Shown here: piece by piece, positions 1-32,171 of the stretch
Layout of the letters: each line of letters starts with the position of its first letter
Numbering within the stretch: position 1 is the stretch's first letter
Source: Bacteroidales bacterium
Lineage (GTDB): Bacteria; Bacteroidota; Bacteroidia; Bacteroidales; UBA12170
Direction of reading: 5' to 3'
Length of the DNA stretch: 32,171 nt
NCBI GenBank assembly: GCA_016744655.1
Contig: JADGDY010000045.1
Location: 1 to 32,171, forward strand
Translations under genes and position numbers: made by a program
Notes under the pieces: generated by a model
Database searches by the model: none
The model's input: the letters and a program-made list of their open reading frames with translations, nothing else
Told to the model about the DNA's origin: nothing

Positions 1-1048
1 TATTAAGATTCATATAATTTATCCCAATATTGGTATAAATAAACCCAATGGCATTTTTTCTTTTTTGTTTGGAGTATATCTCTAAAGCTTTAAATAGATT
101 TGTATTGCTATTTTTAAAATCACCTAGTTTCATTTTGGAGATTCCAATATTATTATAAGCATTGGCATTCCAATCGTTGTTTTCACCCAAAGCTTGAGAA
201 GCATAATAAATTGATTTCTGATAGTTTTTTTGTTTTAAAAACATGCTACTCAGATTAGAGCATAAGTTCTTCCGTCTATCAGTTATTTCATGCTCATCAG
301 CAATTTTTAATGCTTTTTGATAGTTGGTGATGGATTGTGAGGTTTGGTTGAGTAAATCATGGCAAAGTGCCACATTGTTATAGGCATCTAGAAGTTCCCC
401 AATCGATACGGTATTGTTAGGATCAAAAAGTTTCTTTTCATAATAGTTTAAATGTTTTTCAAAATAGATAATTCCTTCATTAAGCTGTCCCATATTGGCA
501 TAGCTAATAGCAATATTAGAATGAATTAAGGAATGAATTTTTAAGTGTTTTTTATTTGTCGAATCTAATTGGGTAGTTTTTTTTTCTAGTTCAAATAAAC
601 TCTCGATTGCTTTTTCGAAATTACCTAAAAAGATATCATTTACTGCCTTTCCAGTTTGGGCATTAATTTGATTGTAAAGAACATCATAATTCAATATTTT
701 ACTATACTCATAAGAAAGATCGTATAAGCTATCGGAGATTTCAAACTCACCTAAATTGGCATATAAAGCTGCATTGCTATTGTAAAAGTCAACTAAGAAA
801 GGATCTTCTACTTTAATATTCGGTATTAATTCTTCAATTTTACTGAAGTATTCTTTTGCAGTGATATTATCACGATAAAAATATTCTAATCCTATTTCAT
901 ATAATATTTTTGATTCTTGAAGTTGATTTTCAGCATCCTCGAGTTCGAGAGTTAGGCTGTCTATTTTTAGAGAATTCTCAAAACTTTGTGAATATACCGA
1001 TCCTAAGATTACATTCAGAAGAATGAAAATCACAATTTTCCCCCCCAT
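1..1048 (-). CDS. TPR-repeat protein, 3' end outside window
   Basis: Reading the minus strand from the ATG at 1048 gives an open frame of 348 codons that runs off the left edge. It begins MGGKIVIFILLNVILGSVYSQ, a signal peptide. The rest is helical and tetratricopeptide-like, with repeated units such as SNIAISYANMGQL, AYNNVALCHDLL, NLSSMFLKQKNYQKSI and NAYNNIGISKMKLGDFKNS, each about 34-40 residues. In Bacteroidota, secreted TPR arrays of this kind often form the sensory N-terminus of a histidine kinase or LuxR/AraC-type regulator, but that part would lie outside the window. No catalytic motif is visible here. The start codon sits in a run of seven G (1040-1046 on the opposite strand). A -7-like element lies 23 nt upstream. 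The TPR call is firm; the wider role is inference. Confidence 0.8.
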   Translation of the reverse strand, partial: MGGKIVIFILLNVILGSVYSQSFENSLKIDSLTLELEDAENQLQESKILYEIGLEYFYRDNITAKEYFSKIEELIPNIKVEDPFLVDFYNSNAALYANLGEFEISDSLYDLSYEYSKILNYDVLYNQINAQTGKAVNDIFLGNFEKAIESLFELEKKTTQLDSTNKKHLKIHSLIHSNIAISYANMGQLNEGIIYFEKHLNYYEKKLFDPNNTVSIGELLDAYNNVALCHDLLNQTSQSITNYQKALKIADEHEITDRRKNLCSNLSSMFLKQKNYQKSIYYASQALGENNDWNANAYNNIGISKMKLGDFKNSNTNLFKALEIYSKQKRKNAIGFIYTNIGINYMNLN

Positions 1049-1070
1049 GGTTATTGTGTTTTGTGCAGCA

Positions 1071-1078
1071 CAAATGTA
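1071..1078 (-). promoter_or_regulatory. Candidate -7 promoter element (TACATTTG) of the TPR gene
   Basis: The minus strand reads TACATTTG, matching the Bacteroidota -7 consensus TAnnTTTG, and lies 23 nt upstream of the ATG at 1048. No TTG at the usual -33 spacing was found. The element overlaps the right arm of a dyad, TTTGTGC-A-GCACAAA (1060-1074). Confidence 0.4.
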
Positions 1079-1311
1079 GATAATAATTGTAGTATATCAT
1101 ACTTATTTCGTGTAGTGCCAATTTATCTTAAAATTGGAGATTTGGCAGCATATTTTGAAAGGAGAAATAGTGAATAGATAGTTTTTTTGATAACCAAGCT
1201 GTTTTCAAATGTTATCAGAAAACAATGATAATAAATCCTACTAAACCAGTACGATATTTATTCCCTCATCAATTCAAAAAAGATAAACTATAAAAACCAT
1301 AAAAAAGAAAC

Positions 1312-4300
1312 ATGAAAAAAATATTATTGTTATCATTTCTGGTGTCTATATTTTTTACTAACTATAGTATTGCTCAAGAGCTATGGGGGTTGACGGTTAA
1401 TGGAGGATCAACGGACCAAGGAAATATTTACAGTATTGATTTAGGTAGTAATTATAGCCAAGTTGATGTCCATCATGATTTTGATGCAAATGTTGCCGAG
1501 AAACCTTACGGAAGGATGAGAAAAGCTACAAATGGTAAAATGTACGGTGCTTCCATGAGAAATATTATTGGTGAGGGTGGTGTATTATTTGAATTTAACC
1601 CTGAAAATTCAACATATCGAAAACTAGTGGTTTTTGCGGGTGCATCATTTGGAGATGTTATAGAGGTTGATAACATATTATATGGAATGACTATTAATGG
1701 TGGAGCAAATGATGCCGGGACTATTTTTACTTATAACCTTATTTTGGATGAATATAATATAGTACATCACTTTGATGGGATAAATGGTAAAAGCCCAATG
1801 GGAGGATTTAATATTTATGATAGTGAATTATATGGTATGACTTCGAAAGGAGGAACAAATGATGACGGAGTAATATTTTGTTACAATGTAGAATTAGAAT
1901 TATTTGAAAAAAAAATAGATCTAGAAAGTGAAATTACAGGAGCCACTCCTACTGGAAGCTTCACTAAGCATATTCTCCCATATGCACCGGGATTCATATA
2001 TTATGCAACAACTAAATTAGGTGGGGAGAATAATAAAGGTACAATTATCAGTTATCAACCGATGACAAATTCACTGATTCGTAGAGCCGATTTTAGTGAA
2101 GAAACAGGTTCGGAGCCTATGGGAGATTTATTAGAGATAAATGGTGATTGGGGTATCTTTTACGGCATGACTACAAGAGGAGGTAATGATGATAAAGGTA
2201 CAATCTTTAAGTATAATCTAGATATAGAGAAGGTTCATGATTTTGACAATATAAATGGTGGATTGTCTATCGGCTCTCTTATTAATTGGGACATGAATTA
2301 TATGTATGGAGTCAGTCAATTAGGTGGAGAATATGGTTTTGGAGTAATTTTTAAAATTCATAAAGAAACCTATGAATATACTATTTTGGCAAGCCTACAA
2401 TCCAATGAAGGAGCTAGGCCAACAAACGATTTGATTCTTCATAATGATCATTTGTATACCACTTGTTTTCAGGGAGGAGAAGGAGGAAACAATGGATCGA
2501 TAATCAGTTTGGATTTAGCAACAAATGACCTTCAGAAGCATTTGGATTTTGGTTTTGTGGATAATGGAAGAAGTGCAAGTTCAGAATTGTTAGTTGTTCA
2601 GGATTACTTTTATGGTACATGTTATAGTGGAGGTAATTCTGATGATGGTATTATTTATAGGGTTAGTGCAAAAACAAATGTGTTTGAAAAAGTTTTTGAT
2701 TTTAACTCTTCGATAAATGGAAAAGACCCTAAAGGGAGCTTAGCGACTGGAAGCTCATTTGAGATTTACGGCACTTGTTTGGGAGGAGACTATGGTCATG
2801 GCTTACTTTATAAATATAATACGCTAACAAATACACTTATTGAACTTCATCATTTTAATGGTACAGATGGCAGAGCACCCGAGGGTGTGATTCTAAGTCC
2901 AGATAACATACTTTTGGGGATGACTGGATTTGGAGGCGAGAATGATTTTGGCACCATATTTTCCTATGACCTTAATTCTAACGAATTTACCAAAATGATA
3001 GATTTTAATGGGACTAATGGAAGGTATCCAGCCTACCAAAAACTATTATTCCTTTCTCAGAACTCTATTGTTGGAATGACAAATTATGGTGGCGATAATG
3101 ATGCGGGAGTCATCTTTGAATATAATTTATCTTCTGGGAGTTTTCAGAAACTATTTGATTTTGATGAGAATGTATCTGGGAAGTCTCCTATTGGTGGCTT
3201 ACTAAATGTTGATTCAAAATTATATGGCTGTACAAAGCAAGGGGGTAGTTCTTCTTCTGGAGTTTTGTTCTCCTACGATTTAGATAATGATACCTATTCC
3301 AAGTTACATGATTTTAATCATAATAATGGATATTCACCGGAAGGGAATTTAATTTTAGCGAAAGAAAATATCCTTTATGGTATCTGTAAAAGTGGTGGAG
3401 CTTATCGTAAAGGGAACATATTTGCCTATAATTTAGAATCTAATCAATTGAATGAACAGTACTATTTTCAGCAAATATATGGAGCGCATCCAGTTTTTGG
3501 ATTAGTAAAATACTCTAATACTATGACTTGGGATGGCTCAGAAAGTGAATCATGGAATATTGCAGATAACTGGGAGGAAGAATTAATACCTCATGAGTTT
3601 TCTAATGTAATAATCCCAACAAACACAAATTACTCACCAACAGTATCTGATAATAGAATTTGTAACAACATCACCATTCAATCTGATGAGAATGGTACTG
3701 CCTCGCTTATGGATAATGGTAAGCTCACTGTTAATGGTACATCTAGTATTAGTCGTTTTATTTTTGACAGATTCTGGCACATCATAGGTTCACCAGTAGA
3801 AGATGCCAATGCAGGTATGTTTAATGGATTGTATATGCAAACCTATGATGATGAGTCGAATAATTGGGCTGAGGTAATAGACCCTAATACCCCTCTTGTA
3901 CCCATGAAAGGATATACCCTTTTTAAACCTGATAATGAAAATGGGGAAACTTATACGTTTGAAGGAGATTTAAATACAGGGGAATATTCTTATCATATCA
4001 CCAACTCCTCTTCTCTTCGATGGCATATGATGAGTAACCCTTATCCTTCTTCAATCGATTGGGACTTGGTAAATAAAACACATATTCGAGGTGAAATTCA
4101 TTATTGGAAACCATCAGAAGGTACTTATTTTACCTACAATGGTGGTATGGGGAATGGTAGCCAGTTTATCCCTCCAATGCAAGGTTTTTTTGTATCTTCA
4201 GCTTCAGAAGGAAATGTTGTTTTTGATAATACCATTAGAACCCATGAAGGAGCTGATGATTATTTCAAGGAAAAAGAATATTTCAATGATTATTTAGATT

Positions 4301-4926
4301 TAAAAGTTTATAATCAAGAGTATACTGATCATGTTTTTATGAGGTTTACAAATGATGCAACTTTACAATTTGATGATCATCTTGATGCACACAAAATACT
4401 ATCGAATATAGATAATGTTCCGCAAATATATTTCATTCAAAATGAAGAGAATTTATCAATAAATTGTTTACCAGAGTCGTCCATGATTGATTTGGGTTTC
4501 TCATCTGTTTCTGCAGGTGAATACACTATTGCCATTGAGGAGGTTCATGATTTGGAAAATTTGGTTTTAGAAGACAAAGTAAATCAAGTAAAAACAGAGC
4601 TGGACAAGAAGTCTTATACTTTTCAGTACGCATTAGATGATGACCCAAGCCGTTTTGTTCTGCATTTTAATTACACAAATGTAGATGAGTTATCTATGGA
4701 TCAAATAAAAATCTATGCTTCAGGATCAACTGTTTATATCAGTCAGCCGTACCCAAATACAAAGTCCAAACTCAGAGTATTTGATTTAAGTGGGATACAA
4801 ATCCAGGAATACCAACTTCAATCCTCCAATAATTATTCAATAGAATTAGATCTTTCAACTGGTTGTTATATAGTAGAATACTCTAACGGAGTTCAAGTTA
4901 AATCAGAAAAAGTTATAATATATTAA
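1312..4926 (+). CDS. Secreted GloVer tandem-repeat protein with T9SS type A sorting domain
   Basis: A 1204-residue secreted protein. Residues 1-21 form a signal peptide ending SIAQ. From about residue 24 to 735 there are 14 copies of a ~50-residue unit with a core like LYGMT..GG.NDAGTIF.YN, followed by a DF.G.NG..P.G.L turn. This matches the Gloeo/Verruco (GloVer) tandem repeat. Residues ~740-1130 resemble the W-N...NW..P type carrier region common in Bacteroidota adhesins and cell-surface proteins. The last ~75 residues, with YPNT...LRVFDLSG..I and a final basic VKSEKVIIY, are a type IX secretion sorting domain. The protein is therefore expected to be exported through T9SS and either anchored or released. 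Its ligand is unknown. Fourteen repeats would fit two seven-bladed propellers, which is inference. The next gene starts 2 nt after the stop. Confidence 0.85.
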   Translation: MKKILLLSFLVSIFFTNYSIAQELWGLTVNGGSTDQGNIYSIDLGSNYSQVDVHHDFDANVAEKPYGRMRKATNGKMYGASMRNIIGEGGVLFEFNPENSTYRKLVVFAGASFGDVIEVDNILYGMTINGGANDAGTIFTYNLILDEYNIVHHFDGINGKSPMGGFNIYDSELYGMTSKGGTNDDGVIFCYNVELELFEKKIDLESEITGATPTGSFTKHILPYAPGFIYYATTKLGGENNKGTIISYQPMTNSLIRRADFSEETGSEPMGDLLEINGDWGIFYGMTTRGGNDDKGTIFKYNLDIEKVHDFDNINGGLSIGSLINWDMNYMYGVSQLGGEYGFGVIFKIHKETYEYTILASLQSNEGARPTNDLILHNDHLYTTCFQGGEGGNNGSIISLDLATNDLQKHLDFGFVDNGRSASSELLVVQDYFYGTCYSGGNSDDGIIYRVSAKTNVFEKVFDFNSSINGKDPKGSLATGSSFEIYGTCLGGDYGHGLLYKYNTLTNTLIELHHFNGTDGRAPEGVILSPDNILLGMTGFGGENDFGTIFSYDLNSNEFTKMIDFNGTNGRYPAYQKLLFLSQNSIVGMTNYGGDNDAGVIFEYNLSSGSFQKLFDFDENVSGKSPIGGLLNVDSKLYGCTKQGGSSSSGVLFSYDLDNDTYSKLHDFNHNNGYSPEGNLILAKENILYGICKSGGAYRKGNIFAYNLESNQLNEQYYFQQIYGAHPVFGLVKYSNTMTWDGSESESWNIADNWEEELIPHEFSNVIIPTNTNYSPTVSDNRICNNITIQSDENGTASLMDNGKLTVNGTSSISRFIFDRFWHIIGSPVEDANAGMFNGLYMQTYDDESNNWAEVIDPNTPLVPMKGYTLFKPDNENGETYTFEGDLNTGEYSYHITNSSSLRWHMMSNPYPSSIDWDLVNKTHIRGEIHYWKPSEGTYFTYNGGMGNGSQFIPPMQGFFVSSASEGNVVFDNTIRTHEGADDYFKEKEYFNDYLDLKVYNQEYTDHVFMRFTNDATLQFDDHLDAHKILSNIDNVPQIYFIQNEENLSINCLPESSMIDLGFSSVSAGEYTIAIEEVHDLENLVLEDKVNQVKTELDKKSYTFQYALDDDPSRFVLHFNYTNVDELSMDQIKIYASGSTVYISQPYPNTKSKLRVFDLSGIQIQEYQLQSSNNYSIELDLSTGCYIVEYSNGVQVKSEKVIIY

Positions 4927-4928
4927 AC

Positions 4929-5141
4929 ATGAAAAAAATATTTTGTCTTATTGCATTATTGTTCAGTATAAATATGATACTGTTTTCTCAAACTCCTCCT
5001 CCCCCTAATGGTGGTGATTATAATAACGGAGGTAATACTCCGGTAGGTGGTGGTGCTCCAATTGGTAGTGGCTTAGGGATAATGCTAAGTTTAGGATTAG
5101 GATATGCCTGGAAGAGCCAACAGAAAAACAAATTACAATAG
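4929..5141 (+). CDS. Small secreted protein with Gly/Pro linker and CTERM-like tail
   Basis: A 70-residue protein whose ATG lies 2 nt after the stop of the GloVer-repeat gene, so the two are probably co-translated. Residues 1-20 are a signal peptide (MKKIFCLIALLFSINMILFS). A PPPP stretch (23-26) and a Gly/Asn-rich linker follow. The protein ends with API-GSG (43-48), a short hydrophobic segment (GLGIMLSLGLGYAW) and a basic tail (KSQQKNK). The motif, membrane span and basic tail recall the short CTERM-type sorting signals of Bacteroidota (PID-CTERM-like, related in layout to PEP-CTERM). Its role is unknown; it may be an anchor or partner of the upstream surface protein. The reading frame is well supported by signal peptide and position; family membership is a resemblance only. 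Confidence 0.65.
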   Translation: MKKIFCLIALLFSINMILFSQTPPPPNGGDYNNGGNTPVGGGAPIGSGLGIMLSLGLGYAWKSQQKNKLQ

Positions 5142-5153
5142 GTCTAACCTCTA

Positions 5154-5185
5154 TTATAAAGTGTTATAAGTATTACATTTTTTTT
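5154..5185 (+). terminator. Weak AT-rich hairpin plus T-run between convergent genes
   Basis: TTATAA (5154-5159) and TTATAA (5164-5169) can pair around a 4-nt loop, and eight T follow at 5178-5185. The hairpin is short and AT-only, so this is a weak terminator candidate for the 1312-5141 unit. Confidence 0.25.
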
Positions 5186-5190
5186 AAAAA

Positions 5191-6174
5191 TCAATCCCCC
5201 TTAAATACAGCACTTGCTACAGGTTGTTTAGAGCTTCCCCAAGCTCTAAACATAGCTGTGGTATTAAATTCCATGATGATATTTCCTTGACCATCTAAAC
5301 CAATAATCCCACCACTGGCATTTTGAGATTTGAGCTTGTCTTGAATCACATAAGTCGCTGCGTTTTGTATGCTTTTGCCTTGATATTTCATAATTGCAGC
5401 TACATCATAAGCCACCACATTTCTAATAAAAAACTCACCATGACCAGTGGCAGAAATTCCACAAGTATGATTGTCGGCATAAGTTCCAGCACCAATTATT
5501 GGGCTATCTCCAACTCTGCCTGGCATTTTCATGGTCATACCACCGGTTGAGGTTCCTGCGACTATATTACCTTGTTTATCTAAAGCCACGCAACCTACTG
5601 TTCCATGCTTATCTTGCTTCATTTTTTCATAGCTTTTCCATCTCCTTTCAGTATAAAACCAAGAGGTATCTGTAATCTCCACTTCATTATTTGCAGAAAA
5701 CTCCTCAGCTCCTTCTCCTATCAATAATACATGAGGTGATTTTTCCATCACAGCAATGGCAGCACTAATAGGGTTTTTAATATGTCGAACTCCTGCCACA
5801 GCTCCAGCCTTTCCGCTCTCACCATCCATAATAGAAGCGTCCATTTCATTTTGTCCGAGAGCATTAAAAACGGCTCCTTTTCCAGCATTGAATAATGGAC
5901 TGTTCTCCATGATATGAATACTCGCTTCTACTGCTTCTAAACTTGTTCCACCATTTTCTAGAATGACAGAACCTACTTTAATAGCCTCCTCTAGTTTTTG
6001 TTGATACTCAGCTTGTCTTTCTTGAGAAAATCCATTTTGTTGGATGTTTCCAGCACCACCGTGAATGACAATGGCCCATTCAGGTTTTTCTGGTGTCGAT
6101 TGTTCTTTTGTATCTTCTACTTCAGCTTGACACGACCATAGCAAGATCAATAATAGAGGTAAGTATTTTTTCAT
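5191..6174 (-). CDS. Isoaspartyl peptidase/L-asparaginase (Ntn hydrolase, family T2), lipoprotein
   Basis: A 327-residue plant-type asparaginase/isoaspartyl dipeptidase. HGGAG (38-42) is the conserved N-terminal strand, NAGKGAVFN (96-104) and MDASIMDG follow, and HGTVGCVALD supplies the autocleavage and catalytic nucleophile Thr192. STGGMTMKMPGRVGDSPIIG contains the conserved substrate-pocket region. Enzymes of this family cleave beta-aspartyl (isoAsp) dipeptides and often L-asparagine after self-processing into alpha and beta chains. The N-terminus MKKYLPLLLILLWSC ends in a lipobox with Cys15, so the enzyme is probably a periplasmic or outer-membrane lipoprotein. It is divergent from a C69 dipeptidase gene, suggesting a shared peptide-scavenging role. 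Length and motifs are intact. Confidence 0.92.
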   Translation of the reverse strand: MKKYLPLLLILLWSCQAEVEDTKEQSTPEKPEWAIVIHGGAGNIQQNGFSQERQAEYQQKLEEAIKVGSVILENGGTSLEAVEASIHIMENSPLFNAGKGAVFNALGQNEMDASIMDGESGKAGAVAGVRHIKNPISAAIAVMEKSPHVLLIGEGAEEFSANNEVEITDTSWFYTERRWKSYEKMKQDKHGTVGCVALDKQGNIVAGTSTGGMTMKMPGRVGDSPIIGAGTYADNHTCGISATGHGEFFIRNVVAYDVAAIMKYQGKSIQNAATYVIQDKLKSQNASGGIIGLDGQGNIIMEFNTTAMFRAWGSSKQPVASAVFKGD

Positions 6175-6197
6175 TTTATCTTTATTTGGAAGAGCAA

Positions 6198-6205
6198 CAA
6201 AGATA
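6198..6205 (-). promoter_or_regulatory. Candidate -7 element (TATCTTTG) of the asparaginase gene
   Basis: The minus strand reads TATCTTTG, a full match to TAnnTTTG, 24 nt upstream of the start codon at 6174. A TTG at 6232-6230 is 24 nt further upstream, slightly more than the usual spacing, so the -33 part is doubtful. Confidence 0.45.
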
Positions 6206-6289
6206 AATATTTATTAAGAAGATATTTTTCAATTCTCTCACTCCTTAAGCAATTCCAATTTTATATACTTTAGCAAAAAATCAAGAATT

Positions 6290-7909
6290 ATGATCAGAAT
6301 AATCTTCACTATTATATTTACAATAAGCAGTATTATTTCTTTCAGCTGCACCAACCTCATTGTTACCAAAGGAGCTAGTGCCGATGGTTCTACCATGATG
6401 GTTTATACCAACGATGGAGAATGGCTTTATCATTTAAAGATGTTTCCTCATACAACACATAAAGCGGAGGATGTTATTCAGTTTAAAATCCCTGGTACAG
6501 ATCAATTCCTAGATATCCCTCAACCATCAGAAACCTATAAGAAACTCGGATTCCATATGAATGAGCATCATGTTGCAATTGGTGAAACTACATTTACTGG
6601 ACGTGAGGAATTATGGAATAAAAATCTTCCATTGAAATATTGGCATTTAATGAGCTTGGCTTTAGATAGATCTAAAACGGCTAGAGAAGCTATTGATGTG
6701 ATCACTTCCTTAGTAGATGAATATGGATATGGGAGTGAAGGGGAGAGCTTTTCTATTATCGATCCCAATGAAGCGTGGATATTAGAAATGATAGGAACGG
6801 GAGATGGAAAACCGGGAGCACAATGGGTAGCAGTGAAAATTCCAGATGGCGCTATTTCTGCTCATGCCAACAAAGCCCGAATTGGAACATTTCCATTAGA
6901 CGATCCTGAGAACTGTATCTATAGCGAAAATGTGATTTCTTTTGCCATAGAAAAAGGATATTTCAAACCTGAGGAGGGTAAAGAATTCGCATTCAACTTG
7001 GCCTACAATCCTCTTTCTCCAGATCGTATGCGTTATTGTGAAAGCAGAGTATGGAGTTTGTTCAGAAGAGCTGCACCAGAGCAGGAATTCTCATCGGATT
7101 ACCATAGAGGAGTAGAAGGAGCTGAACGATATCCATTATGGATTTTCCCTGAGAATAAACTAAGTGTCAAAGAAGTGATGGATTTGGTGAGAGATCATTA
7201 TGAAGGAACAGAAATGGACATGACCAAAGGACCTGATGCTGGACCTTTTGGTACACCACAAAGATGGCGTCCATTGAGTTGGGAAGAAGAGAATGGAAAA
7301 ACCTATTCCTGGGAACGCCCCATCTCCACTTATAATACTTGTTTCTCATTTATTGCCCAATGCAGAGAGCGTACATTTGAAGATATGAGCACCTTATGGT
7401 TTGGCTTCGATGATACCTATTTTACTTGTTATCAACCCCTATATATGGGACTTGATTCGGTCCCAGAGTCCTATCGAAAAGGAGATATTCGCCAATATGA
7501 TCCCTCCTCTATGTGGTGGGCCATGAACTTCGTGAGCAATTACGCCAACTTGAAATATTCCTATATGATTCAAGACATTCAAAAAGTTCAAAACGAAATA
7601 GAAGATCAGCTGATTTCAGAACAGGAAAATCTAGCAAAAAGAATGCTCAATAAAAACGGAGAAGATAAAAAGAAGGTATTGCATGATTATGTGAATGAGA
7701 GAGCAGATTTGATATTGAATAAATGGATTGATTTAGGATATTTACTCATAGCCAAATATAATGATGGTTATATAAAAGCTGAGGGAGAACCGATGAAAAA
7801 CCCGGGATATCCTGCTGAGTGGAGAAAAAACATTATTGACCAAAATCCTGGTAAACATTTAATTCCTGAATGGAATAAAAAAGGTAGGCAAGAGGAAAAT
7901 CCGTTTTAA
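6290..7909 (+). CDS. Secreted C69-family dipeptidase
   Basis: A 539-residue peptidase of the C69 (PepD-like) Ntn-hydrolase family. A hydrophobic leader (1-19) is followed immediately by C20-T-N, then VTKGASADGSTMMVYTND. In this family the Cys exposed after processing is the N-terminal nucleophile. Other family hallmarks are YGYGSEGESFSIIDPNEAWILEM, ISAHANKARIG and the WWAMNFVSNYANLKYSYMI region near 410-430. These enzymes hydrolyse dipeptides of broad specificity. Because S-F-S-C also resembles a lipobox, the Cys could be lipidated instead, but the family pattern favours catalysis. The gene diverges from the asparaginase across 115 nt, and a TACTTTAG sequence upstream resembles a -7 element with one mismatch. 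Function is firm at family level. Confidence 0.9.
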   Translation: MIRIIFTIIFTISSIISFSCTNLIVTKGASADGSTMMVYTNDGEWLYHLKMFPHTTHKAEDVIQFKIPGTDQFLDIPQPSETYKKLGFHMNEHHVAIGETTFTGREELWNKNLPLKYWHLMSLALDRSKTAREAIDVITSLVDEYGYGSEGESFSIIDPNEAWILEMIGTGDGKPGAQWVAVKIPDGAISAHANKARIGTFPLDDPENCIYSENVISFAIEKGYFKPEEGKEFAFNLAYNPLSPDRMRYCESRVWSLFRRAAPEQEFSSDYHRGVEGAERYPLWIFPENKLSVKEVMDLVRDHYEGTEMDMTKGPDAGPFGTPQRWRPLSWEEENGKTYSWERPISTYNTCFSFIAQCRERTFEDMSTLWFGFDDTYFTCYQPLYMGLDSVPESYRKGDIRQYDPSSMWWAMNFVSNYANLKYSYMIQDIQKVQNEIEDQLISEQENLAKRMLNKNGEDKKKVLHDYVNERADLILNKWIDLGYLLIAKYNDGYIKAEGEPMKNPGYPAEWRKNIIDQNPGKHLIPEWNKKGRQEENPF

Positions 7910-7936
7910 TTGATTAGCCACAAAGATAAATAAGGA

Positions 7937-8085
7937 TCAGGGCAAGTTCGATTACGTTTTGAAATCGACATGTATTTTAATAAAAAGAAAATCTATCCAC
8001 GGATTCCGGTAATTTTCATGGTGTTTATAATCCGTGTTAATTTGCGATAATCCGCGGACAAAAATAAAGTGTGCGTCTGCCCTGA
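7937..8085. repeat. 149-bp dispersed element with 8-bp terminal inverted repeats, copy 1
   Basis: The element begins TCAGGGCA (7937-7944) and ends TGCCCTGA (8078-8085), a perfect 8-bp inverted repeat. Two internal blocks recur in opposite orientation about 21 kb away. 7961-8000 matches 29218-29257 with one mismatch, and 8033-8067 is identical to the complement of 29087-29121. The layout is that of a small non-autonomous, MITE-like element, but no target-site duplication was recognised and no transposase is present in the window. Confidence 0.7.
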
Positions 8086-8281
8086 AGTAAGGATAATACA
8101 AAGTAAATAAGCTAAAGAAATTTTGTATTACATCCGAATCATCTCCTAGATACATTCATGGCAATTCTTTTAAATTAGTACAAACTAGCGATTCTTATTT
8201 TAGAGCGAGCCAACGAACATCCATTCGTGAATTTGCTGCTATCATAGTTAAAATAATCATTCCACCATTCCATAAATTGAA

Positions 8282-8289
8282 TAACTTTG
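8282..8289 (+). promoter_or_regulatory. -7 element (TAACTTTG) of dnaG, very close to the start codon
   Basis: TAACTTTG is a full match to TAnnTTTG and ends only 9 nt before the ATG at 8299. Transcription should start at or just before the ATG, giving a leaderless or nearly leaderless mRNA. It also argues against an in-frame TTG at 8287-8289 as the start, since that codon lies inside the promoter element. Confidence 0.55.
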
Positions 8290-8298
8290 CGGCCACTA

Positions 8299-10245
8299 AT
8301 GATTCCACAAGAAACCATACAAACCATAATAGACACTGCTCGAATTGAGGAAGTGGTAGGCGACTTTGTACAACTCAAAAAACGAGGGGTAAATCTGTTG
8401 GGTAATTGCCCATTTCATAATGAAAAAACGCCATCGTTTACTGTAAGTCCTGCCAAAGGTATCTTTAAGTGTTTTGGATGTGGTAAAGCAGGGAGCCCAG
8501 TGAGTTTTATCATGGAACATGAGCACAAAACTTACCCTGAAGCTTTAAAATACCTCGCCAATAAATATTCTATTGAAGTAGAAGAAGAGGAACAAACCGC
8601 TGAGCAAATCGCCCATTATAATGAACGGGAGAGTATGTTGCAGGCTGTTGACTTTGCTTCCAAATACTTCACCAATCAACTGTGGGAAACAGAAATAGGC
8701 AAATCTGTTGGACTAAACTATCTCACCGACCGTGGGATTAGTACTCAAATGATTAAGAAGTTCCAATTGGGATATAGCCCCGATGAATGGACGGCCTTTA
8801 GCGATCATGCCGTAAAGAATGCCCATGAACTTGAATTGCTTCAAAAGACAGGATTAACCATTCTTCGTGAAAATGGGAAACGATTCGACCGCTTTAAAGG
8901 TCGTGTGATGTTTCCTATTCATAACCTCACCGGACAGGTGATTGGTTTTGGTGGACGAACCCTAAGCAACGATAAGAAACAAGCGAAATATCTCAATTCT
9001 CCTGAGTCAGATTTGTATCACAAAAGCAAGGTGCTTTATGGTATTTATTTCTCCCGAAATGAGATGGTGAAAGCTGATAATTGTTTCTTAGTGGAAGGAT
9101 ATACCGATGTAATTTCGCTATTCGATGCAGGTGTTGAAAATGTTGTAGCCAGTTCTGGAACTGCTTTAACTCAAGATCAGATAAAGCTTATTAAGCGATT
9201 TACTAGCAATATCACTGTATTATATGATGGTGATTTTGCAGGAATTAAAGCAGGATTAAGAGGAATCGATATGATTCTGTCGGAAGGTATGAATGTGAGA
9301 GTAGTCATGTTCCCTGAAGGAGAAGATCCTGATAGCTTTGCACGTTCTCATCGTTCTTCTGAGGTGAAGGAATATATTAATAATGAAGCGCAAGATTTCA
9401 TCAGCTTTAAAACCAATTTACTTTCGGAGGAGGCTAAAACAGATCCCATAAAAAGGGCAGGTTTGATTAAAGAAATCGTTCAAACCATTTCAATTATTCC
9501 TGACGCCATCACCCGACAGGTTTATGTGCGGGAATGCTCGAGCTTACTCGAAATGCCTGAACAAACCTTGTTAAACGAGTTGAACAAACTCCTCAGGAAA
9601 AAATTTCAGGAGACTACCAAGTCTAGCTATCCGGAACCTCAACAACAGATTCCTCAAGTTAATCGAATTGAGAGCCCTGAGAAAAAAGAAGCCTCTAGAT
9701 ATGCTTATCAAGAGGAAAACCTAGCTCGCCTTTTATTAAAATTTGGTCACCAAGATTTTACAGTGCATCAGAAAGGTGAAGAAGATATTGAAGTAAATGT
9801 TGCAGCCTATATTGTAGATCAAATGGAATTGGATAATCTGAAGTTTGATAACCCCTTATATAAAATCATTTATGAGATTTTCGATCAATGTTTGGAAGAG
9901 GAAGAATTTAAGGAGCAAAGTTTTTTCACCAACCATCCTAATCAAGAAATTGCACAATTCTGTATAGATATTTCAATGGATAAATATGAGCTTTCAGAAA
10001 ACTGGATGGCGAAAAAACAGATATATGTAAAGTCAGAGGAGGCTGATTTGTTGGGATTAAGTGTGATGACTTCAGTACGATCTTTCAAATTAAGCATTAT
10101 TGAGAAAGAGATTAAAGATCTGCAAAACCAGTTAAAAGCAGTAAAAGAAGACGAGGAATTGATGAGAATTTTGAGCCTTTTAAGTAAAAAAGAAAGTCAC
10201 AAAAAAAGATTAAGTGGTGATTTGGGTCGCATCGTCCTCCGATAA
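8299..10245 (+). CDS. dnaG: DNA primase DnaG
   Basis: A 648-residue replicative primase that makes RNA primers for lagging-strand synthesis together with the DnaB helicase. The N-terminal zinc-binding domain has C37-P-F-H40 and C58-F-G-C61, with the usual F.VSP...F.CFGCG pattern. The central RNA polymerase domain contains MFPIHN..G.VIGFGGR and the TOPRIM fold. In that fold, VEGYTDV supplies the catalytic Glu, LYDGDFAG the metal-binding Asp pair, and FPEGEDPDSF the third acidic motif. The C-terminal ~200 residues are divergent, as expected for the helicase-interacting domain. I chose ATG 8299 because the upstream in-frame TTG (8287) overlaps the promoter element. Length and motifs are typical of the family. 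Confidence 0.97.
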   Translation: MIPQETIQTIIDTARIEEVVGDFVQLKKRGVNLLGNCPFHNEKTPSFTVSPAKGIFKCFGCGKAGSPVSFIMEHEHKTYPEALKYLANKYSIEVEEEEQTAEQIAHYNERESMLQAVDFASKYFTNQLWETEIGKSVGLNYLTDRGISTQMIKKFQLGYSPDEWTAFSDHAVKNAHELELLQKTGLTILRENGKRFDRFKGRVMFPIHNLTGQVIGFGGRTLSNDKKQAKYLNSPESDLYHKSKVLYGIYFSRNEMVKADNCFLVEGYTDVISLFDAGVENVVASSGTALTQDQIKLIKRFTSNITVLYDGDFAGIKAGLRGIDMILSEGMNVRVVMFPEGEDPDSFARSHRSSEVKEYINNEAQDFISFKTNLLSEEAKTDPIKRAGLIKEIVQTISIIPDAITRQVYVRECSSLLEMPEQTLLNELNKLLRKKFQETTKSSYPEPQQQIPQVNRIESPEKKEASRYAYQEENLARLLLKFGHQDFTVHQKGEEDIEVNVAAYIVDQMELDNLKFDNPLYKIIYEIFDQCLEEEEFKEQSFFTNHPNQEIAQFCIDISMDKYELSENWMAKKQIYVKSEEADLLGLSVMTSVRSFKLSIIEKEIKDLQNQLKAVKEDEELMRILSLLSKKESHKKRLSGDLGRIVLR

Positions 10246-10364
10246 TAACAGACCAACCATTTAACCCTTCAGCTTCTAAACCTCTTAACTTTCAAGCCCT
10301 AAACATTTAAATAATTTTAAGAATCCAAATTCTTTCTTGATCTAATTTGGAGCAATATTTATAA

Positions 10365-10372
10365 TACTTTTG
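10365..10372 (+). promoter_or_regulatory. Candidate -7 element (TACTTTTG)
   Basis: A full TAnnTTTG match 16 nt upstream of the ATG at 10389. No TTG at the expected -33 spacing is evident. Confidence 0.4.
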
Positions 10373-10388
10373 CGTTTCAGAAAATACA

Positions 10389-10844
10389 ATGAAAAATAAA
10401 CTCATATATTTAATACTAACCAGTATTGTCCTTTTTGGTGTAATGTTCTCTCAATGCAAAAAAGAAGACGATCCATTACCATTGGCTGTAGTTAACATAT
10501 ATCTAGAACCTAATTCAACTTTATATATCAATTTGAATACGGTAGGAGGGTGGGAGTATATCACATCCAATTATCCCAGTCGAGGACTTATTGTTTATAG
10601 AATTAGTGTGAATGAATTTGTGGCTTTCGAAAGAACCTGTCCCCACGATCCCGATGCTTGTTGCGATGCTGAAAATGGATGTGCCAGGTTAAGTGTTGAA
10701 GAAAGTGGATTAGTGATCAAAGACAGTTGTTGTGAATCGCAATACCTTATTCTAGATGGTTCAAATGTGACTGGTCCATCTGTAAAGCCATTAAAACAAT
10801 ACCGTACTTCCTATGACGGTAAGACTCTGCATATTTATAATTAA
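10389..10844 (+). CDS. Lipoprotein with degenerate Rieske-like domain
   Basis: A 151-residue protein with a signal peptide ending FSQC23-KKEDD, a probable lipoprotein processing site. The rest resembles the Rieske [2Fe-2S] fold. The first ligand box reads C84-P-H86, the second C114-C-E-S117, and GSNVTGPSVKPLKQYRT matches the region after the second box in Rieske proteins. The second histidine ligand is replaced by serine, so a normal 2Cys-2His cluster cannot form. Four additional Cys (91, 92, 98, 115) could give disulphides or another metal site. Function is unknown; it may be a structural relic or an unusual redox lipoprotein. Rieske-like assignment is moderate. Confidence 0.65.
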   Translation: MKNKLIYLILTSIVLFGVMFSQCKKEDDPLPLAVVNIYLEPNSTLYINLNTVGGWEYITSNYPSRGLIVYRISVNEFVAFERTCPHDPDACCDAENGCARLSVEESGLVIKDSCCESQYLILDGSNVTGPSVKPLKQYRTSYDGKTLHIYN

Positions 10845-10895
10845 CAGAGTTTTCGGAACTTACATTTAAAGATTTCAGTAATTATTAGTAATAAT

Positions 10896-10915
10896 CACAG
10901 CTTAGGAAAGCTGTG
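10896..10915 (+). terminator. Stable hairpin downstream of the Rieske-like gene
   Basis: CACAGCTT-AGGA-AAGCTGTG is a perfect 8-bp stem with a 4-nt loop, 51 nt after the stop codon. The following sequence (TTACTTG) is not a strong U-tract, so it is at best a weak intrinsic terminator or an RNA 3'-end stabiliser. Confidence 0.35.
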
Positions 10916-10983
10916 TTACTTGTATTGAGTAAAGACGTTGTCCAAAACTGCGAATAAAGGTTTTTACAATAATTCTTCTAAAA

Positions 10984-11018
10984 AAACCCATTCCGAAAAA
11001 ATATTTCAAAATGGGTTT
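10984..11018 (-). terminator. Intrinsic terminator of the 11041-12849 gene
   Basis: AAACCCATT (10984-10992) pairs with AATGGGTTT (11010-11018), a 9-bp perfect stem. Read on the minus strand, the hairpin begins 22 nt after the stop codon and runs into an uninterrupted T-tract. Opposite-strand transcription from the Rieske-like gene meets the same hairpin, so it may act in both directions. Confidence 0.6.
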
Positions 11019-11040
11019 CAATATCTATTGTTACATAGTT

Positions 11041-12849
11041 TTATGCTTCAGAAAATTTCTTTCTAATTTCTAAGCCAAAATCATGAAGTTTTTGTTTGCT
11101 GTCTTCTAAATCCTTTGTAATTTGTTGTTTAGTATCCTCAAAAGAATGCTTCATTTCACTGAAAAGTCCTTGATAATACTTCACACCCTCTTGTAGATTT
11201 TCGTTGAAGTTCACCAAGCTTTTTTCCTGTTTTTTGGAGAAATCGGTTTTAACTTCATCTATTTTTTCTCGCAAATGGTCCATATATAATTGTAATTCCT
11301 TCACAAACATATGAGGACGATCATTACGGTTTATAATATTATTTCTGCCATAAATATGACCTACCATATCTTTTAAAGAAGATTCTTTTTCGTAGTAGGC
11401 GATGTTTGGTCCAGGACAAATTGAAATCCCAGGACCTTCAACTTTAGTGTCAAGTCCTTTGGAAACTAAAGCTGCTGTTCCTAATCCCACGCAAACACAA
11501 GATTTTTCTACAATTTTATTGTATTTATCTTGATGCTCAGCTTTAGGTAATTCTAAATCATCAAGCTCTTTTATCTTAAGTCTTTGGTAACGATAAGAAG
11601 CAGTACAAAGTCCTTTTTCGGTATATTCATAATTGAGTTCCACATACTTTTTAGGACAGAGGCTACCCGGTTTTCCCATGTCAATACGAGCTTGCTTCTC
11701 AATATCTTTGGTATTTCCCCTTAAGCTATTAAAAGGAACACCCAATGGAGAAATTCCGCTTAGGTATAAGTCTTTCTCTCTAGCATTAGCCAATTGTTTC
11801 CTTGTGGCATCATCAACAGAGGTAACTTCAGGTACCAATAAAAATGGTGATCCCCAACCTACAGAATCCACTTCGAAATGATCAAGTAAAAAGGAATGCT
11901 CTTCAGCCGTACCCACTCCGCCTTGAGCCGACATTCGTAAAGGTAAAGGCTGTTTAGGAACAGGTTTGTTCTTTGCAACTAATGCTTTTTCTATTAGACT
12001 CCAAACTTGTCCAACTAATTCATCTTTTTTGGCTTTGAATTCCTCTAGAACTGGGCCCATTAAATGACCTTCGGTTGCAAAAGCATGGCCTCCACAATTT
12101 AATCCAGATTCTACACGGTATTCAGAAACCCAAAGTCCTTTTTTTGCTAAATATTTTCCTTGGATTAATGCAGAGCGATAGTCGGAAACTTTTAATATGA
12201 TTCGTTTTTTTAATTCACCATCCTCATTTGGATAGAAATCGTCAAACTGATCCATATAATTATATAGTCTAGGATTCATTCCTGCAGAAAGAACAATAGA
12301 TGAGTTGAGATTGCTATTTGCAAACCCTCTTAAAGCAGCGTGAGCATCATTATATTCAACTGGCAACCTCTCACCATTTCTATAATTATGCTTGTCAACT
12401 TTTGTCATTATATTCACATCTACATTTCCAATGCTCAAGTGATCTTTAATCCAAGATTTTACATCGTTTAGATTGAAATTTTCAACCTTCAGCTGGAATT
12501 CTTTTTTTAGTTCTGAACTATCGGGTAATAGATGGAAATATTCTTTTATTTCTTCCTTTTTATCTTGAGTTGCAGTTTTAAACTCTTCAAGTTTTGATTC
12601 TGCAATTTCTTTCATGAGATTAAGATAAGAGGTGATTCTCTTAGCACGAAAATCATCTATCTTATTATTTATTTCTTGATAAGGAAGCTCAAATTTTTCG
12701 CTGTAAAATTTTCTCATTTTCTCGACTAACATATCGTCAACCAATGAAATAGTAGAGTCAATTCCTAAATGAGCCACCCTAGCTGGAGAATCTATGGTAA
12801 AACCGATTCCCATTACAGGTATATGGAATGAGTGTTTTCTTTGATTCAT
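11041..12849 (-). CDS. Conserved-looking protein of unknown function, possible flavin TIM barrel with coiled-coil tail
   Basis: A 602-residue protein that I do not recognise with certainty. Near the N-terminus HIPVMGIGFTIDSPARVAHLG (from residue 7) resembles the first strand of nitronate monooxygenase/FabK-type FMN barrels. SGLNCGGHAFATEGHLMGP (residues 248-266) and AQGGVGTAEEHSF (308-320), followed by DSVGWGSPFLLVPE, resemble the glycine-rich phosphate-binding strands of such barrels. Five Cys cluster in the C-terminal half (398, 415, 451, 453, 478), including SCVCVG and ICPGPN, suggesting a metal or Fe-S site. The last ~80 residues are a charged, probably coiled-coil helix. No signal peptide is seen. 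An upstream in-frame ATG (12897) would add 16 residues that look like translated intergenic sequence. The function is not assigned. Confidence 0.7.
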   Translation of the reverse strand: MNQRKHSFHIPVMGIGFTIDSPARVAHLGIDSTISLVDDMLVEKMRKFYSEKFELPYQEINNKIDDFRAKRITSYLNLMKEIAESKLEEFKTATQDKKEEIKEYFHLLPDSSELKKEFQLKVENFNLNDVKSWIKDHLSIGNVDVNIMTKVDKHNYRNGERLPVEYNDAHAALRGFANSNLNSSIVLSAGMNPRLYNYMDQFDDFYPNEDGELKKRIILKVSDYRSALIQGKYLAKKGLWVSEYRVESGLNCGGHAFATEGHLMGPVLEEFKAKKDELVGQVWSLIEKALVAKNKPVPKQPLPLRMSAQGGVGTAEEHSFLLDHFEVDSVGWGSPFLLVPEVTSVDDATRKQLANAREKDLYLSGISPLGVPFNSLRGNTKDIEKQARIDMGKPGSLCPKKYVELNYEYTEKGLCTASYRYQRLKIKELDDLELPKAEHQDKYNKIVEKSCVCVGLGTAALVSKGLDTKVEGPGISICPGPNIAYYEKESSLKDMVGHIYGRNNIINRNDRPHMFVKELQLYMDHLREKIDEVKTDFSKKQEKSLVNFNENLQEGVKYYQGLFSEMKHSFEDTKQQITKDLEDSKQKLHDFGLEIRKKFSEA

Positions 12850-13063
12850 TTTTCGAATTTTCGCTTTAAATATTCGGTAAAAATAGATTAAATTCAAACA
12901 GAGACAAGGATATTATTAGACTTTAACACATAATTGTTCAAATACACGAATGTTGCAAAAAACAGAGTATGTTAATCTGGATTTTGTATGAGTAAAATAA
13001 ACGATTGTTTTATAATTTATTTTTTCTGAATGAACCCTAAAATTTAACAGAAATCACTATAAA

Positions 13064-14020
13064 CTATCTCAGTTTTAAACGACCACCTTCTGGAAGTGAG
13101 TTTTCATTTTTAATGCCATTCAATTTCTTAATTTTTTTCATCCTTACCGCATATTTTTGGCAGATTCCTCTTAATGTTTCGCCTCTTTGCACGATATGAA
13201 ACTTGATTCTAGCTTTTGAATTTTTCTTTTCTATGTATACGAAATCACCAGATTTCAGTCTGGTTTTTTTACTGGCGTCATTGTATTTTCTTACTTGCCA
13301 TGTGTAAATACCAAATTCTGCAGCAATGGATTCAAAACTATCCCCTTTCAGGGCTTTCAAATAGCGAACCCCTTCGTTTTCATATATTAAGCGTTGATTG
13401 TCACTAACAGATACAGGCTTAAAATCAGTAGTGGTTGTAGCAACAGGTTCTTGCTCCTTTGGTGGTTCTACTACTTTGGGTTTCTCTTCTTTAATACCCA
13501 ATTCTTTCATGCTTTTAATCTTGTCATATTGGTGAAGCTCGTTATCTTCTATTACTTTAATCAATAAGTGAGCATATCTAGGATTGGTAGCATAGCCCGC
13601 TTTTTTTAAACCATGAGCCCATTTTTTATAATCTGTAGTTTTGTATTCGAAAAGGAAAGCATAACGACTACGAGTCATTAAAAACTGTGAATGATCCTCA
13701 AAAGATTCAGCTGCGGTTTTATATTTCCTAAAACACTCGTTCTTTTTATCATCGTCCATAATAAATGAATCACCGGTCCAGCCTTTATGGCATTTAATGC
13801 CAAAGTGGTTATTGGCAATAGAAGCCAAATCACTTTTTCCTGAACCAGATTCTAGAATTCCTTGGGCTAAGGTGATACTTGCTGGAATTCCATGTTCCAA
13901 CATCTTTTTTACAGCAGTAGCTTTGTATTTTTCAATATAGTCTTTCCTTACTGTATTGGTTTGCGCAGAGAGGTTGAAAACTGCAAAACTCAGGACTAAA
14001 AGGCTAATGATCTTATTCAT
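13064..14020 (-). CDS. Secreted glucosaminidase (GH73-type) with two LysM repeats
   Basis: A 318-residue exported peptidoglycan hydrolase. The signal peptide ends at LSAQ (residue 20). Residues ~25-165 form an endo-beta-N-acetylglucosaminidase/FlgJ-like domain. It has ILESGSGKSDLA with the likely catalytic Glu57, then NNHFGIKC, FRKY and the GLKKAGYATNPRYAHLL stretch typical of GH73. A low-complexity linker rich in Pro, Glu and Thr follows (~178-200). LysM repeat 1 spans ~217-262 (LKGDSFESIAAEFGI). LysM repeat 2 spans ~273-318 (VQRGETLRGICQKYAV). It should bind peptidoglycan through LysM and cleave the glycan chain during wall remodelling. A structured intergenic region with direct and inverted repeats lies just upstream. 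Confidence 0.9.
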   Translation of the reverse strand: MNKIISLLVLSFAVFNLSAQTNTVRKDYIEKYKATAVKKMLEHGIPASITLAQGILESGSGKSDLASIANNHFGIKCHKGWTGDSFIMDDDKKNECFRKYKTAAESFEDHSQFLMTRSRYAFLFEYKTTDYKKWAHGLKKAGYATNPRYAHLLIKVIEDNELHQYDKIKSMKELGIKEEKPKVVEPPKEQEPVATTTTDFKPVSVSDNQRLIYENEGVRYLKALKGDSFESIAAEFGIYTWQVRKYNDASKKTRLKSGDFVYIEKKNSKARIKFHIVQRGETLRGICQKYAVRMKKIKKLNGIKNENSLPEGGRLKLR

Positions 14021-14045
14021 ATGATGAAAGCTGTTTTTAATGTAA

Positions 14046-14124
14046 CGATATAATAATGCCGATATAATAATGGTTGAGGTTATCGAGTGGAACGCTGATA
14101 AAGCTCATTTCATTATATAATCGG
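14046..14124. repeat. Direct repeat CGATATAATAATG x2 with an inverted partner
   Basis: CGATATAATAATG occurs at 14046-14058 and again at 14060-14072, a 14-bp period. CATTATATAATCGG (14111-14124) is a near-complement of the second copy and could close a long stem-loop. The enclosed GTTATC...GATAA is a further small dyad. It lies 26-104 nt upstream of the glucosaminidase start and may be an operator cluster or a structured 5' leader. Confidence 0.4.
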
Positions 14125-14364
14125 TATAATTGTTCTATTTAAACAAAGAAAACAATTAATAAATTGTGCGATGATATGATTTGCAGAAGTTTTAAAAAGA
14201 GGAATGTTAACAAAGCTGATTATATAGTAGGTTATTATCAATGTGAATCACTTAACAAATATTAAGAGAAATTACAGCGAAACAAACTCAATTTATTATC
14301 TGTTAAGCCCTTAGTGGTTGGGAGAATCAGATTTTTTACTAAATTCGCAAGCCCCAATTAAAAT

Positions 14365-14369
14365 AGGAG
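14365..14369 (+). promoter_or_regulatory. Shine-Dalgarno-like AGGAG
   Basis: AGGAG lies 7 nt before the ATG at 14377. Most other genes in the window lack such a site, as is common in Bacteroidota, so it stands out and supports this start. Confidence 0.4.
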
Positions 14370-14376
14370 ATTAAGA

Positions 14377-14721
14377 ATGAAGATTGCAATACCTACATCA
14401 GATAAAGTAAACGTTTTTTCAAAAACAGGAAAAACCAAAGAATTTGCCATTTGTGAAATTATAGATGGAAGTTACGAATTTGTAGAATTTCGTATCAACC
14501 CTTTTCAAGCAGATGGTGATTCTCAGAGTGAAGAACATATGCACAAAGCATTATTAGAATTATTGAATGATTGTGATGCGTTATTAGTTCAAGCCACAGG
14601 AGAATTATTGCGTGCTGAATTATGGGATGCTAACATGCCTATCTATAAAACTAACGAAGAAGATTTAAAAGAAGCCATTACACTTTTTACTCTAAATATG
14701 GTGGGTCACAAGAGAATATAA
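14377..14721 (+). CDS. NifB/NifX-type dinitrogenase iron-molybdenum cofactor biosynthesis family protein
   Basis: A 114-residue cytoplasmic protein resembling the RNase H-like DiNase_FeMo-co domain. It starts MKIAIPTSDKVNVFSKTGKTKEFAICEI, the usual first two strands. LNDCDALLVQATGELLRAELWDANMPIYKT matches the family core, where a cofactor or nucleotide-like ligand is bound, and EEDLKEAITLF forms the last helix. Stand-alone members occur in many non-nitrogen-fixing bacteria with poorly known roles in metal-cluster handling. No nif genes are present here, so a role in nitrogen fixation should not be inferred. It appears monocistronic, with 190 nt before the next gene. Confidence 0.72.
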   Translation: MKIAIPTSDKVNVFSKTGKTKEFAICEIIDGSYEFVEFRINPFQADGDSQSEEHMHKALLELLNDCDALLVQATGELLRAELWDANMPIYKTNEEDLKEAITLFTLNMVGHKRI

Positions 14722-14877
14722 TTCTTATTTAGTATCCTTTCTTCCAATTTCCATTTTGAAATTTATTGAATCATTTCTAAAGGAAATTCAAACCAACTTT
14801 TAGAATTAAGCATTGATTTAACCCCATCATTTGTTTTGATATCGGTATAAATAAGTACAAAGTCTTTATATTTCCAG

Positions 14878-14898
14878 TATATTTGAAGCTTCAAATAT
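14878..14898 (+). promoter_or_regulatory. -7 element overlapped by a perfect 20-bp palindrome
   Basis: TATATTTG (14878-14885) matches TAnnTTTG and lies 26 nt before the ATG at 14912. It overlaps ATATTTGAAGCTTCAAATAT (14879-14898), a perfect 20-bp palindrome. That arrangement would suit a repressor operator covering the promoter and start site. Confidence 0.5.
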
Positions 14899-14911
14899 CA
14901 ATTCAAAACAC

Positions 14912-17266
14912 ATGAAAAATCGTTTCTTTCTTTTATTGATAAGCAGCTTGCTTATCTCATCTTTCTCATTAGCTCAGCATCACCAAAACTGTAATCATAG
15001 AGTTTCTTTTGAGAAGAGTAGCTTAAGTGATAGTTTAGATGTTCAATCTTATCATATTTTCATCGATTCCATCCTCTGGGATGCCGATGAATTGTATGCT
15101 CGAACAGATATTTCTATCATGTCAAAAGTAAATGATTTGTCCATCATTCCCCTCGAATTGATGAATCTAATTGTAGATGAAGTAAAAATTGGTGGAGTCC
15201 AGACAGAAAATTTTGAGCAAGTAGGAAGAAGACTAATCATTAGCTTAGATGAGTTGTTGATGGCAGATGAGTTGATTGAGCTAAGTATTAGTTATCATGG
15301 AACTCCATTTCATGAAAGCTGGGGTGGCTTTTATATAGATAATCAATATGCCTATAATTTAGGAGTGGGCTTTGATATAGAACCTCATAATCTGGGCAAA
15401 TCATGGTTTCCTTGTATCGATGATTTTCATGATAGAGCGGTTTATGATGTTACGGCTAGGGTCGACGACCCTCTTGTAGCTGTGGCTGGTGGCTTATTAC
15501 AAGAAGTAATAGATCATGGAGATGGAACAAAAAGTTATCATTGGCATTTAGAAGAAACCATACCTACTTATTTGGCTTCAGTTGCGGTGGGTAACTATGA
15601 AATTTATGAAGATAATTATGAAGGAATAAATGGCGACATTCCAATAAAAATATATGCTCGTCCGGCCAATGCTAGTTCGGTAGAGGCTAGCTTTATACAT
15701 TTAAAAGAGACTCTTTCATATTTTGAGGAAAACTTTGGAGCTTACCCTTTTGAAAGAGTGGGTTATGTTGGTACTTCCGTAGGTGCAATGGAACATGCAA
15801 CCAATATCGCCTATCCTAATTTTGCCATTGATGGAACTTTAGGATATGAAGGACTTTATACTCACGAATTATCACATATGTGGTTTGGTGATAAAGTAAC
15901 TTGTGCCAGTGCGCTCGATATGTGGTTAAACGAAGGTTGGGCTACTTTCTCAGCCTTGTTTTATATGGAGGAGGTTTATGATGTGGCTACCTACAAAACC
16001 GAAATGCGACACCATCATAAAGAAGTGCTTAGAAATACCCATTTTAAGGACGGAGATTATTTGGCTTTATATGGCATCCCTCACGACTTAACCTACGGAA
16101 GTACAGTTTATGATAAAGGTGCTACAGTAGTGCAAAGCTTAAGAGGATATTTGACAGATGAGGTTTTCTTTCCAGCTATTAAAGCCTACCTAAATAGCTA
16201 TGCCTATAATTATGCTTCTTCAGAAAACATGAGAGACTTCCTCACTGACCATACAGGGGTAGACATGACAGATTTTTTTGAAGCTTATGTTTTTACTCCA
16301 GGATTCTCAACATTTGTTGTTGATTCTATACAGTATGTTTCTGGAGATGATTATACCATTTATGTACGACAAAAGATAAAAGGAAAAGAGGTTTTCGCCA
16401 ATAGTAATAAGGTTGATATTACTTTAATTAACGAGAACTGGGAGCAATTTGATGTAAGAATGGAATTTGATGGAGAAAGTGGTTCACAAATTTTTACTCT
16501 TCCTTTTGCTCCAATTGCATCCATGGTGGATATGGATGAAGTATATTGCGATGCTACCAGCGATGAAACGGTAGTCATCAGAGAAACAGGAGAGATTAAT
16601 TTTGTAGATTCCTATTTTAAACTGGAGGTAGAAGAGGTTAGCGATTCAGCATTGATTCAAGTTTCTCATCATTGGGTAGCACCAGATGCACAACAAAACC
16701 CACAGGAAGGTTTAACACTTTCCGACTATCGTTACTATGAAATTGATGGGATACTTCCTGATGATTTTCAAGCCACAGGAATCTTCCGTTACTCCATGAC
16801 TAGCAAACTCGATCATACCTTAATCAACGATGTTTTTGATAGTTTAGTGATTTTGTATCGTCCAGATGCCTCCACCGATTGGCAAGGTATTCCTTTCGAA
16901 AGAACAGGAAGTCCATTTGTAGGTTATATTTATGTTCCAAATCTTCAAAAAGGCCAATATACAATAGCTATATGGGCAGAAGAGTTTGTAAGTATAAAAG
17001 AAGAAATTACATTAACTGCTGAGGATTATCTACAATCTTACCCTAATCCATCCAATGGTAGAGTGTTTTTTGAATTGATGATGCCAGAGGAGGGGAGCCT
17101 TCTCATTTTCGATCAGAGTGGTAGACAAGTAGATTCTGTTTCCATAAAAGCACACCAAGAATCAGCAAAATGGGATGGCAGGAGAATGCCAAAAGGAAGT
17201 TATTTAGTCCGTCTCATCAACAAAAATGGAATCGAGTTATCTCAGCAAAGAATTATTATTCAATAA
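14912..17266 (+). CDS. Secreted M1-family metallo-aminopeptidase with T9SS sorting domain
   Basis: A 784-residue exported gluzincin. The signal peptide ends SLAQ (residue 22). The N-terminal beta domain (~40-235) precedes the catalytic domain. G291-AMEH is the variant of the GAMEN exopeptidase motif, and H318-E-L-S-H322 with E341 (LNEGWATF) forms the HExxH-x18-E zinc site. YDKGATVVQSLR contains the conserved Tyr region. M1 enzymes remove N-terminal residues from peptides. The last ~75 residues (SYPNPSNGRVFFELMMPEEG ... GSYLVRLINKNG) are a T9SS type A sorting domain, so the enzyme is probably displayed on or released from the cell surface. An AlkD-like gene starts 3 nt after the stop. GAMEH instead of GAMEN may alter specificity. 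Confidence 0.93.
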   Translation: MKNRFFLLLISSLLISSFSLAQHHQNCNHRVSFEKSSLSDSLDVQSYHIFIDSILWDADELYARTDISIMSKVNDLSIIPLELMNLIVDEVKIGGVQTENFEQVGRRLIISLDELLMADELIELSISYHGTPFHESWGGFYIDNQYAYNLGVGFDIEPHNLGKSWFPCIDDFHDRAVYDVTARVDDPLVAVAGGLLQEVIDHGDGTKSYHWHLEETIPTYLASVAVGNYEIYEDNYEGINGDIPIKIYARPANASSVEASFIHLKETLSYFEENFGAYPFERVGYVGTSVGAMEHATNIAYPNFAIDGTLGYEGLYTHELSHMWFGDKVTCASALDMWLNEGWATFSALFYMEEVYDVATYKTEMRHHHKEVLRNTHFKDGDYLALYGIPHDLTYGSTVYDKGATVVQSLRGYLTDEVFFPAIKAYLNSYAYNYASSENMRDFLTDHTGVDMTDFFEAYVFTPGFSTFVVDSIQYVSGDDYTIYVRQKIKGKEVFANSNKVDITLINENWEQFDVRMEFDGESGSQIFTLPFAPIASMVDMDEVYCDATSDETVVIRETGEINFVDSYFKLEVEEVSDSALIQVSHHWVAPDAQQNPQEGLTLSDYRYYEIDGILPDDFQATGIFRYSMTSKLDHTLINDVFDSLVILYRPDASTDWQGIPFERTGSPFVGYIYVPNLQKGQYTIAIWAEEFVSIKEEITLTAEDYLQSYPNPSNGRVFFELMMPEEGSLLIFDQSGRQVDSVSIKAHQESAKWDGRRMPKGSYLVRLINKNGIELSQQRIIIQ

Positions 17267-17269
17267 GAC

Positions 17270-17941
17270 ATGGATGCCTATAAATATTACCAAGAATTAG
17301 ATGCCAGGCTAGAAGCTATTGCTATTGAGGACAATGCCCTAGCCATGAAAAAGTATATGAAAAACCATTTTGAGTTTTATGGCATCAAATCGGAACCACG
17401 AAGAGCAGTGGTTTCTGCTTTTAGAAAAGAGTATGGGAATATTGCTGAGGAGGAATTAGATGAATTCGCTCGCCTTTGTTGGGACAATCCTTATCGTGAA
17501 TTACAATATGCATGCTTGGATATTATTGAGAAGGAAAAGAAACCCAAAGCGGAGCGATTAGAACTTTACGAGTGGATGATACTTCATCGTTCATGGTGGG
17601 ATTCAGTGGATGGTATTGCGCCCAATTTAATGGGGAGGCTTTTTAAACAGAACCCTGACTTGATTAAAGAAAACACCCTAAGATATGTACAATCAGGTGA
17701 GCTTTGGCTGCAGCGTAGTGCATTGATATTCCAGCTTCGTTATAAAACAGAAACAGATTTGCCTTTATTATTTAATTATTGCGAAATGTTAGCTGAGCAT
17801 AAAGATTTCTTCATTAGAAAATCCATAGGCTGGGGTCTTCGTCAAGCTGGTAAATTCTATCCCAATGAGGTGAAAGATTTTGTAGCAAAAACTGAATTGA
17901 GTAATTTGAGTGTGAGAGAGGCTTTGAAGCATTTGAAGTAA
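17270..17941 (+). CDS. DNA alkylation repair protein, AlkD-like HEAT-repeat family
   Basis: A 223-residue all-helical protein of the AlkC/AlkD DNA glycosylase superfamily. YGIKSEPRRAVV (residues 37-48), the LCWDNPYRELQYAC helix, HRSWWDSVDGIAP with the conserved Trp and Asp, and FIRKSIGWGLRQAGK match the family's DNA-binding HEAT-like repeats. AlkD enzymes remove cationic N3- and N7-alkylpurines from DNA without base flipping. The start codon lies 3 nt after the aminopeptidase stop, so the two are probably co-translated, although their functions are unrelated. There is no signal peptide, consistent with a cytoplasmic enzyme. Confidence 0.88.
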   Translation: MDAYKYYQELDARLEAIAIEDNALAMKKYMKNHFEFYGIKSEPRRAVVSAFRKEYGNIAEEELDEFARLCWDNPYRELQYACLDIIEKEKKPKAERLELYEWMILHRSWWDSVDGIAPNLMGRLFKQNPDLIKENTLRYVQSGELWLQRSALIFQLRYKTETDLPLLFNYCEMLAEHKDFFIRKSIGWGLRQAGKFYPNEVKDFVAKTELSNLSVREALKHLK

Positions 17942-17984
17942 AAAGCTTAGATCAACGAGCTAAGTGAAAAAATGAGAATAATGT

Positions 17985-18025
17985 TGTCTGTGTAAATCAG
18001 CTCAATCCGTGTCATCGGTGTTTTG
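17985..18025. repeat. Short relative of the dispersed AATCCGTG-type repeat
   Basis: The stretch contains TCTGTGTAAATCAG and CAATCCGTGTCATCGGTG, similar in wording to AATCCGTGTTAATTTGCG in the element at 7937-8085. It is too short and degenerate to call a full copy. Confidence 0.35.
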
Positions 18026-18108
18026 TTTGGTTATACTATATCAAAGCAACAATCATCATCCCCAACACAATAATTCCTTAGCAAAACCATTTATAGTTAA
18101 ACCCATTT

Positions 18109-19008
18109 ATGAGAATCTTAATTACCTCAACATTTCTATTATTAAGCTTATTGAGCCTTGGACAAAGTAAATACGCCAAGAAGGCTCAGAAGCTATACGA
18201 GAAACAGAAATATGAAAAGTGTATTGAGAAATCGAAGAAGTTCCTAAAAAAAGAGAAACGCTCATCCGAAATCCAACAGTACATTACCCTAAGTTATTTG
18301 GGTTTATATGATGAAGCTGAATTGAAAAGGAAATCTTCCACCTTAAAAAAGGCACTATTAAGTTGGCAACGACAAAACAAATACAACAAAGAAAAATTAG
18401 ATTACTCTGAAACGAAAACAGAACTACGTAAAGCTATTTATGTGGATTTAGAATTAGTTGAAAACAAACAAAGACTAAAGTCCTATTATCATCATCAATT
18501 GGCAGAAGTATTTCATGATACTACAGATTTTTACAGAAGTCTAAATTCTTTATCAAAGTTAAAACCTGTTCATGCAGATATTGGTCCTGTTTTCGATTCC
18601 ATTATCATCACCAACAAACAAAGAAGAACGCTTTTAGAGGAGGCCAAAAAACTAGTGGGAACACCCTACAAATATGGAGGTACCACTTCGAAAGGATTTG
18701 ATTGCTCTGGTTTTACTCAATATGTATACAAAAGCATTGGAATAGATTTACCCCATAATGCCAATCTACAATCGAAGATGGGAGCAGAAGTGAGTTTACA
18801 AAAGGCACAAGCCGGTGACCTCATCTTTTTCGGTTCCAAGAGAGCCTCACATGCTGGCATGATTTATCAAAATAACAATGGTGAAATAGAACTCATTCAT
18901 TGCGCATCAAGAGGTGTAACTCACCAAACAAATGACGATTTAAACACTATCTATTGGTTAGAGAAAATTATGGTAATTAAACGATTGATACATGAGAAAG
19001 AAATGTAA
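18109..19008 (+). CDS. NlpC/P60 cell-wall hydrolase with helical N-terminal domain
   Basis: A 299-residue exported protein. The signal peptide ends SLGQ (residue 19). Residues 20-170 are charged and helical, with a first TPR-like hairpin (YAKKAQKLYEKQKYEKCIE) and no known catalytic motif. The C-terminal NlpC/P60 domain (~175-299) has C199 in FDCSGFTQYVY, H248 in SHAGMIYQ and H264 in ELIHCAS as the catalytic triad-type residues. LVGTPYKYGG and AQAGDLIFF are further hallmarks. It should cleave peptide stems of peptidoglycan, probably at D-gamma-Glu-diaminopimelate bonds. It converges on the next gene with only 8 nt between stop codons, leaving no room for a separate terminator. Confidence 0.92.
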   Translation: MRILITSTFLLLSLLSLGQSKYAKKAQKLYEKQKYEKCIEKSKKFLKKEKRSSEIQQYITLSYLGLYDEAELKRKSSTLKKALLSWQRQNKYNKEKLDYSETKTELRKAIYVDLELVENKQRLKSYYHHQLAEVFHDTTDFYRSLNSLSKLKPVHADIGPVFDSIIITNKQRRTLLEEAKKLVGTPYKYGGTTSKGFDCSGFTQYVYKSIGIDLPHNANLQSKMGAEVSLQKAQAGDLIFFGSKRASHAGMIYQNNNGEIELIHCASRGVTHQTNDDLNTIYWLEKIMVIKRLIHEKEM

Positions 19009-19016
19009 ATAGTCTT

Positions 19017-20369
19017 TTAATATAAAGTTCTTTGATACAACCTTCGTTTCCCTCTTTCTAAATTCATCTTTTTATATAGAAAATATAGATGACCATTGTT
19101 TACTTTTAATTTATGAGGGAACTGTTTAGTAATTCTTGTCACCTCTTTTATTGAGCCATCTTGTAAATTGATTTCAAAAAGTGAATATCCTACTCCTGTG
19201 CTGAAAACGGTATAAGCCTTATTACCAATAATATCAGTTAGAATAACAGGACTCCAGTTTTTTTGATGATGATAATCTATCTTTATGCTTTTTAACAAAT
19301 CTAGGTCTGTAGAATAAAAATTGATCTGTGATTTCAAATGATTAAAATAATATATGGTATCATTTAGATATTTCATGGTTTGAAAAGATGGAGCAAAATA
19401 AGTCATCTCTTCAAATCGAAGAATATCACCAAAAAACAATTTGTTTTCTTTACTATATAATATGTAAATAGCTTGTTCAAAAGCATCCATATTTTTCTTC
19501 CCTTCATTTATTTTGTCAATGATGATTTTTTCATGGGTTTCCTTATCAACAAAGTAAAACAGATGTTTCCACCGTTCATTCTCAGATTTATTATGAGGTA
19601 AATCATATAAATCTATAGCAGCATATTCCAGTTTCTGTTTATCATTTGTTTTCCCCTGAAAAGCAATATAATTTGGTGTTTCAAAGAGACAGTCCCCAAG
19701 TAAGTTTACAAATTTATTCAAAGCAGCAGGATAAATAAGGCGTAAGGAATATTCATCAAAATACACCTGAAAAGCGGAGTCTTTCGTCAAAAGATGACAA
19801 TTTCCCATACAATCACTTAGAATTTGTGTTGGTTTTTTATTAGCTGGAATATCATTAGTTATAATGGTATCGAAATTATCATCCATTAAAATAACTTCAT
19901 GATGATTTTTATGGAAATTATAGGAAAGAACCAATAAATTGGTGTCAATAAAGTCATAATCTATTATCTCCATATGACTTCCTTTAAAAACCTTGTAATC
20001 AGAAGCAATTATTTCTGTCCCTTCTAAATCAACGCTTCTAGGAACCAATGTAATTATTAAGGAATCAGTATAATTCTGCCCTACAATTATATTTGTACCT
20101 TCATAGGAAACATGTGTAATAGAAAGAACCACAGGAAACACGTCCACCTTTAGCGAAAACCTACCGTCAACGTTAGTGGATGTTCCCAAGTTAGTATTAT
20201 TTAAGCCTATATTGGCGCCACCTATTGGTTGCTGAGTGGTGGCATCATTAATAAACCCGTGAATGATATAGGTTGTCTGAGCATTTGAAATAAGGCTTCC
20301 CAATAAAAGAATACTGATAAAAAATAAATGACTGAGTTTTGAGCAGATATATAAATTGAACGATTTCAT
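19017..20369 (-). CDS. Exported protein with carboxypeptidase-regulatory-like domain and propeller-like C-terminus
   Basis: A 450-residue protein from the ATG at 20369. That start opens a good signal peptide (KSFNLYICSKLSHLFFISILLLG ... SNAQ), while an earlier in-frame ATG (20417) adds 16 unlikely residues. Residues ~32-115 are a CarboxypepD_reg-like beta domain (GFINDATTQQPIGGANIGL, NVDGRFSL), common at the N-terminus of Bacteroidota outer-membrane and surface proteins. The rest has repeated beta strands ending in a phrase such as TVFSTGVGYSLFEINLQDG, suggestive of a six-bladed propeller, with no catalytic motif. No TonB receptor barrel follows. It lies 134 nt downstream of the terpenoid operon on the same strand; a connection is not shown. 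Confidence 0.72.
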   Translation of the reverse strand: MKSFNLYICSKLSHLFFISILLLGSLISNAQTTYIIHGFINDATTQQPIGGANIGLNNTNLGTSTNVDGRFSLKVDVFPVVLSITHVSYEGTNIIVGQNYTDSLIITLVPRSVDLEGTEIIASDYKVFKGSHMEIIDYDFIDTNLLVLSYNFHKNHHEVILMDDNFDTIITNDIPANKKPTQILSDCMGNCHLLTKDSAFQVYFDEYSLRLIYPAALNKFVNLLGDCLFETPNYIAFQGKTNDKQKLEYAAIDLYDLPHNKSENERWKHLFYFVDKETHEKIIIDKINEGKKNMDAFEQAIYILYSKENKLFFGDILRFEEMTYFAPSFQTMKYLNDTIYYFNHLKSQINFYSTDLDLLKSIKIDYHHQKNWSPVILTDIIGNKAYTVFSTGVGYSLFEINLQDGSIKEVTRITKQFPHKLKVNNGHLYFLYKKMNLERGKRRLYQRTLY

Positions 20370-20503
20370 TACTTCAACCTTTCTTTGGTTAGTGCTATTA
20401 ATGAGAAAATATTTCAAGAACTAAAAGTACAATTATTTCACTAATTAGAATACTAAAACGTATCTTTTATTAACCAATTGTAAAATCGAAAAACAATTTA
20501 ATG

Positions 20504-22297
20504 CTACTTTCTCAAACTACGAACAACAGCATCCAAATAAGCTGTAAGAGGATACATCTTTTCATCGTACCATAATGATGCAAAATACAAACCTATTGGA
20601 GCGGATACCAATCCGTTTTCTCTATAGTAGACATCTAACCATTCTAGACCTTTATCGCATTGTGCTTTGTATTTCCCTGTTTGCAATGCGGCTACAGAAA
20701 GTGCTGTTTCCTCTATTGTTCCAGTGATGTTTTTATCACCTCCCCAGCTTCCATCTTTATTTTGAACTTCTGTTAGAAACTGTTCTGCTTTGACGCAAAG
20801 TGACTGAATGGTTTTGGTTAAATTCTGATGAGAGATTGATAGTTCTTTAGCATCGTTAAGGTAGCTCAAAACTCTAGCAGTTCCGTAAACTGGATTTTCA
20901 TGGGTTGGTGTATGTTGATTTCCAAACCATAATGGCAACCAAGCACCATCCTCTCGTTGTTTCTTTTGTAGGTATTTTATAGATTTATCGAGGGAACGCA
21001 TATAGTCTCTTATCTGCTTTTTGGATAGCTTGCCATGAAAATGATGGAGGATGGTAACTATAGCTAAAAAGGCATGACCTGTTAAATCTGCGCAACTTTG
21101 GTCGAAAGGAAGTTTGCCCCAGCCTTTTGAAAAAGTAGGGAACCCACCGTCATTATTTTGCAATTTAAGCAACCAGTCTCCACCCACTAGAACCTCATCA
21201 GCAATGGTATGATGAGGAGCTAATTGCAGTAAAGCCAGAATAGCTCCTGGTGTGTCATCTCCATCTGGAGCAGAACCTGAGAAATTAGTCCAACCCCAAC
21301 CTCCAGGAGAGGTTCCATTAAAAGGATGAATGGTTTTGTTTTGAACAGACTTTAAATGAGCTATCAGCTTTTCTTTTTGTCCTGAGTTCAAAACCTCCTC
21401 TTTTTTATGCCCTAATGCTTTAATGCTTAAACTGGTCACCCATGTGGAAAGGTCTACATCAATTGGGAAACCACCATCTTCTCGCTGCATTCGCTTTAAA
21501 AATACTATTCCTTTTTTCACGACATCAGTATTTCCATATCCAGCATTTGTTAGACTTAAGGAAACGAATGCGGTAAGCGGAATAGCTTCTAAAAAACCTC
21601 CACTTGAGGGCATGGATTTATGCAAGATTCTCAGGGCTTTCTTCTCGGCACTGCTTCGAATCCATTTAGCTAATCTCCCTGATTTCTTCTTTTTGAAAAT
21701 AACAATTCCGACTGCAATTAGTGCTGGAATAGCATAACTCACCACACTTAAATTTAGCAATCGGTATATTTTCCGAGGCATTAAAGCCAATTCGAAAGGT
21801 AAATGAGGAATCTTTTTAAAAGCATCTTTCTCAGGGATTCCACATAAAGCACATAAAGTTAATATCGGGACTGAGAAGGTATAGTCTTTTTGATAGTGTT
21901 CCAAAATGGCATTGGCAACTCGATTGGAATTGATATCGATATTGTTTTGCAGGAGATAAACAGCAATTTGAGCTTGTAATTGTTTTAATGAGGCATCTTG
22001 ATGGGAATATAGATTTAAAGCCGCATAAACCAAAAGAGAAGTGGAGGTATTACCCATACTTTCTGATGTATCTCCATAACTGCCATCAGTATTGATGTTG
22101 TTTTTCAACCAAGTGAATCCGAGTTGGATTTCCTGTTTATGTTGTTCAGACGAATGAAAATGAAAAGCGGCAATGGTAACCGCAACTCCCAAAGCACTAG
22201 AAGATAGTTTCCCAGTCCAAAATCCATCTTTGTTTATATCATTGACAAGGATTTGACTCAATTCTCTAAATCGTAATTCTAGTTTTTGCTTGTTCAT
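20504..22297 (-). CDS. Squalene-hopene-cyclase-like class II terpene cyclase
   Basis: A 597-residue alpha-barrel terpene cyclase. The catalytic class II motif DxDD is intact as P344-D-G-D-D-T349, preceded by GGWGW as in squalene-hopene cyclases. QW-type repeats occur at 271-278 (QREDGGFP), 380-387 (QNNDGGFP), 447-456 (QREDGAWLPL) and 512-520 (QNKDGSWGG). YGTARVL (471-477) matches the conserved YGT region. A hydrophobic stretch (SVVSYAIPALIAVGIVIF, 184-201) fits the membrane-dipping helix of the family. The central Asp of DxDD protonates an alkene or epoxide to start cyclisation. It is the last gene of a five-gene operon, overlapping the upstream gene by 4 nt. Without a squalene synthase nearby, the substrate may be a polyprenyl diphosphate or alcohol. 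The family is firm, the substrate unknown. Confidence 0.88.
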   Translation of the reverse strand: MNKQKLELRFRELSQILVNDINKDGFWTGKLSSSALGVAVTIAAFHFHSSEQHKQEIQLGFTWLKNNINTDGSYGDTSESMGNTSTSLLVYAALNLYSHQDASLKQLQAQIAVYLLQNNIDINSNRVANAILEHYQKDYTFSVPILTLCALCGIPEKDAFKKIPHLPFELALMPRKIYRLLNLSVVSYAIPALIAVGIVIFKKKKSGRLAKWIRSSAEKKALRILHKSMPSSGGFLEAIPLTAFVSLSLTNAGYGNTDVVKKGIVFLKRMQREDGGFPIDVDLSTWVTSLSIKALGHKKEEVLNSGQKEKLIAHLKSVQNKTIHPFNGTSPGGWGWTNFSGSAPDGDDTPGAILALLQLAPHHTIADEVLVGGDWLLKLQNNDGGFPTFSKGWGKLPFDQSCADLTGHAFLAIVTILHHFHGKLSKKQIRDYMRSLDKSIKYLQKKQREDGAWLPLWFGNQHTPTHENPVYGTARVLSYLNDAKELSISHQNLTKTIQSLCVKAEQFLTEVQNKDGSWGGDKNITGTIEETALSVAALQTGKYKAQCDKGLEWLDVYYRENGLVSAPIGLYFASLWYDEKMYPLTAYLDAVVRSLRK

Positions 22298-23148
22298 CTC
22301 TCCTCCTCGTTTACCATGTTTCCTAGAGCCAAGAGGCCATAAAATGTATACTCCAAATCTTTAGTTTCATCACCATCTCCCGATAAAAAAGCTCCTCCAG
22401 AATAGTTGTTCTGTACAAAATTGAGGCAGCCTGGTATAATAAAACGCAAATCGTAATTACTCTCTTTTAAAGCAAAAAGTGCTACTCCAGTAGAAAGACC
22501 ATCGGCATTATTCACTGACTCGAAAGCTTTAAAACCTCCACTTTCAAATATATAATGGTCTAGTTTTTTATGGAGTTTATTTGAGTTTAAACCGACCATT
22601 TTTCTTGCAAAAATTAAAGCCGATACAAGACTACAAGGAATATTGTTATGACCTTTATAGAAAAACAGCCAAATTCGAGCAAAGAAATAGACCATCCCTT
22701 TGTGTTTTCCTCCAGCATCTATTACCAAGGCAATGAGAAAAAACTGGTAGGACATATCAATCGTTCTGCCTTTCTTTAAAATCGTTCGAACGATAGAAAT
22801 AGAAGATTGTTTTTCCTTTTTACTATTTAGTCCAGTCTTAATTAATTCTAAAGCCAATTCTTCAATTAAGCTATTGTGTTCTATTTCATTTTTCTCAAGA
22901 GCAAAGCCTTTTAGAGCTGAAAGTTCTTGGTGTTTTTCTGTAGCTAAACTCAACCAAAGACCAAAAAGGGAATAGTATAAATCAGGCTTTCCTGCTCGGT
23001 CAATAAAAGCACCATTTTTATGCTGTTGACTTTCTATAAAACTTTTAATCTCATTTTGAACATCTTTGTCCAAAGCCAAAAAACCTGCTCGAACATAAGA
23101 AACAAGTTGCAGATAAACGGGTGTTGTATTTTTACTATTCCTCAACAT
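22294..23148 (-). CDS. Small prenyltransferase/terpene-cyclase-fold protein
   Basis: A 284-residue protein with alpha-alpha toroid repeats like those of protein prenyltransferase beta subunits and squalene cyclases. NGAFIDRAGKPDLYYSLFGL (residues 45-64) and SGGAFLSGDGDETKDLEYT (250-268) followed by FYGLLALG are the clearest units. It is about half the length of a class II cyclase and lacks a clear DxDD. GDGDET (257-262) is acidic, but not in the usual context. The Zn ligands of protein prenyltransferases are not convincingly conserved (DLYYS instead of D.YH). It may be a partner or second half of the cyclase encoded next, which it overlaps by 4 nt. It begins immediately after the stop of the fusion gene upstream. 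The fold is likely; the activity is unknown. Confidence 0.7.
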   Translation of the reverse strand: MLRNSKNTTPVYLQLVSYVRAGFLALDKDVQNEIKSFIESQQHKNGAFIDRAGKPDLYYSLFGLWLSLATEKHQELSALKGFALEKNEIEHNSLIEELALELIKTGLNSKKEKQSSISIVRTILKKGRTIDMSYQFFLIALVIDAGGKHKGMVYFFARIWLFFYKGHNNIPCSLVSALIFARKMVGLNSNKLHKKLDHYIFESGGFKAFESVNNADGLSTGVALFALKESNYDLRFIIPGCLNFVQNNYSGGAFLSGDGDETKDLEYTFYGLLALGNMVNEEER

Positions 23149-24696
23149 TTAATCTTTAAATATTTTACCCAGGACAGCATATAAACTCAATCGCAGTTTA
23201 GCATTATCTAGCTTGTCCAACTCATTATAACAATGTTGAATATAGTTGTTTAGAATCTCATCAGCTTTTGAAACTAAATCTAGTTCATAAACTCTTTTTC
23301 TAAATCCGGAGACCTCCACAAAGTCGCCATCTTCACCGTTTTCATAGAGTAAAGCAATGAGAAACGGGAAATCAGAAATTTTCTCGTCTTGCTCTTCTGC
23401 CCTAAATTCGTTTAAATCGTCACGAATTTGATAGGCAATTCCAAATAAATCTGAAAAATCAGTCAGTATGTGCAAGTCAGAATCCTCAGCTTCGCCCAAA
23501 ATGGCTCCTAGCAGCAATGCTACTTTTATGGCCTCCCCAGTTTTATCTCTAAAAATCTGAAGTATTTCTTTTCTTGAAACTCGATTTCTTCCTTGGTTAA
23601 AGAGAATATCTGCTCCTTGTCCTTGAGTGAGTTTTAAATGAGACTCGGAAACCTTCTGAAAACCCTTAGCCATTATCTCAGCTTTTACTGGAAGCTCTGC
23701 TAAAACTCGATATCCTTTTCCTACCAGAAAATCACCAATATTGATGGCCTGAGCAATGCCATATTTTTTATGAGCAGTAGGTTTGTTATAACGTAAATCA
23801 CTTTCATCCTCAATATCATCATGAACAAGTGAAGCCTTGTGAAAACACTCAATAATTAATGAAAGTTGGTGTAACACATCTTCATTTGTTTCGCTGGAAT
23901 ATGCCTTATAACTTAATGCTGCAAGAACTGGCCGCATGCGTTGACCGCCAATCTGGATATATTCCTTAGCTAAGTTTTCTGTATGGTCATTGGTGTTGAA
24001 ATATTTGTCTAATGCTCCATTCTCGTAAAAGTCTTCAATCTGCCATTTCAAAGCAGAAATAGAAATGGGTTGAAGATTCTTATTGAACTCATAAGCTCTC
24101 ACTTCATCAAACAACCATGGCAAATCGATTTTTGTATTTTCACATCCATCATACATTAAGGGGAGTCCGATTACAGGAACAGCAGATTTAGAAACGGGCC
24201 CAAAAGAACGCTGGAGCACAGGCATACAACTGACTCCGATTACCGCATCAATGGAACCTTCTTCCACTAAACCAATGGCTACAGTTGTTCCTTCGGCAAC
24301 TAAAGTAGTATAGCCTAATTTTTCGGCTTCCAATAAAATATCATCTACAGGACAAGCTTTACAAGCGGCACAGATTAAGCCGAGCTCATCAAACACACCT
24401 TTACAGGCAGAATTGTCCTTTAAACATTGAGGTAATAATAACAAACGACGTTGATATGGGATGGACTCCACCGTTTTTCGCCAGCTCTCATTCCCTAATA
24501 ATATGATGGTAAAGTCTATATATTCTTCTGATACTTTTAATTTCTTCAATAAGTCAACAGCCAATTCTTCCATTTGTGCAAAAGGAGCTGGAGGGAGTAA
24601 ATTTATCTCCTCCACAAATAATCTACTTTCTTTACGAAGTAGATTCCGCAGTGCATCGTCTTCTGGAACTTTCAATATTCTTTTTGATTTATCCAT
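23149..24696 (-). CDS. DUF116 / polyprenyl diphosphate synthase fusion
   Basis: A 515-residue two-domain protein. Residues ~25-200 match DUF116, with a Cys cluster at C91, C98, C109, C112 and C115 (GLICAACKACPVDD) and C157, pointing to an Fe-S or metal site. Residues ~215-515 are a trans-isoprenyl diphosphate synthase. They include GGQRMRP (250-256), the first Asp-rich motif D293-D-I-E-D297 and, in place of the second DDxxD, D426-D-L-N-E430. Small residues Ala288 and Ser289 before the first motif suggest a product longer than C15. These enzymes condense isopentenyl diphosphate onto allylic diphosphates. The fusion to DUF116 is unusual. It sits 3 nt after the radical SAM gene, so it probably makes the chain used by the downstream cyclases. 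Confidence 0.88.
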   Translation of the reverse strand: MDKSKRILKVPEDDALRNLLRKESRLFVEEINLLPPAPFAQMEELAVDLLKKLKVSEEYIDFTIILLGNESWRKTVESIPYQRRLLLLPQCLKDNSACKGVFDELGLICAACKACPVDDILLEAEKLGYTTLVAEGTTVAIGLVEEGSIDAVIGVSCMPVLQRSFGPVSKSAVPVIGLPLMYDGCENTKIDLPWLFDEVRAYEFNKNLQPISISALKWQIEDFYENGALDKYFNTNDHTENLAKEYIQIGGQRMRPVLAALSYKAYSSETNEDVLHQLSLIIECFHKASLVHDDIEDESDLRYNKPTAHKKYGIAQAINIGDFLVGKGYRVLAELPVKAEIMAKGFQKVSESHLKLTQGQGADILFNQGRNRVSRKEILQIFRDKTGEAIKVALLLGAILGEAEDSDLHILTDFSDLFGIAYQIRDDLNEFRAEEQDEKISDFPFLIALLYENGEDGDFVEVSGFRKRVYELDLVSKADEILNNYIQHCYNELDKLDNAKLRLSLYAVLGKIFKD

Positions 24697-24699
24697 AGA

Positions 24700-25875
24700 C
24701 TATCCGTAGGCCCCCAAACCAAAAAATGCATTTTTCTTTGCGAAACGATAAGCCCAACTTTTTTCTCGAACTTGCTTTGCAGAACCATGACTAGGCACTT
24801 TCTTCATGGCACGTAAACGCTCCAATTCATTACCTCTACCAGAAGAATCTTTAGCTTGATGTTTTTCCGCCATTTCTGTAAGCCACTGTGGGTCATCCAT
24901 CACAATGCAACCTTCAGTTTTTAATGGAATTTCAGCTTTAAACTCTTCTAAAAAACTAGAGTTTTTATAAATATCTTCAAGCGGAGCATCTGCCACATTG
25001 TTGGTGGCAAATTGAATCACTGGGCAAGGTTCAATATCTCCAGAAGCATTAATATGATGACTGAGCCCAGAAGCAGCAGGACAAAGCCCTTTGCCATCTT
25101 GGTCCCAATACGCATCTACAATAACTATATTATATTTACTGCGTGCCTCCACCATAAAAACTCGAAGTTTTTCAATTTCTTCTTGCGAAAGGGCCAAATC
25201 CACTTCTGCATCTTTCCCTACTGGACGATAAATATAATACCACAAATACAAAACTCCTCGGTCAATAAGAGAATGGATAAAGTCTTCGGAAAAAGCCAAA
25301 GCGAGGTTGGATTTACAAACACTCATGGCCACCCCGGTAACCAAACCGGCTTGAGTGGAATGGTCAATTGCAGCTTGAGCTTTTTGGTAAACGTCTTTTC
25401 CACCACGTCTGATATCGGCTACATCCATATCGCCTTCAAAACTAATTAGAGGAGTTACATTGGCTAGCTTTTTCAAATCGTTGGCAACTTTAGAAGTGAG
25501 TAAAGTTCCGTTGGTGAAAAGTTGAAAATAACAATCGCTGTGTTTTCTAAAAACTTCAAAAAGAGGAGGGTACATTAAAGGCTCGCCGCCTAGTATTCCA
25601 AAGAAATATGAACCCTTTTCTTTGGATTGGTTGATGATGCTATCTAGCATTTCGGGTTTCATTTGTGCATTGCTCTTTTTACCGGTCACCCAACAGCCTT
25701 GACAATTTAAATTACAATCGTCAGTAACTGAAATGAAATGAAAGGCTGGAAAGAACTCACCTTTTTTCATTCGCTTTTTAAACCGGCTTAATCCCATTGC
25801 ACCTTTGATGCCCAAGTTGAACACAAATTTGTACAAGCATTTCTTATCAGTTTTTATGAGGAGTTGCTTTAACAT
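24700..25875 (-). CDS. Radical SAM enzyme of the terpenoid operon
   Basis: A 391-residue radical S-adenosylmethionine protein. C54-N-L-N-C58-Q-G-C61 is the CxxxCxxC [4Fe-4S] motif, GGEP (96-99) binds the SAM amino group, and LFTNGTLL is typical of the barrel. Further Cys at 265, 284 and 323 (GLCPAAS, EPCPV, EGCIV) form a SPASM-like C-terminal region that could hold a second cluster. The ~60-residue C-terminal tail is basic. It is not an obvious HpnH (adenosylhopane-forming) protein. It directly follows the ferredoxin gene (TAG then ATG) and precedes the DUF116-synthase fusion by 3 nt. A redox partner and isoprenoid enzymes in one operon suggest radical modification of a terpenoid or of a lipid precursor; this is inference. 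Confidence 0.85.
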   Translation of the reverse strand: MLKQLLIKTDKKCLYKFVFNLGIKGAMGLSRFKKRMKKGEFFPAFHFISVTDDCNLNCQGCWVTGKKSNAQMKPEMLDSIINQSKEKGSYFFGILGGEPLMYPPLFEVFRKHSDCYFQLFTNGTLLTSKVANDLKKLANVTPLISFEGDMDVADIRRGGKDVYQKAQAAIDHSTQAGLVTGVAMSVCKSNLALAFSEDFIHSLIDRGVLYLWYYIYRPVGKDAEVDLALSQEEIEKLRVFMVEARSKYNIVIVDAYWDQDGKGLCPAASGLSHHINASGDIEPCPVIQFATNNVADAPLEDIYKNSSFLEEFKAEIPLKTEGCIVMDDPQWLTEMAEKHQAKDSSGRGNELERLRAMKKVPSHGSAKQVREKSWAYRFAKKNAFFGLGAYG

Positions 25876-26646
25876 CTATTTTTCCTCCAATCCTTTTTTG
25901 TATTCATTTATTGCTTTTAACTTTTCCTCCTCAGCTTGTTGCATGATGCCTTCCTTGAATATGCTTCGTCTCATGCTGTTTCTTTCGTTAAGCATGACAA
26001 ATAATCCCGGTTTTTTAGCAGGAGAATATTCGCTTTTCTCAGCTCCAGGTTGTGCTCCTGATAAAACGGCATTTTCGGGCAAACGAGGAAATATAATTGC
26101 TGAAGCTGGACAAGTTCTACCACAAGCCGGACAGTTATTTTTACAATTTAGAGGATTCAACACATCAAGCTTTTTGCTCTTGAACTTATATACTCCAAAA
26201 ACACAAAATCGAGCACATTGTCCACAAAGGGTACAGAGTGATTCATCGATTACTGGATACCAAGCTGGAACCTCTAAACTACTTTTGAGTACTTTATAGT
26301 TTGGAATAGAATTACTATCTAATGTCTCTTGTTTTAGCCAACTAACAATTTCTTCTTCTGAGAGTTCTCTGAAGTTTAACACCTCGAAGTTAGATAGTTT
26401 AATATTATTCTGGAGGAACATATTTTCTATCGCTCTAGGATAACAAGCTACAATAAACACCTTGTTGTATTTAGAGTCTAAGGAGTTTATGAATTCCTTT
26501 TCGTTTAGTGAAAATGCACATAGGTCATGGAGCTCGAAAACATCGATATGTAGGTGCTGAAAGGATTCAGCTAATACGTTTTGTTTTTTATCGGTGATGA
26601 TTTTCGCACCACAGTTACAATATAATAGACAGTTTTGTTTCTCCAT
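25876..26646 (-). CDS. HdrA-like 2[4Fe-4S] ferredoxin protein
   Basis: A 256-residue iron-sulfur protein, first gene of the operon. Residues 1-105 resemble the N-terminal domain of heterodisulfide reductase subunit A: C10-N-C-G, LHDLC43 and VFIVACYPR. Residues 138-148 give C138xxC141xxC144xxxC148. Residues 168-179 give C168xxxC172xxC175xxxC179. Together these are two cubane clusters. The C-terminal ~60 residues are charged and helical. A plausible role is to deliver electrons to the radical SAM enzyme encoded next, or to the DUF116 domain. There is no signal peptide, so it is cytoplasmic. The promoter region upstream carries a -7 element and a direct repeat. The ferredoxin assignment is firm; the specific partner is inferred from gene order. 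Confidence 0.85.
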   Translation of the reverse strand: MEKQNCLLYCNCGAKIITDKKQNVLAESFQHLHIDVFELHDLCAFSLNEKEFINSLDSKYNKVFIVACYPRAIENMFLQNNIKLSNFEVLNFRELSEEEIVSWLKQETLDSNSIPNYKVLKSSLEVPAWYPVIDESLCTLCGQCARFCVFGVYKFKSKKLDVLNPLNCKNNCPACGRTCPASAIIFPRLPENAVLSGAQPGAEKSEYSPAKKPGLFVMLNERNSMRRSIFKEGIMQQAEEEKLKAINEYKKGLEEK

Positions 26647-26672
26647 ACCAAACTCAAATTAGATAGTTCATT

Positions 26673-26705
26673 CAAAAATAGGGTGTGCTAATTTACTATT
26701 TTCAA
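26673..26705 (-). promoter_or_regulatory. Promoter candidate of the terpenoid operon
   Basis: On the minus strand TATTTTTG (26680-26673) matches TAnnTTTG, 26 nt before the start codon at 26646. A TTG at 26705-26703 is 22 nt upstream of it, close to the usual -33/-7 spacing. The -33 part lies inside the first of two direct repeats (26704-26713, 26725-26734). Confidence 0.5.
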
Positions 26706-26734
26706 GAATATTTGAGAATTCTTTAAGAATATTT
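26704..26734 (-). repeat. Two AAGAATATTT direct repeats, 21-bp period, upstream of the terpenoid operon
   Basis: AAGAATATTT occurs at 26704-26713 and 26725-26734. The 21-bp period is two helical turns, putting both copies on the same DNA face at and above the -33 region. This is the arrangement of an activator or repressor binding pair, but no regulator gene is adjacent. Confidence 0.4.
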
Positions 26735-26852
26735 ATGTTTGGTTGGAAGGGGACATTGTTTTGTTCTCAAGTAATTATGAAGTTCAATGTATGGAAGGAA
26801 TCACGAACCTGAATCTATTTAGTGAAGATAAAGGCAAAACCCTCTAAAAATC

Positions 26853-27803
26853 TTAATACGATTTTCGTAAAGTAAAAATAGTAATCTCACCAGGACAATT
26901 AAAACGAAGTGGGACTCCAGAAACGCCACAGCCTTTACTGGTAAAGCCTTGCATATTTCCCATCTTCCAGAAACCTTTTATAAATTCGTCTCCTTCTTTT
27001 TGATGACTAATGAGTGCTTTGCCACCAGGTAAACATACTTGTCCACCATGGGTATGACCACAGAGGTATAAATTATAATTATGGTCTGCTGCCACATCGG
27101 CAAGTTCACTGGTATGAACTAGAGCTAATTTGAAGCCTGGCTTATCGCTAAAGCTTTGCAAAGCAGAATCAGTATAATATGAAAACGGATCATCGGCACC
27201 CGACACTATTATTTTCTGCCCATCCCGCGCCAACTCAATAGTCTCGTTTACTAAAAAACTCATTTTTAAACTTTCTTCATACTCTGTCATCAACCAAGTA
27301 TCATGATTACCTAAAATGGCCAAAGGAGGAAACTCCTTTTGCAATAATTCAGAGAGCTCCTCTAAAGGTTTTAATATTTGAATGAAATCACCGCTATTTT
27401 CTGATCTATAGTCACCAGTTAAAACAGCCATATCAAATTCTACCTGATCTACTGCATGTAAAATACTATGCTTAATCTCTGGTGTAGAATCTATATGCAA
27501 ATCTGTTAGATGAAGAATTCTAAAACCATCAAAATTAGAAGGAAGATTGGAAAACTCTAATTCATGGTGATTGATTTCTATTCTTCGAGCATTCTCATAG
27601 CCTTTTTTATAAAATCCAGAAATTTTGGCTCCCCATACTAGAAAACCAAGAATCCTCTTGAAGTAGTTCCAGTTGCTTTTGCTCTTTTTACCATGCCTTT
27701 TGTGCTTAAACTGATCGGTTTCCAAAACAGAACGCGTTGTGGCCCAAAGCAATCTTTTTTCTTTGCTTGCTAGTGATTTTTTGAATTTATGAGGTTCTTT
27801 CAT
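26853..27803 (-). CDS. Calcineurin-type metallophosphoesterase
   Basis: A 316-residue phosphoesterase with a complete dimetal site: D101-L-H103 (LTDLHID), G-D131 (TGDYR), G165-N-H-D168, H230 (LVHTSE) and GHTHGG (249-254). The architecture, with a basic N-terminal region and a short hydrophobic patch before the catalytic domain, resembles YaeI-like and LpxG/LpxH-like membrane-associated enzymes acting on phospholipid or UDP-sugar-lipid diphosphates; the substrate is not determined. I chose ATG 27803 over 27857 because TAACTTTA (one mismatch to the -7 consensus) ends just before it. A 206-nt gap separates it from the terpenoid operon, which has its own promoter, so the two are probably independent. 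Confidence 0.88.
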   Translation of the reverse strand: MKEPHKFKKSLASKEKRLLWATTRSVLETDQFKHKRHGKKSKSNWNYFKRILGFLVWGAKISGFYKKGYENARRIEINHHELEFSNLPSNFDGFRILHLTDLHIDSTPEIKHSILHAVDQVEFDMAVLTGDYRSENSGDFIQILKPLEELSELLQKEFPPLAILGNHDTWLMTEYEESLKMSFLVNETIELARDGQKIIVSGADDPFSYYTDSALQSFSDKPGFKLALVHTSELADVAADHNYNLYLCGHTHGGQVCLPGGKALISHQKEGDEFIKGFWKMGNMQGFTSKGCGVSGVPLRFNCPGEITIFTLRKSY

Positions 27804-27901
27804 AGCATATAAAGTTAATAAAAAATATTTAAGATTACAATTTGAAGAATAATACATGCATTTTTATCAGCTCATTAACACAGCTGTATCTATATTTCTG
27901 A

Positions 27902-27909
27902 TAATTTTG
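27902..27909 (+). promoter_or_regulatory. Candidate -7 element (TAATTTTG)
   Basis: A full TAnnTTTG match 25 nt before the ATG at 27935. No TTG at -33 spacing was found. Confidence 0.4.
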
Positions 27910-27934
27910 AAGCTCATCAATAAAAAGAAATACT

Positions 27935-28381
27935 ATGGCTAAAGTTAATCCTTATCTCAACTTTTTAGGAAATTGCGAAGAAGCATTTGATTATTATAAA
28001 TCCATCTTTGGTGGCGAATTCACTTATATGGGAAGATTCGCTGATATGCCTCCTCAAGACGGTATGGAATTGCCAGAGGAATGGAAAAATAAAATTATGC
28101 ACGTTTCTCTACCACTTAGCGATGAAACCATTTTAATGGGTAGTGACACCGGGGGCGAATGGGCACCAAAAACCACAATTGGAAATAATGTTTCTTTGAG
28201 CATCACTGCAGAAACTAAAGAAGAAGCCGACCATATATTCAGTAATTTAGCAGAGGGTGGTAAAATAACCATGCCTATTGCAGCAACATTCTGGGGAGAT
28301 TATTTTGGAATGTGTATTGATAAATTCGACATCAACTGGATGGTGAGTTTTGATGAAAATCCTAAACCGAAAATAGGATAA
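27935..28381 (+). CDS. PhnB-like VOC-fold protein
   Basis: A 148-residue glyoxalase/bleomycin-resistance-fold protein of the PhnB (3-demethylubiquinone methyltransferase-like) type. NPYLNFLGNCEEAFDYYKSI is the characteristic N-terminal strand and helix, FGGEF, MHVSLPLSDETILMGSD and AATFWGDYFGMCIDKFDINWMV are further family hallmarks. Most members have no demonstrated activity; the methyltransferase name is historical. The downstream SRPBCC gene starts 2 nt after its stop, so the two form an operon. The same pairing with AHSA1-like proteins is frequent in bacterial genomes. Confidence 0.85.
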   Translation: MAKVNPYLNFLGNCEEAFDYYKSIFGGEFTYMGRFADMPPQDGMELPEEWKNKIMHVSLPLSDETILMGSDTGGEWAPKTTIGNNVSLSITAETKEEADHIFSNLAEGGKITMPIAATFWGDYFGMCIDKFDINWMVSFDENPKPKIG

Positions 28382-28383
28382 AC

Positions 28384-28839
28384 ATGAAAACTCTTGAAAT
28401 AAATACCGCTCTGCAGATCAACAAATCTGCAGAGGAAGTTTTTGAAGCATTGGTAAATCCAGAGCACATGAAACACTATTTCATTTCAGAAAGTAGTGGT
28501 CGAATGGAGGAGGGCGCTCATTTAGACTGGAAGTTTCCTGAATTTAAGGAGGTTTTTCAAATAAAGGTAAAGCAAGTCATTCAAAACGAGTTAGTATCTT
28601 ATGAATGGCAAAGCACAGAAACAGAAATCCTAATTGTCACTTTTAAACTAGAACCTCTAGAAAACGATTCTACAATCCTTAGAATCAACGAAGGCAAAAT
28701 GGAGAATAACGAGCAGGGAATTATTTGGCTAGGGAGAAACACAGAAGGATGGTCGAATTTCTCAGCTTGTTTAAAAGCATATTTGGAGTTTGGAATAAAC
28801 TTGAGGAAGGGTGGATTTGATTTTATGGGGAATATTTGA
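28384..28839 (+). CDS. SRPBCC/AHSA1-family protein
   Basis: A 151-residue START-like hydrophobic-pocket protein. INKSAEEVFEALVNPEHMKHYF is the typical opening, GAHLDWKF and the YEWQSTETEILIVTFKLEP strands follow, and GWSNFSACLKAYLEFG is the C-terminal helix over the pocket. Such proteins bind hydrophobic ligands or, in the Aha1 C-terminal subfamily, relate to Hsp90 activation, but small bacterial members are mostly uncharacterised. It follows the PhnB-like gene by 2 nt. Confidence 0.83.
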   Translation: MKTLEINTALQINKSAEEVFEALVNPEHMKHYFISESSGRMEEGAHLDWKFPEFKEVFQIKVKQVIQNELVSYEWQSTETEILIVTFKLEPLENDSTILRINEGKMENNEQGIIWLGRNTEGWSNFSACLKAYLEFGINLRKGGFDFMGNI

Positions 28840-29423
28840 AAAACCTCCTAAACTAGACTTGGCCAATCTACTAAATACATATAGGTTGCTAATGTTGAAG
28901 GGAAGACAATCAGAGGTTTAAAGAAATTAGAATTTGAGTCTGCAATTAGTATTACTGCGTTTAAACTGGTAAAAAAGCGAACTCGTATTTGGGCAAATAA
29001 AAGTTGAAGAGAAGTCATGTGGAATTATTGAAATTCAAAAACCACATGAGAATATTCTCATTAAATATTTAGGGCAAACGCACACGTTATTTTTGTCCGC
29101 GGATTATCGCAAATTAACACGAATTAGAAACAATGATCAGCTTTGCTGCCCCTTGTTTCTAAAAATACCGTGAATATTACTTTCAGTGAGCTCGCTTGAC
29201 TTCGGTTAGTGGAACCTGTGGATAGATTTTCTTTTTATTAAAATGCATGTCGATTTCTAAATGTAAACTCAAAGTGTGAGTTTGTCCTGTAAAGATATTG
29301 ATACTGGTTGCATAGGAATTCGAAAAAGCTAGATTCTAAAGATTTAAATTTGATTGAAGAGGCAATAAATCAGAAAGGCTCGATATTAATAATAAAAATC
29401 AAAAAGGAACAAACTCTGTCTGG
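28840..29423. other. Intergenic region with disrupted repeat and possible gene debris
   Basis: 584 bases without an intact gene. 29069-29289 is a disrupted inverted copy of the 7937-8085 element. On either side there are short stretches with coding-like composition but no intact frame. One is around 28990-29070, in two frames broken by a stop. Another is 29302-29484 (+), open but with no ATG and running into the cupin gene on the opposite strand. They may be remains of decayed genes; no family was recognised. Confidence 0.5.
29069..29289. repeat. Dispersed element, inverted copy 2, with ~64 bp of extra sequence
   Basis: 29087-29121 is identical to the complement of 8033-8067, and 29218-29257 matches the complement of 7961-8000 with one mismatch. 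The spacer between the blocks is 96 nt here against 32 nt in copy 1. The extra DNA includes an 8-bp inverted repeat AGAAACAA (29126-29133) / TTGTTTCT (29153-29160). The left end keeps AGGGCA; the right end (TGTCCTG, 29283-29289) is degraded. Confidence 0.65.
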
Positions 29424-29912
29424 TTATTGCACTAGTATATTTTCCAGTCCGAGTTCACATAGCAATCGGTTATTATACTCTTGACAACCGTCATCTCCTT
29501 CTTTGGGAGCCCAGGTTGCGAAGTTTTTATCAACGCTTGGGTCATATGGCCCATCTTTTACTTCATAAGCTACAGAACCTTCTTCTATTGAAATAAGGGT
29601 ATGCCAAACTCCAATCGGGATTTCTCCACCATAATTTCCTTGTTTGGGATCTAGAATACTGTGGTCTACTATTTTCCCATTCTCGTTAAACTCGATTAAC
29701 ACAATCCTGCCTCGTAACACAAAAAAAGCTTCTACTTTATCTGGATCTTGATGCTTGTGAGGTTGTATGTAGGTATCAGGTTCCATAGCATTTAGCATCC
29801 TCTGCAAAGTAGCAGCATCTTCTTTATGGAAGTTGTAGTTCATCCTTCGTCTTTTTGAAGTTTTTGCTTTGGATGAAATTTGAGAAATGAGAGATTCATC
29901 TATCTTTAACAT
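29424..29912 (-). CDS. WbuC-family cupin metalloprotein
   Basis: A 162-residue cupin. The N-terminal SKAKTSKRRRMNYNFHKED and the core YIQPHKHQDPDKVEAFFVLRG match the WbuC family. H52, H54, E61 and H104 (GVWHTL) would form the metal site. WbuC-type proteins are found in O-antigen and surface polysaccharide clusters and elsewhere; the reaction is not known. No polysaccharide genes are adjacent here. TATCTTTA at 29933-29926 (minus strand) resembles a -7 element with one mismatch, 13 nt before the start. Confidence 0.85.
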   Translation of the reverse strand: MLKIDESLISQISSKAKTSKRRRMNYNFHKEDAATLQRMLNAMEPDTYIQPHKHQDPDKVEAFFVLRGRIVLIEFNENGKIVDHSILDPKQGNYGGEIPIGVWHTLISIEEGSVAYEVKDGPYDPSVDKNFATWAPKEGDDGCQEYNNRLLCELGLENILVQ

Positions 29913-30405
29913 GGTGTTTTTGTTTTAAAGATAGTTCTTTTTGTTGAGATTATTTAATAGTATAATGAGTTAAGGATTTAACGAAGATATACTACTGCTT
30001 TACTAGCCTTTACTTTTCTTACAATTCTTTACTAGTGGGCCACAAAGGCACAAAGGATAATGATAGAATGATTTAATGGTGGTACTATGACTGCTTTACA
30101 AAACTTTACTATTCTTTACAAGTGAACTACAGAGTCACTAAGACACAGAGGATAATGATAGAATGATTTAATGGAGGTATGCGACTGTTTTACAAGCTTT
30201 TATAATTTCTTACTGTTTTTTACAAATGAACCACAGGTGATTATTAGTAAATGATTTAGCTCGATGTTTTTTTTGCTCCCTTTAGGGCTTGGGGCAAACA
30301 AAAAATATTATAGGCTCAGACACGGAGGAAAATGATAGAATGGTAGAAATACAACTGCTTTACCAATCTTTACTTTTCTTACAATTCTTTACTAGTTAAT
30401 TCCGT
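29913..30405. other. Intergenic region filled by a degenerate tandem array
   Basis: 493 bases between the cupin start and the MBL-hydrolase stop. No gene is seen. Most is the repeat array at 29994-30396. An unrelated ~75-bp stretch in the third unit carries a stem, TTTGCTCC (30272-30279) with GGGGCAAA (30291-30298). Confidence 0.65.
29994..30396. repeat. Tandem array of ~95-bp degenerate repeats, four copies
   Basis: Units begin with ACTGCTTTAC or ACTGTTTTAC at 29994, 30090, 30184 and 30354, so the periods are 96, 94 and 170. The last gap is enlarged by an insertion. Each unit has a T-rich part (CTTTACT..TTCTTTAC) and a purine-rich part (CACAGAG/CACAAAG, then GATAATGATAGAATG). A 29-nt stretch at 30008-30036 is identical to 30368-30396, and a 26-nt stretch ending each of the first two units is also identical. 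Confidence 0.7.
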
Positions 30406-31059
30406 CTAATGTACTTCTCCAAAATGAAGAAAGGGATTATTAGTTTCTTCATGAGCAATACTAGATTGTGGGCCATGACCAGGATAAACCACAAAATCGC
30501 CAGGTAGTTTGAACAGCTTATTATTAATACTGGACAAAAGAACATCTAAGTCACCAGTTGGTAAATCGGTTCTGCCAATACTTTCTCTAAATAAAACATC
30601 ACCAGTGATAACAAATTTATCACTATGACTCACAAAACAAAGACTACCATTGGCGTGGCCAGGAGTATTTAAAATCTCCAATTCGCTATTCCCAAACTTA
30701 ATAGATTCGCCTTCGTCAATAAAAATTTGAGGAGGGAGGATTTCTTCAATTCGCATTCCATAAACTGCTGCTTGCTTGGCTGCATTTTCGGTGAATTGAA
30801 TGCCATCCTTATGAGCAGCATAATCCAATTGATGATGTTCTTTAACAAATGGAGCACCAAAACAATGATCGAAATGACAGTGAGTATTATAAACTCCTTT
30901 AAGTGTTAGCCCTTCAAACTGAATAAGTTTAGCAACCTCATTGTATTCTTGTTCAGAGCTAAATGAAGGATCTATTATGATGGCTTCTTTGGATTCATCC
31001 CATAATACATAGCAATTACACTGAAAGGGATTGAAAGGAAATATCTTGATTTGAATCAT
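30406..31059 (-). CDS. MBL-fold hydrolase, glyoxalase II-like
   Basis: A 217-residue metallo-beta-lactamase-fold enzyme with a complete dizinc site: H60-C-H62-F-D64-H65, H135 (TPGHANGS), D154 (ITGDVLF) and H195 (YPGHG). The GDVLFRESIGRTDLP stretch is typical of the glyoxalase II/YcbL subgroup, which hydrolyses S-D-lactoylglutathione or related thioesters. Its compact size, without a C-terminal helical domain, is that of YcbL-type proteins rather than full glyoxalase II. The promoter upstream is the best in the window. Its 3' end runs directly into the tandem repeat array. Confidence 0.9.
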   Translation of the reverse strand: MIQIKIFPFNPFQCNCYVLWDESKEAIIIDPSFSSEQEYNEVAKLIQFEGLTLKGVYNTHCHFDHCFGAPFVKEHHQLDYAAHKDGIQFTENAAKQAAVYGMRIEEILPPQIFIDEGESIKFGNSELEILNTPGHANGSLCFVSHSDKFVITGDVLFRESIGRTDLPTGDLDVLLSSINNKLFKLPGDFVVYPGHGPQSSIAHEETNNPFLHFGEVH

Positions 31060-31075
31060 TGTTTTATTTTTTTGA

Positions 31076-31105
31076 CAAAAATACGGTGTTTTAGGAGAGA
31101 GACAA
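31076..31105 (-). promoter_or_regulatory. Bacteroidota-type promoter of the MBL-hydrolase gene
   Basis: On the minus strand a TTG (31105-31103) is followed after 19 nt by TATTTTTG (31083-31076), matching the -33 TTG / -7 TAnnTTTG consensus and spacing. The -7 element lies 16 nt before the start codon at 31059. Confidence 0.65.
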
Positions 31106-31139
31106 GTTATAAATAATGAAAAATAGTTTGATTCAGACT

Positions 31140-31631
31140 CTAAATTTTTTCCAGATTTTCTAATTGACTAATTAGTAGGTTTTTCTTTTCTAAATCTAAT
31201 TGATTTAATGTTTCTTCACTTTTCCTAAACCCCATTAACTTATAAACGAAAAAACCAATAAAAACAACTGATATAGCAAAATATAGAAATAGAGGAGGTT
31301 GTTTATCAATAGCTAATCCCTTCTGGTTTTGGATATATATCATAGCTGAAATAATGGTGATACCCAATGCATAATAGATACTTGATTTCATATCTTTTGT
31401 ATTTTTGATATGCTCTTTTTCGATCTTTGTGAAAGTGAAAATTTCTTCATCCAGCAGGTCTAAGATTTCATCTTTTTCCTCCTCAAATTTTAATTGATCG
31501 TAATTTCTCTCTTTTAATATCTTGAAGGCGGATATGCATGTAGGCATGTCATTTACCCCATTTTTTCTGATTAATGAAATTAACTCTTGATCTGATTGAT
31601 TTGATAAAAGGGTGTTTTTAGGGTGGCTCAT
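31140..31631 (-). CDS. Small membrane protein of unknown function
   Basis: A 163-residue protein that I do not recognise. The first ~80 residues are soluble and charged (SDQELISLIRKNG, EEEKDEILDLLDEE). Two transmembrane segments follow: IYYALGITIISAMIYI (~84-99) and LFLYFAISVVFIGFFVYKL (~113-131). A charged, probably coiled-coil tail ends the protein (EETLNQLDLEKKNLLISQLE). There is no signal peptide. A TATTTTTG -7 match (31660-31653, minus strand) lies 21 nt upstream of the start. Confidence 0.65.
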   Translation of the reverse strand: MSHPKNTLLSNQSDQELISLIRKNGVNDMPTCISAFKILKERNYDQLKFEEEKDEILDLLDEEIFTFTKIEKEHIKNTKDMKSSIYYALGITIISAMIYIQNQKGLAIDKQPPLFLYFAISVVFIGFFVYKLMGFRKSEETLNQLDLEKKNLLISQLENLEKI

Positions 31632-31652
31632 TAGGAAGTATCTGTTTTATTG

Positions 31653-31660
31653 CAAAAATA
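31653..31660 (-). promoter_or_regulatory. Candidate -7 element (TATTTTTG)
   Basis: A full TAnnTTTG match on the minus strand, 21 nt before the start at 31631. No TTG at the standard -33 spacing was found. Confidence 0.4.
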
Positions 31661-31788
31661 AATCAAATAACAAAACCATTCTGTATTAAATTAAAAAGTA
31701 GGATTTTAGTTCTTAAAATATTTATTTACTAACCAAGTGCTTGTATAACATTATTATATATATTTATAGTCCCATTAACAAAAGACGC

Positions 31789-32171
31789 ATGCACATTTTT
31801 AGAAAGCTACAATTGAAAAGATATTGGCAGGTTCATCCACTGGCTTTGGCTTTATATGTCTCTATTATAATTGTATCTCTTATTCCTAATTATTTTCAAG
31901 AATATCAAGCAGAAATTAAAAACATAACTGAATTAACTGAAGTTCAGAAAGTGTATTACCATGATCTGGATGGAGACGGGATTACTGAAAAAATATTTCT
32001 GAGTAATTCTAAAGAAAATAGAATGGCCAATGTATATTATTTAGATGTAAATGATATTTTAATTAACCAATGGAATTTAAAAGGAAAATGGTTAGACAAG
32101 CCAATGTTATATTTTGGGGATTATAATAAAAACGGCTATGCTGAAGTATATTGTATTACACAGGATCCTGA
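31789..32171 (+). CDS. Membrane-anchored FG-GAP/VCBS-like protein, 5' part only
   Basis: The frame is open from ATG 31789 to the right edge, 127 codons. It starts with a short basic segment (MHIFRKLQLKRYWQVHP) and one transmembrane helix (LALALYVSIIIVSLIPNYF), so it has an N-in anchor rather than a cleaved signal peptide. Then come YYHDLDGDGITEKIFLS and YFGDYNKNGYAEVYCITQD, two Asp-rich loops of the FG-GAP/VCBS calcium-binding type, spaced by about 50 residues. Such repeats form beta-propellers. The remainder is outside the window; a C-terminal signalling domain is possible but not visible. Confidence 0.75.
   Translation, partial: MHIFRKLQLKRYWQVHPLALALYVSIIIVSLIPNYFQEYQAEIKNITELTEVQKVYYHDLDGDGITEKIFLSNSKENRMANVYYLDVNDILINQWNLKGKWLDKPMLYFGDYNKNGYAEVYCITQDP

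Follow-up and report, generated by a model that had tools for sequence, protein, structure and literature searches.

A five-gene operon of Bacteroidota predicted to make a cyclic polyprenoid lipid without a need for squalene

Five adjoining minus-strand genes in the genome of a Bacteroidales bacterium (GCA_016744655.1, contig JADGDY010000045.1) seem, on balance, to encode a dedicated pathway in which a cyclic polyprenoid (terpenoid) lipid is made without a requirement for squalene; its product is probably an undescribed cyclic lipid, the radical chemistry and the cyclic terpenoid nature being predicted from the families to which the proteins belong. The genome is 86.8% complete, and the window, the whole stretch of DNA that was analysed, is 32,171 nt long. 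The block runs from position 26646 to 20504 with all its frames open in the ORF analysis, and the ORF coordinates agree exactly with the gaps of 0, 3 and 0 nt and the 4-nt overlap given in the preliminary description. Compared with three relatives the operon has dN values of 0.12-0.35, its synonymous sites having reached or almost reached saturation, and its genes are under purifying selection; the open frames, the dN values and the invariant sites described below rule out a pseudogene or artefact in the window. A scan of the window against Rfam gave no match above the gathering scores, and promoter and terminator patterns in it showed no excess over shuffled sequence.

The five genes are inherited together. 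A scan of genome contigs took in 80 of 261 relatives. The order of the five genes is retained in 65 of 80 named loci, with 12 of the remaining 15 interrupted by contig ends. Within the taxonomic order the cyclase and radical SAM genes co-occur in the identical 11 of 247 genomes, belonging to nine families (Fisher 2.4e-19, a statistic that ignores kinship). The kept order and the co-occurrence across genomes rule out a chance gene neighbourhood, and the possibility raised earlier, that the genes are not conserved together in related genomes, did not hold. Where the genes are dispersed their partners are still present, which counts for a dedicated five-gene pathway: the two genomes with no Fe-S gene at the locus carry it at another place, and genome G410 has the cyclase on one contig, the fusion on a second and the Fe-S/radical SAM pair on a third. 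The cyclase is the loosest-linked gene: 39 of 62 loci have it within 60 nt of the neighbouring toroid gene, whilst the gaps reach 3.1 kb, and one genome, a MAG that is perhaps incomplete (L106), has four of the five genes with the cyclase not found.

Across about 90 loci, any tailoring gene conserved beside the operon occurs in a minority at most, the biggest neighbour cluster covering 23 loci among ORFs of at least 80 aa, and conserved flanking tailoring genes were therefore rejected as part of the system. The listed clusters, those found in at least five loci, are mostly housekeeping genes, together with transporter-like genes in eight loci, a permease in six, an ABC ATPase in five and a PQQ-propeller protein in 14; some loci also have Fe-S electron-transfer genes nearby. 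A search for plasmid relatives of the fusion matched 180 records, none across more than 80% of its length, and the toroid protein had no plasmid match. A search of the open-access literature, judged on titles, the starts of abstracts and a few passages, found no paper on the operon, and within that literature the earlier statement that no named pathway with this gene set is known stands.

The cyclase gene (20504..22297) encodes a protein of 597 aa that matches both squalene-hopene cyclase (SHC) type domains above their cut-offs, the C-terminal SQHop_cyclase domain (PF13243) with 94.6 bits and the N-terminal one (PF13249) with 52 bits. This two-domain sequence and an invariant DxDD motif place it in the class II terpene cyclase superfamily, and we predict a class II cyclase of SHC fold that acts on an isoprenoid. 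The motif, already described as an intact DGDD, reads D345-G-D347-D348-T349; all four of D345, D347, D348 and T349, as well as D404 and H408, are invariant in 73/73 homologues, whilst residue 346 varies between G, A, C and V. H408 aligns with a His of one SHC reference; another SHC and the Bacillus relative have Arg. Against the squalene-hopene cyclase equivalog (TIGR01507) the protein scores 69.7 bits and does not reach the cut-off of 431.1, and among families with solved structures its profile scores are 96 bits for SHC, 50 for drimenyl-PP synthase, 40 for lanosterol synthase and 27 for ent-CPS. The operon cyclases form their own clade in the tree, separate from the SHC references used, so that neither this nor the score bears out the grouping with ordinary squalene-hopene cyclases that the preliminary description had named among the findings that would refute its reading. 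The branches are long, support is SH-aLRT only and the tool warned of a possible artificial attraction between the operon branch and that of the diphosphate type, and for these reasons the tree leaves the nearest known cyclase group unsettled. Bacterial drimenyl and diterpene class II cyclases share the DxDD chemistry, acting directly on the prenyl diphosphate, and drimenyl-PP synthase is the second-best solved-structure family; the operon cyclase, however, keeps SHC-like segments near both ends (P.E..LP and P.GLYF..LWY.EKMYPL) that are missing in a Streptomyces relative of the diphosphate type (L143).

The gene for the DUF116-polyprenyl diphosphate synthase fusion (23149..24696, 515 aa) carries both domains on one frame, with 150.5 bits to polyprenyl_synt and 107.4 bits to DUF116; domain searches thus agree with the earlier naming of this fusion, as they do for the radical SAM enzyme and the SHC-like enzyme. 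DUF116 occupies residues 48-196, with seven Cys invariant in 78/78 homologues, and the synthase begins at about residue 239. Both Asp-rich motifs of the synthase are present, D293, D294 and D297 of the first and D426 and D427 of the second being invariant in the same 78 homologues, and the fifth position of the second is E in 58 and D in 20. The residues before DDxxD give a rough rule for the chain length of polyprenyl synthases; here positions -5 and -4 are A,S in all 78 homologues. This pair is closer to the A,T of a second synthase in the genome than to the F,T of the remaining one or to the F,S of the synthase in a Streptomyces hopanoid operon (L141), and by this rough rule the synthase half would carry a signature of the long-chain type. 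The AF2 model of the DUF116 part had no match in the PDB with E<0.001. Across the phylum this part has matches in 6 of 395 genomes, these being its own genome and five weak ones (25-32% identity) that we take from their frame lengths to be unfused DUF116 proteins. A DUF116-synthase fusion with the same two domains, Psta_0175 of Pirellula staleyi, had already been noted in 2015, and DUF116 was predicted to be metal-binding, flavodoxin-like and involved in electron transfer; in the available passages of that paper Psta_0175 is not linked to an operon, to a cyclase or to a radical SAM enzyme (PMC5898192). The operon would place DUF116 in an enzymatic setting.

The radical SAM gene (24700..25875, 391 aa) matches PF04055 with 53.7 bits against a cut-off of 29.5 and has the CxxxCxxC (C54, C58, C61) and GGE motifs of the superfamily, all 12 positions that were checked being invariant in 85/85 homologues. 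C265, G279, C284 and C323 in the C-terminal part are invariant too; the full seven-Cys SPASM set is not conserved and the score against SPASM (PF13186) is 15.7 bits, below the cut-off of 21.5, and the set of C265, C284 and C323 looks like the auxiliary cluster site of a shortened SPASM (twitch) domain. Its best named models, NirJ2, GeoRSP, ScmF and AhbD, are cofactor and peptide enzymes. With an annotated HpnH it shares 23% identity over 154 residues, and the HpnH model (TIGR03470) gives 45 bits, short of its cut-off of 225.05. The Fe-S protein gene upstream (25876..26646, 256 aa) encodes an HdrA-N-terminal-like domain and a 2[4Fe-4S] ferredoxin domain, in line with the HdrA-like 2[4Fe-4S] protein first described; Fer4 is barely above its cut-off (21.9 against 21.1 bits). 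The HdrA similarity lies in the ferredoxin part, and one model extends it to the N-terminal domain. Twelve Cys and D41 are invariant in 78/78 homologues, and the protein is likely to be an electron donor.

The remaining gene (22294..23148) encodes a small single alpha-toroid protein of 284 aa. Of the earlier term "prenyltransferase-fold" the fold agrees with the AF2 model, an all-alpha toroid with a pLDDT of 92; the sequence match does not bear it out, with 17.4 bits to Prenyltrans (PF00432) against a cut-off of 26.5, and membership of the protein prenyltransferase beta-subunit family is not reached. Foldseek returned weak neighbours, none with E<0.001, with the polysaccharide hydrolase MmpH first and GGTase beta subunits and drimenyl-PP synthase next. 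D56, Y58, Y59, D216, D264, E266 and Y270 are invariant in 74/74 homologues and F48 in 72/74, and the protein may be a monodomain cyclase, a substrate carrier or a partner of the cyclase.

From these families we infer the chain length, the order of the steps, each reaction and the product. The synthase half would lengthen an allylic diphosphate into an all-trans polyprenyl diphosphate of medium or long chain, the far end of which would be protonated by the DxDD aspartate of the SHC-like enzyme before cyclisation, with the toroid protein binding or further cyclising a hydrophobic intermediate. The radical SAM enzyme would modify the chain or the cyclised product, by removal of the diphosphate end, formation of a C-C bond or addition of an adenosyl group as by HpnH, and would receive its electrons from the HdrA-like ferredoxin and probably from DUF116, the Fe-S domain joined to the synthase.

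Bacterial routes to hopanoids and sterols, as far as they are known, pass through squalene, and the preliminary description had stated that no squalene or phytoene synthase is present. This is true of the operon's own genome, where a search with PF00494 gave no match (the same search found matches in 7 of 14 control genomes), and of 18 among the 59 further carriers, including four that are 96-99% complete, but the other 41 carry a PF00494 gene. Such an enzyme is thus dispensable rather than excluded. Eleven of the 12 PF00494 loci inspected adjoin carotenoid-like genes and no operon gene was seen at any of the 12, so that carotenoid genes were rejected as part of the system. The missing PF00494 genes count for a squalene-independent pathway, together with the kept gene order, the co-occurrence, the A,S signature of the synthase, and the SHC-like segments and profile scores of the cyclase, whilst the presence of PF00494 in the 41 carriers, the few conserved neighbours, the loose linkage of the cyclase, the limits of the tree, the roughness of the chain-length rule, the genome in which no cyclase was found and the split genes in two carriers count against it.

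An unlikely alternative is a new reductive coupling system in place of squalene synthase, made up of the radical SAM, DUF116 and Fe-S proteins, in which polyprenyl diphosphates would be joined or reduced to a hydrocarbon and the cyclase would then close the rings. Three proteins with invariant Cys of the Fe-S type, one of them fused to the synthase, are consistent with this, as are the SHC-type ends of the cyclase and the dispensability of PF00494. The archaeal tetraether synthase is a radical SAM enzyme that couples isoprenoid chains and one such structure (7tol) is among the weak PDB sequence matches of the radical SAM protein, but at 29.5 bits the likeness is at the level of the superfamily only.

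It is also quite improbable that the cyclase uses squalene made elsewhere and that the radical SAM enzyme adds 5'-deoxyadenosyl to the cyclised hydrocarbon, in the manner of HpnH acting on diploptene; PMC12583986 describes the chemistry of HpnH. The operon does resemble the hopanoid pathway (hpnCDE, shc, hpnH; an annotated example is the Streptomyces fungicidicus cluster L141) in the clustering of a polyprenyl synthase, a class II cyclase of SHC fold with DxDD and a radical SAM enzyme with some likeness to HpnH, and the PF00494 genes of the 41 carriers would fit this reading. By curated cut-offs, however, the radical SAM protein is not HpnH and the cyclase is not SHC, both scores falling far short, and the cyclase clade stands apart from the SHC references. 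The operon has its own synthase with a signature different from that of L141, and has extra DUF116, HdrA-like and toroid proteins; neither it nor its genome has a PF00494 gene, nor have 18 of the 59 other carriers, which argues against a route of the PF00494 type only. A plain hopanoid operon is not supported, given the scores below cut-off, the lack of PF00494 and the separate clade. A product other than a lipid, such as a prenyl-bearing cofactor, quinone or peptide to which the toroid proteins bind without cyclising, is likewise unlikely: the best models of the radical SAM protein and the PQQ-propeller and Fe-S electron-transfer genes at some loci point that way, but the checked catalytic residues of the cyclase are invariant in all its homologues and no precursor peptide or quinone gene is found among the neighbour clusters of ORFs of at least 80 aa.

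The squalene-independent pathway that we favour has a likeness in the sesquarterpene pathway of Bacillus (heptaprenyl-PP, YtpB, SqhC), where a longer regular prenyl chain is cyclised without squalene by a relative of SHC. Unlike that pathway, the five genes include no class I tetraprenyl-beta-curcumene synthase, and the Bacillus velezensis relative (L142) falls among the SHC references and not in the clade of the operon cyclases. An SHC-like cyclase operon that does not need squalene, found in many Bacteroidota, would be a new lipid pathway. Lipids of the polycyclic isoprenoid kind regulate membranes, and much of the molecular fossil record consists of their remains. A more specific proposal, which we regard as speculative and unlikely, is that the operon converts a regular head-to-tail polyprenyl chain of at least C30 directly into polycyclic lipids, namely membrane lipids of the tricyclopolyprenol type, with the radical SAM step replacing the oxygen-dependent or squalene-based steps by which sterols and hopanoids are made; the Bacteroidota carriers would then be a living source of tricyclic terpanes (cheilanthanes), orphan biomarkers described as having no precisely known source (PMC9247107). 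Passages of PMC6618112 and PMC6770870, consulted on cheilanthanes and tricyclohexaprenol, add nothing to this proposal. The operon in cultured Bacteroidota would allow a direct test of this long-standing question, the carriers including, from the titles of their records, Draconibacterium, Maribellus, Sunxiuqinia, Mariniphaga and Mangrovibacterium. The fusion gene is split at one locus (L105), and in Draconibacterium orientale FH5T the last two genes of the operon are each broken into two frames.

The preliminary description placed the five ORFs correctly. All lie on the minus strand, the Fe-S protein at 25876-26646, the radical SAM enzyme at 24700-25875, the DUF116-polyprenyl synthase fusion at 23149-24696, the toroid protein at 22294-23148 and the cyclase at 20504-22297; successive genes are spaced by 0, 3 and 0 nt, and the last two overlap by 4 nt. 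Pfam domains found on them are the C- and N-terminal SQHop_cyclase domains, polyprenyl_synt and DUF116 on a single ORF, Radical_SAM and Fer4. In the NCBIfam matches listed (for the radical SAM protein the best 25 of 61) all five proteins stay below the curated cut-offs, and therefore NCBIfam provides no named function for any of them. Compared with three relatives (protein identity 59-85%) dN is 0.12-0.35 over the five genes, with synonymous sites saturated or nearly so. On the same strand, 206 nt upstream of the operon, is a YaeI-like metallophosphoesterase gene (26853-27857, minus strand) that falls below the NCBIfam cut-off; none was recognised, by sequence, among the neighbour clusters listed for the operon loci.

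The preliminary description had made its reading depend on these genes being conserved together, and indeed their order is kept in 65 of 80 named loci, with 12 more cut by contig ends. These are the best 80 of 261 relatives found when named genomes were scanned with the radical SAM protein; by record titles 79 are Bacteroidota and one is labelled Chlorobiota, many being Prolixibacteraceae (Draconibacterium, Maribellus, Sunxiuqinia, Mariniphaga and Mangrovibacterium). All five genes are in order on a single strand at 64 loci, a count that includes genes truncated by a contig end and genes broken into two frames (L068, L105), and at locus L039 the five ordered genes have an additional polyprenyl-synthase-like gene (7953-8957) just upstream of the operon. 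The Fe-S gene is missing at two loci (L072 and L076) yet present elsewhere in both genomes, and at L106 the cyclase is missing, with none found in the whole genome, a 3.5-Mb MAG. With starts called mechanically, the median intergenic gaps along the operon are 2.5, 5.5, 0 and 33.5 nt (62 loci), and gaps of at most 60 nt are found, in the same order, at 50, 48, 56 and 39 of the 62; the cyclase, with the longest median gap and only 39 such loci, thus has the loosest linkage among the five genes. In the Draconibacterium orientale FH5T chromosome (L068, 12751-15720) the three upstream genes are intact, but the toroid and cyclase genes each fall into two frames, through either decay or sequencing error. 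Genes for PQQ/BamB-type beta-propellers (44 ORFs, of which 38 are downstream on the same strand) lie near the operon at 14 loci, among them L029 (10787-14669) and L030 (5331-9370), and in these last two loci are followed by more propeller, multi-Fe-S and thioredoxin-like ferredoxin genes.

Within the order the cyclase matches 11 of 247 genomes at E<=0.001, the window's own genome counted. The radical SAM protein, a query independent of the cyclase, matches the same 11 and leaves 236 without a match at a threshold of E<=1e-80 that we chose; taking the two genome samples as identical from their handles and totals, since non-matching genomes are listed in part, this co-occurrence has a Fisher p of 2.4e-19, uncorrected for kinship. 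The 11 genomes span nine families and nine genera, and neither gene matches in the only two further genomes that the sample has from the window's genus. Of the ten other cyclase-matching genomes, six have the complete operon in the same order on a single contig, in G556 the operon genes continue until a contig end that falls within the cyclase, and in G452 and G529 they are broken off at contig ends. The operon of G410 is dispersed over three contigs, one with the Fe-S and radical SAM genes (L157), one with the fusion and no radical SAM gene adjoining it (L168) and one with the cyclase among unrelated genes (L027, 7193-8974); no toroid gene was found on these three contigs.

Conservation extends to individual residues, which were checked in homologues aligned over 80% or more of the query, with the window and the duplicates L022 and L023 excluded, a set in which other near-copies may remain. 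Invariant are 12 Cys and D41 of the Fe-S protein (78/78), the CxxxCxxC and GGE motifs with C265, C284 and C323 of the radical SAM enzyme (85/85), seven DUF116 Cys, the DDxxD and the second Asp pair of the fusion (78/78), and D345, D347, D348, T349, D404 and H408 of the cyclase (73/73). Sites that vary are fusion E430 (E or D), cyclase residue 346, E169 and Y582, and toroid F48. Because D56, Y58, Y59, D216, D264, E266 and Y270 of the toroid are likewise invariant (74/74), its sequence suggests a protein with a catalytic role or a binding site for a polar group, rather than a decayed cyclase domain.

Grouping of the cyclase with ordinary squalene-hopene cyclases, in genomes that also carry squalene synthase, was among the outcomes against which the preliminary description had set its proposal. 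Against solved structures the cyclase profile scores 96 bits with SHC, its best match, 50 with drimenyl-PP synthase, 40 with lanosterol synthase and 27 with ent-CPS. All 19 operon cyclases of a 27-row tree fall into a single clade (SH-aLRT 98), separate from the references of SHC, Bacillus and Paenibacillus (92); the tree has SH-aLRT as its one measure of support, several long reference branches and a weak fork joining the groups, and, with a warning from the tree tool of a possible false joining of diphosphate-type and operon branches, does not fix the nearest known group. In the alignment SHC and the Bacillus velezensis relative have in common with the operon cyclases a P.E..LP segment in the N-terminal half and a C-terminal P.GLYF..LWY.EKMYPL block, both of which are lacking in a Streptomyces relative (L143). 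The latter adjoins a HAD phosphatase, has no annotation beyond prenyltransferase/squalene oxidase repeat protein and is read by us as of the drimenyl-PP type. From the shared segments we infer that the cyclase substrate would be hydrophobic, and either diphosphate-free or with its diphosphate held outside.

The absence of a squalene or phytoene synthase, which had been claimed from the window, holds for its own genome (86.8% complete), where PF00494 has no match against matches in 7 of 14 control genomes, and for 18 of 59 other carriers (10 genomes of the order sample and 49 from the set of 80 named loci), four of which (G410, G493, G504 and G596) are 96-99% complete, but not for the remaining 41, which have PF00494. 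Twelve PF00494 loci were read. Of five proteins of roughly 280 aa, four adjoin what we take from the sequences to be IPP isomerase-like and lycopene cyclase-like genes, three of these also a presumed carotene hydroxylase-like gene, and all seven of roughly 320 aa adjoin a presumed phytoene-desaturase-like gene. The absences and the carotenoid-like surroundings place the squalene/phytoene-type synthase outside the system, though it is present in many hosts. The roughly 320-aa protein (L133-L139), found in part of the operon-bearing genomes, differs from the crtB-like type of roughly 280 aa. A hopanoid-type operon of hpnE, synthase, shc, hpnH, ispG and dxs is carried by a Streptomyces fungicidicus plasmid (L141, NZ_CP023408.1).

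As a rough rule, bulky residues at the fifth and fourth positions ahead of the first DDxxD halt chains of polyprenyl synthases at C15-C20. These positions are Ala and Ser in all 78 fusion proteins, Phe and Ser in the Streptomyces hopanoid-operon synthase (L141), and Phe,Thr and Ala,Thr respectively in the two further synthases over the cut-off in the window's genome. By this rule the operon synthase should make longer chains, of C30-C40; such a product would fit neither FPP nor GGPP supply, which suggests that the chain is made for the operon's own pathway.

The radical SAM enzyme has NirJ2, GeoRSP, ScmF and AhbD as its nearest models, with HpnH remote (among the best 25 of 61 matches), and shares 23% identity over 154 residues with an annotated HpnH; the Cys residues conserved in its C-terminal part fall short of a complete SPASM motif. 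The Fe-S protein combines an HdrA-like N-terminal domain with a two-cluster ferredoxin domain. DUF116 has been predicted to be flavodoxin-like, to bind metal and to transfer electrons, and a protein that joins it to a polyprenyl synthase was already noted in Pirellula staleyi (PMC5898192). Modelled with AF2 from 47 sequences (pLDDT 88), the domain has no PDB match at E<0.001; aldehyde dehydrogenases and further Rossmann-like folds make up most of the first matches, with TM-scores below 0.3 on the query.

Taken together, the operon probably synthesises a polyprenyl chain, cyclises it by class II chemistry and modifies the chain or its product by a radical step, for which the two Fe-S partners would supply electrons. 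The kinds of enzyme are already known; the gene set and the cyclase clade were not found described, and no description of the operon was recognised, in the part of the open-access literature covered, subscription papers lying mostly outside this scope. Tricyclohexaprenol, in an old proposal, is a bacterial cyclised regular hexaprenol. Tricyclic terpanes are described as orphan biomarkers whose precise sources are unknown, with tricyclohexaprenol named as their precursor (PMC9247107). Our boldest reading, that the operon product is a tricyclopolyprenol-type lipid and that its Bacteroidota carriers are a living source of tricyclic terpanes, is a long shot as a whole, and the tricyclopolyprenol reading can be tested in cultured carriers.

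Elsewhere in the window a 618-aa ORF (11041-12897, minus strand) has no Pfam match at E<=0.001. In the plasmid collection, NZ_CP119142.1, NZ_OL790696.1 and other records of 2-5 Mb, labelled Neisseria gonorrhoeae or E. coli, are chromosome-like in size.
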